A stretch of 64,000 bases of DNA from Tunturibacter empetritectus (GTDB taxonomy: Bacteria; Acidobacteriota; Terriglobia; Terriglobales; Acidobacteriaceae), in assembly GCF_040358985.1 (NCBI RefSeq), contig NZ_CP132932.1, positions 2,914,001-2,978,000 on the forward strand. The letters are read 5' to 3'. Positions 1 through 64,000 of this stretch are shown here, one piece after another (the first letter of the stretch is position 1; each line of letters begins with the position of its first letter). Below the pieces are notes generated by a model that was not told the DNA's origin, did not search any database, and saw only the letters and a program-made list of their open reading frames with translations. The position numbers and the translations under genes were made by a program.

Positions 1-657
1 GCTGCTGGCCTCACGTGCGTCAGCGCTCACTACTCCTACTCGAATCTGAGCAAAGACTTTGATAAGATCGTCGCCTTCAACAAAGAGCTTGGCGTGCACT
101 ACATCATCTGCGCCTTCCCTGGAATCAAGGACCCATCCCGGCTGAAAGACACATCTTATCCTTCACTGATCCACTCCTTCACCTTGGAGGACTATCGGTG
201 GAACGCCGATCAGTTCAACAAGTTTGGTGAAAAAGTGAAGGCCGCGGGCATGAAGTTCGGCTATCACAACCACACTATGGAGTTTGGCAAACAGGATAAT
301 GTCATCCCACTCGACGAGATGATCCGCTTGACCGATCCCGAGTTAGTGACCTTCGAACTGGACTGCGGATGGGTCATCGTCGGCGGTGCCAATCCGGTGG
401 ACTATCTTAAGCGCTATCCTTCTCGAATCTCCATGCTCCACGTCAAGGACTTCAAGCACACCGATAAGCCGGCGTCTGTCATGGAACCGCCCCCCGCCGC
501 CGAGTTGGGGAAGGGAACCTTGGATTATCGTCCAGTCTTTGAGGCTGCGAAGAAAGCAAACATCAGGCATTACTTTGTCGAGCAGGAGGCATATGACATC
601 CCGCCGCTGGAAGCGCTCAAAATCGACGCCGACTACATGAAAAAACTCACGGTTTAG
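1..657 (+). CDS. Sugar phosphate isomerase/epimerase, TIM-barrel (5' truncated)
   Basis: The reading frame is open from the first base of the window, so the N-terminus lies upstream. The visible 218 residues match the xylose isomerase-like TIM-barrel family (AP_endonuc_2), which isomerises or epimerises sugars with a divalent metal. The typical ligand stretches are in order: GYHNHTMEF, then ELDCGW, then MLHVKDF, and a C-terminal FVEQEAYD strand. Such proteins in this lineage are often exported, but the N-terminus cannot be seen. It ends 310 bp before the TetR gene and is probably unrelated to the efflux cluster. The substrate cannot be named. Confidence 0.85.
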   Translation, partial: AAGLTCVSAHYSYSNLSKDFDKIVAFNKELGVHYIICAFPGIKDPSRLKDTSYPSLIHSFTLEDYRWNADQFNKFGEKVKAAGMKFGYHNHTMEFGKQDNVIPLDEMIRLTDPELVTFELDCGWVIVGGANPVDYLKRYPSRISMLHVKDFKHTDKPASVMEPPPAAELGKGTLDYRPVFEAAKKANIRHYFVEQEAYDIPPLEALKIDADYMKKLTV

Positions 658-967
658 AGAGCGCCGTTTCTCCAGACAATCAACCTTTGTAAGACCTCAA
701 GCCTTGATTTTCAAGCGCTGCGCCGTGTCGTCCCTGAAATCAGCCGGAAACACTCTAAAATCACCGATTAATAAAAAATTGGCGAAACAATCTGCCGGAA
801 AGACTCGTCCTTTCAAGGAGAGACTCGTCACTCGATTAATTGTTCGCAATTATATATACTGAACGTATAGTTCACAATCATTGCAGAGTCTCACTGCTAA
901 GGATGAAGGTGCAGATTTACCCGAGCAGCTGGTATCGCCCTGCATGTTTTTGTTGAGAAACAGACGT
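658..967. other. Intergenic region upstream of the TetR/RND cluster
   Basis: No gene is visible. The last 130 bases are AT-rich and hold a repeated AGACTCGTC (about 801 and 821), a TATACT box (855-860) and a palindrome described separately. The region probably carries the promoter of the TetR gene. Confidence 0.5.
860..874. promoter_or_regulatory. Candidate TetR operator: perfect inverted repeat TGAAC-5-GTTCA
   Basis: The arms TGAAC and GTTCA are exact reverse complements separated by GTATA. The site directly abuts a TATACT -10-like box and lies about 95 bp before the TetR start, where an autoregulatory operator is expected. Binding by this TetR protein is inferred. A weaker inverted repeat (AAACG-TAGC-CGTTT, 1695-1708) lies before the permease gene and shares the AACGTA core. 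Confidence 0.45.
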
Positions 968-1639
968 ATGAGAAAACAGCAAACCCTGAAAGATACGGAG
1001 AAGCCGAAAAAACGCGGGAGACACCGCAGTCTCGAGGCAAAAGCCGCTATTCTCAAGGCGACACTTCAGTTGTTGGAGCGCGAATCTCTGCGCAAAGTGA
1101 CTGCGGACGCGATCGCGAGGCGAGCGGGTGTCAGCAAAGCCACGATCTACAAGTGGTGGCCTAACAAGAGCATGGTGGCCTTGGACGCTTATCTGGCCGG
1201 AATGACCGACAGAGTTCCAACCCCGGATACGGGGTCGGCGGAAGAAGATTTTACCGAGCAATTGAAGTCATTGACCACTTTCTACACATCTACTCTGGGG
1301 CGGCTCTTCTGCCAGTTCATTGCAGAAGGGCAGAGTGATCCGAGATTTCTGGCCTCGTTTCGAGAACGTTTTCTCTATGCCCGCAGAGACGCCGCGCGTG
1401 TCATGTGGCGGCGCGGCGTAGATCGTGGAGAGATTCGCAACGCTATCGATGGGGAGATCGTTCTCGACCTAATCTACGGGCCCACGATCTTTCGATTGCT
1501 CGCCGGCCACGGCTCACTCAATGACTCAGAGTCCGAGGCAATGGTCGAAGCTGTATTTGGAGGGTTGAGGCGACTTGATTATCAGCGTCCTCGGAAGAAA
1601 TTGTCTTCTCTAATAAACCGCCGCAACGGGCAACTTTGA
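968..1639 (+). CDS. TetR/AcrR family transcriptional regulator
   Basis: A 223-residue one-domain repressor with a basic N-terminal tail, a TetR helix-turn-helix near residues 30-55 (ADAIARRAGVSKATIYKWW) and an all-helical ligand domain like the TetR_C_11 type. The ATG at 968 was chosen because the family domain starts soon after it; an in-frame TTG at 881 would add 29 atypical residues. The gene lies 141 bp before the RND permease in the same direction, so it probably represses the efflux operon in response to a pump substrate. A perfect inverted repeat upstream supports autoregulation. Confidence 0.85.
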   Translation: MRKQQTLKDTEKPKKRGRHRSLEAKAAILKATLQLLERESLRKVTADAIARRAGVSKATIYKWWPNKSMVALDAYLAGMTDRVPTPDTGSAEEDFTEQLKSLTTFYTSTLGRLFCQFIAEGQSDPRFLASFRERFLYARRDAARVMWRRGVDRGEIRNAIDGEIVLDLIYGPTIFRLLAGHGSLNDSESEAMVEAVFGGLRRLDYQRPRKKLSSLINRRNGQL

Positions 1640-1780
1640 GTCTTGTTCTGCCATCGCGGCATCTTATTTCTAAACGCTTGGTTTTACATGATTCAAACGT
1701 AGCCGTTTTTACAATGACATCACTTACGAAGCCTCTGACGCAGTAGGCAAAAATAAGAAAGTATCGCCCAAGGAGCTTTG

Positions 1781-4700
1781 ATGTGGATCGTTCGTCTCGC
1801 GCTTAGGAGACCTTATACTTTTGTCGTCTTGTCGCTGCTCTTGTTCGTCATCGGCCCCGTCGTCATGCTGCGGACGCCCGTCGATATCTTTCCGAACATC
1901 GATATCCCGGTCGTGTCCATCGTGTGGGCCTACGCAGGATTGTCGCCCGAGCAGCTGAACGATCGCATCGTTCTGCCCTACGAACGAAATCTGACGACTG
2001 TAGTCAACGACATCGAACACATCGAATCTCAGACGTTGAATGGCGTCTCCGTAGTAAAAGTTTTCTTTCAGCCGTCGGTAAACATCGCGCAGGCCGTGGC
2101 ACAGGTTACGGCTGTCTCGCAGACAGTTCTTCGCCAGGATCCGCAGGGTACAACACCGCCGCTGGTAATCCAGTACAGCGCCTCGAGCGTCCCAGTGTTG
2201 CAGCTTGGATTGTCTGGCCGCGGTCTCAGCGAACAGCAGTTGAACGACTTCGGCACCAACTTCATCCGCACACAGCTGGCTACAGTTCAGGGCGCTTCCA
2301 CGCCATACCCCTATGGGGGGAAGCAGCGCCAAATCCAGGTGGATATTGACACCCAAAAACTGCAGGCCTATGGTCTTTCCGCCTCAGATGTCGTCAACGC
2401 CGTGTCTGCGCAGAACATTATTCTGCCAGCTGGCGACATGAAGATGGGACATATTGACTACCAGGTAGAAACGAACAGCGCCCCAAGTTCGATTGCCGCA
2501 CTGAATAATCTGCCTATAAAAACGGTAAATGGCGCGACTACTTACATTCGCGACATCGGGAATGTCCGCGATGGATTTCCTCCGCAGACCAATATCGTGC
2601 GCGTCGACGGGCAGCGCGCTTCGTTGATGACAATACAAAAGACAGGGAACTCCTCGACGTTGCAAATCATCTCCAACGTGCGGGCCCAGCTTCCGCTGAT
2701 CGCAGCTCAGTTGCCTCCAGCCCTGAAGATACAACCGATTGCCGACCAATCGGTCTTTGTCCGGGGGGCAATCAGCGGCGTCGTTCGCGAGGCGTTAATC
2801 GCCGCATGCCTTACCGCTGCGATGATCTTGTTGTTTCTCGGCAGCTGGCGTTCCACCGTGACTATCGCGATTTCCATCCCGTTGTCGGTGATCTGCTCCC
2901 TCCTGATGCTGGCCGCACTCGGCGAAACAATCAACATCATGACGCTCGGTGGATTGGCATTGGCGGTCGGTATTCTCGTAGACGACGCGACTGTCGAAAT
3001 CGAGAACATCAATCGCAATCTCGAAGAGGGCAAGGAGGTAGAGCAGGCGATTCTCGATGGCGCAGCCCAGATCGCAGTCCCCGCATTCGTTTCAACGATT
3101 TCAATCTGTATCGTCTTCGTTCCTATGTTCTTTCTCGGAGGCGTGGCCCGCTATCTGTTCGTTCCTCTGGCGGAGGCAGTGGTCTTTGCAATGCTCGCGT
3201 CATACTTCCTATCGCGAACGATTGTCCCAACGATGGCGAAGTACCTGTTGAAACCGCATCAAGAGGGACAAACAGCCCAAGTCAGCCGCAACCCCCTGGT
3301 TCGCTTCCAGCTCACCTTTGAAAAGTACTTTGAAAAACTGCGCAATTGGTACCACGGCCTGTTGCACTTATTTTTGGAATATCGAGTCCCGTTTCTCCTA
3401 TCGATTGGGGCCTTTTGGCTAGCTTCTCTGGTGCTTCTCTATCCATGGCTGGGACAGGACTTTTTCCCGTCAGTGGATGGAGGACAATTCAAACTGCACG
3501 TCCGTGCTCACACCGGCACCAGGATAGAAGATACGGCCAGGCTTTGCGATCAGATCGAAGACGTAATTCGTCGCGAAATCCCAGCCGCAGAGCTAACCTC
3601 AATTATCGACAACATCGGCATCCCTTACTCTGGCCTGAATCTTTCTTACTCGAACTCCGCTCCTGTGGGTACGGCAGACGCAGACATTCTGGTCTCTCTC
3701 GACGAAAAGCATCACCCCACAGCCGAATATACTCATAGCCTGCGTGACAAACTTACCACGCAGTTTCCCGGTACAGAGTTCTACTATCTGCCAACCGATA
3801 TGGTGAGCCAGATCCTGAACTTCGGCTTGCCGGCGCAGATTGACGTTCAGGTTGTTGGACAGCAGGTCGCACAAAATCGCGTCCTCGCCGAGCAGATGAT
3901 GCAGCAGATCAGTCATATTCCAGGAACGACCGATCTTCGAATTCAACAGCCGTTCAATCTACCAACATGGACCATCGATGTCGATCGCACTCGCGCCCAG
4001 CAGGTAGGGTATAGCCAGCGAGACGTCACAAACAGTGTGCTTACCAGTCTTAGCGGCAGCTTCCAGACCAATCCAACATTTTATCTCAATCCTCAGAATC
4101 ATGTCAGCTACAACATCGCCGTGCAGACGCCACAATATAACGTGCAAAGCCTGCAACAGCTTGAGAACTTTCCTATCGCAACAAATGGCTCGACGCAGCA
4201 ACCCCAGATTCTCGGCAATCTAGCCTCCATTCGAAGAGGGGTCGAACAAGGAACGGTAAGTCTCTACAACGCGCGGCCAGTAATCGATATTTATGGTGCG
4301 GTGGAAGGGACAGATCTTGCAAGCGTTTCAACCAGGATTGAACAGATAGTCAAAGACAGCCAAGGCAAATTGCCTCGTGGAACCCAGCTCTTTGTTCGCG
4401 GGCAGATCCAGACGATGCACACCTCCTTCACGGGGCTGGTCTATGGACTTCTATTTTCGATCGTGCTCGTCTACGCGCTCATCGTAGTGAACTTCCAGAG
4501 TTGGCTCGACCCATTCATCATCATCGCCGCGCTACCCGGGGCTTTGGCCGGAATTGTATGGTTGCTGTTTCTAACCGGCACACACATCAGCGTCCCCGCA
4601 CTGACTGGCGCAATCATGTGCGTGGGTGTAGCGACGGCAAACTCTATTCTCGTAGTCAGCTTTGCGAAAGAGCAGATGGACCTGGGAATGAATGCTCTCG

Positions 4701-4954
4701 ACGCGGCACTCTCAGCCGGTTTCACGCGATTCCGTCCAGTAATCATGACCGCACTCGCAATGATCATCGGCATGGTGCCAATGGCCCTCGGACTCGGCGA
4801 CGGAGGCGAACAAAACGCGCCACTCGGCCGTGCCGTCATTGGAGGGCTGCTACTGGCTACCTTTGGAACGCTAACCTTCGTTCCGGTCTTCTTTTCGTTT
4901 ATGCATCGAAATGATCCTCCTCCCGTGGCCCAGGACGCGGAAGAATCACTATGA
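1781..4954 (+). CDS. RND efflux pump permease, HAE1 type
   Basis: This 1057-residue inner-membrane protein has the length of AcrB-type pumps and drives export of hydrophobic compounds with the proton gradient. It starts with the usual cytoplasmic helix and TM1 (MWIVRLALRRP), followed by a porter loop (DIFPNIDIP). TM4 carries the paired acidic residues D401-D402 in GILVDDATVEIENI, needed for proton relay. The second half repeats the architecture, ending in a TM bundle with GMVPMALGLGDGGEQNAPLG. An AGGAG ribosome site (1771-1775) sits 5 nt before the ATG at 1781. It is followed by the adaptor and outer-membrane genes in one operon. Substrate unknown. Confidence 0.95.
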   Translation: MWIVRLALRRPYTFVVLSLLLFVIGPVVMLRTPVDIFPNIDIPVVSIVWAYAGLSPEQLNDRIVLPYERNLTTVVNDIEHIESQTLNGVSVVKVFFQPSVNIAQAVAQVTAVSQTVLRQDPQGTTPPLVIQYSASSVPVLQLGLSGRGLSEQQLNDFGTNFIRTQLATVQGASTPYPYGGKQRQIQVDIDTQKLQAYGLSASDVVNAVSAQNIILPAGDMKMGHIDYQVETNSAPSSIAALNNLPIKTVNGATTYIRDIGNVRDGFPPQTNIVRVDGQRASLMTIQKTGNSSTLQIISNVRAQLPLIAAQLPPALKIQPIADQSVFVRGAISGVVREALIAACLTAAMILLFLGSWRSTVTIAISIPLSVICSLLMLAALGETINIMTLGGLALAVGILVDDATVEIENINRNLEEGKEVEQAILDGAAQIAVPAFVSTISICIVFVPMFFLGGVARYLFVPLAEAVVFAMLASYFLSRTIVPTMAKYLLKPHQEGQTAQVSRNPLVRFQLTFEKYFEKLRNWYHGLLHLFLEYRVPFLLSIGAFWLASLVLLYPWLGQDFFPSVDGGQFKLHVRAHTGTRIEDTARLCDQIEDVIRREIPAAELTSIIDNIGIPYSGLNLSYSNSAPVGTADADILVSLDEKHHPTAEYTHSLRDKLTTQFPGTEFYYLPTDMVSQILNFGLPAQIDVQVVGQQVAQNRVLAEQMMQQISHIPGTTDLRIQQPFNLPTWTIDVDRTRAQQVGYSQRDVTNSVLTSLSGSFQTNPTFYLNPQNHVSYNIAVQTPQYNVQSLQQLENFPIATNGSTQQPQILGNLASIRRGVEQGTVSLYNARPVIDIYGAVEGTDLASVSTRIEQIVKDSQGKLPRGTQLFVRGQIQTMHTSFTGLVYGLLFSIVLVYALIVVNFQSWLDPFIIIAALPGALAGIVWLLFLTGTHISVPALTGAIMCVGVATANSILVVSFAKEQMDLGMNALDAALSAGFTRFRPVIMTALAMIIGMVPMALGLGDGGEQNAPLGRAVIGGLLLATFGTLTFVPVFFSFMHRNDPPPVAQDAEESL

Positions 4955-5015
4955 GTAGCTCAGGATCGTTCAACCTATGGAACGCCGCGCCCGCAGCGCA
5001 TTTGGAGAGATGGCA

Positions 5016-6311
5016 ATGAATCCCGACGAGCAAAAGATAGAACCAAATCAAGACCCAGGCAAAACGGAAGAGCAGCCAGCTCGGCACGACGTTGCGCAGA
5101 CAAAGCCTGAACCGCCGAAGGTTTCGCGCCGATCCTTGCTGTCTATTGTCGTGATCGCGCTGATAGTAGCTGCGGTTGTGGCAGCTGTCGGTATCGTCTC
5201 GCGCAAACATGCAAGTGCGGAACTGACGAAGTACACCGAGAATACCTCTGCCCCGCCCGTAACGTTGGAGCAACCGGTCATGCAGCAGAATGCTAGGGAG
5301 ATCGTGCTTCCAGGCAACATTCAGGCCTTTGCCTTGGCGCCGATCTATGCGCGGACAACCGGCTATGTCAAAGCCTGGTATCACGACATTGGAGCACCGG
5401 TACGCAAGGGCGAACTACTTGCCGTGATCGAAACGCCTGAACTCGATCAACAACTCGCCTCCGCGAAGGCAGACCTCGCAACAGCAAAGAGCAACGCCGG
5501 TATCGCGAAGGTTACGGCGGATCGTTACAACGACCTGATAGGCCGCAACGCCGTCTCGCAACAAGACACCGACAACGCAGTGCAGGCGCTGGAAGCAAGG
5601 AGTACGCAGGTAGCCTCGTCTCAAGCGAATGTACAGCGGTTGGAGGAGTTGGTCTCCTTCGAACGTATCGTCGCGCCCTTCGATGGTGTGATCACAGCCC
5701 GCAACATCGATATAGGACAGCTCATCTCAGCTACCGGCAGCACTACCACCGCCGGAGCCGGAACGATCTCGGGAAACAAGGAGATCTTTGACATATCCGC
5801 TGTTCGCACTCTCCGCGTGTTTATCAACGTGCCGCAGATCTATTCACCCGACGCCAAGAACGGAACGATCGCAAAGTTGACTCTGCCGCAGTACCCAGGC
5901 CGCACCTTTCAAGGCAAGCTTGTTCGTTCGTCGGACTCGGTCGATCCTGCAACGCGAACCCTACTCGCAGAGGTAGACGTAGACAATCGTAGCGGCGAAC
6001 TCCTTCCAGGTAGCTACACTGAGGTACACCTGAGTGTGTCGAGTGACGCACCGGCCCTCATAGTGCCCGTGAGTGCGCTGATCTTGGAACCGGACGGCTT
6101 GCGGGTCGCGACGGTGGATGCCAATCATCATGTTCACATGACGCGGGTGACGCCAGGCCGCGACTACGGTACGACTGTCGAAATTCTAGCTGGCCTCAAG
6201 CCGGGAGAACCCATCGTCGGCAACCCGCCCGACTCAATACTCGACGGAGAGGAAGTCCGCGTTATCAATAACAGCAATAATCAAACACAGGCGCCCGAGG
6301 GGAAGCGATGA
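5016..6311 (+). CDS. RND efflux periplasmic adaptor (membrane fusion protein, HlyD/AcrA family)
   Basis: The 431-residue product has a cytoplasmic hydrophilic tail, one membrane anchor near residues 39-60, a lipoyl-like half-motif (TTGYVKAWYHDIGAPVRKGELLAVIETPELD), a helical hairpin, a second lipoyl half (FERIVAPFDGVITARNIDIGQ) and beta-barrel and membrane-proximal domains. It bridges permease and outer-membrane channel. Start 5016 is preferred because GGAG (5004-5007) is 8 nt upstream; ATGs at 4977 and 5010 are also in frame. The stop overlaps the next start by 4 nt (ATGA, 6308-6311). Confidence 0.93.
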   Translation: MNPDEQKIEPNQDPGKTEEQPARHDVAQTKPEPPKVSRRSLLSIVVIALIVAAVVAAVGIVSRKHASAELTKYTENTSAPPVTLEQPVMQQNAREIVLPGNIQAFALAPIYARTTGYVKAWYHDIGAPVRKGELLAVIETPELDQQLASAKADLATAKSNAGIAKVTADRYNDLIGRNAVSQQDTDNAVQALEARSTQVASSQANVQRLEELVSFERIVAPFDGVITARNIDIGQLISATGSTTTAGAGTISGNKEIFDISAVRTLRVFINVPQIYSPDAKNGTIAKLTLPQYPGRTFQGKLVRSSDSVDPATRTLLAEVDVDNRSGELLPGSYTEVHLSVSSDAPALIVPVSALILEPDGLRVATVDANHHVHMTRVTPGRDYGTTVEILAGLKPGEPIVGNPPDSILDGEEVRVINNSNNQTQAPEGKR

Positions 6312-7747
6312 AGGCCCGCGTCTTATCGCTCACAGGAGTGTTGCTCGGCACCTTATTGCTGAACGGATGCAAAGTTGGACCAAACTATAAGGCTCCAGCC
6401 ATGCCGGCCCCTCCCGCTTACACGGACGACGGACACAACGGTGATTGGGCCTCTGCTAAGCCGGCTGATGGAGTAGACCGAGGAACGTGGTGGGCCGTCT
6501 ATCAGGATAATGAACTCAACAATCTTGAGCAGCGATGCGCGACCGCTAACCAGAACATTGCCGCTGCTCTCCAGGCTTACGATCAGGCCCACGATCTTGT
6601 TCGCGAAAATCGTTCCTCGCTCTACCCAACTGTATCGCTAGGCGCCGGCGCATCCCGCAATCGCATCTCAAACAACGCTCCTTTGAGACCGGTCAACACG
6701 GCCGCGAGCTACTGGGACTTCCTCATTCCGCTAAATATCTCCTGGGAGCCCGATCTGTGGGGCGGCATCCGCAGGCAGATTGAGTCGAGCGCAGCCAATG
6801 CACAGGCGACATCCGCGGATCTAGCAAACACTCAGCTCAGTCTCCAGGGACTACTCGCTGTCACCTTCTTTCAGATCCGAGGACTGGACCTTCAGCTACA
6901 ACTTCTCCGATCGACGATCGATGCTTATACCGAAGCCCTTCAACTCACAGAGGACCGCCTGACAGGTGGACTAAGTTCGGATAGTGACGTCCAGCAGGCG
7001 AAGGCGCAGTTGGAAGAAACTCGGGCTCAGCTCATAGATATTGGAGTACAGCGCGAACAGTTCGAACACGCAATCGCTGTTCTTATAGGAGAACCCGCAA
7101 CAGGCTTTCACATCGCAGAACATCCGATGATCGGCGATCCGCCTGCTATCCCCACCGGTGTTCCATCGGAACTGCTCGAGCGGCGCCCGGACATTGCGGC
7201 CGCAGAACGTCGTGTTGCCTCAGCGAATGCTCTAATCGGCGTTGCGAAGTCCGCCTACTATCCCACCATCTTTCTTGGTGCAGGTGGCGGCGTGCAAAGC
7301 AGTACGATCAGCAATCTTTTTAACTCAACCAGCACGCAATGGAACGCTGGTCCCTCGGCCGATGAGATTCTTTTCGACGCCGGTCGTAGAAGAGCACAGA
7401 TGGACTTGGCAATTGCGCAACGAGAGCAGGCCACAGCTCTCTATCGTGAGCAGGTGCTTTCGGCGTTTCGCGATGTAGAAGACCAGCTGTCCGCCCTACG
7501 AGTGTTGGAACAAGAAGCATCGGTCCAGGCCAAAGCAGTAGATGCAGCAAAAAAGAGCACGGAACTCTCCACACTTCGCTACAAACGCGGTCTCGCTCCC
7601 TACCTGGAAGTGCTGACGAATCAGACAATCGAACTGACAGATGAGAGAGCTGCTGCCTCTTTAGTCTCTCGGAGAATTGTCGCAAGTACTCGGTTGCAGA
7701 TGGCGCTTGGAGGCGGTTGGAACTCCGCTCAACTCCCCGCCAACTAG
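6308..7747 (+). CDS. RND efflux outer-membrane lipoprotein, NodT/OprM family (TolC-like)
   Basis: A 479-residue protein whose N-terminus is a lipoprotein signal ending in LLLNGC, with Cys21 as the lipidation site. The following KVGPNYKAP is the hallmark start of NodT-family efflux channels. Two OEP repeats follow, with the long coiled-coil helices expected for a trimeric channel through periplasm and outer membrane. It is translationally coupled to the adaptor gene by a 4-nt overlap and completes the tripartite pump. Confidence 0.94.
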   Translation: MKARVLSLTGVLLGTLLLNGCKVGPNYKAPAMPAPPAYTDDGHNGDWASAKPADGVDRGTWWAVYQDNELNNLEQRCATANQNIAAALQAYDQAHDLVRENRSSLYPTVSLGAGASRNRISNNAPLRPVNTAASYWDFLIPLNISWEPDLWGGIRRQIESSAANAQATSADLANTQLSLQGLLAVTFFQIRGLDLQLQLLRSTIDAYTEALQLTEDRLTGGLSSDSDVQQAKAQLEETRAQLIDIGVQREQFEHAIAVLIGEPATGFHIAEHPMIGDPPAIPTGVPSELLERRPDIAAAERRVASANALIGVAKSAYYPTIFLGAGGGVQSSTISNLFNSTSTQWNAGPSADEILFDAGRRRAQMDLAIAQREQATALYREQVLSAFRDVEDQLSALRVLEQEASVQAKAVDAAKKSTELSTLRYKRGLAPYLEVLTNQTIELTDERAAASLVSRRIVASTRLQMALGGGWNSAQLPAN

Positions 7748-7771
7748 GGCGATTCACTCATCAAAGAAGGC

Positions 7772-7798
7772 GTCGGTTCACATGTATGTTGAGCCGAC
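7772..7798. terminator. Hairpin between convergent genes
   Basis: GTCGGTTCA pairs with TGAGCCGAC (one G-U wobble) around a 9-nt loop, in the 63-bp gap between the convergent outer-membrane channel and GH18 genes. It is suited to a bidirectional terminator, though no clear T-run follows. Confidence 0.4.
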
Positions 7799-7810
7799 AC
7801 CGATCCTCCG

Positions 7811-8845
7811 CTATCGTCGCTCTGGCAGAACACTCCAGATAGCCTCATCTTCCTGCCCGAGAACCCACGCACAAATCCCCTGTAGGTGTTGTTCCTTGGC
7901 GAGGCTGTAGCGATCTGCGAATCCCCGCTTTTCGGTATAAAAAATCCACTCGCGCATCTGATCCCGATAGAAGAAAAAATAAGCGCTGTGATCCTGTGGG
8001 TCCCATTGCTCATGGCCGTCGTAGGTATCACGCAAAGTCTGTACGTCAGCGGCGCTAATGTAATCTGCCGTAATGTTCGGCTTCTGTTCCTTGTCGTTGA
8101 GCCCTGGATCGCCGGCGTACCAGTGGTATCCATAGAGTGCAACTCCGAGCGATAGTTTCTCCCTTGGCACGACCTTCAGCGCATAATCCAAATTCTCATT
8201 CATCCACACCCATCCCCCGACCGGCCCAGGCGTAGTCCATCGCGTGTGCTGATCGTAGGTCATCAGGCAGATCAGGTCGACCGACTCACTAAGCGCCTTC
8301 AGATCGAACACGCCACGCCAATCCGCGAAGATCCACTTGCTGAAGGCGCTGTGGCCTGGGTGTCCCGGCGCGTTAGGAACAACCGCGATCTGCAACTGCA
8401 GGTGTTCTCGGTGCATAGCATCGGCGATGCGCTTCACCGTAGCCGAGAGAGCATCTCGATCGGTCCACGAGATATTCTCAAAGTCGAGCTGAAAGCCGTC
8501 ATAACCATTCTGCTTGCACTCAGAGATCAGCGAACCAATCAACGCCGTCTGCGCCTGATCGCTGGCAAGCAACGAATGCACACCGGTCTTGTCAAAGATA
8601 GCGATAATGGGGAACAGGGAGATATGTCTCTGTTTCACCACGCGCATCACGCTCGGATCCGGCTCCCCGTACACCAGTCCGTTCGAATCAACGCCATACC
8701 AGGTCGGAACGATGATATCGATCTTGGTCTGATGCTCCATGAAATCGCGAACAGAATCTGGATGATCAGTCATATAAAACAGCGTCTTCGTTTGCGCGAA
8801 GACTGTTGGCACGACAAAGAAAAGGCAGAGCAGAAGCTTCGTCAT
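7811..8845 (-). CDS. Secreted glycoside hydrolase family 18 protein (chitinase/ENGase fold)
   Basis: The 344-residue product has a signal peptide ending VPTVFAQ and a GH18 TIM barrel. The catalytic strand reads DGFQLDFENI, matching the family DxxxDxE signature with Glu as acid/base. Later strands read LICLMTYDQHTRW and SLGVALYGYHW. The sequence resembles the YaaH/SleL-like branch more than classical chitinases. The ATG at 8845 has AAAGG 5 nt upstream; a TTG one codon earlier is less likely. It lies just downstream of a co-oriented GH92 gene, so it may cut GlcNAc-GlcNAc cores of glycans, but it could also act on chitin or peptidoglycan. Confidence 0.85.
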   Translation of the reverse strand: MTKLLLCLFFVVPTVFAQTKTLFYMTDHPDSVRDFMEHQTKIDIIVPTWYGVDSNGLVYGEPDPSVMRVVKQRHISLFPIIAIFDKTGVHSLLASDQAQTALIGSLISECKQNGYDGFQLDFENISWTDRDALSATVKRIADAMHREHLQLQIAVVPNAPGHPGHSAFSKWIFADWRGVFDLKALSESVDLICLMTYDQHTRWTTPGPVGGWVWMNENLDYALKVVPREKLSLGVALYGYHWYAGDPGLNDKEQKPNITADYISAADVQTLRDTYDGHEQWDPQDHSAYFFFYRDQMREWIFYTEKRGFADRYSLAKEQHLQGICAWVLGQEDEAIWSVLPERR

Positions 8846-8891
8846 CAAGACCTTTCACATAGCTGAAAGCAAATTCGATAAGTCGTGCGTT

Positions 8892-11240
8892 CTAGGTGTT
8901 CTCAAGAGTCAACGAAGGCGGAACGTCCGTCGGCTGAGACCCAAACTCGAGATTCGGTTTGTCACCCATCTCGAAGACGATGCGCGCGCCATTCACAATA
9001 TCCCGATGGTTGAACCAGGACTTCGTGTGCGGCTTTCCATTGAAGGTGACCGACTGAATATATTGATCGCTCGCCAAGTGGCGATGCGCAATAATCTCAA
9101 GCTGCTTGCCGTTGCCCAGTTGAACGTTGACCTGATCGAACAAAGGTGTCCCAAAGATGTAGTTGCCGCTCACAGGGTCGACAGAATAAAAACCCAGCGA
9201 ACTCAGGATGTACCACGACGACATCTGGCCCACATCTTCGTTGCCCTGCAATCCATCCGGGAGCGCAGCATACATCTTCTCCATCAACATGCGCACACGC
9301 GCCTGAGTCTTGTGCGGTTGGCCTGCGTAGGCATAAAGATAGGCGATATGATGTGACGGTTCGTTGCCATGCGCGTATTGACCCACCAGCCCGGCGATAT
9401 CTGGTGGAGCGTCGGCAGGCAGCGTCGAAGGCTGATCGAACAACTGATCGAGCTTCTCGAGAAACTGCTTCTGTCCACCAAGAATCTCAATCAATCCCGC
9501 AGCATCGTGCTGGATCCCAAACGTAGTCTGCCAAGAGTTCGACTCGGTAAAGTCGCGCCACTTCTTGGAGGTGCCCATCTCAATCGGATCAAACGGCGCA
9601 GCCCACTCCCCGTTCGCCAGCTTGGGTCGCGCAAAGTTCATGGAGCGATCGTAGTAGTTGCGATAGTTGCGCGATCGCTCCACCAGCATCGTTGCATCGT
9701 CCGAGTGCCCAAGCTTCTTCGCCACGTGTGCGATTGACCAGTCGTCATAGCAGTATTCGAACGTCTTGCTGACCGACTCTTCTTCGAGGTCGCAAGGAAT
9801 ATAACCCTTCGAGCGGTAATATCCGAGGCCGCGATAATCATCCACCATGGCGCGCTTCATCATCACCTTGTAAGCGCGTTCGTAGTCCACACCTGCAATG
9901 CCCTTATTGCATGCTTCTGCTATCACGGCAGCCGAGTGATATCCGGTCATCGTCCCGGTCTCGCAACCTTGCAGCGGCCACACCGGCATTCCTGCGGGGC
10001 TCTCCTCCGCCATGCGAATCAGCGCGTTCGCAAAGTCCGGCACGCGATCCGCGGACATCAGCGTGTACAGAGGATGCGTAGCTCGATAGGTATCCCACAG
10101 CGAAAACGCAGTGTAGTTTCGCTGCCCGTCACGAAGTTTGTGAATCTGCTTATCCATCCCTCGATAGCGACCGTCGACATCGTCGAAGAGCGAAGGCCCA
10201 ACAGAGGCGTGGTACAGCGCAGCATAAAAGATTCGCTGATGGGTCTCATTCTCAGTCTTGATTTTGATGCGCGAGAGCTGCTGATTCCACTTCTCCCTCG
10301 CGCTGCGGCGAACCTTTTCAAAGTCCCATCCCGGTAGCTCAACCTTCAAGTTGTTCGCAGCAGACTCCGCGCTGACGCCCGAGATCCCGGTCTTCACCAG
10401 AATCACTGGATCCTTCGCCGTGTCAAAGAACAGAACGCACTTTAGGGATTTGCCTGTCAGCGCCTGCGTCCCATCCTGTACCTCAATACCCTCCTGATAA
10501 AAGACGACCCGAGCCGGCTGCTGAGAGAACTTCATCGTGAAGTAGATCTGACGCCCATCGCCCCACGCTTTGGTGGTACGGCCTCCCGCGAGTGTGTCGG
10601 GTGCAGTACGTTCTAGCGAAGCGGTGACCACGGCAGACTGGCCGTTGTAGGCGTAGCTATGCTCAAGGTCGACGATGATATGGCCAGACTTCGGAGCATC
10701 CTTGCACGTAGGAAAGCTGTATCGATGCAGTCCGGTTCGCTCTGTGGCCGTCAGTTCGGCGCGAACTCCATAGTCCTTCAGAAGAACAGAATAGTAACCC
10801 GGTTCGGCATGTTCGTCTGCGTGGTCAAATCGCGAGCGATAGCCAGCGTCTGGATTACTACGCGGACCAGGAACAATCTTCGACTCACCGGTTCCAGGCA
10901 TCACCAGAAAGTCGAGCAGATCGCCACAGCCCGTACCGCTCAGGTGAGTATGGCTGAAGCCCATAATCGACGTGTCGGAGATGTGATAACCCGAGCACCA
11001 ATCCCATTGATCATTGAAAGTATCAGGACTGAGCTGGACCGCACCGAAAGGCACCGTAGCTCCAGGAAACGTATGTCCATGTCCGCCAGTACCGATCCGT
11101 ATATCAACCAGCGATGCGGCGTCGAAGGTCTCATCCGTCTTTCTGGACTTGTGGATCACTCTGCCAAACGCGCTGGTCTCAGTCGCACCCACCGCATACA
11201 CAGCCGAGACGCCGCCAAGAAATTTTCTTCTGGAAATCAC
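8892..11240 (-). CDS. Glycoside hydrolase family 92 alpha-mannosidase, Tat-exported
   Basis: GH92 enzymes are calcium-dependent exo-alpha-mannosidases. The family blocks are clear: HTFPGATVPFGAVQLSPDT, GFSHTHLSGTGCGD, the central TYRATHPLYTLM stretch and GNEPSHHIAYLYAYAGQP. A twin-arginine signal (SRRKFLGG) opens the protein. I place the start at a GTG at 11240, with GGAG 6 nt upstream and the Tat signal at once after it; an ATG at 11321 would add 27 residues ahead of the signal. The mature enzyme is about 750 residues, typical of the family. It faces a GH125 gene across a divergent promoter. Confidence 0.92.
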   Translation of the reverse strand: MISRRKFLGGVSAVYAVGATETSAFGRVIHKSRKTDETFDAASLVDIRIGTGGHGHTFPGATVPFGAVQLSPDTFNDQWDWCSGYHISDTSIMGFSHTHLSGTGCGDLLDFLVMPGTGESKIVPGPRSNPDAGYRSRFDHADEHAEPGYYSVLLKDYGVRAELTATERTGLHRYSFPTCKDAPKSGHIIVDLEHSYAYNGQSAVVTASLERTAPDTLAGGRTTKAWGDGRQIYFTMKFSQQPARVVFYQEGIEVQDGTQALTGKSLKCVLFFDTAKDPVILVKTGISGVSAESAANNLKVELPGWDFEKVRRSAREKWNQQLSRIKIKTENETHQRIFYAALYHASVGPSLFDDVDGRYRGMDKQIHKLRDGQRNYTAFSLWDTYRATHPLYTLMSADRVPDFANALIRMAEESPAGMPVWPLQGCETGTMTGYHSAAVIAEACNKGIAGVDYERAYKVMMKRAMVDDYRGLGYYRSKGYIPCDLEEESVSKTFEYCYDDWSIAHVAKKLGHSDDATMLVERSRNYRNYYDRSMNFARPKLANGEWAAPFDPIEMGTSKKWRDFTESNSWQTTFGIQHDAAGLIEILGGQKQFLEKLDQLFDQPSTLPADAPPDIAGLVGQYAHGNEPSHHIAYLYAYAGQPHKTQARVRMLMEKMYAALPDGLQGNEDVGQMSSWYILSSLGFYSVDPVSGNYIFGTPLFDQVNVQLGNGKQLEIIAHRHLASDQYIQSVTFNGKPHTKSWFNHRDIVNGARIVFEMGDKPNLEFGSQPTDVPPSLTLENT

Positions 11241-11378
11241 TGATGCTCCATAGATACTGAGTCGGAATGTTGAATCTAAAAACCAGTGTCGCTCAGACAG
11301 CCTCGCGTCTTTCACAAACACTTGCTCTATTGACGTAGACTAAACTGAACAGAGAGATAATTCGATCAAAATATTGAC

Positions 11379-11391
11379 TGATCATCGATCA
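11379..11391. promoter_or_regulatory. Inverted repeat TGATC-ATC-GATCA in a divergent mannosidase promoter
   Basis: The arms are exact complements. A direct repeat TCGATCAAAA occurs at 11362-11371 and again at 11385-11394 (23-bp step), overlapping the palindrome. The gap between the divergent GH92 and GH125 genes is the place for a shared operator. No regulator gene is adjacent, so the binding protein is unknown. Confidence 0.4.
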
Positions 11392-11484
11392 AAAAGTCAT
11401 CACTCTGAAGTGTTTTCGAAAAAGTAGGCTTTCCGTGTCGACGGACCATAGCCGAACCTTCTTATCCGGAGCTTTTGACCAAAG

Positions 11485-12933
11485 ATGAAAAACGATAAAA
11501 TCAGCCGCCGAGACATGCTCCGAATGACAGCGGGAGCCACAGCAGCTGCTACGCTTCAACCCTCCACCGTCTTTGCAGACGCACCGCCTTCCTCATTTCC
11601 CTCCAAACGGCCTGCCGTTCAGGACAGAAAATTTCACAGTCCAGCCGTCGAAGCCTACCTTACGAACACGAGCAGCAAAATCGGCGATCCCGAACTGGCA
11701 TGGCTCTTTGAAAACTGTTACCCCAACACACTCGACACAACTATCGAATTCGGCACCTTCGCAGGCAAGCCGGATACAGCAGTCATCACAGGTGACATTG
11801 CCGCAATGTGGCTGCGCGACTCCTCGGCCCAGGTGTGGCCCTATCTTCCGCTGGCTGCGAAGGACGCGCAACTTCGCCTGATGCTCGAGGGCATCATCCG
11901 TCGACAGGCCAGATGCATCCTCATCGACCCTTACGCGAATGCCTTCATGGCGAATCTAGACGCGCCGCCGCTCGAGTGGAGCAGAACAGATTCGACCGAG
12001 ATGAAGCAGGGCGTTGGCGAGCGAAAATGGGAGCTGGACTCGCTCTGCTATCCGATCCGTCTCTCCTACGGATACTGGCGCGCCACCGGAGACTCCTCTC
12101 CCTTCGACAAAACTTGGCACGCCGCAATGAAGCTGGTCGTCGAGACCATGCGCGTTCAGCAGCGCAGGCAAGGCCCCGGCCCCTATCACTTCCAACGCAC
12201 CTCAAAGACGCCGACCGAAACCCTGCCCGGCGACGGATACGGCGCTCCGGTACTGCCCGTTGGCCTCATCGCATCCGGCTTTCGCCCATCGGACGACGCC
12301 TGCACCTTCCCATTCCTAGTCCCATCAAATCTCTTCGCCGTCACAACCCTCGGCTATCTCGCGCAGATGGCCAACGAGATCCTCCATGACTCAGCTCTCG
12401 CCAATCAGGCGGACGCACTAGCAGGCGAGGTCAAGAAGGCACTCCAACAACATGCCGTGGCGCAGACCGCAGAGGGAACTATCTGGGCGTACGAGGTGGA
12501 CGGTTACGGCAGCCAACTTCTCATGGATGATGCCAACGTACCAAGCCTGCTCGGACTTCCTTACATTCACAGCTCACCCGACGCCGCGCTCTACGCCCGC
12601 ACTCGCAGCTTCGTCTGGAGCGAACGCAATCCATGGTTCTTTCAGGGAAGCGCAGGTGAGGGAATCGGCGGACCACACGAAGGCAAAGACATGATCTGGC
12701 CCATGTCCATCACCACCTACGCCCTCACCAGTCAATCGGACAAAGAGATCGCCCACGCCCTTGCCATGCTGAAACACGCCAGCGCTGGATCAGGCTTCAT
12801 GCACGAGAGCTTCAATCGCAACGACGCCACAAAGTTCACGAGAAGCTGGTTCGCCTGGGCCAACTCGCTCTTTGGCGAACTCGTCGCGAACGTCGCCACG
12901 ACCCGTCCTGCGTTACTTCAGGTAGCCCGCTAA
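11485..12933 (+). CDS. Glycoside hydrolase family 125 exo-alpha-1,6-mannosidase, Tat-exported
   Basis: The 482-residue protein starts with a twin-arginine signal (SRRDMLRM) followed by a hydrophobic Ala-rich segment. The body matches GH125 (formerly DUF1237): an (alpha/alpha)6 barrel with FENCYPNTLDTTIEF, the catalytic-region block GDIAAMWLRDSSAQVWPY, and C-terminal GMHES-like FMHESFNRND. GH125 enzymes remove alpha-1,6-mannose without metal. It is divergent to GH92 and would complement it on branched alpha-mannans or high-mannose N-glycans. It converges with the hut operon across 52 bp. Confidence 0.92.
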   Translation: MKNDKISRRDMLRMTAGATAAATLQPSTVFADAPPSSFPSKRPAVQDRKFHSPAVEAYLTNTSSKIGDPELAWLFENCYPNTLDTTIEFGTFAGKPDTAVITGDIAAMWLRDSSAQVWPYLPLAAKDAQLRLMLEGIIRRQARCILIDPYANAFMANLDAPPLEWSRTDSTEMKQGVGERKWELDSLCYPIRLSYGYWRATGDSSPFDKTWHAAMKLVVETMRVQQRRQGPGPYHFQRTSKTPTETLPGDGYGAPVLPVGLIASGFRPSDDACTFPFLVPSNLFAVTTLGYLAQMANEILHDSALANQADALAGEVKKALQQHAVAQTAEGTIWAYEVDGYGSQLLMDDANVPSLLGLPYIHSSPDAALYARTRSFVWSERNPWFFQGSAGEGIGGPHEGKDMIWPMSITTYALTSQSDKEIAHALAMLKHASAGSGFMHESFNRNDATKFTRSWFAWANSLFGELVANVATTRPALLQVAR

Positions 12934-12985
12934 CCCACACGCGGCTCGAGCAACATTCAAAGAAGCAACCAAACAGACGAAGTCT

Positions 12986-14122
12986 CTAGCCGCAAAGCTG
13001 CTTGATCGCCCGCCGCAAAATCACAACGCACTCCTCGAGCTCCGCAATAGGCACACACTCGCGTGGACTATGCGCTGTCAGCATAGATCCTGGTCCAATC
13101 ACCACTGCTTCAGCGCCCATTCGGGCAAGCCATGGTGCCTCCGTGCCAAAGGCGATAGTCTGGACCTCCGAGTCAGTCTCTTTCAACACAGCCTGAATCA
13201 CGGCACTATCGATGCGAGTCTCAAACCCGCCTTCCATCCTCAAAACCTCAACCTGTATCTTAAACCCGTCCCGGCTCTCCTCCTCGAAATGACGAACAAC
13301 CTCAAGCAGCTGCTCAAGAACAACCTCCGGACGCTGCGTAGGAACAGGTCTCCACTCCAACAAAAAAGAGCACTCAGCCGGGACAACATTCTTGGCCGTC
13401 CCTCCGCGAATCTCACCAACATTCAACGTCGTCCATGGCGGAGAAAAAGCATCATTCCGGTCCGCCATCAACTCCACTGCCAGATCCTCAATCTCTCGCA
13501 GCAACCGCGCCGCAGCAAAGATGGCCGACCTCCCAGCCTCAGGAAAAGCGCTGTGTGCAGCTCGCCCCGTTACCTTGATCGAAGCAAGACAATAGCCCTT
13601 CCCAGCGCGCGCAGGAGTAAGCGACGTAGGCTCCCCGACGATCGCGTACCGCGCACGAATCGCGTCAGCCTCAAGAAGAAAACGAGCTCCCCGGCAACCA
13701 ACCTCTTCATCCGCAGTAAACACTAGGCAAAGCCGCTTCTTCATCCCACCAGCATCCACCGACGCAGCCGTAGCAAGCACGCACGCAAGAAAACCCTTCA
13801 CATCGCAGGCGCCACAGCCATGCAGCATCCCATCCCGCTCACGCAGCGCCGTTGCGTCCGTCCATTCAGCGGCGAAGGGAACCGTATCCGTATGGCAGAT
13901 GATAGCAAGCTCCGCCTCAATCCTCCCCTCTCCCATCGGCTGAGGCGAGACAACAAGATTCACCTTCTCCACGCTCGCCTCATCGTCATAGCAAAACAGG
14001 CGAGAATGCCACCCAAGCGGTTCAAGAAACCTCTGAATCCACTCCACCACCGGGCGATTGCTCATGCTGGACACACTCGGAATCGCCACCAGCTCCTGCA
14101 GCAGTGCCTGTGGACGGATCAT
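12986..14122 (-). CDS. ArgE-like M20 deacylase at the end of the hut operon (candidate N-formylglutamate deformylase)
   Basis: A 378-residue M20 metallohydrolase of the acetylornithine deacetylase type. Visible zinc-site blocks are CHTDTVPF, GACDVKGFL and TADEEVGCRG, then GEPTSLTPARAGKGY and the dimerisation motif GRAAHSAFP. The start at 14122 overlaps the hutF stop by 4 nt (ATGA); earlier ATGs lie inside hutF. As the last gene of a hut operon that lacks HutG, it may hydrolyse N-formylglutamate to glutamate and formate. That role is inferred from position only; the sequence alone would be annotated as ArgE. Confidence 0.85.
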   Translation of the reverse strand: MIRPQALLQELVAIPSVSSMSNRPVVEWIQRFLEPLGWHSRLFCYDDEASVEKVNLVVSPQPMGEGRIEAELAIICHTDTVPFAAEWTDATALRERDGMLHGCGACDVKGFLACVLATAASVDAGGMKKRLCLVFTADEEVGCRGARFLLEADAIRARYAIVGEPTSLTPARAGKGYCLASIKVTGRAAHSAFPEAGRSAIFAAARLLREIEDLAVELMADRNDAFSPPWTTLNVGEIRGGTAKNVVPAECSFLLEWRPVPTQRPEVVLEQLLEVVRHFEEESRDGFKIQVEVLRMEGGFETRIDSAVIQAVLKETDSEVQTIAFGTEAPWLARMGAEAVVIGPGSMLTAHSPRECVPIAELEECVVILRRAIKQLCG

Positions 14123-15507
14123 AGCTCTGTCCCCAGCCGCGTCTGCACTCTGCGAAAAGCCTCCACGATCTCGTCCTGCAGCGCATGACATCCGCTGTCG
14201 ACGACGACCTTCCCATCGACGACAACATCCCGGATCGCCCGCGGAGACATGCTGAACACAATATTAGTCAGCAACTCATCAGGCAGACTTCCCGCAATCG
14301 AAGCCTCAGAGAGATCGACCGTAAAGAAGTCGGCAGCCTTACCAGCCTCCAGCGCCCCCGCCTCAACATGCAGCGATCGAGCCCCAGCGCGCGTCGCGAA
14401 GTCGAATAGCAGAACCGGCAAAGTTTCACCCTGTCGACCATCTAGGACTGCACGTTGCAGGTGTCGCAGACGCAAGTTCGATTCCAGCTCGCGAGCATTT
14501 TCCAGCGCATCCGTCTGCGTATGGCTATCCGTCCCGAACGCAATCGAAACCCCCGCATCGATCAAAGCATCCGCATCAAGAATCCCGTCCCCGAGATTTC
14601 GCTCCGTCGTAGGACAAGCCCCCACCGTAATCTTTCCGCGTCCCATCCGCTCAATCTCGCCACCCTGCACATGGATCGCATGGATCGCGGTAAAGTCCGG
14701 CGTCATCAGCCCAAGCTCATCGAGAAACGCAAAAGGAGTCGTTCCATACTCAGCAACGCAAGCCTCAATCTCCGCAGGCTGTTCTGCAACGTGCATATGC
14801 ATCGGCAGACCATGCGTCTGCGCCCAGTTCGAAACAGCCTTGAGATAGTCACGCGGAACAGCCCGGACACTATGCGGAGCAAGCCCAAAGCTAACCGTCG
14901 AAGACATCGCAGCAATCTCACTCCGCAACGTCTCCGAATCACGCAAAAATCTCTCCACATCCGGCTCGATAAAACGGATCTGCCCAGAGTCCGGAAGAAG
15001 CGTGAAGCCCGCCCGAACATAGGCGCACCGAAGCAGAACGATCCGTATCCCAACACTCTCCGCAGCGCGAATCACCTGCGTCGCCAGCAGATTCGGATCG
15101 GCATAGGCTTCACCCGCCGGTGTGCGGTGAAGATAGTGAAACTCCCCAACGGTAGTGATGCCCGCAAGCGTCATCTCAAGGAACGCCATGCGGGCAACGT
15201 CGTAGATCTCCTCCGGCGTCAGCGCAAGCGCGCAGCGATACATAATGTTCCGCCACGACCAGAAGTCAGGTCCACTCCTGCGCCTCGACTCCGCCTTGCC
15301 GCGCAACGCACGTTGAAACGAGTGCGAATGAATATCGATCATTCCCGGCAACAGAGCACGACCTGGCAAACGCCGAACCTCGGAGACGCTGTCCGTCTTA
15401 ACGGGTCCAATCGAGGAGATCGTTCCGTCCTTCGCGACAACAACTTCATAACCACTCCGAAATCGCCCGTCGACATAAACAAGATCCGGCTGATAAGACA
15501 CGCTCAT
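14119..15507 (-). CDS. hutF: Formimidoylglutamate deiminase HutF
   Basis: A 462-residue amidohydrolase that converts N-formimino-glutamate to N-formyl-glutamate and ammonia, the fourth step of the five-step histidine pathway. Diagnostic blocks are the metal-binding HSHSFQRALRG, the substrate-side FWSWRNIMY, GEFHYLHR, HMHVAEQPAEI and FGTDSHTQTDALENARELE. The start overlaps the hutI stop by 4 nt. Family length matches. Confidence 0.93.
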   Translation of the reverse strand: MSVSYQPDLVYVDGRFRSGYEVVVAKDGTISSIGPVKTDSVSEVRRLPGRALLPGMIDIHSHSFQRALRGKAESRRRSGPDFWSWRNIMYRCALALTPEEIYDVARMAFLEMTLAGITTVGEFHYLHRTPAGEAYADPNLLATQVIRAAESVGIRIVLLRCAYVRAGFTLLPDSGQIRFIEPDVERFLRDSETLRSEIAAMSSTVSFGLAPHSVRAVPRDYLKAVSNWAQTHGLPMHMHVAEQPAEIEACVAEYGTTPFAFLDELGLMTPDFTAIHAIHVQGGEIERMGRGKITVGACPTTERNLGDGILDADALIDAGVSIAFGTDSHTQTDALENARELESNLRLRHLQRAVLDGRQGETLPVLLFDFATRAGARSLHVEAGALEAGKAADFFTVDLSEASIAGSLPDELLTNIVFSMSPRAIRDVVVDGKVVVDSGCHALQDEIVEAFRRVQTRLGTEL

Positions 15508-16727
15508 GCAGCCTGCTTTCGTCCGGCGACCCAGACCTCACGCACCATATTTTGTCCAAGCGTGTAAGGCAGGTCTCGCCAGTCGGAACTCTCAAGCACA
15601 AGCAGATCTGCCTGCATCCCAACCTCAAGCCTCCCAACATTCGAAAGCCCAAGCGCCGCCGCTGCATTCACCGTGCACGCGGTCAGAGCCTCCGGCGCCG
15701 TCAGTCCATTCAGTCGCACCGCCAGGCCCATCGCCACTGCCGTAGAGAACAGAGGGCTCGACCCCGGATTCAGGTCAGTGCCGATCGCCACCGCAGCACC
15801 AGCATCGATCAGCGCTCGCCCTGGCGCAGCAGTAAGGCCGAGATGAAGACTCACGCCCGGCAGAATCGTTGCAATCGTCTTCGACCTCGCGACCAACCCA
15901 CACTGCTCGGGCGAACAGACTTCAAGATGATCGACACTCAGAGCTCCGATCTCCACTCCCAACTCCAGACCGCCCACCCGTTGAAATTGTTCCGTATGCA
16001 TCTTGATACTCAACCCAGCCGCCTGCGCACAAGCGAGCACGATCCTCGCATCTTCAGCGCTCCACGCATGATGCTCAACAAAGATGTCCACCGAAGAAGC
16101 GAGACCTCGCCTCGCAACCTCCGGTATCAACTTGTTGCAAATCATCTCACGATAAATTTGTCGCTCGCCAAGCTCTTCAGGACAAATGTGAATCAGCAAA
16201 GTAGGGACCAGGCGACTTCGAGTTTGCTCCTGCAGCAAACGAACAGCCTCAAGCATTCGCAACTCCGCTTCGAGCGTGTATCCGTAACCAGACTTCACCT
16301 CGATAGTCGTAGCGCCCGAACGCTGTAGTGCCTCGATGCGAGGCAACGCAAGCGCCGCCATCTCCTCACTGCTCTTCTCCGCGGTCTCACGAATCGTATG
16401 CCATATCCCGCCGCCCGCTGCGAGAATCTCTTCGTAGGTTGCCCCGTTACTGCGTGCTTCAAAGTCGGCAAGACGATCACCCGCCCACACTGCATGGGTA
16501 TGTGGATCGACGAGCCCAGGAACGACTGCGCGACCGCCAAGATCAATCACCGACTTAGCAGAGCCACGCCACTCACGCTCCGGTCCAATCCACGAGATTC
16601 CGCCCGCATCCACAGCAACTGCCGCCTCTGGAACAACTTGTAGTTGCCCCATCGCTGCCCCACGCTTCGGCCCCTGCCCAAACGAAGTGACCACCTGCGA
16701 GATCCCGGTCAAAAGCAACTCGCTCAT
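15504..16727 (-). CDS. hutI: Imidazolonepropionase HutI
   Basis: The 407-residue amidohydrolase opens imidazolone-5-propionate to formiminoglutamate. The metal site [12 protein letters not shown] is followed by [21 protein letters not shown], typical of HutI, then [15 protein letters not shown] and [12 protein letters not shown]. Both junctions in the operon are 4-nt overlaps (16724-16727 upstream, 15504-15507 downstream). Confidence 0.94.
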
Positions 16728-18418
16728 TTTGCCCCGGTGCCATCTGAACTGACGCTATCTGCACTTTGAATGCCCGGCCTATCGAGGCCACGTTCGGCCG
16801 CGATCCTGTGGGCCTTTTCGTACCCCGCATCGGCGTGGCGAATCACGCCCATCGCCGGATCGTTGGTCAGGCAGAGCCGCAATCGTTGATCCGCCTCCTC
16901 GCTGCCATCAGCCACAGCGACCAACCCGGCATGCTGACTGTATCCCATGCCCACACCGCCCCCATGATGAAAGCTCATCCACCCAGCCCCGCTGGCGATT
17001 CCTGTCGCAAAGTTCAGCAGTGCCCAATCGGAGACAGCGTCCGAACCATCCAGCATAGCCTCGGTCTCGCGGTACGGACTCGCAACCGACCCGGCATCCA
17101 GATGATCGCGACCGATGACAATCGGAGCCTTCAGCCGGCCATCCCGCACCATCTGGTTGAACAGAAGGCCGGCCTTATCTCGCTCCCGATAGCCCAGCCA
17201 GCATATACGCGCAGGCAGACCCTGATAAGCGACATGCTCTCCGGCCCAAGGAAGCCACTGATTCAACCGCGCATCCTCAGGAAAAAGTTTGAGCAGAGCC
17301 GCATCGGTAGCTGCGATGTCAGCCGGATCACCAGAAAGGGCAACCCACCGGAACGGTCCTCGCCCCTCGCAGAAAGAATCACGAATAAACGCAGGCACAA
17401 ATCCCGGATAGTCGAACGCATTGTTCACACCGGCGATCTTCGCCTGCGCTCGCAGATTGTTGCCGTAGTCAAAACAGATCGCACCCCGCCGCTGCAGCTC
17501 CAGAATTGCCTGAACATGCTGTGCAATATCGACGCGCACACGGTCGAGATAACGCTCCGGCTCCCGACTACGCTGCGCCGTCAAATCTTCATCTTCTTTG
17601 GCAATCGGCCAGTAGCCATAGAGCGGATCATGCGCACTCGTTTGATCTGTAACAACATCAGGCACAAAACCCAATCGTACGATCTGCGGCAAAATCGCTG
17701 CCGCATTTCCCAGCAATCCGATCGAAACCGCGCGGCCCTCCTTGCGTGCCACCGTTGCCCGCGCAATCGCATCTTCCAGCGACGTCGCCACCTCATCCAG
17801 ATACCGCGTAGCAATGCGACGCTGAATACGGCTCTCATCCACCTCAATACAGATACTCACTCCTCCAGCCAGCTTAACCGCCAGCGGCTGCGCGCCTCCC
17901 ATGCCCCCCAGGCCGGCAGTCACCGTAATTGTTCCCTTCAGCGACCCATTGAAGTACCTTTGCGCCGCTCCGAGAAAAGTCTCGTAGGTCCCCTGAAGAA
18001 TCCCCTGTGTCCCGATATAGATCCACGAGCCCGCCGTCATCTGTCCGTACATCATCAAACCTGCACGATCCAGCTTGTCGAACTCGTTCCAGTTAGCCCA
18101 GTGCGGCACCAGATTCGAATTAGCAATCAACACCCTCGGAGCCAGCGGATGCGTCTCCAGTACCGCCACCGCCTTCCCCGACTGCACCAGCATCGTCTCG
18201 TGGTTCTTCAGGCGATCGAGCGTCTGAACCAGCGTATGGTAAGCCTCCCAGTTCCGCGCCGCCTTCCCGCGCCCTCCGTAGACGATCAACTCCTCCGGCT
18301 TTTCAGCCACCTCCGGATCGAGGTTGTTCATCAGCATGCGTTTGGCCGCTTCCTGAATCCAACCCTGTGCTGTACGTACATTCCCGCGAGGTGCACGAAT
18401 AGGGGTGTAAACGCTCAT
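16724..18418 (-). CDS. hutU: Urocanate hydratase HutU
   Basis: This 564-residue NAD+-containing enzyme hydrates urocanate to imidazolonepropionate. It begins ARPRG-like ([15 protein letters not shown]) and has LEELIVYGG-like [16 protein letters not shown], the [12 protein letters not shown] nucleotide-binding block and the C-terminal [16 protein letters not shown]. The ATG at 18418 was chosen because it overlaps the hutH stop by 4 nt and fits the family N-terminus; longer versions run into hutH. Confidence 0.95.
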
Positions 18419-19926
18419 GCGTGAGCGACCTCCTGCGTGTTCAACGTCGAGGCCCAATGGATCTTCGCAAGAAACGCATCCGCCGCAGCCATCATCCCGG
18501 ACAAGACGCGATCTCCCTCCCACGCCGGGCAATCAACTCGAAAGGCATCACGAGCCGCATCCAGTAAAGGCGACACAAAACGATCGCCGCGAAGGTCAAG
18601 CGCCCGCGTGGCCGTGAGCCACTCAATCGCCAACACCATCCTGCAGTGCGTTACCGATTGCACCAGCTTCAGCGCAGCGGTCATTCCCATGCTCACAAAG
18701 TCTTCCTGATTCCCACTCGTCGGAATCGAGCACGCAGAGGCTGGCGTAGCCAGAACCCGCATCTCCGCGACCAGCGCAGCCGATGTCACCTGGGCCATCA
18801 TCAATCCCGACTCAATCCCCGGCCGAGTAGCCAGAAACGCAGGAAGCCCTTCGTTCAAACTCGGATTCATCAACCTCTCGGTCCGTCGCTCCGAGATGCC
18901 CGCCAACTGGCAGAGAGCAATCGCAAGCTGATCCAGCACCAGCGCCAGCGGCGCTCCATGAAAGTTCCCGCCAGAAACAAAATCATCCTCAAACAGCAAA
19001 GGATTATCCGTCGCACTATTCAACTCAATCGCGAACACCCGTTCCGCCTGACGCAACGAATCCCACACCGCACCATGTACCTGCGGAACGCAGCGCAGGC
19101 AATATGCATCCTGAACGCTCGTGCTCGAACGATGCCGCGTCGATCCCTCAAGCAGATTGCGAAGCGAAGCCGCACTATGAACCTGTCCTGGATGAGGACG
19201 CGCCGCATGAAGCCGCTTATCATAGGCTGCCGCCGTGCCACGCAGCGCCTGTAAGGTCAGCGCCGCAGCAATCTGTGCCGACTGAAACAAGTCGTCAAGG
19301 TCACGTAACTGCAGACATCCAATCGCCAGCATCGCCTGCGTCCCGTTCAGCAGCGAAATCCCCTCCTTCGCCTGAAGCTTCAACGGCTCCAGACCGGATC
19401 GCTGCAAGCACTCCGCAGCCGGCCGCCGCTCGCCAGCAAAAAAGGCCTCGCCCTCCCCGATCAACACCAGAGCCATGTGAGCAAGCGGCGCCAGATCCCC
19501 GCTCGCGCCAACACTTCCACGCATCGGAACCACCGGTGTAATACCGGAATTCAGCAGGTCGCACAGCCGCTCCGCAACCACCGGCCGAATCCCCGACAAG
19601 CCCATCGCAAGAATATTTGCCCTGATCAACATCATCGCCCGAACCACATCCTCGGCCAGCGGCTCGCCCACCCCGCAGCAGTGGGAACGCACCAGGTTCA
19701 ACTGCATCTGCTCAATCCCATCGGCCTCAAGCCGAACATTCGCCAGCAGTCCCACGCCTGTGTTCAACGCGTAAACCGCAGTCTCACTTTGAAGCGCTTC
19801 CTCCACTTTGCCGCGCGAGATCTTCATGCGGCCTAGTGCCGCCGCCGCAATCGAAGCGGACTCGCCACTCCGCGCAACACGAACAACTTCATCAATCGTC
19901 AACGATCTTCCATCAAGTTCAACCAT
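18415..19926 (-). CDS. hutH: Histidine ammonia-lyase HutH
   Basis: The first histidine-degradation enzyme, deaminating L-histidine to urocanate. The 503-residue form starts [10 protein letters not shown], aligned with known HutH starts; ATG 19938 would add four residues. The self-processing Ala-Ser-Gly that forms the MIO cofactor is at residues 141-143 ([17 protein letters not shown]). [18 protein letters not shown]-like HAARPHPGQ and QEDFVSMG are also present. It is the promoter-proximal gene of a five-gene operon and is divergent to an Lrp-type regulator across 207 bp. Confidence 0.95.
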
Positions 19927-20133
19927 AACGATCAGCATAGAGAAGCGCAGTCGAGGAAGCCATGCAAACTAACCGGAAATAAGCTCCTAGATCAGAGCAA
20001 ACGCCAAAAAAGCAACCAGGAATCCAACGAATCAATCATTCCTAACGCGTATCACACCAGATACCTCTGCGACTCAAAACTAATGAATCGTCCCTTCTGA
20101 TGTCTAATTGCTAGGAAACATAGGAGCAAACCC

Positions 20134-20619
20134 ATGGCTCAGGATCTGGACCCCATCGACTACAACATCGTCCGCATGCTCGCCGAAGACGCCAGAACCT
20201 CCTATGCCGAGCTAGGCCGCAAGGTAGGCCTCTCCCCCTCCGCCGTAGCCGAGCGAATCCATCAGCTCGAGAGCGCCAAAGTCATCCTCGGATACCGCGC
20301 CTTGCTCGACGAAAAGGCCTTCGGCTACTCCGTCATGGCTTTCATCCGGCTCACCTGCGACAACACCCACTACCGTCCCTTCCTAAAGTTCCTCCCCACC
20401 ATCGACGCCGTACAGGAGTGCCATCACATCACCGGCGGAGAAGCCTTCCTCATCAAAGTTCGCCTCGCCTCCATCGATCAACTCGAGCCCCTCATCGAGC
20501 GTCTGCTCCCCTACGGAATGCCCACCACCAGCATGGTTCTCTCCACACCCGTCTACCGGCAACAGGAGGCATGGCTGCTCAGGCACGCAGGCCTCCCCGC
20601 GCGGCCCAGAAAAAAATAA
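20134..20619 (+). CDS. Lrp/AsnC family transcriptional regulator
   Basis: A 161-residue regulator with an N-terminal winged HTH (residues 6-55; DARTSYAELGRKVGLSPSAVAERIHQLE) and a C-terminal RAM ligand domain including VQECHHITGGEAFLIKV. AGGAG lies 7 nt before the ATG. It is transcribed away from hutH from a shared 207-bp region, so it is a good candidate for histidine- or amino-acid-responsive control of the hut operon; no HutC or HutP gene is nearby. Confidence 0.9.
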   Translation: MAQDLDPIDYNIVRMLAEDARTSYAELGRKVGLSPSAVAERIHQLESAKVILGYRALLDEKAFGYSVMAFIRLTCDNTHYRPFLKFLPTIDAVQECHHITGGEAFLIKVRLASIDQLEPLIERLLPYGMPTTSMVLSTPVYRQQEAWLLRHAGLPARPRKK

Positions 20620-20656
20620 AGAAGTCTTGCAAAGAAAAAATCCTTCCGTAGCAAGC

Positions 20657-22102
20657 CTATTGCGAGGTCAGCGCCTTCAGATACAGATACTCAAACTCCA
20701 CCCCGTTATAGAAATCGACAACGCGAATGCGTTCATCGCGGCCATGCGCACGGACGTCATCCCGATCCACGCCCATGCCCGAGAACCCATAGCTTGGGAT
20801 ACCCGCGTTCATGGTGTACACGCTGTCAGAAGCGCCCGTCTCCATCTCCGCAATCACCGGAATCCCTGGCCACATCGACTTCACAATCGCGTCAAGCGGA
20901 CGTAACACCACCGGGTCCAGCGGGGGCGGCGCCATCGACTTACGGTCCGACCCCTTTTCGAACACCTCTCCCCCATCAGTGACATACTGCACCTTGAGCG
21001 TCGGATCGGCAAAGATCCGAATCAACTCCTGGCGAATCTCCTCCTGCGAATGTCCAGGAAAGATGCGGCAATTGACATTGGCGACCGCGCTCCCCGGCAA
21101 CGCATTCGGCGCATGTCCAGCAGACATCATCGTCGCAACGCAGGTCGTATGCAGCAGTGAGTTGTAGATCGGGTCCTTCGACAACCGCTGCGCCGCCGCT
21201 GCATCCGGCACAGGCCCCGATACGGCGTTCAGATCCTTTGCCAGTTGCCCATCTTTCGTCTTCGCGCTACTCGCAAAATAAACTCGCGTTACCTCATTCG
21301 TCTCTAAAGGAAAAGTTGTTTTCTCCAGTCGCCCAAGCGCATCCGCAACGTGGTAGATCGCATTATCAGGCCGGGGCAGGGAACTGTGCCCACCAGGGTT
21401 CGTCGCCGTCACACGATAGTCCGCATAAAGCTTCTCCGTCGCTTCAATGTCCATGCTGACAGCTCTACCCTTCTCCAACTCAGGTCCCCCTGCATCCGGA
21501 TTCAGCGCAAACCCGCCATCAATCAGATCGCGATGATTCTTCAGCAGCCAATCCACTCCATTCGACTTCCCACCCTCTTCGTCTGCAGTCAAAGCAACAA
21601 TGATGTCGCGATCAGGAACAAAACCCTCCCGCCTCATCCGAATAAAACTCTCGACGACAGCAGCATCGCTGTCCTTCATATCCTGCGTTCCACGTCCGTA
21701 AAAATAGCCGTCTTTCTCAACAAACTGAAACGGGTCCGTCGTCCAGTCCGACCGCTTCGCCTCGACCACATCGATATGCCCGATGATCAAAACCGGCTTC
21801 AACGTTGAGCCAGCGCGTCCTCGATATCGCGCCACCATATTGCCCTTCCTGTCATTCGGCCCCATCACCACCACATCCGACTCCGCAAACCCAGCATCGA
21901 GCAGCCGCTTTTTCATCGCATCGGCCGCCACCGTCGTGCTCCCAACCGAGTCCGTCGTATTAGTCTCGATCAGTTGCTGAAAGATCTCACGCGCAAGCGC
22001 CTTATCGGCAACCGGCAACTGATTTGGCTGAGCAAAAAGTGCGGAAGTCAAAACAACAGAAATTAGACAAGCGGCAATCGATCTCAAGGAAGCGATCCTC
22101 AT
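20657..22102 (-). CDS. Secreted M20 family metallopeptidase
   Basis: The 481-residue product has a signal peptide ending TSALFAQ. Zinc-site blocks of the M20 family are IGHIDVV, GRGTQDMKDSDAA and TADEEGGKSNG, with NPGGHSSLPRPDNAIY in the lid domain and a late METGASDSVY. It most resembles carboxypeptidase G2/CPS1-like dipeptidases, which remove C-terminal residues or cleave dipeptides in the periplasm. It converges on the Lrp gene 37 bp away. Confidence 0.9.
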   Translation of the reverse strand: MRIASLRSIAACLISVVLTSALFAQPNQLPVADKALAREIFQQLIETNTTDSVGSTTVAADAMKKRLLDAGFAESDVVVMGPNDRKGNMVARYRGRAGSTLKPVLIIGHIDVVEAKRSDWTTDPFQFVEKDGYFYGRGTQDMKDSDAAVVESFIRMRREGFVPDRDIIVALTADEEGGKSNGVDWLLKNHRDLIDGGFALNPDAGGPELEKGRAVSMDIEATEKLYADYRVTATNPGGHSSLPRPDNAIYHVADALGRLEKTTFPLETNEVTRVYFASSAKTKDGQLAKDLNAVSGPVPDAAAAQRLSKDPIYNSLLHTTCVATMMSAGHAPNALPGSAVANVNCRIFPGHSQEEIRQELIRIFADPTLKVQYVTDGGEVFEKGSDRKSMAPPPLDPVVLRPLDAIVKSMWPGIPVIAEMETGASDSVYTMNAGIPSYGFSGMGVDRDDVRAHGRDERIRVVDFYNGVEFEYLYLKALTSQ

Positions 22103-22346
22103 ACGTCAGGTAGAAAAGATGGTCCTATATTCGCACGAACATCGCACGCGGCCCCAGACATTCCATCTTCTACTACAAGGTTCGTCTTGCCTGCAGCGCA
22201 AAAACATCCAAAAAAAACGCATCGGAAACCCCACCAGCAAATACTTCCAAGGCTCAGCAAATATCAACCTTCTGGACAACGCCGCCACTAAACGCTTATT
22301 ACTCTAAGACACCACAAGAATCATTCCGATCGCGAAGTGAGTTCTG

Positions 22347-23738
22347 ATGAACCGCAGAAAGTTTCTGGCCGCAACCGGTGCAGCCCTGGCAAACGCCGCC
22401 ATTCCACACCGCGGTTGGACAGCGCCAGCCGCAGAATCCCACGCCGCCGATCTGCGCCTGCGCATCGAGCCCTGCACTCTGGACATCGGTCGCGGCGTCC
22501 AGATCAACACCGTCGCCTACAACGGCCAGGTCCCCGGCCCTCTGCTCCGTTTTAAAAAAGGCAAGCCGGTTACGATCGACGTCACCAACGCCTCGAAAAA
22601 CCCTGACCTCGTCCACTGGCACGGCCTCACCACCGAGACCCTGAATGACGGCGCTGTAGAAGAAGGCTCTCCGTTGATCGCACCCGGAGCGACCCTGCGC
22701 TATCACCTCACGCCAAACCCCTCAGGCACCCGCTGGTACCATACCCATGCCATGGCCATGGGCGATCTCTCCCTCGCAGCCTACACCGGCCAGTTCGGAT
22801 TTCTCCTCGTTGACGGTGCACCCGACCCAGGCCGTCACGACAAAGAGATCAATCTCGCAATCCATCATTGGGGGCCGCACTTTGTCCCCATGGTCGAAAC
22901 CATGCGAGCCGAATCGCAGAACATGCCACAGACCACCGGCTCCGACGTTGGCTACGATCACGCCACCATCAATGCGCACATGCTCGGCGCAGGCGAGCCT
23001 ATCCGCGTCAAGCAAGGAGAGCGCGTTCTCTTCCGTCTCCTCAACGCAAGCGCAACCGAAAATGCAGTGCTCGCTCTCCCCGGCCATACGTTCAAGGTTG
23101 TCGCCATGGACGGGAATCCGGTCCCCACTCCATACACCGTCGAAGTGCTCTCCCTCGCCGTCGCAGAACGTGTCGATGTCATCGTCGAGATGAACTCCCC
23201 AGGCGTCTGGATCCTCGGTTCAACCCTCAAGGAGAGCCGCGACATCGGATTGGGAGTTGTTGTCGAGTACGCCGGCAAATCGGGCGAACCCGTCTGGCGC
23301 GACCCGCAACCTACCGAATGGGACTATACCCGATTCGCCGCCACAGATGCAGTCGCAGAGCCCGAAGAAACCTTCACCCTCACCTTCCGCGACGCCGGCA
23401 CGCTCAACGGTTCGAAGTTCGACACCTGGACGATCAACGGCGATGCATGGCCCAACGTCAAACCGTTGATGGTCAAGCACGGCAAACGCTATCGCATGCT
23501 CTTCCGCAACGCCAGCGGCGATCAGCATCCCATCCACCTCCATCGGCACAGCTTTGAAGTCACTAGGATCGACGACCAGCACCTCAGCGGACTCATCAAG
23601 GACACCGTCAACGTCATGCCGCTCCAAACCGTCGCTGTAGACTTCCTCGCAGACAACCCAGGCGACTCGCTCTTGCACTGCCATCAACAACTCCACATGG
23701 ACTACGGCTTCATGCAGATCATCAAATACACGGACTAG
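22347..23738 (+). CDS. Multicopper oxidase, Tat-exported
   Basis: A 463-residue three-cupredoxin-domain oxidase with an N-terminal twin-arginine signal (NRRKFLAATG). All four copper-binding blocks are visible: HWHG (His90, His92), WYHTHAM (His132, His134), HPIHLH (His394, 397, 399) and HCHQQLH (His444-Cys445-His446, His450). The position that holds the axial type-1 ligand five residues after His450 is Phe455, followed by Met456. Such enzymes pass electrons to O2. Only 2 nt separate it from the PQQ dehydrogenase, so the two are probably co-transcribed and may share an electron route. Confidence 0.93.
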   Translation: MNRRKFLAATGAALANAAIPHRGWTAPAAESHAADLRLRIEPCTLDIGRGVQINTVAYNGQVPGPLLRFKKGKPVTIDVTNASKNPDLVHWHGLTTETLNDGAVEEGSPLIAPGATLRYHLTPNPSGTRWYHTHAMAMGDLSLAAYTGQFGFLLVDGAPDPGRHDKEINLAIHHWGPHFVPMVETMRAESQNMPQTTGSDVGYDHATINAHMLGAGEPIRVKQGERVLFRLLNASATENAVLALPGHTFKVVAMDGNPVPTPYTVEVLSLAVAERVDVIVEMNSPGVWILGSTLKESRDIGLGVVVEYAGKSGEPVWRDPQPTEWDYTRFAATDAVAEPEETFTLTFRDAGTLNGSKFDTWTINGDAWPNVKPLMVKHGKRYRMLFRNASGDQHPIHLHRHSFEVTRIDDQHLSGLIKDTVNVMPLQTVAVDFLADNPGDSLLHCHQQLHMDYGFMQIIKYTD

Positions 23739-23740
23739 CC

Positions 23741-26206
23741 ATGGGCCAAGTGAAAAGACTAAGTTCAATCACAGGCAAACTCGCTCCCCTTCTACTCGCA
23801 GGCGTCCTCACGTCGACCCTCGGCAGCCGCGAACACACTCTCGCTGCTGCCAGCCCACAAGCAAAGGAGCACGCAGCACCACGCACAGACTGGCCAGTCT
23901 ACGGCGGCCAGAGCGCAGACGATCACTACTCTGCTCTCCATCAGATCGATCGCACCAACGTCCACAAGCTCAAAGTCGCATGGACCTTCGACACCAGAGA
24001 GCCCGGCGGCCTCCAGACTAATCCGCTCATCGTCGGACGCATTCTCTTCGGCTTCACGCCCATGCAAAAGGTCATCGCGCTCGACGCCGCCACAGGAAAA
24101 AATCTCTGGACCTTCAGCACAGGAACCCCCGGCCTCCAGCCCACACGTGGGCTCAGCTACTGGACCGACGGAGCCCAAAGCATCCTCTTCGCTGGTCTCC
24201 TGACCAACCTCTACGCCATCGATCCCGCCACCGGCAAACTCATCCCCAGCTTTGGCGATGGCGGAAAGATCGACCTCCGCAAAGATCTCAACGAAAAAGA
24301 CGTCACGCAATCCTTCGCCGCCCTCACCACTCCAGGCCTCATCTACAAAGACATGATCATCGTTGGCTTTCGCGCGCCCGAGACCGAGCCTGCACTGCAC
24401 GGCGACATCCGCGCCTACGACGTCCACTCCGGCAATCTCCGCTGGATCTTCCACACCATTCCTGTTCCCGGAGAACCCGGCTACGAGACCTGGCCCAAAG
24501 ACGCATGGAAGGTCACCGGCTCCGCCAACAACTGGACCGGCATGGCCCTCGACGAAACCCGCGGCATCGTCTACGTTCCCACTGGCTCCGCGGTCAACGA
24601 CTTCTATGGCTTCGACCGCATCGGCGACGACCTCTACGCCAACACCCTTCTCGCGCTCGACGCCAACACCGGCCAACGCCTCTGGCACTTTCAAGGCGTC
24701 CATCACGACATCTGGGACCGCGACTTCCCCTCGCCCCCCTCTCTCGTCACCGTCCGCTCTCACGGCAAACAGGTTGACGCTGTAGCCCAAACCACCAAGC
24801 AGGGTTATCTCTTCCTCTTCGATCGCACCAACGGTAAGCCGCTCTTTCCGATCGAAGAAAAGCCGTTCCCTGCCTCCACCACCCCCGGCGAAAAAGCCTC
24901 CCCCACTCAGCCCATCCCATCCATCCCCGCACCCTACGCCCGCCAACTTCTCACCGCCGACATGCTCACCACCCGCACCCCCGAAGCGCACGCCTGGGCG
25001 ACTGAGCAGTTCAAATCCTTCATCAGCAACGGCATCTTCGTCCCCTTCACCGTCGACAAGCAAACCGTAGTCTTCCCCGGCTTCGACGGCGGCGCCGAGT
25101 GGGGCGGCTCAGCCGTCGACATCAAAACCGGCGTCATCTACATCAACGCCAACGACATCCCCTGGACCGGCGGCCTCACCGAAAACAAACCCGGCGGCAG
25201 CCTCGGCGCCAACGTCTACCAAAGCCAGTGCTCCATCTGCCACGGAGGCGACCGCAAAGGCAGTCCCCCAGCCTTCCCGTCCCTCATCGACGAGCAAAAG
25301 CGCCTCTCCGACGCCCAGGTCACCGAGATCATCCACAACGGCAAAGGCCGCATGCCCTCTTTCCCCAACGTCGAAGCCGCCCGCCTCACCGCCGTCCTCG
25401 AGTACCTTAAAACCGGCGACACCGGCAGCCCAGCAACCTCCGCACCAAAATCCGCCAACCGCAACGAGATCGCCGGTGCAAAGATCTACGACAAAAACTG
25501 CGCCATCTGCCACGGCGACGACCTCCTCGGCGCACCCTCCAACTATCCCGGCCTCCTGGGCGTCCGCCTTCGCCTCACCGATCAGCAGATCCTCTCCAAC
25601 ATCCACAACGGCAAAGGCCGCATGCCGTCCTTCCACAAGCTCTCCGACGCCGACACCGCCCATCTCCTTCACTTCCTCGGCGACAGTGCCTCCCCCATCA
25701 TCGAAGCCGCCGTCACCTCCAACAACTCCTCCAAAAAAGAAGTCGAATCCGCCCTGGCCCCACCCGGCGGCTTCGCCAAATATCGCTTCACCGGCTACCG
25801 CAAGTTCCTCGACCCCGACGGCTACCCCGCCGTTCAACCCCCTTGGGGCACCCTCAACGCCATCGACCTCAACACCGGCCGCTACCTCTGGAAGATCCCC
25901 CTAGGCAACTATCCCGAACTCGCCGCCAACGGCCTCAAGGACACCGGCACCGAAAACTACGGCGGCCCCATCGTCACCGCCAACGGCATCGTCTTCATCG
26001 CCGCCACCAACTTCGACCACACCCTGCGCGCATTCGACAGCCACACCGGCGCGCTCCTCTGGCAAGGCGACCTACCATACGCCGGCAACGCCACCCCCGC
26101 CACCTACATGGTCGACGGCCGCCAGTACGTCGTCATCGCCACCAGCAACGCCCGCAACCCCAAAGGCCCGCAGGGAGCAGCCTACGTAGCCTTCGCTCTA
26201 CCATAG
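23741..26206 (+). CDS. PQQ-dependent dehydrogenase with two inserted c-type cytochrome domains
   Basis: The 821-residue exported quinoprotein has a signal sequence (LLLAGVLTSTLG), an eight-bladed propeller of the glucose/alcohol dehydrogenase type that begins DWPVYGGQSADDHYS, and two CxxCH heme sites, CSICH (497-501) and CAICH (587-591), each followed by a Met-containing GKGRMPSF stretch. The propeller then resumes (PPWGTLNAIDLNTGRYLW) to the end. The cytochrome pair is thus inserted in the propeller, not appended. It would oxidise a sugar or alcohol in the periplasm and pass electrons through its hemes; substrate unknown. Confidence 0.92.
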   Translation: MGQVKRLSSITGKLAPLLLAGVLTSTLGSREHTLAAASPQAKEHAAPRTDWPVYGGQSADDHYSALHQIDRTNVHKLKVAWTFDTREPGGLQTNPLIVGRILFGFTPMQKVIALDAATGKNLWTFSTGTPGLQPTRGLSYWTDGAQSILFAGLLTNLYAIDPATGKLIPSFGDGGKIDLRKDLNEKDVTQSFAALTTPGLIYKDMIIVGFRAPETEPALHGDIRAYDVHSGNLRWIFHTIPVPGEPGYETWPKDAWKVTGSANNWTGMALDETRGIVYVPTGSAVNDFYGFDRIGDDLYANTLLALDANTGQRLWHFQGVHHDIWDRDFPSPPSLVTVRSHGKQVDAVAQTTKQGYLFLFDRTNGKPLFPIEEKPFPASTTPGEKASPTQPIPSIPAPYARQLLTADMLTTRTPEAHAWATEQFKSFISNGIFVPFTVDKQTVVFPGFDGGAEWGGSAVDIKTGVIYINANDIPWTGGLTENKPGGSLGANVYQSQCSICHGGDRKGSPPAFPSLIDEQKRLSDAQVTEIIHNGKGRMPSFPNVEAARLTAVLEYLKTGDTGSPATSAPKSANRNEIAGAKIYDKNCAICHGDDLLGAPSNYPGLLGVRLRLTDQQILSNIHNGKGRMPSFHKLSDADTAHLLHFLGDSASPIIEAAVTSNNSSKKEVESALAPPGGFAKYRFTGYRKFLDPDGYPAVQPPWGTLNAIDLNTGRYLWKIPLGNYPELAANGLKDTGTENYGGPIVTANGIVFIAATNFDHTLRAFDSHTGALLWQGDLPYAGNATPATYMVDGRQYVVIATSNARNPKGPQGAAYVAFALP

Positions 26207-26247
26207 AATCAACCAGGCACCACGCAACAGAAGGGAAATCCACCAAC

Positions 26248-27501
26248 GTGAACATGCAGATCCGTGTACGACTCGGCGCCATGATGTTCCTCGAGTACTT
26301 CATCTGGGGAGCCTGGTACGTCACCGTCGGCACCTGGCTCGCCTCCGGGCTCCACTTCACCGGCCAGCAGATCGGCCTCGCCGCCGGCACCACCGCCGTC
26401 GGAGCCATGATCGCCCCCTTCTTCGTCGGCCTCATCGCCGACAAGCTCTTCGCCACCCAACGCGTCCTCGCCGCACTCCATCTCCTCGGCGGCATCCTCC
26501 TCTTCCTCGCCTCGCAACAAATCGCCTTCAGCGCCATCTACCCGCTCCTCCTGCTCTACTGCCTCTGCTTCATGCCCACCCTCGCCCTCACCAACTCGCT
26601 CGCCTTCCGCCAGATGTCCGACCCCAAGTTGGAGTTCGGCCCCATCCGCGTCCTCGGCACCGCCGGTTGGATCGCCGCCGGCCTCCTCGTAGGAACCCTC
26701 CGCCTCGAAGCCACCGCACGCCCCCTCCAACTAGCCGCCGCCCTCTCCATCCTGATGGCACTCTACTGCCTCACCCTCCCCGACACTCCGCCCCTCGCCC
26801 GCGACGGCCGCTTCACCCTCTCCAGCATCTTCCCCCGCGAAGCCATCGCTCTCCTCCGCGAACGCTCCATGGCCGTCTTCGCCATCGCCTCCTTCCTCAT
26901 CTGCATTCCGCTGCAGTTCTACTACGCCTTCACTAACCTCTTCCTCAACGAATCAGGCGTCCACAACGCCGCAGGCAAGATGACCGGCGGCCAGATGTCC
27001 GAGCTCTTCTGCATGCTTCTCATCCCCTGGTTCTTCCGCCGCCTCGGCGTCAAGTACATGCTCGTAGCAGGCATGTCTGCCTGGGTGCTGCGCTATCTCC
27101 TCTTCGCCTACGGCAACGCCGACAGCAAAGTCTGGATGTTCTGGCTCGGCATCCTGCTCCACGGCATCTGCTACGACTTCTTCTTCGTCACCGGCCAGAT
27201 CTACATCGACCGCAAAGCCTCCGCAGCGCTCCGTGCAGCAGCGCAGGGCCTCATCACCTTCATCACCTATGGAGCAGGCATGTTCGTAGGCTCCTGGCTC
27301 TCAGGAGCTGTCGTAGAACGCTACACCACCGCATCGACAACGGGCGCACCCATACACTCGTGGCAATCGATCTGGCTCGTAGCAGCCGGCGCATCAGCCG
27401 CAGTCCTCGTCCTCTTCCTGGTCACGTTCACTGACAAGGAAAGCGCAACAGTTACGGCAAGAGAGAGCGCCGGAGCAATACCAATCGAATCCCCTCTTTA
27501 G
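26248..27501 (+). CDS. MFS transporter, nucleoside:H+ symporter (NupG/XapB-like) family
   Basis: A 417-residue, 12-helix permease. The opening MMFLEYFIWGAWYVTVGTWL and the GTTAVGAMIAPFFVGLIADK loop are characteristic of the nucleoside:proton symporter branch of the MFS. GTG at 26248 has AAGGGAA 10 nt upstream; ATG 26254 is an alternative. It follows the PQQ dehydrogenase by 41 bp. In this lineage such proteins also sit among sugar genes, so the true cargo may be a sugar rather than a nucleoside. Confidence 0.85.
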   Translation: MNMQIRVRLGAMMFLEYFIWGAWYVTVGTWLASGLHFTGQQIGLAAGTTAVGAMIAPFFVGLIADKLFATQRVLAALHLLGGILLFLASQQIAFSAIYPLLLLYCLCFMPTLALTNSLAFRQMSDPKLEFGPIRVLGTAGWIAAGLLVGTLRLEATARPLQLAAALSILMALYCLTLPDTPPLARDGRFTLSSIFPREAIALLRERSMAVFAIASFLICIPLQFYYAFTNLFLNESGVHNAAGKMTGGQMSELFCMLLIPWFFRRLGVKYMLVAGMSAWVLRYLLFAYGNADSKVWMFWLGILLHGICYDFFFVTGQIYIDRKASAALRAAAQGLITFITYGAGMFVGSWLSGAVVERYTTASTTGAPIHSWQSIWLVAAGASAAVLVLFLVTFTDKESATVTARESAGAIPIESPL

Positions 27502-27536
27502 AGCAACGCCGCAGTAAGAGTCGCTTTCGTTTTTTG

Positions 27537-27565
27537 TTGTCATTCCCGAAGGGAATCTGCGTTTG
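27537..27565. repeat. Short dispersed repeat, copy 1 (TTGTCATTCCCGAAGGGAAT)
   Basis: A small palindrome ATTCCC-GAA-GGGAAT followed by CTGCGTTT. The same unit recurs at 28976-29005 with compensating changes that keep the hairpin (ATCCCC-GAA-GGGGAT). Both lie just past gene ends in the same locus. Confidence 0.6.
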
Positions 27566-27601
27566 TAGTCCATCAGGCAGATAGCCTTCGCGTAAAAGAA
27601 A

Positions 27602-27761
27602 TGTCCTGCCGGACGGGCCCACTACGCGTGGCGCGGTCACTTCGTGACTTGCATACCGCTTCGCGAAGGAAGATGATTCCGACCAACGGGAGGACCACGC
27701 GAAGCCTTAAAAAGGCGTGTGAACGCCCGCTGCCCGCGCAGGGCGCCTGTCCGGCAGGACA
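27602..27761. repeat. 160-bp element with 13-bp perfect terminal inverted repeats
   Basis: It begins TGTCCTGCCGGAC (27602-27614) and ends GTCCGGCAGGACA (27749-27761), exact reverse complements. Inside are further palindromes: GTCAC-TTC-GTGAC, CTTCGCGAAG and GCCTT-AAA-AAGGC. A partial copy of its left end lies at 58952-59008. No open frame is convincing. It looks like a non-coding REP/MITE-type element; no target-site duplication was identified. Confidence 0.6.
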
Positions 27762-27768
27762 CTATCTT

Positions 27769-28734
27769 TTAAGCCCACCAAGCCTCAACCGGAGGCTCCT
27801 TCAGCAACACCCGCGAAAGCATCCCAATCGCCGAAGTCAGCCCCTCTTGCGTTGAAGCCAGAGCATCCTCATGCTCAATACTTATCACATAGTCATACCC
27901 CACCAGCCGCAGCGCAGAAGCAATCCGCTTCCACTCCAACTCCCCATGCCCCCACCCCACCGAACGAAACAACCACGACCTCTTCGCCATCTCACGATAG
28001 CTCTTCGTATCCAGCACGCCATTCACATCGCGCATCGCAGCGTTGATCGCCACATCCTTCGCATGAAAGTGAAAGATCGCCTCCCCCAGCGCAGCAATCG
28101 CCGCAGGAATATCGATCCCCTGCCACCACAGATGGCTCGGGTCTAAATTGATTCCAACCGAATCACCCACAGCCGCACGCAAACGCAGCACAGTCTCCGG
28201 GTTGTACACACAGAACCCCGGATGAGCCTCAAGCGCAATCTTCACCCCAGCGTCCTTGGCAACTTTAGCCGCACCCTTCCAGTAGGGAATCAACCGCTCC
28301 TCCCACTGCCATGCCAGCGCCTCCGAAAACTCCGGAGGCCACGCCGCCGTAACCCAGTTCGGCGTCACATCCTGCGCAGATCCACCCGGGCATCCAGAAA
28401 ATGTAACCACCACAGGCACATGAATCTGCTCCGCCAGCTTCACCGTCTTCCGCAGCAGCTCATCGTCGCGCCCAGCGATCTCCTTCTTCGGATGAACCGG
28501 ATTCCCATGGCAAGACAGCGCGCTGATCGAAAGCCCAGCATCCTCCAACTTCGACCGATACGCCCGCGCCGCCTCTTTACTCGCAAGCAGCGCATCAAGA
28601 TCAAGATGACTATTTCCAGGCCATCCCCCGGTCCCAATCTCCAACGCCTCAATCTGCGGATACTTCTTCAACTCCACCAGCAACGCATCCAGCGACAACC
28701 CATTGAATATCGGCGTAAACAACCCTAACCGCAT
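27769..28734 (-). CDS. Sugar phosphate isomerase/epimerase, TIM-barrel
   Basis: A 321-residue AP_endonuc_2-type barrel. Strand-end motifs give the metal site: EALEIGTGGW, SALSCHGNPVHP, VTFSGCPGG, IALEAHPGF, GINLDPSHLWWQG, FHFHAKDV and YVISIEHED. It has no signal peptide, so it is cytoplasmic. Downstream of a co-oriented sugar porter gene, it is likely to act on the imported sugar or inositol-like compound. The exact reaction cannot be told. Confidence 0.88.
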   Translation of the reverse strand: MRLGLFTPIFNGLSLDALLVELKKYPQIEALEIGTGGWPGNSHLDLDALLASKEAARAYRSKLEDAGLSISALSCHGNPVHPKKEIAGRDDELLRKTVKLAEQIHVPVVVTFSGCPGGSAQDVTPNWVTAAWPPEFSEALAWQWEERLIPYWKGAAKVAKDAGVKIALEAHPGFCVYNPETVLRLRAAVGDSVGINLDPSHLWWQGIDIPAAIAALGEAIFHFHAKDVAINAAMRDVNGVLDTKSYREMAKRSWLFRSVGWGHGELEWKRIASALRLVGYDYVISIEHEDALASTQEGLTSAIGMLSRVLLKEPPVEAWWA

Positions 28735-28765
28735 CGACTATCTCCCTTTCCTACTATATTGAGTC

Positions 28766-28800
28766 GTCATCCTGAACGTAGTGAAGGATCCCCGTATTTG
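28766..28800. repeat. Dispersed repeat, copy 1 (GTCATCCTGA...GAAGGATCCCCGTATTT)
   Basis: The core recurs in reverse orientation at 53042-53090 and 63687-63721, where it is inside or at the end of coding sequence. A more diverged relative (GCGTCATCTCAACCGAAG...GTAGTGGAGAGACTCCCGCATTG) fills 28889-28950. The 28735-29028 gap between the isomerase and sugar porter genes is made almost wholly of such repeats. Confidence 0.6.
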
Positions 28801-28888
28801 CCGTTGGCGTTGTTGTTGCTTTCGCTGCCGTTGCTCTCGCCGTCGCTTCTCCCCCTGATGCGGAGCGCGCATCGGAACTCCCATAAAG

Positions 28889-28950
28889 CGTCATCTCAAC
28901 CGAAGTCACGCAGTCTCATCGCGCGACGTAGTGGAGAGACTCCCGCATTG
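28889..28950. repeat. Diverged dispersed repeat (GTCATCTCAACCGAAG type)
   Basis: It has the same plan as the repeat at 28766: GTCAT, a GAAG segment, a GTAGTGGAGAGAC segment and CCCGCATT. It lies between that copy and the small palindromic repeat at 28976. Confidence 0.45.
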
Positions 28951-28975
28951 CTTTGCTTTTGCCGTTGCCTTTTAG

Positions 28976-29005
28976 TTGTCATCCCCGAAGGGGATCTGCG
29001 TTTTG
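28976..29005. repeat. Short dispersed repeat, copy 2 (TTGTCATCCCCGAAGGGGAT)
   Basis: Second copy of the unit at 27537, with the paired substitutions that preserve the hairpin stem. It lies 24 bp past the sugar porter stop codon and may help end transcription. Confidence 0.55.
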
Positions 29006-29028
29006 CATTCACCAAATCAACCAGAAAC

Positions 29029-30387
29029 TCAAGCCGCAGGCTTCACCTTCTCATGCAAATGCTTTTGCATCGACTCCAGCGTAAACCCCTTCGTCTCCGG
29101 ATAAACAAACAACACCACCAGGAACTGCACCACCATCATCGCCGCAAAGAAGAAGAACGGAATCGACTTCGAGTACCTCGCCAGAATCGGAAACACACCC
29201 GCTATCAAAGCATTCGTAATCCAGTGCGCGGACGATCCAAGGCTCTGTCCCTTCGACCGGACACTCGTAGGAAACACCTCGCTGATATAAACCCAGATCA
29301 CCGCGCCCTGCGAGAAAGCGAAGAACACAATATAAGCAATCAGCACTACCAGCAGGTACTGCTGATGCGACTGCGTCTGGAAGATCATCGCCGCCGCCAG
29401 CAGGCATAACCCGCAACCCACCGCGCCCACCAGCAACAGCTTCTTCCGCCCTACTTTATCGATGAGCGAGACTCCAGCCAGTGTCGCCACCAGGTTCATC
29501 GCGCCAATCGCCACCGCCTGCAGATCGCTCGACACCTGGCTGAACCCAGCACTGGCAAAGATATCGTTCAGGTAGTAAAGAATCGCGTTGATGCCCGTCA
29601 GTTGATTGAAGATCCCAATCGAGATCGCCAGAAAGATCGGCAGCCGGTTCTGCGCAGAGAACAGCTTCGTCGCCGACTCCAGCCTCTCCTGCCGAATCGA
29701 CTCGATAATCTCCTGCACCTCCGCCTCGGAGTCAGGCGATCCCATCCGTGTCAGCGTCAACGTCGCCTCGGCGATCCGGTTCTGCGTAATCAACCAGCGC
29801 GAGCTCTGCGGCACGCTCAGCAGCATAATCAGGAACAGCAGCGCAGGCACAAACGCCACTCCAATCTGCACCCTCCACTGAATCGCACCCAGCGCAAAGT
29901 GCGCCACAATCGCGTTCGAAAGATACGCCAGCAAAATTCCCACCACCACATTGATCTGAAACAACCCCACCATGCGGCCACGCCACTTCGCCGGCGAGAG
30001 CTCCGCGATATACACAGGCCCCAGCACCGATGAGCCGCCAATCCCCAAGCCACCCAGAAACCGGAAGAACAGAAAGGTGCTCCAGTTCCCCGCCAGCGCA
30101 CACCCCAGCGCCGAGATCACATACAACACCGCCATCCACCGCAGTGCTTTGCGGCTGCCGATCTTCTGGCCAAGGGCACCACTGCCCATCGCCCCAATCA
30201 CCGTCCCCCAAAGCGCGATCGAAACCGTAAACCCAAGATTCGCCGGCGATAGTTGATACTTGTCCGTTAAGGCATGGGTAATCCCAGCGATCACAGCCGT
30301 GTCAAAGCCAAATAGCAGGCCGCCAAGCGCACCAGTGATAGCGCTTTTAGCCAAAAGAAGAACGGAGCTCGATTTTGAAGTCGTCAT
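29029..30387 (-). CDS. Sugar porter family MFS transporter (XylE/GalP-like)
   Basis: This 452-residue permease has all sugar porter signatures: GALGGLLFGFDTAVIAG in TM1, GRMVGLFQINVVVGI, the NQLTGINAILYY block of TM7, DKVGRKKLLL between helices and the C-terminal PETKG. It imports a hexose, pentose or polyol with protons. It is 295 bp upstream of the TIM-barrel isomerase on the same strand, and the two may form a small uptake and conversion unit. Confidence 0.93.
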   Translation of the reverse strand: MTTSKSSSVLLLAKSAITGALGGLLFGFDTAVIAGITHALTDKYQLSPANLGFTVSIALWGTVIGAMGSGALGQKIGSRKALRWMAVLYVISALGCALAGNWSTFLFFRFLGGLGIGGSSVLGPVYIAELSPAKWRGRMVGLFQINVVVGILLAYLSNAIVAHFALGAIQWRVQIGVAFVPALLFLIMLLSVPQSSRWLITQNRIAEATLTLTRMGSPDSEAEVQEIIESIRQERLESATKLFSAQNRLPIFLAISIGIFNQLTGINAILYYLNDIFASAGFSQVSSDLQAVAIGAMNLVATLAGVSLIDKVGRKKLLLVGAVGCGLCLLAAAMIFQTQSHQQYLLVVLIAYIVFFAFSQGAVIWVYISEVFPTSVRSKGQSLGSSAHWITNALIAGVFPILARYSKSIPFFFFAAMMVVQFLVVLFVYPETKGFTLESMQKHLHEKVKPAA

Positions 30388-31029
30388 AAGGGCAATGCCT
30401 ATCCTAGCCGCTGAAACCCAAAAACTACTAAGACCGGCAGGCCAAACTTTCCCTGCCGAAAAATAATCGAAAAAATCTTCACCAAATTTGGCGTATGAGT
30501 TATACCCAATTCGCTATAATTAAAGTAGAGATCAAAACCCGCGGCTGCCGCAGCGAAAGCTGCAGCAGCCTTTCGTCTTTAACCTGTCCACAAGGAACTA
30601 CGAACGCTCCACGAACACACCACAATCAGCCACATCGATGCACGCACCAGTTCGCCCGGGAAAATCTTCGACGCAAAGCGGCGAGAGTCATCCCGGACTT
30701 AAACAACAGGCTCCAAAGCTTAGAACGACTCGTAACCTGAACAAAACAAGTATTTTGTGCGTAAGTCTCTTGGATACAATATTTTAGCGACACTATGGCC
30801 CACTAAGCCGTTCTATTCATTGGACTTGCTTACAAAATTACCCCCAAGGGGAGGGGAGGGGGTCTCAGCGGACACGAAAGTTCAAAAAAACGCCCCTCCG
30901 TGGCCATTCAGGTTGAAAATGAAGCCGCGTTTCGAAGAAAACATATAACGATATTGATTGAAATTCGCTCACATCCTGCTACGCTTATAAGCAATGGCGA
31001 AATATCGCCTTATGAAAGTAGGACGCATC
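30388..31029. other. Long intergenic region upstream of the cold-shock gene
   Basis: No convincing gene. It holds a TATAAT box (30515-30520) followed by a strong hairpin (own entry), a purine-rich CCCCAAGGGGAGGGGAGGGGG stretch near 30842-30863, and an AT-rich segment from about 30940 that should contain the cold-shock promoter and leader. Confidence 0.4.
30543..30570 (+). terminator. 12-bp stem with GAAA tetraloop followed by a T-rich run
   Basis: GGCTGCCGCAGC pairs with GCTGCAGCAGCC (one mismatch) around GAAA, then TTTCGTCTTT. A perfect TATAAT lies 22 bp upstream. The pair could delimit a very short transcript, or the hairpin may end leftover transcription. No good -35 box is visible. Confidence 0.4.
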
Positions 31030-31233
31030 ATGGCAAACGGAACAGTTAAGTGGTTCAACGACGCAAAAGGTTTTGGCTTCATCACCCCGGAAGACGGTGG
31101 AGAGGATCTCTTCGCGCATTACTCTGCAATCAACTCCAGTGGCTTCAAGTCTCTCCAGGAAGGTCAACGCGTAACGTTTGACATCACTACTGGCCCCAAG
31201 GGCAAGCAAGCTGCAAACATCCAGCCCGCCTAA
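31030..31233 (+). CDS. Cold-shock protein, CspA family
   Basis: A 67-residue single OB-fold RNA chaperone. RNP1 (KGFGFI) and RNP2-like (DLFAHYSAI) motifs are intact, as is the N-terminal [21 protein letters not shown] 31030 gives the usual family start; an upstream in-frame ATG at 30994 would add 12 unusual residues. A long hairpin follows the gene. Confidence 0.95.
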
Positions 31234-31300
31234 CCCCACTCATATCCGCGGAGAGCTGCAGAGCCAGGGTGAGCAGTTCCGCGCCCAACAAGAGGTATAC

Positions 31301-31339
31301 AAGGGCTGCAATGGACGTCAGGCGTCCATTGCAGCCCTT
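31301..31339. terminator. 17-bp perfect hairpin downstream of the cold-shock gene
   Basis: AAGGGCTGCAATGGACG and its exact complement flank the 5-nt loop TCAGG, 68 bp past the stop codon. The T-run after it is poor, yet stem length and position suggest a terminator or 3' stabiliser. Confidence 0.6.
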
Positions 31340-31459
31340 CGCAATTCCCACTCCACATCTGCCACGTCACAGCACCACGCTATACAACTATCGAGTGATT
31401 CAGCACCTCATTGGTAACTGCTAAGTTACCTGCACTGCGAACCAGCAGGAGGTCTCCCC

Positions 31460-32116
31460 ATGACTCGAATGCAGCAAATCTCCCTCCTCCTCGCCCTTAC
31501 CTCCCCCACCGTTATCTTCGCCGCCAGCGTCCCCAAAACGATCCTTCCCGATAACGTAATCACCTGCCAGCCCGATGCAAACTGCTTCGGCAAGAAGCTC
31601 TACGGCCGCAACTATAAGGTTATTAATTCCCCGCGCTTCACCGTCATGGTCTCGGTCTCGCAGGAGGGGCCCTACACCCGTGCCGATGTCAGCATAGCCA
31701 ACAACACTATCCTTCCCCAGAATGTGACCCCGGAGGACTTTCGAGTAGAGGTTGTCACTCCCAAGCCCAAGATCCTCCTCTATGTTTCACCCAGTGACCT
31801 GAAGGACCTCCCTGCCGCAGCTCCGGCCCCACAGCCTCCAACATCCCCCACCCCCCAGCTTGGCTCCTCCCTGCTCCCCCGACAAACCACTACCTTAACC
31901 GGGGTGGCCCCTGCCGCCGACCAATCCTACGCGGAAGGAAAAACTAAAACGGCAGAGCAATTGGCAAGCGAACAACCTCTCGAAGCAATGTCTCTTTCTC
32001 CGAACGAAGTGGCTCGTGGCCGCGTCTACTTCGAACGCGCTAAACACGAGCAACTCGTAAATATTGTCCTACCCATAGCTGGTCTCGTATTCGAATTTCC
32101 TTACAACATGAGATAA
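31460..32116 (+). CDS. Secreted protein of unknown function
   Basis: I do not recognise a domain. The 218-residue product has a signal peptide (ISLLLALTSPTVIFAAS), a Cys pair (CQPDANC), a beta-rich half with FTVMVSVSQEGPYTRADVSIAN, a Pro-rich linker at about residues 117-135 and a C-terminal segment ending in a beta-strand (VFEFPYNMR). AGGAGG lies 8 nt before the ATG, so it is expressed. Its content suggests a periplasmic or surface beta-sandwich. Confidence 0.75.
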   Translation: MTRMQQISLLLALTSPTVIFAASVPKTILPDNVITCQPDANCFGKKLYGRNYKVINSPRFTVMVSVSQEGPYTRADVSIANNTILPQNVTPEDFRVEVVTPKPKILLYVSPSDLKDLPAAAPAPQPPTSPTPQLGSSLLPRQTTTLTGVAPAADQSYAEGKTKTAEQLASEQPLEAMSLSPNEVARGRVYFERAKHEQLVNIVLPIAGLVFEFPYNMR

Positions 32117-32209
32117 GCCGGAAGCTGATCTATTCCGCAGCGTCTTAGGGAACGATTGTAGGACACCCGCAGTTTCTGCTCATGGGGGCGATCAGGCTAT
32201 GATCAAGCC

Positions 32210-32791
32210 ATGACCACTGACGCCCGAGCCAGAAAGATCAAAGTGCTTATCTTCGATGTGGATGGAGTATTAACCGACGGACAGATCTTCGTCATTCCGA
32301 ACTCAGACGGCCACGGAATCGAGGCAAAAGGCTTTTCCGCACACGATGGTCTTGGAATCTCTCTGGGGCGTCTCGGCGGCCTCCGCATCGGAATCATTAC
32401 CAAGCGCCAGTCCCAGACGGTAGCCATCCGGGCCAAGGATCTGAAGCTAGAGTTCATCTATCAGGGCCAATCTCACAAGATGAACGCGATCAATGAAATC
32501 CTCGAGAAGACCGGCTACACGCTCGACCAGCTTGCCTATGTTGGGGACGATATTGTCGATCTTTCGGTCATGCGTCAGTGCGGCCTTGCAATAGCCACGG
32601 CCAATGCCCGCCAGCAGGTAAAATCTGTGGCCCACTACGTTACCGAGAATGCCGGCGGCTTCGGTGGCGGCCGGGATGCCATTGACTTCATCCTCTCGGC
32701 CCAGGGTACTCTTGAAAAAGTAATCGAGCAGTATCTCGACGAATCGAGCATTGTGGCTGCCGCTTCCGACGTTGGCACAGGCAACATGTAG
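32210..32791 (+). CDS. kdsC: KdsC-type HAD phosphatase (KDO 8-phosphate phosphatase)
   Basis: A 193-residue C0-type HAD hydrolase. Motif I is FDVDGVLTDG with Asp16 and Asp18; motif II/III and IV are IITKRQS and YVGDDIVDLSVM, and the C-terminal AGGFGGGRDAIDFIL matches KdsC. KdsC removes phosphate from KDO 8-phosphate in the lipopolysaccharide inner-core pathway. No other KDO genes are in the window, so the symbol rests on family only. Confidence 0.85.
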   Translation: MTTDARARKIKVLIFDVDGVLTDGQIFVIPNSDGHGIEAKGFSAHDGLGISLGRLGGLRIGIITKRQSQTVAIRAKDLKLEFIYQGQSHKMNAINEILEKTGYTLDQLAYVGDDIVDLSVMRQCGLAIATANARQQVKSVAHYVTENAGGFGGGRDAIDFILSAQGTLEKVIEQYLDESSIVAAASDVGTGNM

Positions 32792-32841
32792 ATAACAAAG
32801 CGGCGAAGAAAGAACGAATAAAACCGCGCTACAATCAGCGA

Positions 32842-35800
32842 ATGTCGCTGGAACTTCCGCAATCACTCTCATGGGCACACCCCGTCACGGCAGAGTGGTT
32901 TCTCTCTAAATTCGGCAGTCCTACCGAGCCGCAGACTTACGGTTGGCCTGGTATTCTCGACGGTAATGCAACCCTCATCTCCGCGCCAACCGGCTCAGGA
33001 AAGACCCTCGCAGCATTCTTAGTATGCATCGATCAGCTTCTACGGCAATCGATCTCAGGTCGACTGGCGCCCTGCACGCAGGTTCTCTACGTCAGCCCTC
33101 TCAAGGCCCTCTCCAACGACGTCCAGAAAAATCTCGCTGCCCCCCTGTCCGAGATCCAGCAGCTGGCTATGCAGCGCGGGTATCTTTGTCCAGAGATCCG
33201 CACCGGCGTCCGGACAGGCGACACGCTTCCAAAAGAACGCGCGGCCATGCTCCGCAACCCGCCTCACATTCTCGTTACTACTCCCGAATCCCTCTATATC
33301 CTTCTTACCGCCGGCAAGAGCAGGGAACACCTCCGCCGTGTTCAAACCGTCATCGTAGACGAAATCCACGCTGTAGCCGACGACAAACGCGGTGCCCATC
33401 TGGCTCTTTCGCTCGAACGTCTCGACGCTCTTGTCACAGGCGAAAACCATCTCAGTCACGGTCAGTTCCTCACCGGTCTCGCTATGGCACCCCAAAGAAT
33501 CGGCCTCTCGGCGACACAGAATCCAATTGAGTTGGTGGCCAGCTTTCTTACTGGCAGCCATGAAGATCGCAAACCCGCCACCATCGTACAGGTAGGTCAG
33601 CGCCGCGAACTCGACATCGCGATTGAAGTTCCAAGTGACGAGCTTAGTTCCGTTACCAACAGCGGCATGTGGGAAGAGATCTTCGAGAAGCTTGCGGCTT
33701 ATGCTCAAAACCATCGATCAACGCTCGTCTTCGTCAATACCCGGCGCCTTGTTGAGAAGATAGCCTTTGAACTCGCAAGCCGTCTTGGTCCCGAGCATGT
33801 AGCGGCACATCACGGCTCGCTCTCCAGGACCCTCCGGCTCGACGCCGAGCAGCGTCTCAAGAATGGCGAAATCAAGATTCTGATAGCCACCGCGTCTCTG
33901 GAGCTGGGTATCGATATCGGTGACATCGACCTCGTCTGCCAGATCAGTACGACTCGGTCGGTGGCGGTTGCCATGCAGCGTGTGGGACGTGCAGGCCACT
34001 GGCGTGGAGCAACTCCGAAGGGGAGGTTCTTCGCGACCACGCGCGATGATCTCCTCGAGCAAGCCGCCCTGACCAGGAAGATGCGTGCCGGCGAACTGGA
34101 TCAGTTACAAATTCCGCCACAACCCGCTGACGTGCTTATGCAGCAGATCGTCGCTGCCTGCGGGGCCGAGCCATGGGAAGAAGACGCCCTCTACAACGTA
34201 CTCCGCCGCGCTTATCCGTATCGCAATCTTACCCGCCCCGCCTTCGACGATCTCCTCACCCTACTCACTGCGGGGATCGAGTCTACCCGCGGCCGCTATG
34301 GCGCCTATCTCCTTCGCGACGGAGTCCAGCAGCATCTCCATCCTCGCCGTGGCGCTCGCATGATCGCCATATCAAACGGTGGTGCCATCCCTGACACGGC
34401 TCTCTACAGCGTCATTCTCCAACCGGAGGGCGTCCAGATCGCGACTCTGGATGAGCACTTCGCCGTCGACTCCAGCCCGGGCGATGTCATTCTCCTGGGC
34501 ACCTCAAGCTGGCGTATCCAGCGCGTCGAAGCTTCCGGACGCGTCCTCGTCGAAGATGCCCACGGCGCACCTCCCAGCCTGCCCTTCTGGGAGGGCGAGG
34601 CTCCGCAGCGAACCGCCGTTCTCTCGGATGGAGTAAGTGAGCTTCGCGAGCAAATCTCTGCTCTCACTTTTGGCGTAGACCCCGGCTATTTGTCTCCCTT
34701 ACAGCCAGAGGTCGCCGCAGCCACCGCATGGCTTATGCAGGAGTGCGGCGTCTGCGCCAGCGGAGCCCGGCAACTTATCGCTTACATCGTAGCCGGTCGC
34801 GCTGCGCTTGGGGCCGTTCCGTCCAAAACTACTATCATCGCCGAGCGCTTCTTCGATGATGGCGGCGGCATGCAACTCATCCTTCATGCTCCCTTCGGTG
34901 GCCGCATCAACAAGGCCTGGGGGCTAGCCCTGCGCAAACGTTTCTGCCGTGGCTTTAACTTCGAGCTTCAGGCTGCAGCTACCGACAATGGCATTAACAT
35001 CTCCCTTGCCGAGCAGCACAGCTTTCCCCTCGCCGATGTCTTCCAGTTCCTCACCGAATACACGGCTAGAGAGCTTCTAGAGCAAGCCTCCATCGCGTCG
35101 CCCATCTTCAAAAACCGCTGGCGATGGGCTGCCGGCCGCAGCCTGCAGCTTCTCCGCTTCTACAAAGGCAAACGAATAGCCCCTCAGATTCAGCGCACTC
35201 GTTCCGAAGATCTCATGGCCTCGGTCTTCCCACAGGCTGCCGCCTGCTTCGAGACTATCGTTGGAGATATTCAGATCCCTAACCATCCCCTAGTCAACGA
35301 GGTGATGCAAGACGTACTCCAGGAGGCGATGGATCTTGAAGGGCTTATCGAGCTGCTTCGAGGAATCAAGGAAGGCGCTATCCGCTGCCTAGCCGTTGAT
35401 ACTCCAACTCCATCCCAGTTCGCGCATGAACTTCTCAACGCCAATCCGTACGCCTATCTGGACGAAGCTGGTTTAGAGGAGCGCCGCGCACGCGCTACTT
35501 CACTTGGGCGAAACCTCCCGGACCAACCCGGCAAGCTGGACCCAGCCGCCATTGCAGACATCCACAAAGAGATTTGGCCGGATCTCCGCAACGAACACGA
35601 ACTCCACGATCTTTTGCATTCGCTCATAGTCTTACCATTGCACTTGATAGGGACATCTGAAACCAAGGGCTGGCAGGTCTTCTACGATCGGCTTGCAGGT
35701 GTAGGCCGCGTCCATGCGATCGACTGCAGGGGAAGTCTGGGCTGGGTCGCTACAGAACGGCTGTCTTATGTCGATGCGTTGTGGCAAACCGCGTCTAATC

Positions 35801-37239
35801 AAACCGGTTCAGTTACAAAAGAAGAAGCCCTGAAAAAACTAGTTCAGGGATGGTTACAAATATCAGGACCCATCACCGCCAACGCTCTTGCTCACATCGT
35901 ATCGCTTCAGCCTGCGGAGATCTTTTCAGCTTTTCTTGCGATGGAAATGCAAGGTCTCCTCATACGTGGTGCCTTCGAGCATCCCGCGCTATCAACTGGA
36001 TCCGATTTAAACCACGATATTGAGTGGTGCGAACGCCGCATTCTTCAGCGCATCCACCGACGCACTGTCGCCACCCTTCGTAAGCAGGTTGAGGCTGTCA
36101 CCCCCGCCGTCTATATGCGCTGGTTTCTCAACTGGCAACACCTTGCTCCTCAAACTCAGCTCTCCGGCGAAGAGGGCGTCTTCGAAGCTCTTCGGCAACT
36201 CGAGGGCTTTGAAGCTCCTGCTGTCGAGTGGGAGCGCACCCTCCTCCCCTCACGCGTTGCCAAATATGATCCTCGCTGGCTCGATGCGCTGTGCCTCTCT
36301 GGAGCGGTAGGCTGGGGGCGTATCTCACCTCATCCAGCGTGGTCTGCTGGCGATGGAGCCTTCCCGCGGCGGGTTATTCCCACCTCTGCTGCACCCGTTA
36401 CCTTCTACATTCGTGAGACGGCAGACTGGCTTCCTTATGCACTGGCTCTACAGTGCGTAGAAGAGGGCAAGCTGGCGGCGGCGCTCAGCCCCGCGGCTCT
36501 GCAACTTCGAACGCTGCTTCAGCAGCGTGGCGCCTGCTTCGCCAACGATATTCAGCGCATCGCGAATCTCACCCGGCAGCAAAGCCAGCAAGCTCTGTGG
36601 GAACTCGCCACCGCGGGCCTCGCAGCCGCAGATGGCTTCGACCAACTTCGCGCCTGCATGGATCCTCGTCGTAGATCCATCACAACCGAGACCGCAACCA
36701 GGCGCACGGCACGCAGTTCGGCTGGGAGATGGTCGCTACTCAACGCGGAGCTTCACGCCGCACCGACGGCGGTCGAGCAGGCTCACCGCACCGAAGCTGC
36801 CCTGGAGTCCTTTGCACGCCAACTTCTCAATCGTTACGGCATTCTGTTTCGCGACCTGCTCGTCTGTGAATCGAACGCTCCCAGATGGCGCGATCTTCTC
36901 CCTATGCTTCGCCGACTTGAAGCCCGCGGTGAGATCCGCGGCGGCCGATTCCTGTCTGGCTTTGGCGGCGAGCAATACGCGCTCCCCGAGGCCGTCGAAT
37001 CCCTTCGCGCCTCCCGGACCCGCGAGTCTAGTGCAATTATCTCTGTCGCCGCCGCCGACCCTGCAAATCTGGTTGGTGTCGTAATCCCTGGCGACCGCGT
37101 CCCTTCAGTTCCTGGCAAACGGATCTCTTATTGCGATGGCAAGCTATACGCTGAAACGCATGACCAGGAGCTAGTGGATCTGTCCACCGCCGCTCCACCC
37201 TACCCCGCATCAGGCCATCTCATACCTCTCACACTCTAG
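32842..37239 (+). CDS. lhr: Lhr-family large ATP-dependent helicase
   Basis: At 1465 residues it matches full-length bacterial Lhr. The SF2 core comes first: Walker A APTGSGKT (48-55), SPLKALSNDV (Ia), TTPESLY (Ib), the DEIH box (173-176), GLSAT (III) and QRVGRAGHW (VI). The Lhr winged-helix and beta-barrel follow, then a C-terminal extension of helix-turn-helix repeats characteristic of Lhr-CTD. Lhr translocates 3'-5' on DNA and unwinds RNA:DNA hybrids, and acts in DNA repair. It stands alone and converges on the Nif3-like gene 34 bp away. Confidence 0.93.
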   Translation: MSLELPQSLSWAHPVTAEWFLSKFGSPTEPQTYGWPGILDGNATLISAPTGSGKTLAAFLVCIDQLLRQSISGRLAPCTQVLYVSPLKALSNDVQKNLAAPLSEIQQLAMQRGYLCPEIRTGVRTGDTLPKERAAMLRNPPHILVTTPESLYILLTAGKSREHLRRVQTVIVDEIHAVADDKRGAHLALSLERLDALVTGENHLSHGQFLTGLAMAPQRIGLSATQNPIELVASFLTGSHEDRKPATIVQVGQRRELDIAIEVPSDELSSVTNSGMWEEIFEKLAAYAQNHRSTLVFVNTRRLVEKIAFELASRLGPEHVAAHHGSLSRTLRLDAEQRLKNGEIKILIATASLELGIDIGDIDLVCQISTTRSVAVAMQRVGRAGHWRGATPKGRFFATTRDDLLEQAALTRKMRAGELDQLQIPPQPADVLMQQIVAACGAEPWEEDALYNVLRRAYPYRNLTRPAFDDLLTLLTAGIESTRGRYGAYLLRDGVQQHLHPRRGARMIAISNGGAIPDTALYSVILQPEGVQIATLDEHFAVDSSPGDVILLGTSSWRIQRVEASGRVLVEDAHGAPPSLPFWEGEAPQRTAVLSDGVSELREQISALTFGVDPGYLSPLQPEVAAATAWLMQECGVCASGARQLIAYIVAGRAALGAVPSKTTIIAERFFDDGGGMQLILHAPFGGRINKAWGLALRKRFCRGFNFELQAAATDNGINISLAEQHSFPLADVFQFLTEYTARELLEQASIASPIFKNRWRWAAGRSLQLLRFYKGKRIAPQIQRTRSEDLMASVFPQAAACFETIVGDIQIPNHPLVNEVMQDVLQEAMDLEGLIELLRGIKEGAIRCLAVDTPTPSQFAHELLNANPYAYLDEAGLEERRARATSLGRNLPDQPGKLDPAAIADIHKEIWPDLRNEHELHDLLHSLIVLPLHLIGTSETKGWQVFYDRLAGVGRVHAIDCRGSLGWVATERLSYVDALWQTASNQTGSVTKEEALKKLVQGWLQISGPITANALAHIVSLQPAEIFSAFLAMEMQGLLIRGAFEHPALSTGSDLNHDIEWCERRILQRIHRRTVATLRKQVEAVTPAVYMRWFLNWQHLAPQTQLSGEEGVFEALRQLEGFEAPAVEWERTLLPSRVAKYDPRWLDALCLSGAVGWGRISPHPAWSAGDGAFPRRVIPTSAAPVTFYIRETADWLPYALALQCVEEGKLAAALSPAALQLRTLLQQRGACFANDIQRIANLTRQQSQQALWELATAGLAAADGFDQLRACMDPRRRSITTETATRRTARSSAGRWSLLNAELHAAPTAVEQAHRTEAALESFARQLLNRYGILFRDLLVCESNAPRWRDLLPMLRRLEARGEIRGGRFLSGFGGEQYALPEAVESLRASRTRESSAIISVAAADPANLVGVVIPGDRVPSVPGKRISYCDGKLYAETHDQELVDLSTAAPPYPASGHLIPLTL

Positions 37240-37273
37240 ATCTGGGGGCGAGTTCATTCAGGATTTGGATTCG

Positions 37274-38164
37274 TCACGGAGTCTTTGCGACTGGTCCATG
37301 TTCAGGATTCCACAGCGGCTGCCCCGCAAGGATGTGGTCAACGTTCACGCCGGGAAATAGCTCCCGTAGCTCCTTTGCGCACTGCTCCATTCCTGGCTCT
37401 TCTGATACCTGATGCCCCAGCAATATTAAACTTTTCGGTCTACCCTGTGCGGCGGCATCCCTGACGTACTCAACCGCCTCCCATTCGCTTGCTTCACCTG
37501 CGATTAGAACCTCAACCTCGGGTTGGCGTAGAGCGAGGACCTGCTTCTCGAGTCCTGAGGCTCCAGGAAGAAACGCAACATGGGTGATCGCAAGTTTGGG
37601 GTTTCCTTCGACACGTAGAGTTTGAATATGAAGCCTCGTTTGCAGGAATGTCGATAGCTCTGCCAGGGTTGTTTGAGGAATTGTGACAAAGTATTGCCCG
37701 CGCGGACCGGACGGATGCGGAAATTTCTCCCATCCTAACGCCTCATACATCCCCGCCAGGATGTGATCGGTTGTGTCGGCGTGGATCTCATCGTGGAGCC
37801 GGAAGACCACTAAATGATGCTGTTCGATAAACGCCAGCTTCTCTTTGTAGACCGGATCGTCGGTAAAGAACTTTGTGTCGTCGAGGTGATTATAAAAAGT
37901 CGGTTCATGGGTGATTATTAGGTTGTCTCCATGGCGCACAGCCTCACGTAGAACATCCATTGTGTCCAGAAAGGTGGTTGCGATGCCGGTAACAGGGGTA
38001 TTCGGATCGCCCGCTTTAACCGTATCCACGGTATTTGGAGGAGGAGCGGAAGCGTAACGATGCTGAATGCGAACAATCGCTTCGCCCGCAGGAAGGACCT
38101 GCGCGTGTAACGAGACTGAGAGCAGAATCAGACAGCCCGAAAGGATTTGCGCAGGCGTCATCAT
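37274..38164 (-). CDS. Nif3-like dinuclear metal protein with signal peptide
   Basis: The 296-residue product belongs to the NIF3/DUF34 family. Metal-binding stretches are NLIITHEPTFY and the C-terminal LLGHQVSEEPGM, with VTGIATTFLDTMDVLREA between strand and helix as in the family. Unlike ordinary cytoplasmic Nif3, it opens with a hydrophobic export signal (ILSGCLILLSVSLHAQ). The ATG at 38164 puts this signal first; 38191 is an alternative. Family members have been linked to GTP cyclohydrolase II-like or metal-trafficking roles, without a settled function. Confidence 0.85.
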   Translation of the reverse strand: MMTPAQILSGCLILLSVSLHAQVLPAGEAIVRIQHRYASAPPPNTVDTVKAGDPNTPVTGIATTFLDTMDVLREAVRHGDNLIITHEPTFYNHLDDTKFFTDDPVYKEKLAFIEQHHLVVFRLHDEIHADTTDHILAGMYEALGWEKFPHPSGPRGQYFVTIPQTTLAELSTFLQTRLHIQTLRVEGNPKLAITHVAFLPGASGLEKQVLALRQPEVEVLIAGEASEWEAVEYVRDAAAQGRPKSLILLGHQVSEEPGMEQCAKELRELFPGVNVDHILAGQPLWNPEHGPVAKTP

Positions 38165-38332
38165 TGTGCTGTTACGAGCTCGAATGGCCATAGTTTGACA
38201 ATTCTATCGCCGCGCGATGGACCTTATGTTGCCAAATCTTGCCCAGGCTGGACGCACCTACGATATATATGCATCAATTGTCGATTGATGGTGAAACGGA
38301 AGTTTAGTAGGAGCAATAAGAGGCGGCCGCTA

Positions 38333-38500
38333 TCAGGTCTGCCTACGGTAAAAGAGGCCAGCGGTGAAGAAAACAATGGCCACCATAAGAGCGACGCGCG
38401 CATGAAGAATGTTATGCAGCCGCAGGCTGAGGAGCGCGTCTGCAAGCCACGCGGCAAAGCCCAAAAACCATATCCAAGCTGTCTTTTGGAACATTCGCAT
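38333..38500 (-). CDS. Small membrane protein, 55 residues
   Basis: This frame starts [18 protein letters not shown] and ends LFYRRQT. It has two hydrophobic segments (about residues 8-22 and 36-51) joined by a basic loop, and a positively charged tail. GGAG stands 9 nt before the ATG at 38500. No family is recognised. It is divergent to ndk. Composition and ribosome site favour a real gene, but its size leaves doubt. Confidence 0.5.
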
Positions 38501-38600
38501 GCATCCATGCTCCAGGAGAAGTTGCAGTCAAGGTCGAACAGGTGCGATTTGCTGGCCTTGTTCTACACTAAGTAGTAGAGACTCACCTAGGAGAAATACG

Positions 38601-39017
38601 TTGTCACAACGCACATTCAGCATCATCAAGCCGGACGCCGTTCGTAAGGGCTACTCCGCAGCTATCCTTGCCGAGATTGAAAAGGCGGGGTTTAAGATCG
38701 TTTCGATCAAACGGCTTTCGATCTCGAAGGCACAGGCCGAGGGCTTTTACCACGTCCACGCAGCGCGGCCATTCTTCGGCGAACTGACGGAGTTCATGTC
38801 CAGCGGCCCCATCTTCCCGATGGTGCTCGAGAAGGATAACGCCATTACCGATCTCCGCAAGCTGATGGGCGCGACCAACCCGGCCCAGGCGGAGGAAGGA
38901 ACGATCCGCAAGAAGTTTGCCGCCTCGATTGGAGAGAACGCTATCCATGGTTCGGATGCCGAAGATACCGCGGCGTTTGAGATTGGGTACTTTTTTGCCG
39001 GTTATGAGCTGAAGTAG
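38601..39017 (+). CDS. ndk: Nucleoside diphosphate kinase
   Basis: The 138-residue enzyme transfers the gamma phosphate of ATP to other nucleoside diphosphates through a phosphohistidine, here His116 in NAIHGSD. The N-terminus ([14 protein letters not shown]) and the [15 protein letters not shown] segment are conserved. The start is TTG at 38601, with AGGAGA 7 nt upstream; no in-frame ATG is near. Confidence 0.95.
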
Positions 39018-39160
39018 CTTGGTTATTGTGGACAGTTTGGCGGCGGGCGCAATCAGAGCTTTCTGGTCGTGCCTGTCGCCTCTGATCTTTAAGGGCAGTT
39101 AGAAGAGCAGCCGTCACGTTTGTTGCCATGGTGAAGATTAGACGGGAGAAGGACGGATTG

Positions 39161-39793
39161 ATGGGAGTTGCGGAGCCGCAGTTGAAGTTGCCGAAGGGGC
39201 CTTTCAAAGCTTACTTGTTCGATTGTGATGGGACGATCGTTGACTCGATGCCGCTGCACTACGTGGCGTGGAAGAGGGTTCTGGCGGAGTGGAACTGCGA
39301 GTTTGAAGAGCAGACATTCTATGCGTGGGGTGGGATGCCGGTAGCTGAGATCATCTCCACGTTGAATGTGCGAGACGGTTTGAGGATGCCGGTGGAGGAG
39401 ATTGCGAGGCGCAAGGAAGCGCTGTACTTCAAGATTCTCCCAGAGCTAAAGGCTGTCCCAGAGGTGCTGGAGCATATCGAGTTGAGTCACGGACATATCC
39501 CGTTTGCCGTGGTGTCGGGGAGCACGCGGGACTCGGTGACGGCCTCGCTGGATATACTGGGGCTGCTGGATAGATTTGAAACGCTGGTCTGCGCGGGGGA
39601 TTATGAACGAAGCAAACCTGACCCGGAGCCGTTTCTCATTGCGGCGAAGCGGTTGGGGGTGAGGCCGGAAGACTGCCTGGTCTTTGAGGACACGAAGATG
39701 GGGATTCAGGCGGCTACTGCGGCGGGAATGGCATCGGTGAAGATCCTGCAGCCGTGGGAGATGGTTCTTGTTGCTGACCATGGTGCGGTCTAG
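39161..39793 (+). CDS. HAD hydrolase, beta-phosphoglucomutase-like
   Basis: A 210-residue subfamily IA HAD protein. Motif I DCDGTIVDSMPLHYVAW contains the nucleophile and acid/base Asp pair, motif II is VVSGSTRDS, Lys is in SKPDPEPF and motif IV is VFEDTKMGIQAA. The set is that of beta-phosphoglucomutase and sugar phosphatases. ATG 39161 has AAGGA 8 nt upstream; ATG 39128 would add 11 residues without a ribosome site. The substrate is probably a hexose phosphate. Confidence 0.88.
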   Translation: MGVAEPQLKLPKGPFKAYLFDCDGTIVDSMPLHYVAWKRVLAEWNCEFEEQTFYAWGGMPVAEIISTLNVRDGLRMPVEEIARRKEALYFKILPELKAVPEVLEHIELSHGHIPFAVVSGSTRDSVTASLDILGLLDRFETLVCAGDYERSKPDPEPFLIAAKRLGVRPEDCLVFEDTKMGIQAATAAGMASVKILQPWEMVLVADHGAV

Positions 39794-39800
39794 GTCTTAC

Positions 39801-40270
39801 TCAAAGTGCTTTGCGGAAGTGAATGCATCGATCGACTATCTCGAAGCCGAGTGCTTCATGAGCTTTCTGTGAGCTTACGTGGTCGATCCAAGTATCCGAG
39901 GCGACCTCCTTGCACCCATGATGACGTGCCCAATCTTCAGTAGCGCACATCATAGCTTTGCCGATGCCCTGACCTCGGAAGCGCTCATGAACAAACCAGC
40001 CCTCGACAAAGCCAACGGGTTGTGAGGTGTCGCAGCCGTCGGCGTGGGGCCGCAGACCTGCCTGAAGAAAGCCGGTGAGCGCTCCATGCTCATCAAGCGA
40101 AACAAAAAATGTCGAGGGCAGAGCTCCGCAAAGCAAAGACCGGGTCGCAGAAGGACGCCGACTTCCTTGCGGTGTTCTTCTTTCGATGTCTCTGGCCACA
40201 ATTGCGAACACATCCTTGCTATTGCGTCTTGATCTGAAAGCTGAGCTCGCCGAATGCTGAAACCGGACAT
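39801..40270 (-). pseudogene. Frameshifted GNAT acetyltransferase, AAC(6')-like
   Basis: Two overlapping frames together make one GNAT protein. The first part begins MSGFSIRRAQLSDQDAIARM and runs to about ELCPRHF; the second continues FVSLDEHGALTGFLQAG, through the acetyl-CoA loop EGWFVHERFRGQGIGKAM, to the end. The switch falls at the A6 run 40104-40109 (T6 in the gene); a seventh base would restore a 156-residue protein. It resembles aminoglycoside 6'-N-acetyltransferases. This may be a true inactivating deletion or a homopolymer sequencing error. Confidence 0.75.
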
Positions 40271-40542
40271 ATTGACCCTTTCGAGAGAGGTTGAGATTGC
40301 GGCGTCTCTACTCGCGGGACTCATGCTGTCCAGGGAAGCGAGCGGAAGGACGAAGAGAATTCTATTTTGCCCGGTCGCGACCGCGCTCCCGCGATCAACT
40401 TCGAAGCTCCATCTTACCGCTGTTTCGCGCGTGAGCAGGGCTTCACGTATAGTGGCGAAGGCAGTTGATGCAAAGAATATTCTGCGGCAAACCGACCAAT
40501 ATTTTGGATGCCAGGCAGGAAAAGTGATGAGGGAGAATGACG

Positions 40543-41646
40543 ATGAGATGGCTAAAGATTATGCTGCTTAGCATGACAACTGCGATGGCGGCACACGGCT
40601 CGGTAACGAAGACTCCCTTTGGGACGGCCCCGGATGGTACGGCGGTGGATCTTTACACGCTGAAGAGCGAAGGGATCGAAGCAACCGTTATGACCTTCGG
40701 GGCTCGCGTGGTTTCGATCAAGACGCCGGATCGCGACGGGAAGATGGCCGATGTGGTGCTGGGCTACAGCGCGTTGGATGGTTACGTTGCGGATAAGTCG
40801 ACTTACTTTGGCGCTATCGTGGGGCGGTATGGGAATCGCATTGCGTTGGGGAAGTTTTCACTGGATGGCCATCAGTATCAGATCCCAACGAACAATGGCG
40901 CCAACTCGCTGCATGGTGGCACGGTTGGTTTCGATCGCCTGGTGTGGAAGGGGCGAGCCATCGCGGATGGCGTGGAGATGACGCTGGTGAGCAAGGACGG
41001 CGATCAGGGGTATCCAGGAACGTTGACGGTACACGTGCGGTACACGGTTCATCACGGTGCATTGCGCATCGACTATAGCTCTTCGACTGACAAAGACACG
41101 GTATTGAATCTCACCAATCACTCGTACTTCAATCTTTCGGGGGATCCGAAGAAGACGATTCTTGACGAGCAGATGATGATTCCGGCAGACCAGTACACGC
41201 CGGTGGATGTGGGTCTGATTCCTACGGGGGTGCTCGCTTCGGTAGAGGGCACGCCCTTTGATTTCCGTAAGTCTACGGTGATTGGCGCGCGGATCAACGA
41301 GGACAACGAACAGTTGAAGATCGGCGGCGGCTATGATCACAACTGGGTGCTGCGGGGCAAGAATGGGGAAGTGAAGACAGCGGCTCGAGTGTACGATCCT
41401 GCGAGCGGACGCGTGTTGACCGTGACGACCACTGAGCCGGGAGTTCAGTTTTACACCGGCAATTCGCTGAAAGGTGAGGCGTATGGCAGCGCACAGCAGA
41501 GCAATGCGAAGAACACGGCGCTCTGTCTCGAGACGCAGCACTTTCCTGATTCGCCGAACCATCCTTCCTTTCCGACCACGGAGTTGAAGCCGGGCGAGGT
41601 GCTTCACAGCACGACGACCTTTACTTTTTCTACGAAAGCGAAATAA
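40543..41646 (+). CDS. galM: Aldose 1-epimerase, exported
   Basis: A 367-residue mutarotase that interconverts alpha and beta anomers of aldoses. Motifs include GRYGNRIALGKF, NSLHGGTVGFDRLVW, the catalytic His in NLTNHSYFNL, DHNWVLRG and the catalytic Glu in CLETQHFPDSPN. An N-terminal signal (MLLSMTTAMAAHGS) suggests a periplasmic site. Start 40543 is chosen because GGAG is 7 nt upstream; an ATG 6 nt earlier is also in frame. Confidence 0.92.
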   Translation: MRWLKIMLLSMTTAMAAHGSVTKTPFGTAPDGTAVDLYTLKSEGIEATVMTFGARVVSIKTPDRDGKMADVVLGYSALDGYVADKSTYFGAIVGRYGNRIALGKFSLDGHQYQIPTNNGANSLHGGTVGFDRLVWKGRAIADGVEMTLVSKDGDQGYPGTLTVHVRYTVHHGALRIDYSSSTDKDTVLNLTNHSYFNLSGDPKKTILDEQMMIPADQYTPVDVGLIPTGVLASVEGTPFDFRKSTVIGARINEDNEQLKIGGGYDHNWVLRGKNGEVKTAARVYDPASGRVLTVTTTEPGVQFYTGNSLKGEAYGSAQQSNAKNTALCLETQHFPDSPNHPSFPTTELKPGEVLHSTTTFTFSTKAK

Positions 41647-41700
41647 CGATTCGCCCCAACGCGGCGTGTGCTCTTCCGCCGCACGCGAGGTTTTTATCCG

Positions 41701-42405
41701 ATGAATAAAGTCGTTCCGACTGCAGACGATGCTGTGGCAGATGTTGCGCCAGGTTCAACGATCATGCTTGGCGGCTTTGGTCTTTGCGGGATCCCAGAGA
41801 ATCTAATCGCCGCCTTGGTGAAGCTCAGGATTACCGGACTGCATACGATAAGCAACAACATGGGCGTTGACGGCTTTGGCATGGGGTTGATGCTGGAGGC
41901 GGGCATGATTGCTTCGCACATCGGCAGCTACGTGGGTGAAAATCGTAGGTTGGAGACCCTGGTGTTGAAGGGAGAGCTGGATCTAACCTTGATTCCGCAA
42001 GGGACGCTCGCGGAACGGATTCGCGCAGGTGGCGCAGGTATCCCGGCGTTCTATGTGCCGACAGGGTTAGGTACGGTTGTGGCTGAGGGCAAAGAGACGC
42101 GCAAGATTGGCGACAGAACTTATGTGCTGGAGCAGGCGCTTCATGCCGATGTTGCGCTGATCAAAGCCTGGAAGGGAGACCGATTGGGGAATCTGGTCTA
42201 TCGCAAGACAGCGAGGAACTTCAATCCGGCGATGGCGACTGCCGCGAAGATGACGATTGCGGAGGTCGAGGTGCTCGTTGAGCCGGGTGAGCTTGATCCG
42301 GATCACATTGTCACTCCGGGGATTTATGTAAACCGGCTTGTGGTGGGCGCGGCCTATCGAAAGCCAATTGAGTCGAAGTTTATTCAATCCGGAGGTGGGT
42401 TGTGA
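41701..42405 (+). CDS. scoA: 3-oxoacid CoA-transferase, subunit A
   Basis: The 234-residue alpha subunit of a succinyl-CoA:3-ketoacid (or acetoacetate) CoA-transferase. It has the N-terminal block GSTIMLGGFGLCGIPENLI and later NNMGVDGFGMGLML and KAWKGDRLGNLVYRKTARNFNP. It allows use of ketone bodies or short oxoacids by transferring CoA from succinyl-CoA. The stop overlaps the subunit B start by 4 nt (GTGA), giving coupled synthesis. Confidence 0.92.
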   Translation: MNKVVPTADDAVADVAPGSTIMLGGFGLCGIPENLIAALVKLRITGLHTISNNMGVDGFGMGLMLEAGMIASHIGSYVGENRRLETLVLKGELDLTLIPQGTLAERIRAGGAGIPAFYVPTGLGTVVAEGKETRKIGDRTYVLEQALHADVALIKAWKGDRLGNLVYRKTARNFNPAMATAAKMTIAEVEVLVEPGELDPDHIVTPGIYVNRLVVGAAYRKPIESKFIQSGGGL

Positions 42406-43067
42406 CAGGGAAAGAGCGGATCGCCCGGCGGATTGCACGAGAGTTTCATGATGGGTTTTATGTAAATCTCGGCATTGGACTGCCAACGATGATTGCAGGA
42501 TATGTGCCTGCGGGCATCGATGTGATGTTTCAGTCGGAGAACGGAATGCTAGGGGTTGGTGGGCCTCCTAGCGACGAGGATGCTGACCCTGACCTGATCA
42601 ACGCGGGGAAGCAGCCGGTGACGGAGCTGCCGGGGTGTTCGTTTTTTGCGAGTGAGGAGTCGTTTGCGATGATCCGCGGCGGCCACATGGATATGAGCAT
42701 CCTTGGGGCGATGCAGGTGGACGAGCAGGGCAATCTCGCTAACTGGACGATTCCGGGAAAGATGGTGAAGGGCATGGGAGGCGCCATGGATCTGGTGGCG
42801 GGGGCGCGTCGAGTGATTGTTGCAATGGAACATCAGACGAAGGATGGAGCTTCGAGAATTTTGAAGGAGTGCACGCTACCACTGACTGGACAGAGTGTCG
42901 TGCATGATATTGTGACGGAGCTTTGCTGGATTCGGGTGACCGCTGAAGGGCTGGTGTTGACCGAAGTCGTAGAAGGCATGAATGTCGCTGAGGTTAAGGC
43001 GCGGACCGAGGCGAAGCTTTTAGTCTCTCCGGATCTACGCGTGATGACTGTCGATGCGTTGGTCTAG
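42402..43067 (+). CDS. scoB: 3-oxoacid CoA-transferase, subunit B
   Basis: The 221-residue beta subunit starts at a GTG overlapping scoA. The catalytic glutamate that forms the CoA thioester is Glu46 in [23 protein letters not shown] before it and [15 protein letters not shown] and MGGAMDLV after it are also conserved. With subunit A it makes a complete enzyme. Confidence 0.93.
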
Positions 43068-43153
43068 GCAACGTATCGGCTTGCGAGTTCGCGCTTTGAC
43101 TCTGACGCTAGTGCGATATCTGTGCGGTTTCGTTGTGGTATAACGAGATCTAT

Positions 43154-43319
43154 ATCGGGTGCCCACCAGGGCATAACAGGGAAGTCCGGTGAAGAGCCGG
43201 CGCGGTTCCGCCACTGTAAGTGAGGAAAGCTGCTTTGAAGTACCACTCGGCCAATGGCTGGGGAAGGTAAAGCGGCGTGCAGAGTTCCTGCAACCTCCAA
43301 GCCAGGAGACCTACCCGAG
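43154..43319 (+). promoter_or_regulatory. Cobalamin riboswitch
   Basis: The outer P1 stem pairs TCGGGT (43155-43160) with ACCCGA (43313-43318). Between them are the GGGAAGTCCGGTG...GCCGGCGCGG arms, CCGCCACTGT (43208-43217) and the B12 box AAGCCAGGAGACC (43299-43311). It precedes the cobaltochelatase gene by about 120 nt. When adenosylcobalamin is plentiful it should shut down cobN and the coupled ChlID gene. A GCAGA-CT-TCTGC palindrome just downstream may be part of the expression platform. Confidence 0.95.
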
Positions 43320-43437
43320 AGTACCGGCAGACTTCTGCGGAGAACAGGAAGTTGCATGATCGTCATTTCCATACAGATTCGTATTTGGACTTACTACCTC
43401 GAACCTGCTGCCATGGCATCAGAAAGAGGGGTAAGTC

Positions 43438-46400
43438 TTGGCTGACATGCATCGCCAACGCGTAGTACGGGCGGATGGGCGGCCGGTCAATATAGTGCTG
43501 CGACGCGCACACCTCTCTTATTGTTTTTCAGGATGCTGCTGTGGAAGAACAGAGCGCGGCTATGCGCAGGTCCCGGTCGAAACCTATAAAGAGGAGTGGA
43601 CTCGCCGGAAGATGCGCAATACGGTCCATCTGACGAAGGCTGGATGCCTCGGACCGTGTGTGCTGTCGAATGTTGCGAGCCTGGTCTTTGATGGGCGATC
43701 GGTGTGGTTTCATTCTGTCAACAGCCCCTGGCAGGTGAAGCAGATATTTGAGTACATCGCTGCGATGTTGGAAGCAGATCGCTTTTTGCAGCCGCCCGAA
43801 GAGTTGCTTGAGTACGTCTTTAATTTTTACGACTGGGATGTGCGACCTGCGGTTGCAGCCTCGGTTGCTGCCGAGAGCGTACAACCAGAGGTGCATGGCA
43901 TTGCACTCCTGACGCATGCAGATACCGATCTGATGACGCTTCAGAACGCGCGCGCAGCACTTCCCCCAGATTTGGATGTTTTTCCTTATTCGCTAAACGG
44001 CTTGCGCAGCGAGGAACAGATGGTGGCGCTGCTAGAGGGAAGCTTAGTCCGCGTTCAGATTATTGTGTTGCGTTTGCATGGACCACTGAACTCTGTCGCA
44101 GGGTTCCCTCTTCTTCGCTCTAAGTGCATTATGCAGAACCGACACCTCGTGGTGGTGAGCGGTACCGGCGAGATGAATCCCGAGTTTCTCAGTGCCGGGA
44201 ACGTCGATCCGGATGTAGTCGCGTCGGTGACGGCCTATCTTGAGCGCGGTGGCACATCGAATCTTGTGGAGTGCCTGAAGTTTTTGTCCGACCGTCTTCT
44301 GCTGACCGGGCACGGCTATGAGAAACCTACGACTCCCGCAGAGCACGGAATTTACATGCAAGATCTGGAGCATGCGGAGTATGAAGACTGGCAGCAACGC
44401 GCAGATCCCGCGAAGCCTACCGCGGCGATTCTGTTTTATCGCGCTCATCTTCTCAGTGGAAATACTGCATTCGTTAACACTCTCGCTGAAGCCCTGGAGT
44501 CTCACGGCTTGAATGCACTCTGTATCTTTACCTCGAGCATGAAGGCTTTGGAGGATGGTTTCCCAGCGGCGCTCAGGCTAGTGGAACGACGCGTCAATAT
44601 TATTGTCACTACGTTATCTTTCGCATTGGGCGAGATAAACACCGGTGATGTAACGCTTGCCGGCAAGAATATTTCGATCCTGGAGCGGTTGGGCGTTCCC
44701 GTTATTCAGGCGATCCCGAGCGGGATGCCAAGGGGAAACTGGGAGATCTCGCGCCGCGGGTTAAATGCACTGGACACGGCGATCAATGTAGCACTGCCGG
44801 AGTTCGATGGCCGCATCATCTCTGTGCCGGTCTCGTTCAAGGAACGGGGAAATGCTCAGTCCGGGGATCTGTATGTGCCTCACCAAGAGCGCGCCGATCG
44901 AGTGGCCGGAATTGCTGTCCGACTTGCGAGACTTCAGACCTTGGCCAATCCTTACAAGCGCGTCGCGTTTGTGCTTACAAATTCATCGACGAAGGCTGCG
45001 CAGGTGGGAAATGCAGTTGGTCTCGATTCGCCGGCGAGCTTACTAAATCTGCTCCGTGCCATGAAGGGACGCCGGTATAGTGTCGGAGATTTGCCGGAGT
45101 CGGCCGATGATCTGATTCACGATCTTCTTTCGCGTGGAACGTATGACGACGCGCATCCCCTCGATGGGCAACGTGCTCATCGATATTCGCGCACGCTGTA
45201 TCGGCGACGTTTCGAACGCTTTCCTGATGTCCCAGAGAAACGGATGAAAGATATGTGGGGGCAGCCCGCTGATCGCGGATACACGCTGCGGTCGACTTCG
45301 CCGAAGATTGACAAGAAGCTGATGAGCGAAGTTGCAACCAAGATTGCCGCGATGAACTTTGAACCATTTAGTGATAATGACGATTACTTGTTTGCAGCAA
45401 TGCATCTCGAGAACGCACTGATTGCGATCCAGCCGCCGCGGGGGTACGGCCTGAATCCTGATGCCATCTATCACACCCCTGATCTTCCGCCGACTCATCA
45501 TTACACGGCGTTCTACCAATGGCTGGGGACTTCCGTGGAGCATGGTGGATGGGGTGCCGATGCAATCGTGCATGTTGGAAAGCATGGAACGCTCGAATGG
45601 CTGCCAGGAAAATCTGTTGGTCTGTCAGAAGAGTGCTTTCCCGATCTACTTCTCGAAGACATGCCGCTGATCTATCCGTTCATCATTAATGATCCGGGAG
45701 AGGGAAGTCAGTCGAAGCGAAGAGGCCATGCGGTCATTGTGGATCATCTGACGCCACCCATGACGAGTGCAGAGACCTACGGACCGCTCGCAGCACTGAA
45801 TCAATTGGTGAATGAGTACTATGCGGTGGAAAAGCTTGATCCGTCGAAGCTGCCTTTCATTCAGCAACAGATTTGGGAGTTGATTCAGGATGCGAATCTG
45901 AAAGCGGATCTCGATCTAAAGAATCTACTATCGCGTGACCATGGCGATCACAAACATGATTGGGATGACGAACTCACGCCAGAAGGAGTTCCGGTCACGC
46001 TGGCGGAGATGAGCGGAAGTGAGGTTGCCCATCTGATCGAGGACATCGATGGGTATCTGTGCGAACTCGGCATGGCGCAGATACGCGATGGTCTGCACAT
46101 TCTTGGCAACATGCCACCGCTTCCGGAGATGCTTCGATCGATGACTCGACTGGAGAACGTCGGATCGCCCAGCCTACTCGATGCGATCGCCCGCAATCTA
46201 AATTTCGATTATCGGGAACTTCTTGACGCTCCCGGGAAGAAGCTAGATGTTGCCATCACTCTGTCTGACAGTGTTTGTTACGCAAACGCTGACGTTCTTG
46301 ATGTGCTGGATCGAATGGCTCTAAATCTTTATACGAAGCTTGAAGAGCTTGGCTTCCGTGTTGATCGTCTCGAAGAGTTGCAGCACGCCGTCGTCGGATG

Positions 46401-47796
46401 TGCTTCGGACGAAGTCTCGCGTGCGCTCACATTCGCCTGCCTGCAGATTGTTCCAAATCTTGAGCGAGCAGGTGAAGAGGTGGAGCATGTTCTTGATGCT
46501 TTGGAAGGCCGTTATATCCCTGCGGGCCCAGCTGGGGCACCGACACGTGGGATGGCACATATTCTTCCGACTGGCAGAAATTTCTATGCAGTCGACCCAC
46601 GTGCCCTGCCTTCTGAAGCTGCGTGGCGCGTAGGTCAGCAACTCGCACGCGAGGCGATAGAGCGTTATCGTGTTGAAGAAAACCAGTACCCCGAGACAGT
46701 CGGGCTCAGTGCGTGGGGTACTTCGCAGATGCGTACGCACGGTGACGACGTAAGCGAGGTTCTGGCGTTGCTCGGTGTGGAGCCGGTGTGGAATAAACAA
46801 TCCAGACGCCCGGAAGGAATCATCTTGATTCCATTGGAAAAACTCGGCAGGCCGCGCGTGGATGTCACGCTTCGCATCAGCGGGTTTTTTCGAGATGCGT
46901 TTCCTCATCTTATTGACATGATCGATGATGCGGTCGCGCTGGTCATTCAGCAGGATGAGCCGCTGGAGATGAACTTTCCTAAGAAACATTATCTGCGGGA
47001 TCTTGAGAAAAATAGTGATCAGGGAGCCGAAGAGGCGGAGGCTTCTGCGCGATTTAGAATCTTCGGAGCGAAACCAGGTACTTATGGAGCTGGCATTCAA
47101 GCGCTGATGGAGACACATCACTGGAAGACTGACGGGGATATCGCACAGGTGTTTCTCGAATGGGGCGGTTACGCGTATGGCAAGTCGGCGAATGGCGTGG
47201 ATGCGCGACACATCTTTGCCGAGCGATTGAAGAGTGTTCAGGTTGCGTTACATAACCAGGACAATAGAGAACATGACATCTTCGACTCTGATGATTATTT
47301 TCAGTTTCACGGCGGCATGGTGGCTACCATCCGAGCGCTTACAGGAGTACAACCCAAGGCCTATTTCGGCGATAGCTCCCGTCCGGACGCCGTACGTGTA
47401 CGTGACCTGCGCGAAGAGGCTCTGCGTGTCTATCGTTCGCGTGTCATCAATCCGAAGTGGATCGAGAGCGTCAAGCGTCACGGTTACAAAGGTGGGCTGG
47501 AGCTAACCGCGACGGTCGACTATATCTTCGGTTTTGATGCGACGGCACATATAGCTCCAGATTTTGTCTACGAAGGACTGGCACAAGAGTATGCACTTAA
47601 TCGTGAGACGCAGAGCTTTCTGAAACAGTCAAATCCGTGGGCGTTGAATGCGATCGCCGAACGTTTGCTCGAAGCCAAGGAACGTGGGCTTTGGGAGGAC
47701 GCTAAACCTGAGACACTCGATGCGCTACGTGAGGTTCTGCTTGACAGCGAAACTTTGTTAGAAGCACGCGGTGAGACTAGCAGGATTACAGTATGA
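43438..47796 (+). CDS. cobN: Cobaltochelatase CobN with N-terminal [2Fe-2S] ferredoxin-like domain
   Basis: The 1452-residue protein has two parts. Residues 1-110 form a thioredoxin-like [2Fe-2S] domain with Cys29, Cys33-35, Cys70 and Cys74 (GCLGPC). The rest is CobN, the large subunit that inserts cobalt into hydrogenobyrinate a,c-diamide; [19 protein letters not shown] and [26 protein letters not shown] are family signatures, and GGYAYG near the end is kept. TTG at 43438 has AGAGGGG about 7 nt upstream; ATG 43447 is the alternative. It sits under a cobalamin riboswitch and overlaps the next gene by 4 nt. Confidence 0.93.
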   Translation: [1452 protein letters not shown]

Positions 47797-49505
47797 CTCG
47801 CCCGGCTTATCCGTTCGCGGCGATTGTCGGCCAGGAGCAGATGAAGATGGCGCTGCTTCTCGCTGCTGTGGATTGGCGCCTGGGAGTGCTCCTACGTGGA
47901 GACAAAGGCGCGGGGAAGACCACGACGGCGCGAGCGCTCGCCGAGTTGCTCCCAAAGCCTGGCCGCTTCGTCAATCTTCCCATAGGCATAACGGAAGATC
48001 GCCTTTTAGGCGGGATGGACTTAGGGAGTACGTTGAAGGGTGAACCGGCGCTTCGGGCCGGCCTGGTCGCAGAGGCAAACGGTGGCGTTCTTTATGTCGA
48101 TGAGGTCAACCTTTTGCCTGACCATCTTGCCGACGCGTTGTTGGATGCAGCTGCGACCGGCGTGAGCACAGTCGAGCGGGAAGGTTTTAGCGCAGTGCAG
48201 GAAGCACGATTCGTTTTGATGGGAAGCATGAATCCGGAAGAGGGATCGCTGCGGCCACAGTTGCTCGATCGGTTTGCCCTCGTTGCGGATATTACTGCCA
48301 GCGGATTGGCGACTGAAAGACGGGAGGTCGTTGAACGGCGCTTGATGTATGACGCCGACCCTTCACTTTTTGCGGCCCGGTGGATGGAGCAGCAGATATA
48401 TCTTCAGCAGCGGATAGCAGCTGCGAGGGTAATGCTTCGATCTGTGCAATGTTCTACCCTTATGTTGGAGCACATCAGCACGATCGTTTGCGAACATGGA
48501 GTACTATCTCTGCGTGCGGATCTCGCCATAGCGCGTGCGAGCTGCGCACAGGCGGCGCTGCTGGGTTGTGAAGAGGTTGCAGAGGAACATATCGGGGCGG
48601 TTCTGCCACTCGCCTTGGCTCATCGGATAACGCGTTCCCCTCAGAAGCCACCTCTTCCACAGACTTCTCCTTCACCATTACCCCAAACACCGGCGCAGAG
48701 CAGGGAGAGCGAAGAGACCGATGAAATGACCGAGCAGCGCTTTTCTTCTTTGTCAGTCAGAACACCCGAATTGCATTGGACCGCGAATGGCGGTAGAAGC
48801 GGAGCGATGGGTGGGCGCAAAGGGACTGCACCGGGTCCCGTTGTCAGAAGCAGAAAGAGCGAGAGCCCCGCGGAGTTAGATTCTCGCTCTTCCGTGCTGG
48901 AAGCCGTTGCCCGAACTGGTCGACCGAGTCCGCGTCTTGAGGATTTATATGAGAAGGTGCGTGAGCCGTTAGTGGGAACGCGGTTTTTGGTTGTTGTGGA
49001 TTCAAGCGGGTCGCATGCAGCGCGGGAACGGATGAGAGTGGTGAAGGGAGCGGTGGGGGGGCTCATGGAACGTTCCCTGCGGCGTCGTGACGAGGTGGCC
49101 GTGATCGTATTTCGGGGAGAAACTGCCGAGATTCTGGTTGCTCCTACAAGCGACGTTGCGACGGTGGTTGCTGCGTTGGAGTATTTGCCGACTGGCGGGC
49201 GTACCCCTCTTGCGCATGCGCTTGAACTGGCGAATGAACTGGTGACGTCCGAGACGCTGTTATTGCTTGTTACCGATGGAAGGGCCAATGTTCCTTATCG
49301 CAGCGATGACGCCTGGCGTGACGCGTTGCAGGCAGGGGCCAGGATTCAATGTCCCGGTCTGGTTATCGACACTGAGTCGGGTAATCATGCTTTTGGTAAG
49401 GCGAAAGAACTCGCCGACGCTATGCGGTCCGAGTGCATCAGCTTGTCGGAGTTTGAAGCAGGATATGATTTCGCCGTTCTGCTCAAGAACAGTGTTGGTT
49501 GGTAA
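47793..49505 (+). CDS. ChlI/ChlD-type chelatase partner: AAA+ ATPase fused to VWA domain
   Basis: A 570-residue fusion. The AAA+ part has Walker A GDKGAGKT (36-43), a ChlI-like GGMDLGSTLKGEPALRAGLVAEANGGVLYVDEVNLL and sensor MNPEEGSLRPQLLDRF. A Pro/Ser/Glu-rich linker follows (about 290-375), then a VWA domain whose MIDAS begins DSSGS at residue 403, with GGRTPL and VTDGRAN. It should power CobN in place of CobS and CobT, which are absent here. The 4-nt overlap with cobN implies matched expression. Confidence 0.9.
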   Translation: MTRPAYPFAAIVGQEQMKMALLLAAVDWRLGVLLRGDKGAGKTTTARALAELLPKPGRFVNLPIGITEDRLLGGMDLGSTLKGEPALRAGLVAEANGGVLYVDEVNLLPDHLADALLDAAATGVSTVEREGFSAVQEARFVLMGSMNPEEGSLRPQLLDRFALVADITASGLATERREVVERRLMYDADPSLFAARWMEQQIYLQQRIAAARVMLRSVQCSTLMLEHISTIVCEHGVLSLRADLAIARASCAQAALLGCEEVAEEHIGAVLPLALAHRITRSPQKPPLPQTSPSPLPQTPAQSRESEETDEMTEQRFSSLSVRTPELHWTANGGRSGAMGGRKGTAPGPVVRSRKSESPAELDSRSSVLEAVARTGRPSPRLEDLYEKVREPLVGTRFLVVVDSSGSHAARERMRVVKGAVGGLMERSLRRRDEVAVIVFRGETAEILVAPTSDVATVVAALEYLPTGGRTPLAHALELANELVTSETLLLLVTDGRANVPYRSDDAWRDALQAGARIQCPGLVIDTESGNHAFGKAKELADAMRSECISLSEFEAGYDFAVLLKNSVGW

Positions 49506-49531
49506 ATTTGTGAACTCTTATTTTTGCGATA

Positions 49532-49569
49532 GGGGGAGGACGGCTTGGTGCAAGCTTGTCACATCCCCC
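49532..49569. terminator. Inverted repeat between convergent genes
   Basis: GGGGGA and TCCCCC enclose an inner GCTTG-GTG-CAAGC hairpin in the 82-bp gap between the ChlID gene and the opposing reductase gene. It is a plausible bidirectional terminator. Confidence 0.35.
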
Positions 49570-49587
49570 CTCTAAGGTCGGGCGGTT

Positions 49588-50772
49588 TTAGTAAACGTCG
49601 CGCTGATAGCGCTTTTGTTTTTTCATGGCGGCCAGGTACTCGGCGGCGTGGTCGAGGGTGCCGTTGGAGCCGCGGGCAATGACGTCTAGGAGGGCCGTTT
49701 CTACGTCCTTGGCCATGCGGGTGGCGTCTCCGCAGACGTAGAAGTAGGCTCCCCGTTCCAGCCACTCGTAGAGTTCCTTGGCTCGCTCCTGCATGCGGTC
49801 CTGGACGTAGACCTTGCGGGCCTGGTCGCGGGAGAAGGCGGTGTCGAGGCGGGTGAGGACGCCGTCCTTGTGCATGGCTTGGAACTGATCTTTGTAGAGA
49901 AAGTCCATGGCCTCGCGTTGTTCGCCGAAGAAGAGCCAGTTGTCGCCTCTCTGGCCGGTGGCCTGTCGCTCTTCGAGGAAGGCGCGGAAGGGAGCGATAC
50001 CGGTGCCGGGGCCGATCATGATGACCGGTTTGGTGGTGTCTTCGGGGAGGCGGAAGCTGTTGTTGGAGTGGAGGAAGATGGGCATCGTCGTGCCTTCGCC
50101 AGCGCGGTCGCCGAGGTGTCCGGAGGCCACCCCCTGGCGGTCGCGGTCGTGGGCCTCGTAGCGGACTACGCGGACGGTGGTCTGTACGTTGTCCTTGTGC
50201 ATGGCCTGGCTGGAGGCGATGGAGTACATGCGGGGGGTGAGGCGCTGGAGGATGTTGAAGAGCTGCTGGGGGTCGGTGACCACCTTGGGAAAGTCGGTGG
50301 CGAGGTCGACGAACTCGCGTCCCCAGCAGTACTCCTCGGCGCGGGCCTTGTTTTCGGGGCCGACGAGGCATTTGAGACGTTCGTTGGTGGGGGCGAGTTT
50401 GGCGTACTGGCCTACGGAGCCGCGGGAGAGTTTGCCGATGCCGAGGCGGGTGCGGAGGGCCTCTTCGAGGCTGATTTCGACCTTGTAGTGGTCGAGGACG
50501 CGTTCGCGGCCGGTGAAGTGGAGGGCTTCGAGGACCTCGGCTACGGCGATAGCGCGGTTTTCGGGGATGATTCCAACAGCGTCGCCGGGGGTGTAGGTCA
50601 TGCCCTCTTCGATGGTGAGCTCGACGTGACGGGTCTCCTTCTCCGAGCCTTCGCCGGTGAGGAGGCGGTTGTAGGTCACGGTGGAGAGGAAGGGGTTGTT
50701 GCGGGTGTATTTGGATGCGTGTCCGCTTGTCGGCTGGTCTTTTTGGGCTTCTTGGGCTTCCACTTCGGTCAT
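49588..50772 (-). CDS. CysJ-like NADPH:flavin reductase domain protein (FNR type, no flavodoxin domain)
   Basis: The 394-residue product matches the FAD/NADPH half of sulfite reductase flavoprotein and cytochrome P450 reductases. The FAD site is PRMYSIASS, the NADPH loop is GPGTGIAPFRAFLEERQ, and YVCGDATRMAKDVE and the C-terminal KRYQRDVY match CysJ. The connecting domain (TYTPGDAVGIIPEN) is present, but the N-terminal FMN flavodoxin domain is not, and no flavodoxin gene or cysI is adjacent. The electron acceptor is therefore uncertain. Confidence 0.9.
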   Translation of the reverse strand: MTEVEAQEAQKDQPTSGHASKYTRNNPFLSTVTYNRLLTGEGSEKETRHVELTIEEGMTYTPGDAVGIIPENRAIAVAEVLEALHFTGRERVLDHYKVEISLEEALRTRLGIGKLSRGSVGQYAKLAPTNERLKCLVGPENKARAEEYCWGREFVDLATDFPKVVTDPQQLFNILQRLTPRMYSIASSQAMHKDNVQTTVRVVRYEAHDRDRQGVASGHLGDRAGEGTTMPIFLHSNNSFRLPEDTTKPVIMIGPGTGIAPFRAFLEERQATGQRGDNWLFFGEQREAMDFLYKDQFQAMHKDGVLTRLDTAFSRDQARKVYVQDRMQERAKELYEWLERGAYFYVCGDATRMAKDVETALLDVIARGSNGTLDHAAEYLAAMKKQKRYQRDVY

Positions 50773-51101
50773 TTTTCTATGGTAAAACGCATCGGGGCAA
50801 AAATGCTTGTAAAGGCGTGTTCTTTTGCGGTGCTTTCGTGGTGTTTCGGTGGTGCGTTGTGGTGATTCGGTGGTGTGCTGTTTGTTGTTTCAGGTGTCAC
50901 CTTTCGAATCTCGTTTTGACCCCTCCCCCCCCCTGGGGGTTTTTTGCAGGGATGTCTTTTATTTTGAGTGGTTTGCGGTGGATTGGTGTCTGCAAGCTAT
51001 TGATTGCAGGAGGCTTATTCGCAAAATATCTGTTTTGTGAAACTTGCAAGCTAGTGAAGTTACTTAGCTAATCCCAGTTAGGCGAACCCTCAGTAAGACA
51101 A
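50773..51101. other. Intergenic region with GT-rich repeats and small hairpins
   Basis: No gene is seen. The part next to the reductase gene has a degenerate repeat of TTCGGTGGTG (about 50843-50880). A C-run followed by TGGGGGTTTTTT lies near 50926-50946. CTGCAA-8-TTGCAG (50990-51009) could form a hairpin, and TGCAAGCTA is repeated about 50 bp further on. Confidence 0.35.
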
Positions 51102-51596
51102 TTAGTGGTTTGCAGCTTTCTTTGCTGAAATCCGCACACACAACGCACGCTTTCCTGACGAGTAATCGAGTTGGTCGTCGTTCGACTTTCCTTCATTGAA
51201 ATCAAAGTAGTAACCGTACCCGGACGGCTTTCCCCGGTCGTCGAGTATGCGACCGCTGCTCCATTCATTTCCTGTCAAAAATAGATTTCCCTTTACATGC
51301 CAAGTAACGTTCCGAGGATTGCCGCCCTTGCCGTCGCCCGCCCTCCCTGGAGCTTCTGCGCTTCTATCGAAGATTGGCTGCAACTCAAACATCGTCGCCA
51401 GTCTCCAGTCTGAGTACTCAGCCAGCCGTAGGTCGTTGCAGTACTTCATTGCCTTGTGGTAGCTCACGTCTTTTCCGGCCCACATTAGTTCTGTGGATGG
51501 ATCGACCCAATATCGATGCGCCTGAGCTTCCTGCGTCTGTTGTCCCGTCATGACGATTGAGGAATTGAGTATAAGAAACGTAAGTAAGGTTTTCAT
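51102..51596 (-). CDS. DUF1566 (Lcl C-terminal-like) secreted protein
   Basis: A 164-residue protein with a signal peptide (LLTFLILNSSIVMTGQ) and one DUF1566 domain, recognised from DPSTELMWAGKDVSYHKAMKYC, then LAEYSDWRLATMFELQPIFD, NEWSSGR and a final RALCVRIS. The domain is common in secreted or surface proteins and has no defined activity. It stands alone. Confidence 0.8.
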   Translation of the reverse strand: MKTLLTFLILNSSIVMTGQQTQEAQAHRYWVDPSTELMWAGKDVSYHKAMKYCNDLRLAEYSDWRLATMFELQPIFDRSAEAPGRAGDGKGGNPRNVTWHVKGNLFLTGNEWSSGRILDDRGKPSGYGYYFDFNEGKSNDDQLDYSSGKRALCVRISAKKAANH

Positions 51597-51913
51597 GCCT
51601 GCCAGCCATCCTCGGTTTTGTTTATGCGATGACTTGGTGATATCTCTGTTTCCATTATAGAAGCGGGAGGATAACTAATGTGCAAGGCGGAGGTTGTTGT
51701 TCATCAACGACTTAGGCGGTTTAGGGGCTTGACAGTTTTTGGGGGTCGGTCGAGGTAGAGGGTGTTCCGGGCCTTGTGGTACGCTTGCCGGTAGCGCAGA
51801 GGGCGCATCCGGTCCGCGGAGAGGACAGAAGTCCACCTTGCTTTACAAATAGCGCCACGAACTTACTTTCTGCCCGCAATGTGCGGACCTGGGCATACGA
51901 GAGGAAGTTCGCC
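51597..51913. other. Intergenic region before the ankyrin gene
   Basis: No gene is supported. A TTGACA box (51729-51734) could be a -35 element for the ankyrin gene, but no good -10 box is found at the usual distance. Confidence 0.3.
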
Positions 51914-53086
51914 ATGCCGGTTCGACAGCTCCCAGCCAAGCCCGACCTCGACCACCTCAAGCATCAAGCCAAGGATCTGCTTCGTGGCCACGCTGAGCAT
52001 GCTCCGCTCGTCGCGCAGCAGATTCGAGAGTTTCATCCACGGTTTCTGCGTGCGAAAGATGCTGAGATTTTTCGCGCCCCGTTCAAGTTGAGCGATGCGC
52101 AGGTGACGATCGCTCGTGAGCATGGTTTCCAGAGTTGGGTTCGGTTGAAGTCGCATATTGAGAGACCAACGCTCACTGGCCAAATCAGCTTGCCGCATCA
52201 CGAACGAATTGAGGATGCGGCGTTTCGTCTTGCGGTGAAGCTGATTGACGCCGGCGATGTGGCGGGTTTGCGTTCCCATCTGAAGCAGCATCCCAGGCTG
52301 GTCCATCAGCATGTTGTCTTTGAGGGGGGAAACTACTTTCGGAATCCCACGCTGCTGGAGTTTGTGGCGGAGAATCCGGTTCGCCATGGCAGTCTGCCTG
52401 CCAGCATTGTCGAGGTAGCCAAGGTGATTCTCGATGCCGGTGCGGAGCGTTCCGCTATTGAGGAGACTCTCATGCTCGTCTGCACCGGCAGTGTCGCTCG
52501 GGAGTGTCGCGTCAAGCTTGATTTGATCGATCTGCTTTGCGATCGCGGTGCGAATCCTGAGAGTGCTCTGCGGGCGTCTGCCTTGCATGGAGAGGCTGAC
52601 GCGGTGAATGCATTGATAGCGCGCGGCGCACAGATCGATCTGCCGGTCGCGGCCGCGCTGGGCAGGGTCGATGACTTTCGCCGTCTGCTTGCAGCGTCCG
52701 ATGGGGAGGATCGTCATCTTGCACTGGCCCTGGCGTCGCAGTACGGTCAGGTCGAGATCGTTAAGCTGCTGCTGGATGCGGGGGAGGATCCGAACCGTTA
52801 CAACCCGGTTGGAGGGCACTCTCATACGACGCCGTTGCACCAGGCTGCTGGCGCGGGGAATGAACGGCTGGTGAAGCTTCTCGTCGAACGAGGTGCGAGG
52901 CTGGATAGGAAGGATGTGCTGTGGCGAGGGACACCGGCGGATTGGGCCAGGTACGGCGGCAAGACGGAGGTTGAGCGGTATCTTCGTTCGCTGCAGGATG
53001 GTGGCTCGGCAACGGCAGAAGGTGCAAGCAAAGCAACGACGAAATACGGGGATTCTTCCCTTTCGGCAAGCTCAGGGTCAGAATGA
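51914..53086 (+). CDS. Ankyrin-repeat protein with repeat-derived C-terminus
   Basis: The 390-residue protein starts MPVRQLPAKPDLDHLKHQAK, with AGAGGAAG 7 nt before ATG 51914. The N-terminal helical section is followed by degenerate ankyrin units from about residue 115 on, the clearest being HLALALASQYGQVEIVKLLLDAGEDPN and TTPLHQAAGAGNERLVKLLVERGARLD. It should serve in protein binding in the cytoplasm. The last 14 residues (KYGDSSLSASSGSE) and the stop codon are encoded by a dispersed repeat, so the original end may have been replaced. Confidence 0.85.
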   Translation: MPVRQLPAKPDLDHLKHQAKDLLRGHAEHAPLVAQQIREFHPRFLRAKDAEIFRAPFKLSDAQVTIAREHGFQSWVRLKSHIERPTLTGQISLPHHERIEDAAFRLAVKLIDAGDVAGLRSHLKQHPRLVHQHVVFEGGNYFRNPTLLEFVAENPVRHGSLPASIVEVAKVILDAGAERSAIEETLMLVCTGSVARECRVKLDLIDLLCDRGANPESALRASALHGEADAVNALIARGAQIDLPVAAALGRVDDFRRLLAASDGEDRHLALALASQYGQVEIVKLLLDAGEDPNRYNPVGGHSHTTPLHQAAGAGNERLVKLLVERGARLDRKDVLWRGTPADWARYGGKTEVERYLRSLQDGGSATAEGASKATTKYGDSSLSASSGSE

Positions 53087-53090
53087 CGGC
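53042..53090. repeat. Dispersed repeat at the 3' end of the ankyrin gene
   Basis: AAATACGGGGATTCTTCCC...TCAGGGTCAGAATGACGGC is the reverse of the repeat at 28766. It supplies the ankyrin protein's last residues and its TGA. Confidence 0.6.
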
Positions 53091-53140
53091 TCTTTTTGTA
53101 TGGAGCCTTCCCAGGTGTGACGGTTTCTTGAGAGTTCGGT

Positions 53141-53220
53141 GATGAAGATCGGATTCGTGTACAGGGTGTCTCCCGGGATGGTGTGTTCGGTGCGGGAGTT
53201 GTGGCGGCTGGAGCACAGAG
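53141..53220 (+). pseudogene. Decayed copy of the 5' end of the FecR-domain gene
   Basis: These 80 bases align with 54710-54790 over their whole length, from GATGAAGATCGGATTCGTGTAC to GGCGGCTGGAGCACAGAG, with about ten substitutions and one deleted base. The corresponding peptide starts MKIGFVYRV and is then out of frame. It is a remnant of a duplication about 1.5 kb from the parent. Confidence 0.75.
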
Positions 53221-53222
53221 TT

Positions 53223-54023
53223 CTATTGGCTGGATAACGTGTCTTTTTTAAGGCGCTTTCCGAAGACCAGCCCGACTGTCGTACCGATGGTTGACGAGTG
53301 ATCACTGACGCCGAAGCGCAAGCCCCCATTAATGCCAAAGGCATCGCCAAACTGGTGATAGAAGCCGCCAAAAATATAGGTGCCTGGCGGGGTGTTGGAT
53401 TGCGACGTGTTCTGACCAAAGGCCTCGGCATAGAGACGCGTGTCCTTCTGAATGTGATAACTGAGAGCGAATGACTGTTGTCCGCCATAACGACACCCTG
53501 TAGTCGTTTGGCAATCAGACTGGACTATCGAGCCGTTTACGATGACGTCCACATCCCCGTTCTTTCCATAGTGGTGATTGAGGAGCAGAATCGCTTGTTG
53601 ACCGTAGCCTTGAAGCGGGCTTGCCGAGGCAGTGGGAAGCTCTGCCTCATACTGCAATGCGAGTCCCGGCGCAATCCTATGGTATTGTTCCTTTTTCGCC
53701 TCGACCTTCCCGCCGAACTGAATCGTTCCGACTCCATTGGTGATGCTTCCGTCCTGTTGTTGATGATTAAACGGAGACCAGTCGAAATCCAGCCTGAGTC
53801 TAGGCAGTAGAGAATAAGTGAACAACGTATCTAACGTCTGCTGATTGCCTGGTGGGTTCTGGGGATAGGCATCGTAGCCTACCTCAACCTGCGCGACACC
53901 TTGGCTTTGGATGGCTGCACTGTTGGCGATCGTTGGTCTTGTGGGATTTATATTTAGATCTTGTGCCGACATGCTGATCGTCATCAGCGGGAGCATGGCA
54001 AAGAGCCAACTGATTTGTTTCAT
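53223..54023 (-). CDS. Outer-membrane beta-barrel protein of unknown function
   Basis: The 266-residue product has a signal peptide (WLFAMLPLMTISMSAQD) and alternating strands with aromatic ends, as in transporter-like barrels (for example LRLDFDWSPFNHQQ, GTIQFGGKVEAKKE and a C-terminal GTTVGLVFGKR). It resembles proteins annotated as phenol-degradation MetA-like or putative transporter. ATG 54023 puts the signal first; longer versions have 68 atypical residues. Its stop codon adjoins the decayed FecR copy. Confidence 0.75.
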   Translation of the reverse strand: MKQISWLFAMLPLMTISMSAQDLNINPTRPTIANSAAIQSQGVAQVEVGYDAYPQNPPGNQQTLDTLFTYSLLPRLRLDFDWSPFNHQQQDGSITNGVGTIQFGGKVEAKKEQYHRIAPGLALQYEAELPTASASPLQGYGQQAILLLNHHYGKNGDVDVIVNGSIVQSDCQTTTGCRYGGQQSFALSYHIQKDTRLYAEAFGQNTSQSNTPPGTYIFGGFYHQFGDAFGINGGLRFGVSDHSSTIGTTVGLVFGKRLKKDTLSSQ

Positions 54024-54091
54024 AGGCGGCAATGTCGAGCGTTGGAGTTTCCGATTTTGATCTTTGGCCGATTGAAGTGAGCTCCAAGTTA

Positions 54092-54295
54092 CTACCGGCG
54101 CCTTAGCAAAAAGACTATCAGCAGAAGGATCACGATCAACCCTAGACTGCCCGGCCAAACGAACCAGCCGCCACCACTCGAGTATCCGGCCACTAAGCAT
54201 CCAGACAATCCCAGGGTCGCGAAACATGCGGCTAGCAGGGTTGGTAGTTTCGGGGACAGGCGGAAGGTTGAGAACTTTTCTTTACGATTTCGCAT
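54092..54295 (-). CDS. Small membrane protein, 67 residues
   Basis: This short protein has a basic tail (MRNRKEKF), a first hydrophobic segment (LLAACFATLGLSGC) and a second, very hydrophobic one (SLGLIVILLLIVFLLRRR) that ends in three arginines. GAGGAA is 5 nt before the ATG, which supports translation. The LSGC could be a lipobox, though a two-helix membrane protein is as likely. Function unknown. Confidence 0.65.
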   Translation of the reverse strand: MRNRKEKFSTFRLSPKLPTLLAACFATLGLSGCLVAGYSSGGGWFVWPGSLGLIVILLLIVFLLRRR

Positions 54296-54710
54296 GTTCG
54301 TTCCTCAATATGGGACGGGATTGACAACTTTATCGATTGTCGAAACGAACGATAATGCAAGTAGGATGCGAACTTTAGTTATTCGAGGCCATCAGTCCTC
54401 ATAAATAGGCGTATAGGAAGTCCGCTGATACGGAACAAATATTCATGGAGGTACGTTGCGACCGCGGTCACTGTTCGTTAGGACAGTTTTCGACATAGGT
54501 TTAGTTCGTCCGCAAACGCCATATTCCTGATGATTTAGCCATGCGACGGGTTGGTTGGCGTGGACGCGTATTGTTGCGCGGATTTGATTTCAGGCGTCGA
54601 GGTGAAAAAGGCCTAGACTATTTGAGTTTTGGTGAAGCTATTGCAGTAGTCGCGGACGTATACTGCCCGCACCTGAAGTTGCAACTGTTTTTATTGTTTG
54701 GAGGCCGCTG
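54296..54710. other. Intergenic region upstream of the FecR gene
   Basis: About 415 bp, more AT-rich than its surroundings, between divergent genes. No gene or clear operator is seen. It should hold promoters for both neighbours. Confidence 0.35.
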
Positions 54711-56345
54711 ATGAAGATCGGATTCGTGTACCGAGTGTTTCTCGCGATGGCGTTTTCGGTGGCGGGAGTTGTGGCGGCTGGAGCACAGAGTGGAGCGGCC
54801 GGGGAGCAAAGTAACCCTCTGGATGTGGATTCTGCATCGGCTGCTCATGTGACGACCGCACACATGACGACGGCTGATGTGCCAAAGGCTCGTGTCCCGG
54901 TAGCTGGTACACCTACGTCTGATGTGGCAGCGGCGAGCGTGCCCGTAGACAATGGGGCGCGGCCGGGCGATTCGCACGTAAGGATTGTGCGGCTGAGTGA
55001 TGTGAAGGGAACACTCTCACTCGATCGTAAGACGGGCAACGGCTTTGAAGAGACGATGCCGAATATGCCGATTGTTCAAGGCCAGAGACTTCGGACCGCC
55101 GATGGATATGCTGAGGTGGAGTTTGAGGACAACAGTACGCTGCGTGTGGCGCCGAACTCGCTGGTGGAGTTTCCGCTGCTGGCGCTGCGCAGCTCGGGAG
55201 CCAAGGCCTCGACGATACAGGTGGTGCGGGGGATGGTGTATGTGAACCTGCAAAGCACGAAGGGGAATGAGTTCGTGCTGCGGGCGGGAGATCAGACGAT
55301 GACGGTTTCGCCGTCGACGCATGCGCGAATGACGGTGGCTGACGGGAAGACAGTTGTCTCGGTCTTCAACGGAAGCGTGGAGGCGAAGCACGGCGCAGAG
55401 ACGACGCTGGTGACGAAGAAGGAGTCACTGACGCTGGGTGGAGAGCAGGTGGCTGTTGTGAAGAAGATCGAGGAAGCGCCATCTGATGCGTGGGATAAGG
55501 AGGCGAACGACTATCATGCGCGCTACTCGCAGGCGAATGCGTTGGTGGCCGGGGGCTCTACCTATGGCTTGAGTGACCTGAACTACTACGGGAACTTTAT
55601 CAATGGCGGAGCGTTTGGATCTTTCTGGCAGCCGTATCTAATTGGCGCAGGATGGAATCCTTACTTGAATGGCGTGTGGGCGCTATACCCGGGCGCGGGC
55701 TACTCGTGGGTGTCTCCGTATCCGTGGGGATGGCTGCCGTATCACTCGGGCAACTGGTCGTTCTTCCCGGGATATGGGTGGGGATGGCAGCCGGGTGGCG
55801 CGTTTAATGGATTGAACAATGCTGCGAGTGGCGGCGTTGCGAGTGGCGGTGGCGTGGCAGGGGGGCTGGTTGGGACAGCGGTGCATTCGCCCTTGCGTGC
55901 GGCCTCGCCGCAGGCGCCGACCGCGGGTGCGGGTTCGCTGGTGCTTGCGAACAATACGCCAATGGTCTTCTCCAAGGAAGATAAGCCGGGGAACTTTGTG
56001 TTCCAGAAGAACTCGGCGGGGTTGGGCGTGCCGAGGGGATCGCTGGGAAGCCTGAACAAGATTTCGAGCCATGTGGAGCAGCACGGATCGGCAAGTATGC
56101 AGGTCTATGCTGCCGTGCCATCTGCGGGGGGCATGGCATCGAGTCATGGTGGGAACAGCGGGCCGGTTACATTGCGGGCGGGAGCGCCGATGCAGAGTGC
56201 GAATACATCGAATGCACCAGCATCGCGAGGGGAATCGTATGGGGGATCTTCGGCGTCATCGGTCGCTTCTCATAGCTTGGGTGCTCCTTCGGGGAGCGGC
56301 GGGTCCTCCGGAAGCGGCGGCCGCGGTGGATCTGGTCCGAAGTAG
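54711..56345 (+). CDS. Secreted FecR-domain protein with Tyr/Trp/Gly-rich C-terminus
   Basis: The 544-residue protein has a signal peptide ending VVAAGAQ and a FecR domain at about residues 85-200 (VKGTLSLDRKTGNGFEETMPNMPIVQGQRLRT by position; then LRVAPNSLVEFPLL). A middle section rich in Trp, Tyr and Gly follows (SPYPWGWLPYHSGNW), and the last 140 residues are low-complexity Gly/Ser/Ala. GGAGG is 6 nt before the ATG. No sigma factor or TonB receptor is adjacent, so it is unlikely to be a classical FecR signaller and may be a surface or wall-associated protein. Confidence 0.85.
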   Translation: MKIGFVYRVFLAMAFSVAGVVAAGAQSGAAGEQSNPLDVDSASAAHVTTAHMTTADVPKARVPVAGTPTSDVAAASVPVDNGARPGDSHVRIVRLSDVKGTLSLDRKTGNGFEETMPNMPIVQGQRLRTADGYAEVEFEDNSTLRVAPNSLVEFPLLALRSSGAKASTIQVVRGMVYVNLQSTKGNEFVLRAGDQTMTVSPSTHARMTVADGKTVVSVFNGSVEAKHGAETTLVTKKESLTLGGEQVAVVKKIEEAPSDAWDKEANDYHARYSQANALVAGGSTYGLSDLNYYGNFINGGAFGSFWQPYLIGAGWNPYLNGVWALYPGAGYSWVSPYPWGWLPYHSGNWSFFPGYGWGWQPGGAFNGLNNAASGGVASGGGVAGGLVGTAVHSPLRAASPQAPTAGAGSLVLANNTPMVFSKEDKPGNFVFQKNSAGLGVPRGSLGSLNKISSHVEQHGSASMQVYAAVPSAGGMASSHGGNSGPVTLRAGAPMQSANTSNAPASRGESYGGSSASSVASHSLGAPSGSGGSSGSGGRGGSGPK

Positions 56346-56404
56346 AAGGTTACTGGCCGCGAAGTTATTGCGTGCGGGAATGTGCGCCCCTGCGATCAGA
56401 TGGG

Positions 56405-57070
56405 TCAGGCTGAGACGGTGGGCGGTTCGACCGGGGTCATGACGGGGTGGACGAGGGTGACGATGGTGTCTGCGATCTCGCTGGAGGGGGGGCGGTTGGG
56501 GGTTTGGGCCCACTCTTTGGCGGCGCCGTAGATGGCCCATGCGGTGGTGGTGGCGATCATCTGGGGGGAGGTGGGTGCGGCGGAGGCGTGCTTTTCGAGG
56601 CCTTCGAGGAGCATGCGGCGTACGACGGCGATGATGGCGGACTCCATGTGGGGCTCCATCTGGCCAGCTTTGGTCGAACAAGGGTGCTCTGAAAAGGCGA
56701 TGAAGTCGCAGACTCCGAGGACGATGGCGCGCAGGGCGGAGGTGCAGGTGCCGTTGAAGGTGACTCCGCGTTCGGAGAGTAGTTCGTTGAAGCGGGTGCC
56801 GACGGTGCATTCGAGCAGGGCGAACTTGTCGGGGTAGTGGTCGTAGAAGGTGGCACGGTTGATGGTGGCGGCTTCGGCGATGTCCTGCACGGAGAGGCTG
56901 TCAAACTGCTTTTCTTTCATGAGGTTGACGAGGGCCTGCTGGAGGAGTTTGCGGGTGCGAAGGATGCGCGGGTCCGTGGTTCGTTCGAGGGTCCGCTCGG
57001 GCAGGAACTCAGGGACGGGGTCTGGAACCTGCTGTGAGATCTTGTCGAGTTTTACGGGGACGCTGGACAT
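56405..57070 (-). CDS. TetR/AcrR family transcriptional regulator
   Basis: A 221-residue repressor with an extended N-terminal tail and a HTH near residues 62-85 (SVQDIAEAATINRATFYDHYPDK). The C-terminal helices (RAIVLGVCDFIAF, IATTTAWAIYGAAKEWA) form the ligand pocket. It is divergent to azoR across 126 bp that contain two copies of a 14-bp palindrome, so it most likely represses itself and azoR until an electrophile or quinone-like inducer binds. Confidence 0.9.
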   Translation of the reverse strand: MSSVPVKLDKISQQVPDPVPEFLPERTLERTTDPRILRTRKLLQQALVNLMKEKQFDSLSVQDIAEAATINRATFYDHYPDKFALLECTVGTRFNELLSERGVTFNGTCTSALRAIVLGVCDFIAFSEHPCSTKAGQMEPHMESAIIAVVRRMLLEGLEKHASAAPTSPQMIATTTAWAIYGAAKEWAQTPNRPPSSEIADTIVTLVHPVMTPVEPPTVSA

Positions 57071-57124
57071 TTTCTCTGACCGACATCTTTATTTTACTCG
57101 AATTTGACGGCGTTAGTTGCTTAA

Positions 57125-57138
57125 ACGACATTTGTCGT
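57125..57138. promoter_or_regulatory. Palindromic operator, copy 1 (ACGACA-TT-TGTCGT)
   Basis: A perfect inverted repeat in the divergent TetR/azoreductase promoter. It is part of a 20-bp block GCTTAAACGACATTTGTCGT that recurs 43 bp further on. TetR proteins bind such sites as dimers; which protein binds here is inferred from position. Confidence 0.6.
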
Positions 57139-57167
57139 GTTTTTATGAATCGACACAAGTTGTTTAA

Positions 57168-57181
57168 ACGTCAGATGTCGT
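57168..57181. promoter_or_regulatory. Palindromic operator, copy 2 (ACGTCA-GA-TGTCGT)
   Basis: This near-copy of the first site differs at three positions and ends 15 bp before the azoR ATG, overlapping its ribosome site. The two 20-bp blocks start at 57119 and 57162, close to four helical turns apart. Confidence 0.6.
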
Positions 57182-57196
57182 ATAGGAGATTTCGCC

Positions 57197-57823
57197 ATGC
57201 CCACTTTACTTGTTGTGAATTCCAGCCCCTTTCATGAGACTTCGGTCTCCCGCAACCTGTCCGAGGAGTTCGTTCAGAACTGGAAGCAGGCGAACCCGAA
57301 CGGACGAGTGATTACCCGCGACCTGACTTCAAGCGATTTGAAGACGATCGATGCTGCCTGGGTTGGGGCTGTGTATACGCCAAAGGATAGTCGGACGGCG
57401 GAGCAGAAGCAGGTGCTTGAGGTGTCGGACACGCTGCTTGGTGAACTGCGGGCGGCGGATGAGTATGTCTTTGGGGTGCCGATGCACAACTTCGCGATTC
57501 CTTCGGTGCTGAAGCTGTGGATCGACCAGATTGCTCGTGTGGGCGAGACGTTTTCGTATGCGGACGGAACGCCTAAGGGTCTGCTGCAGGGGAAGAAGGC
57601 TACGTTCCTGGTTGCCTCGGGTGGGGCTTATGACGCGGGGACGGTGATGGCTTCGTTCAACCATGTTGAGCCTTATCTGCGTTCGGTGTTTGGCTTCCTG
57701 GGCGTGACGGATACGAAGTTCGTGTCGGCCGGTGGCGCTGCTGCGCTGATGCATGGGCAGGATCGGGCGACGTTCCTGAAGCCGCATGTTGAGGCGATTC
57801 GTTCGCAGTTTGTGGCGGCTTAA
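57197..57823 (+). CDS. azoR: FMN-dependent NADH:quinone/azo reductase
   Basis: The 208-residue flavodoxin-fold enzyme reduces quinones and azo compounds with NADH. The FMN phosphate loop is NSSPFHETSVSRNLSEEF; GVPMHNFAIPSVLKLWID and the ASGGAY loop complete the flavin site. AGGAGA lies 7 nt before the ATG. It is followed by a DoxX gene 63 bp downstream in the same direction and preceded by a divergent TetR gene. Confidence 0.92.
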   Translation: MPTLLVVNSSPFHETSVSRNLSEEFVQNWKQANPNGRVITRDLTSSDLKTIDAAWVGAVYTPKDSRTAEQKQVLEVSDTLLGELRAADEYVFGVPMHNFAIPSVLKLWIDQIARVGETFSYADGTPKGLLQGKKATFLVASGGAYDAGTVMASFNHVEPYLRSVFGFLGVTDTKFVSAGGAAALMHGQDRATFLKPHVEAIRSQFVAA

Positions 57824-57886
57824 TCGTTGCGGCGACTGCTTAATAGCTAGGTGTGCTTAGCTGATTTTGAAAGAGGAGGTATTGGT

Positions 57887-58276
57887 ATGAAGATCGCATC
57901 GCTGGTTGCCAGGTATCTGCTGGGCTTTATCTTTCTTGTCTTTGGATTGAACGGCTTTCTGCACTTCATCCCGATGCCTCCTCCTTCGGGAGTCGCTGGG
58001 GATTTTATGTTTGCGCTGTTTGAGTCGCACTATCTGGTAATCATCTTTCTCCTTCAGCTGATTCCTGCGGTGCTGCTGCTGGCGAATCGGTTTGTGCCGC
58101 TGGCTCTGACGCTGCTGGCGCCGGTGATTGTGAATATCATTTGCTTCCATGCGCTGATGGCTCCGGCAGGGTTGCCGATGGCTTTGTTTGTCACCGTGCT
58201 TTGGGGGTTGGTGGCTTATGGGGTGCGGTCGGCGTTTGCGGGGTTGCTGCAGGTGCGGGTTGCGGACGCGGTTTGA
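57887..58276 (+). CDS. DoxX family membrane protein
   Basis: A 129-residue, four-helix inner-membrane protein of the DoxX type, recognised from YLLGFIFLVFGLNGFLHFIP and the LLQLIPAVLLLANRFVPLAL helix. AGGAGG is 7 nt before the ATG at 57887. DoxX proteins are often next to oxidoreductases and take part in redox or quinone-linked reactions. With azoR it probably forms a two-gene oxidative or electrophile-stress operon ended by the hairpin at 58318. Confidence 0.88.
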   Translation: MKIASLVARYLLGFIFLVFGLNGFLHFIPMPPPSGVAGDFMFALFESHYLVIIFLLQLIPAVLLLANRFVPLALTLLAPVIVNIICFHALMAPAGLPMALFVTVLWGLVAYGVRSAFAGLLQVRVADAV

Positions 58277-58317
58277 AGAGCGAATGAAGAGAGATGAGAT
58301 CGGAAGCGCTCTTCTGT

Positions 58318-58344
58318 GCTCCGGACGGTGATACTGTCCGGAGC
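58318..58344 (+). terminator. Hairpin downstream of azoR-doxX
   Basis: GCTCCGGAC and GTCCGGAGC are exact complements around a 9-nt loop, 42 bp past the DoxX stop, followed by TTCGTTCG. A factor-independent terminator with a weak T-run is the best reading. Confidence 0.6.
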
Positions 58345-58422
58345 TTCGTTCGTCAGGCGACGATTGCGAGCATAGGAGGCGAGGCGCGCGAATCTGGCAG
58401 ATCTGCGAAAGCAGTTCAGGAT

Positions 58423-58863
58423 CTAGATGCGGTGGTGGTCGGGTCGCCAGTTAACGATGGCTTGCTTGATGGCCTTGGGATCCATGTTTTTGGTGAGGGC
58501 GCGGTGGGCGAGGTCGGGGAGCTCGGCGTCGGAGGCGAAGCGGAGGGCGATGAGCTGGGGGACGGTGAGCTCGTCGATGTGAGCGCGGTCTGCGGGGGGG
58601 AGGAGTGCCTGGAGGCGGAGACGCTCTTCGAGGCGGATGATGCGGTCCTGGGCTTTGAGGGAGGAGCCACGGGCTGCGCCGGCTATCAGGAAGAAGACGA
58701 TGGACATGACGATCCACCAGAGATTGGTGTGCTGGTAAGCGGGCCATCGGTGAATGGTGATGTAGATGGAGAAGACGAGGTTGAGCAGGAGCAGGGGAAG
58801 GATGATGAAGTGAAAGAGTGGGTAGAACCGGGCGTGGTTCTTGAAGTTCTGCGGGGCGGCCAT
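58423..58863 (-). CDS. DUF6526 family membrane protein
   Basis: A 146-residue protein with two transmembrane helices (FHFIILPLLLLNLVFSIYI and LWWIVMSIVFFLIAGAARG) and a cytoplasmic, mostly helical tail (RIIRLEERLRLQALLP...). The opening MAAPQNFKNHARFYPLFH is the DUF6526 signature. AGAGGA is 7 nt before ATG 58863; an earlier start at 58908 lacks one. Function unknown. Confidence 0.8.
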   Translation of the reverse strand: MAAPQNFKNHARFYPLFHFIILPLLLLNLVFSIYITIHRWPAYQHTNLWWIVMSIVFFLIAGAARGSSLKAQDRIIRLEERLRLQALLPPADRAHIDELTVPQLIALRFASDAELPDLAHRALTKNMDPKAIKQAIVNWRPDHHRI

Positions 58864-58951
58864 GGTGAGTCCTCTTTGCGCGAAATGATGGCGGGGCCAG
58901 CATAGCACTCCTCGGTGTGAGGCGAGAGTGGTTGCGTGGGATGGATGGGTG

Positions 58952-59008
58952 ATGTCCTGCCGGACGGGCTCGCTACGCGCGACGCGGTCACTTCGTGACT
59001 TGTATACC
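58952..59008. repeat. Partial copy of the 160-bp inverted-repeat element
   Basis: ATGTCCTGCCGGACGGGC...CGCGGTCACTTCGTGACTTG matches 27601-27656 with a few substitutions, then the similarity stops. Only the left end is present, including the GTCAC-TTC-GTGAC hairpin. Confidence 0.65.
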
Positions 59009-59049
59009 TTATGACGCGGGATGGAGTTCGTTTGCGGTAGCCTTGAGGA

Positions 59050-59934
59050 ATGAAGAGTTCAACGATCGCAATGACGGGGAAGAAGCGGATTGGTGTGCAT
59101 GTGGGGACGGCGGGTGGGACGTGGACTGCCGTCGAGCGGGCCGTGGCAGCGGGGGCGAATACCTTTCAGATCTTCTCTTCGAGCCCGCGACAGTGGCGGG
59201 CGGCGGCGGTAAAGCCTGAGGACGCGGCGAAGATGAGAGAGCTGCGGGCGAAGCATGATGTGGGGCCGGTGGCAATTCATGCGAGCTATCTGATCAATCT
59301 TTGCAGCCAGACGGAGAGCGTTCGGGTAAATGGCGTGGCGGCGTTTCGCGGAGAGGTGGAGCGGGCGCTGGCACTGGGGGCGGAGTATCTGGTGCTGCAT
59401 CCGGGGAGCTGGAAGGGGCTTACGCGCGAGGAGGGATTGCGGCTGGCGGCGGAGTCGATTGAGAAGGCGATTGATGGGGTGGCGTGGGAGGGGAAGGACT
59501 TCAGGATTTTGATTGAGAACACGGCTGGGGCGGAGTTTTCTCTTGGCGGAAAGCTGGAGCAGGTGGCGGAGCTGGTGGAGCGGCTGAAGGCTTGTGCGCC
59601 GGTGGGAGTGTGTCTGGATACGTGCCATGTGCACGTGGCGGGGTATGACCTGGTGTCGCCCGATGGGTATGTGGAGACGATGCTGCTGGTGAAGGATACG
59701 GTGGGGTTCGATGCGGTGAAGGTGTGGCACTGCAATGATGCGAAGGCGGCGATGGGCTCGAAGCTGGACCGGCATGAGCATATCGGGGAGGGGACGATTG
59801 GGGCGGAGGTGTTTCGGCGGCTGCTGCATGATGAGCGGTTTGAGCATGCGGCGTTTATTGCGGAGACGCCGGTGGACGCTCCGGGGGATGAGGCGCGAAA
59901 TGTTGGGGTGCTGCGGACACTGGCGGCGGGATGA
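59050..59934 (+). CDS. nfo: Endonuclease IV (deoxyribonuclease IV)
   Basis: The 294-residue TIM-barrel enzyme cuts DNA 5' to abasic sites in base excision repair. All three-zinc ligand blocks are present: IHASYLINL, LHPGSW, LIENTAG, CLDTCHVHVAGYD, VWHCNDAK, HEHIGEGTIG and IAETP. The start is uncertain: ATG 59050 has GAGG only 2 nt upstream, and ATG 59071 lacks a ribosome site. Confidence 0.93.
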   Translation: MKSSTIAMTGKKRIGVHVGTAGGTWTAVERAVAAGANTFQIFSSSPRQWRAAAVKPEDAAKMRELRAKHDVGPVAIHASYLINLCSQTESVRVNGVAAFRGEVERALALGAEYLVLHPGSWKGLTREEGLRLAAESIEKAIDGVAWEGKDFRILIENTAGAEFSLGGKLEQVAELVERLKACAPVGVCLDTCHVHVAGYDLVSPDGYVETMLLVKDTVGFDAVKVWHCNDAKAAMGSKLDRHEHIGEGTIGAEVFRRLLHDERFEHAAFIAETPVDAPGDEARNVGVLRTLAAG

Positions 59935-60026
59935 GGCTTATTTGGTAGGGAATCTAGTTGCTTCGCAGAAGGGGGCTTGCTAGGCTAGGTGCGCTTCAGC
60001 ATCCTGGAATTTGATCGAGGGATACG

Positions 60027-60830
60027 ATGCGCGTTAACACTTGTTGTATGACGATCGCTGCGGTTTCAGCGTTACTGGTCTCAGGGACGATAGCCAGGGC
60101 ACAGAGTCCGATTCCATGTGCGCTCGGGGTTATGAGTTATGCAGGCTTAGGTCAGCAAAATGTTACGGGCGCCCCCTACAGCGCTGCCTTGAGGACGAGC
60201 TTCGAACAAAAGCTTCCAGATGGAAACGCGATTCGTAGCTCCCAAATCGTTCATCAGGCGCGAGACTCCAAAGGGAAAACCTTGAATGAGGCTCCTATCG
60301 GGTGTACGCACGCTGAGGATGGCCGGCTAAAGGCAGTGCTGGCGGTGACGGTCTTCGATCCAACGACGAAGACCATATTGAACTGGCAGATAGACGATAT
60401 GGTGTCGAAGGTTGTGCATGTCCATCTCATGCATGAGCCGAATCATAAGCCGCCGACGGCGGAAGAGGCTGCGGAACAGATGAAGCGGGCGCAGGTGGCA
60501 GCTAGAACCCAAAAGAACGATGAAGTGCGGATAGAGAGCCTGGGAAGCAAGACAGTTGCCGGAGTTCAGGTCGAAGGGGTGAGAAGGGTTCGGACGATTC
60601 CTGCGGGGGAAGAAGGAAATGAGCTGCCGATGGAAGTGATCGATGAGCAATGGAGTTCGAAGGCGCTGAGTCTGACTCTGCTTCGCATCGACGACGATCC
60701 GAGGCGTGGCCGAACCACTGTTGAATTTGAAGACTTGAGTCTCAGTGAGCCCGATCCTGCAGTGTTTGCGGCTCCTGCTGGCTACAAGATCGTGGAACAA
60801 CGTCACGTGGAGACGACGGTTGCACCGTAG
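60027..60830 (+). CDS. Secreted protein of unknown function
   Basis: No domain is recognised. The 267-residue product has a signal peptide (TIAAVSALLVSGTIARAQS) and a beta-rich body with recurrent short motifs such as ESLGSKTVAGVQVEGVRRVRTIPAG and EVIDEQWSSKALSLTLLRI. The pattern (conversion of a metric, ID-EQW-SS, then a final APAGYKIVE) is seen in exported proteins of this kind of soil bacterium. It converges on the alditol oxidase gene 21 bp away. Confidence 0.75.
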   Translation: MRVNTCCMTIAAVSALLVSGTIARAQSPIPCALGVMSYAGLGQQNVTGAPYSAALRTSFEQKLPDGNAIRSSQIVHQARDSKGKTLNEAPIGCTHAEDGRLKAVLAVTVFDPTTKTILNWQIDDMVSKVVHVHLMHEPNHKPPTAEEAAEQMKRAQVAARTQKNDEVRIESLGSKTVAGVQVEGVRRVRTIPAGEEGNELPMEVIDEQWSSKALSLTLLRIDDDPRRGRTTVEFEDLSLSEPDPAVFAAPAGYKIVEQRHVETTVAP

Positions 60831-60851
60831 TAGGACGATGGGGACATTGTT

Positions 60852-62228
60852 TCAGGAGCTAAAAATATTCGTGTTGAGGAACTGGTTGCGGAACTTTCCT
60901 TGTGGGTCGTATTGGGTAAGGAGGGTTTTGTAGTCGGGCGTCTTGGGGTAGAGACGCTGGAGGGTTGCGGGGGGGATGGTGTTGACCTTGGCCCAGTGGG
61001 GGCGGGCGTTGAAGGGAGCTAGCTTTTCTTCGATGAGGGGGAGGAGGGCCTGGACGGCGTCGTTCTCAGGCTTCCACGTGAAGTGGATGGCGAGGGAGGG
61101 TCGCTGGTAGGCCATGCTGAGCCAGAGGTTGTCGGCGGCGATGGTGCGGAGCTCGGTGATGTAGAGGTGCGGGGTGATGCGGTCGCGGAGCTGTTCGACG
61201 GCGAGGATGGCTTCGTAGGCGTGCTCGCGGGGGACGAAGTACTCGGTTTGAATCTCGGCGCCGCTGCTGGGGGTGAAGTTGAGTTTGAAGTGGGGGAGGC
61301 GCTCGTACCAGGGGCCGGGGACGCCGAACTGCTCGGTGCATGCTTCGGCGGAGTGGCCGGCGACGGGATGGAGTTTTTTCGTGGCTTGCTTTGCGCCGAA
61401 GAACTCGGGCTCGAATTTCACGGAGGTAGCGCCGGGTTCGACGCGGCGTTTGACCCAGACCTGGGTGGCGCGATGGTTTTGCCAGTCGGTGAAGAGGCTG
61501 ACACTGTAGCCGCTGAGGTAGATCTCTTCGAGGTGGTGTTCGAGTTGGGAGAAGGAGAGGTTTTCGTAGACGACTTGTGCGACCTGGAAGGTGGGTTGGA
61601 GGTCGAGGGTGGTTTTGGTGACGACTCCGAGGCCGCCGAGGTTGACGATCTGTCCGAGGAAGGGGTCGTTGTTGTCATTGGGGTCTTTGGTGCGTGAGAG
61701 GGTGTGGAGGGTGCCGTCGGCGGTGACGAGCTCGAGGCCGGAGACGATGGTGGCGAGGTTGCCGTTGTTGCTGCCGGAGCCGTGGGTGGCGGTGGCGCAG
61801 GCTCCGATGACGGAGACGTGAGGGAGCGAGGCGAGGTTGGGGACGGCGAAGCCCTGGGCGTCGATGATGGGGGCGAGTTTGCCGTAGGTGACGCCTGCGC
61901 CGACGGTGGCGGTGCGGGCTTTGGCGTCGATGTCGATGGAGTCGAGCTGCTTGAGGGAGATCTGGGCGTGGGTGCTGTCGGCGATGGCGTTGAAGGAGTG
62001 GCCGCGGCCGAGGGCGCGCAGCTTGTCGCAGCTTTTGACGATGTGCTGGACTTCTTCGACGGTTTTGGGTTGGTAGAGGGTGTCGGTGTGGAAGGTGAGG
62101 TTGCCGGCCCAGTTGGTTCGCGGGGCGGTCTGGTGGGCGGCGTCTTGCTCGGAGGCTGAGGCGAAGCGTGAGAGCATGGCGGCGGTGAGGATGGAGCCGG
62201 AGCCTTTGAGGAACTGTCTCTTATTCAT
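60852..62228 (-). CDS. FAD-linked alditol oxidase-like oxidoreductase, Tat-exported
   Basis: A 458-residue VAO-family flavoprotein with an N-terminal twin-arginine-like signal (NKRQFLKG). The FAD loop LRALGRGHSFNAIADS contains the His that carries covalent FAD in alditol and aldonolactone oxidases. VGAGVTYGKLAPII, SVIGACATATHGSG and a C-terminal D-arabinono-1,4-lactone oxidase domain follow. Relatives oxidise xylitol, sorbitol or aldonolactones with O2. ATG 62228 is used; a GTG 9 nt upstream is less likely. Confidence 0.88.
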   Translation of the reverse strand: MNKRQFLKGSGSILTAAMLSRFASASEQDAAHQTAPRTNWAGNLTFHTDTLYQPKTVEEVQHIVKSCDKLRALGRGHSFNAIADSTHAQISLKQLDSIDIDAKARTATVGAGVTYGKLAPIIDAQGFAVPNLASLPHVSVIGACATATHGSGSNNGNLATIVSGLELVTADGTLHTLSRTKDPNDNNDPFLGQIVNLGGLGVVTKTTLDLQPTFQVAQVVYENLSFSQLEHHLEEIYLSGYSVSLFTDWQNHRATQVWVKRRVEPGATSVKFEPEFFGAKQATKKLHPVAGHSAEACTEQFGVPGPWYERLPHFKLNFTPSSGAEIQTEYFVPREHAYEAILAVEQLRDRITPHLYITELRTIAADNLWLSMAYQRPSLAIHFTWKPENDAVQALLPLIEEKLAPFNARPHWAKVNTIPPATLQRLYPKTPDYKTLLTQYDPQGKFRNQFLNTNIFSS

Positions 62229-62438
62229 GTCGCACACTCGATTCGGTGGAAGCCTGTGACTGGTTTTTGGAAAGGAGCGTGCCGCTACTCCGGTTGCCGG
62301 TCAGGCCTTTATAGGGATTTGGCGGCTTCAACGCAAGCGGCACGCCGAGCAGGAGCGCAGAGAGAGTGGTTGTGTGGGAGGGAGTCTGTGTGGTTAGGTC
62401 GCCTGGAGAGGTGGGGTGGACGGTACAATCGTAAGAGT

Positions 62439-64000
62439 ATGCCTGAGAGACGAACGAGCGAAATCGGCGGGAAAACATTGAATATTGAGGATAGTTCTTC
62501 CGGTGCGGAGTTGACTCAGCCGCAGCGGTATAACCCGGCTGAGATCGAGCCGAAGTGGCAGGCCCGGTGGGATGCGGATGCGACGCTGTATGCGGCAGAG
62601 GCGCATGATTCGGGGAAGCCAAAGTACTACTGCCTGGAGATGCTGCCGTATCCGAGCGGCGCGCTGCATATTGGGCATGTGCGGAACTATGCGATCGGCG
62701 ATGCGCTGGCTCGGCATATGTGGATGCGTGGGTATAACGTGCTGCACCCGATGGGGTGGGATGCGTTCGGACTGCCGGCGGAGAATGCGGCGCTGAAGAA
62801 CGGCGTGCCGCCGCGGGAGTGGACGTTTGCGAATATTGCGGCGATGAAGAAGCAGTTTCAGCGGCTGGGGATGGGGTTCGACTGGACGACTGAGGTGACG
62901 ACCTGTCTGCCGGAGTACTACCGGTGGAATCAGTGGTTCTTCTTGAAGATGTTTGAGAAGGGGTTGGCCTATCGGAAGAAGAGCAAGGTGAACTGGTGTC
63001 CGGAGTGTTGCACGGTGCTGGCGAATGAGCAGGTGATCGGTGGGCGCTGCTGGCGGCATGAGGATACGGTTGTTGAGCTGCGGGATCTGACGCAGTGGTT
63101 TTTGCGGATTACGAAGTATGCGGATGAGTTGCTGGAGGGATTGGATAAGCTGGAGGGTTGGCCGGAGAAGGTCCGGACGATGCAGCGGAACTGGATTGGG
63201 CGGAGCGAGGGGGCTTTGATCGACTTTGCGGTCGATCAGGGTATAGGGGGTAGGGAAGAGGGAGTAGAAGGCAAGATCACGGTGTTTACGACGCGGGTGG
63301 ATACGATCTTTGGGGCGACGTCGGTGCAGCTTGCGCCGGAGCATGCGGTGTCGAAGGCGTTTGCGCTGGAGGATGACAAGCTGCGGGTGCAGATTGAGCA
63401 GCTACTGGCTGAGCAGCAGAAGGCGCGAGAGTCCGATGCGCTGGGTGCGATTGAGAAGCATGGCGTGAATACGGGGCGGTTTGCGGTGAATCCGTTCAAT
63501 GGCGAGCGGGTGCCGATCTGGGTGGCGAACTACATTCTGGCGGACTATGGGACGGGCGCAATTATGAGCGTGCCGGCGCATGATGAGCGGGACTTTGAGT
63601 TTGCGCGGAAGTATGGGTTAGAGGTGCGGCGGGTGATTGCTCCTGCTGATGCTTCTGTTGACGCGACGAAGGAGAAACAAGAACAAAATACGGGGATCCT
63701 TCGCTCCGCTCAGGATGACGGCGCTGAGGATGTGGTGGGGGAGCTTCCTTATCTCGCTGAGGACGAGGCGGTGCTGATCGACTCGGGGAAGTGGACTGGG
63801 CTGGGTTGTGTGGAGGCGCAGGAGAAGATGGCTGCGTTTGCGAAGGTGAAGGGATTTGGCACGCCTACGGTTACGTATCGGTTGAAGGACTGGGGGGTGA
63901 GCCGGCAGAGGTACTGGGGGACGCCGATTCCGATGGTGTACTGCGACAGGTGCTCGCCGGAGGAGCCGCTGCCGGTGGCTGAGAGCGAGCTGCCGATTTT
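62439..64000 (+). CDS. leuS: Leucyl-tRNA synthetase (3' truncated)
   Basis: The frame is open to the end of the window; 520 residues are visible, over half the enzyme. It charges tRNA-Leu. The class I HIGH motif is in GALHIGHVRNY; HPMGWDAFGLPAENAA, the zinc-finger CPEC, and the CP1 editing-domain blocks TTRVDTIFGAT and VPAHDERDFEFA follow, then DWGVSRQRYWGTPIP. Two in-frame insertions made from dispersed repeats lie inside the editing domain (about residues 267-278 and 417-428). ATG 62439 lacks a strong ribosome site. Confidence 0.95.
   Translation, partial: MPERRTSEIGGKTLNIEDSSSGAELTQPQRYNPAEIEPKWQARWDADATLYAAEAHDSGKPKYYCLEMLPYPSGALHIGHVRNYAIGDALARHMWMRGYNVLHPMGWDAFGLPAENAALKNGVPPREWTFANIAAMKKQFQRLGMGFDWTTEVTTCLPEYYRWNQWFFLKMFEKGLAYRKKSKVNWCPECCTVLANEQVIGGRCWRHEDTVVELRDLTQWFLRITKYADELLEGLDKLEGWPEKVRTMQRNWIGRSEGALIDFAVDQGIGGREEGVEGKITVFTTRVDTIFGATSVQLAPEHAVSKAFALEDDKLRVQIEQLLAEQQKARESDALGAIEKHGVNTGRFAVNPFNGERVPIWVANYILADYGTGAIMSVPAHDERDFEFARKYGLEVRRVIAPADASVDATKEKQEQNTGILRSAQDDGAEDVVGELPYLAEDEAVLIDSGKWTGLGCVEAQEKMAAFAKVKGFGTPTVTYRLKDWGVSRQRYWGTPIPMVYCDRCSPEEPLPVAESELPI
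63239..63270. repeat. Repeat-like insertion inside leuS (GGGTATAGGGGGTAGGGAAG...)
   Basis: A purine-rich, degenerate tandem segment that adds about a dozen residues (GIGGREEGVEGK) between two strands of the editing domain. It preserves the frame. Confidence 0.5.
63687..63721. repeat. Dispersed repeat inside leuS
   Basis: ATACGGGGATCCTTCGCTCCGCTCAGGATGACGG is the reverse of the intergenic repeat at 28766. In leuS it is translated as TGILRSAQDDG, near the end of the editing domain. Confidence 0.65.

Follow-up and report, generated by a model that had tools for sequence, protein, structure and literature searches.

The leuS gene of Tunturibacter empetritectus poses the question of whether two segments in the CP1 editing domain of its product are dispersed repeats captured in frame, as the initial annotation had proposed, and of how such DNA could come to lie within an essential gene. 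The window analysed here is the whole stretch of 64,000 nucleotides of contig NZ_CP132932.1 in which this gene begins.

Two variable segments in the CP1 domain of LeuRS

The leuS reading frame starts with the ATG at 62439 and encodes 892 amino acids, including the part beyond the window end, which was read on in the genome. The Pfam LeuRS editing domain corresponds to residues 250-423. The features of the gene and the other copies of its repeat in the window are the following.

62439..64000, continuing past the window, + strand: leuS, leucyl-tRNA synthetase (profile match to TIGR00396 at 1018 bits, and alignment to known LeuRS)
63237..63272, + strand: site-1 segment of the CP1 domain, residues 267-278 (QGIGGREEGVEG), absent in most relatives, with a heptamer repeat at 63239-63267
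63645..63742, + strand: site-2 variable segment of the CP1 domain, delimited by length comparison with relatives
63669..63686, left edge approximate, + strand: CAA-rich tract ahead of the hairpin repeat, read KEKQEQ; the same type of tract occurs in intergenic subtype A copies
63686..63720, + strand: dispersed repeat of subtype A (AAATACGGGG tail plus hairpin), read NTGILRSAQDD(G), identified by its genome-wide copies
63696..63719, - strand: hairpin core, GTC ATCCT GA GC GGA GC GA AGGAT, from copy alignment and covariation
28765..28799, - strand: second window copy of the hairpin repeat (core ATCCTTCACTACGTTCAGGATGAC, one compensated pair), from sequence comparison
53031..53061, + strand: third copy, partial or degenerate (CAACGACGAAATACGGGGATTCTTCCCT), from repeat comparison within the window

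The Thermus LeuRS has no counterpart for two stretches of the CP1 domain, residues about 266-273 (~8 residues) and about 402-438. Aligned with the Neisseria enzyme, residues about 402-438 fall again in a gap, which is partial, and residues about 266-273 are matched by a turn of similar length. The proposed pair of insertions relative to the usual CP1 domain is therefore confirmed at site 2, and at site 1 it holds only in comparison with Thermus and most relatives. Site 2 contains the exact 24-mer ATCCTTCGCTCCGCTCAGGATGAC at 63696-63719, translated ILRSAQDD, and the longer peptide TGILRSAQDDG occupies residues 418-428 (bases 63690-63722), as had been read before with coordinates correct to within 3 bases.

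The structure of LeuRS residues 1-520 was modelled with AlphaFold2 from 40 sequences (mean pLDDT 79.9), and both insert sites are predicted to be low-confidence loops next to a confident CP1 core, in which the blocks over residues 281-400 have pLDDT values mostly above 90, with one block at 81. In this model site 1 (block 271-280, pLDDT 65) is the turn joining strands 255-266 and 279-284, and site 2 (blocks 411-440, pLDDT 58, 49 and 60) is a partly helical loop bounded by strands at 400-402 and 444-446. The suggestion that such repeats could be a source of new protein loops is consistent with the model in the physical sense, i.e. a longer loop predicted with low confidence.

The site-1 insert is a (GGGARTA)n heptamer repeat (63239-63267). 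At up to 3 mismatches, the window genome contains the leuS copy and one more place, at 3 mismatches, and nothing else; with one good copy, in leuS, a dispersed status of the heptamer in this genome was rejected. Its only match in the genome G025 is also in leuS, and it is multicopy in some relatives, with 65 matches in G043 and 57 in G068 (partly overlapping), the reversed control giving 1 match each in G049 and G069. Since the leuS copy stands alone in the window genome and matches are many in G043 and G068, we read the kin of the heptamer as lost from the window genome or never present there. The number of matches per genome varies strongly among relatives, from 0 to 65 (G043, G034, G040 and G068 are examples). 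Around site 1 the window genome (G000) is 97% alike to G025 and 80% to G032, and its identity to G043 over the site-1 segment, 78%, is not above that of the surroundings. The possibility that site 1 arose by recombination with the G043 lineage was rejected as well, since 40-residue windows gave no sign of it.

The hairpin repeat and its relation to known REPs

The segment at 63687-63721 had been described as the reverse of an intergenic repeat, and the data bear this out. The copy at 28765-28799, on the opposite strand, is 91% complementary to the leuS copy over 35 nt, and the whole genome contains 60 copies at up to 3 mismatches (35 forward, 25 reverse), with 0 for the reversed-pattern control and 0.00 expected by chance per window for the 24-nt core at the same threshold. 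The description of the leuS inserts as dispersed repeats consequently applies to site 2 and not to site 1, with its single good copy. Subtype A, with the AAATRCGGGG-like tail seen in leuS, accounts for 33 of the 60 copies, subtype B, with a longer arm ending in TCGGG, for 26, and 1 copy belongs to neither. A CAA-rich tract precedes the 33 subtype A copies, with 2.18 CAA per 30 nt against a background of 0.20.

On the other strand the unit is YGTC-ATCCT-GA-GC-GNA-GC-GA-AGGAT-CCC, forming a stem of 5 bp and 2 bp, separated by a 2x2 internal mismatch, with a 3-nt loop (GNA). Among the 60 copies, one stem pair is CG in 46, TA in 13 and other in 1, and another is GC in 39, AT in 18 and other in 3. 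The two internal mismatches are conserved in 59 and 60 of the 60 copies, and in the triloop the G and the A are nearly invariant and the middle base is free. The 25 distinct sequences gave 10 cells with both sides changed, against 2.9 in shuffles, and none of the 500 shuffles reached 10. In two relatives, G041 and G003, the corresponding counts are TA 45/CG 15 for the first of these pairs and GC 47/AT 12/GT 1 for the second (60 of 109 copies examined), found with a search pattern that accepted either letter at each covarying position. The computed folding energy of the core was not better than that of shuffles on either strand (z about 0), and the structural claim rests for this reason on the covariation. 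The tag has C as first base in 41 copies, T in 18 and A in 1, followed by G in 59, T in 59 and C in 60; on the window strand the first stem pair is A-T in 54 and G-T in 6, and the second is T-A in all 60. The tail is CCC in 58 of 60 copies, and the next base is C in 31, G in 27 and T in 2. With its covarying stem, defined strand, tag and tail, the leuS-type repeat is a multicopy palindromic element that behaves like a REP.

The combination of a GNA triloop and tandem G.A mismatches corresponds to the very stable d(GCGNAGC) mini-hairpin and to sheared tandem G.A pairs. The repeat presumably has this make-up on one strand only, and the computed energies do not show such stability. No work linking this mini-hairpin to REPs was found among the titles and abstract openings of the papers listed.

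The closest known elements are the CGTC-tagged REPs, as described in parts of PMC3733652. Over the 60 copies, the repeat shares with them the unpaired tag at the stem end (CGTC/TGTC/CCTC; here CGTC or TGTC), the opening of the stem with complementary A and T in its first two pairs (A-T/T-A), about 9 stem positions and a short C-rich tail, and it is likewise multicopy, mostly intergenic (5 copies in genes) and without a dedicated carrier transposase as judged from the Y1_Tnp family, with some copies inside ORFs. It differs from their 8-9 bp stem and 4-5 nt loop by having a 3-nt loop and two internal mismatches, so that only the count of 9 stem positions agrees, and also in its tail, CCCC or CCCG against mostly CCA, and in the CAA-rich tract. 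Because the tag, the stem start and the lack of a carrier transposase fit, whereas the loop length and stem regularity do not, we classify the element from its sequence as CGTC-REP-like and not as a CGTC REP. Its YGTC tag also separates it from the GTAG REPs of RAYT systems. As in REPINs and RAYT/TnpA-REP systems, in the passages available of PMC6006769 and PMC3116915, it forms hairpin repeats and, in the genome G045, head-to-head pairs spaced 66-112 nt; unlike those systems, it has no GTAG tag and no copy around Y1_Tnp genes. No copy was found in the stretch of 3.3 kb around each of the two Y1_Tnp genes of the window genome (L212, L213), and a RAYT partner was accordingly rejected.

The repeat is widespread among relatives. 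A 26-nt pattern at up to 2 mismatches was found in 43 of 81 genomes of relatives, and a 24-nt pattern at up to 1 mismatch in 105 of 200 genomes of a class sample (45 of 82 genera), with 0 for the controls in both cases. In the class sample at this threshold it was absent from all sampled members of one family (f6) and also from some members of the genus (G011, G013, G023). The genome G045 alone contains 323 copies at up to 2 mismatches, including several of the head-to-head pairs (66-112 nt measured start to start, e.g. C3:80170-80262 and C7:126683-126777).

Two other repeats were observed in the window. One, of 57 nt (ATGTCCTGCCGGACGGGC...), is at 27601-27657 and 58952-59008, 91% identical, with an inverted partner at 27727-27778, and is not the leuS repeat. 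The other is a stretch of ~97 nt at 53125-53221 and 54694-54791, some 1570 nt apart and identical in the last 30 nt, which perhaps represents two related neighbouring genes.

Captures and empty sites among relatives

LeuRS was aligned for 70 ORFs from 81 genomes (30 loci and 40 fetched separately). The hairpin repeat is present at site 2 in 4 of the 70 (the window genome, G032 and, in a separate, distant clade, G008 and G038). Site 1 has a variant hairpin (GATCCTTCGACTNCGCTNCGCT... CAGGATGAC) in 4 ORFs (G034, G028 and G039, identified by scan, and G024, locus L073, which the scan missed and visual inspection recognised) and the heptamer in another set of 4 (the window genome, G025, G043 and G046). 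None of the three inserts occurs in 59 of the 70 ORFs, and only the ORF of the window carries two. The site-2 stretch is 75 nt shorter, and without repeat, in the nearby G047 and G002 (L037, L062), and 51 nt shorter, again without repeat, in G014 and G029 (L035, L036), both differences being multiples of 3. Because the loop varies in any case, as in G014 and G029 with their repeat-free loops of middle length, the borders of the leuS insert are blurred. An old protein loop, expected as the same insertion in relatives with unrelated DNA, was not seen, since close relatives lack the insert and the inserted DNA is itself the repeat; for site 2, these same observations support the proposed in-frame capture of a dispersed repeat. 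Among 80 further loci from genome contigs, the sole match was a candidate heptamer in L108, at 4 mismatches.

A leuS tree of 52 of the 70 rows, with the insert columns taken out, requires at minimum 3 changes for the site-2 hairpin, 4 for the site-1 hairpin and 3 for the heptamer. Two separate gains at site 2 are the economical reading, even on the assumption of a single gain for the neighbours G008 and G038. Two oddities of the sample were also observed: G017 (4% contamination) has two leuS genes on different contigs (L053, L076), a real duplicate or a mixed bin, and L135 (CALQCC020000036.1), from a MAG titled Bordetella parapertussis, encodes a LeuRS near Acidobacteria, with 56% identity to that of the window, perhaps from a mislabelled bin.

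Of the 60 repeat copies in the window genome, 36 are spanned by ORFs of 120 aa or more, and 5 were judged to be inside real genes.

leuS: frame reading ILRSAQDD, judged by codon-position GC, ORF place and family match
valS: VILSGAKNP, in frame
asnS: LILSAAKDP, in frame
FG-GAP protein: RHPERSEG
579-aa ORF without family match: VLRSAQND

These calls are our own reading of GC by codon position, ORF place and family matches, not annotation. ORFs whose GC content over the three codon positions lacked the coding pattern were excluded, as were those with the repeat in the first ~95 residues and no domain ahead of it; L197, L201, L226, L227, L419, L424, L425, L426 and L439 are among the ORFs left out. 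By the same reading, 1 of 70 copies examined in G045 was intragenic, and 5 of 60 in G041 and G003, with host genes for ribonucleotide reductase, AsnRS, PurD, the exonuclease VII large subunit and an FtsX-like permease. The exonuclease case (L429), which is counted, has the repeat ahead of the first domain and may be an N-terminal extension. Over the four genomes, 11 of 190 examined copies were judged to be in coding genes, and 4 of these 11 are in synthetases, or more fairly 3 of 10, because the leuS case was given at the start. The share of synthetases in coding DNA is ~1% by a rough estimate. No synthetase is found in the G045 case and three G003 cases. The consensus of the repeat is open in four of its six frames (ILRSAQDD, SFAPLRMT, VILSGAKD and HPERSEG), and the 11 captures use the VILS frame 6 times, PERSE 3 times, LRSAQ twice and SFAPLRM never.

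AsnRS and ValRS were scanned in the BLAST-best ORF of 50 loci each: for AsnRS, the 30 with the best scores and 20 selected mainly by length, out of 81 genomes, and for ValRS, the 30 best-scoring and 20 mostly long loci. The repeat proper is present in 4 of the 50 AsnRS loci (the window genome, G032, G041 and G048), and 2 more (G030, G034) contain a diverged variant; repeat-like peptides occur in the loop ahead of FPRLSY in 14 of the 50, and the loop is short in G014, G025, G029 and G047. Thirteen of 30 genomes placeable on the leuS tree have asnS peptides, which require at least 8 changes in this set enriched for long genes. In ValRS, the repeat was found in 2 of 50 loci (the window genome and G032), as an insert of some 30 residues missing at the same place in other ValRS. 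This comparison with relatives suggests that the same synthetase loops were struck by the repeat more than once. As a separate observation, the AsnRS loop that separates KLEAV from FPRLSY reaches ~80 residues in the loci L347-L364 and contains peptides resembling the repeat (VILSEGAAEVEG, PERSEAEG, ESKDPE), at times two per loop.

Origin and meaning of the captured repeats

Taking as established the repeat family and its copy number, the covariation of the stem, the relatives without repeat at the site, the in-frame reading and the copies in valS and asnS, we consider it highly probable that a selfish CGTC-REP-like repeat inserts widely and survives where an open frame reads through a flexible surface loop. 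The REP-type palindrome, nearest to the CGTC-tagged REPs and scattered in genomes of this acidobacterial genus, would insert at many places, the subtype found here doing so with its CAA-rich tract and AAATRCGGGG tail. Movement would probably proceed as a single-stranded hairpin, by means of an enzyme that takes single-stranded DNA as its substrate and might be a Y1/HUH transposase. A frame-keeping insertion into an essential enzyme, at a surface loop, would be tolerated, because four of the six frames are open, and so retained, and other insertions within genes would presumably be purged, purifying selection accounting for the in-frame loop inserts seen. The leuS of the window genome would represent one such event at a CP1 loop, probably neutral for LeuRS, with the peptide as a passenger.

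It is unlikely that each synthetase loop received one old insertion at the root of the genus, which was then lost repeatedly and diverged, such that apparent independent gains are survivals. Carriers and non-carriers are intermingled in the L045/L047 clade and in the site-1 clade, so that one gain with losses is possible there, and site 2 of G025 may be a degraded remnant of the repeat; against this, the repeat is missing from every other LeuRS row that falls between the window clade and the L045/L047 clade, the window copy is the exact consensus core, and the captured copies are of different subtypes (ATCC..GGAT in the window genome, GTTC..GAAT in G008 and the GATCCTTCGACT variant at site 1). 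The minimum of 8 changes in asnS over 30 genomes, a set enriched for long genes, points in the same direction. Horizontal transfer of the leuS segments from a repeat-rich relative, instead of insertion in this lineage, appears quite unlikely. The heptamer, with no other good copy in the window genome, no other match in G025 and many in G043, would fit with it, as would the 97% likeness of the window genome to G025 around site 1 against 80% to G032, but identity to G043 is no higher there (78%) than in the flanks, and for site 2 the window genome is itself full of the repeat.

Selection of the loop extension, e.g. for a docking or regulatory function in the synthetase, with the repeat as raw material only, is very unlikely in our judgement. 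The main argument for a selected peptide is the constant frame in LeuRS, where the hairpin captures at both sites share one (LRSAQDD-like) of the four open frames, and synthetases provide 4 of the 11 captures judged coding. The main argument against it is that different host genes use different frames, valS and asnS being read in another and the FG-GAP and FtsX-like proteins in a third; moreover, sister lineages lack the loop, and AlphaFold2 gives low confidence there. We give as little weight to a role of the intragenic repeat in mRNA or DNA, such as a hairpin tuning translation or mRNA stability, with translation as a by-product. Many REPs are thought to work as RNA elements, according to a passage of PMC3733652, and the stem is maintained through compensatory change; its folding energy, however, is not above that of shuffles, and its position along host genes is variable.

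The capture of a selfish repeat in a surface loop belongs to a kind already known. Palindromic elements of Rickettsia were reportedly studied by Ogata in 2000. The RPE-7 element is present in PheRS beta and IleRS of Rickettsia, and RPE-4/6/7 share an ATGAC motif, in the parts of PMC3767692 concerned; our repeat contains it too (GGATGAC), a comparison by motif alone. Both are palindromes inserted in frame into conserved genes, at positions exposed to solvent. In that account all aligned Rickettsia orthologs carry the insert, and hotspots versus one ancient insertion were left undecided, whereas this acidobacterial genus has repeat-free sites. Intragenic REPs were reported by Di Nocera et al. 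2013, some of them within tRNA synthetase genes of three species, others in DNA-repair genes, with recB of two species containing them at nearly the same position; the main text of that paper mentions Acidobacteria once, about transposases (passages of PMC3733652). ERIC/RU elements, intergenic repeats also found inside coding genes, with the published proposal that new peptides can arise from them, are of another size class (103-168 bp, enterobacterial) and are set apart by their description in parts of PMC2759123. The available text of RepRanger (PMC12306157) has a table line for Granulicella aggregans and lacks the word 'intragenic'. Judged from titles, abstracts and passages, PMC3733652 and PMC3767692 are the only relevant literature found on repeats that lie in synthetases or that genes contain in frame, and neither this element nor synthetase captures in Acidobacteria were found. 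What is new is the family, the empty sites within one genus and the repeated use of synthetase loops.

Together with the published PheRS, IleRS and other synthetases of Rickettsia and Proteobacteria, the Acidobacteriota captures lead us to propose, tentatively and as a doubtful extension, that synthetase loops may be preferred recurrent landing or survival sites of CGTC-like REPs across distant phyla and a standing source of lineage-specific loops of the translation machinery, the transposed form being possibly a single-stranded hairpin (GNA triloop and tandem G.A, on one strand). One caution is that VILSxAKDP, LRSAQDD and PERSE peptides of acidobacterial proteins can derive from repeats that are read through, and need not be conserved motifs. 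The genus offers carriers, repeat-free sites and different subtypes at the same LeuRS and AsnRS loops among close relatives, and with such variation the choice between hotspots and one old insertion, left open for Rickettsia in the relevant passages of PMC3767692, becomes testable.
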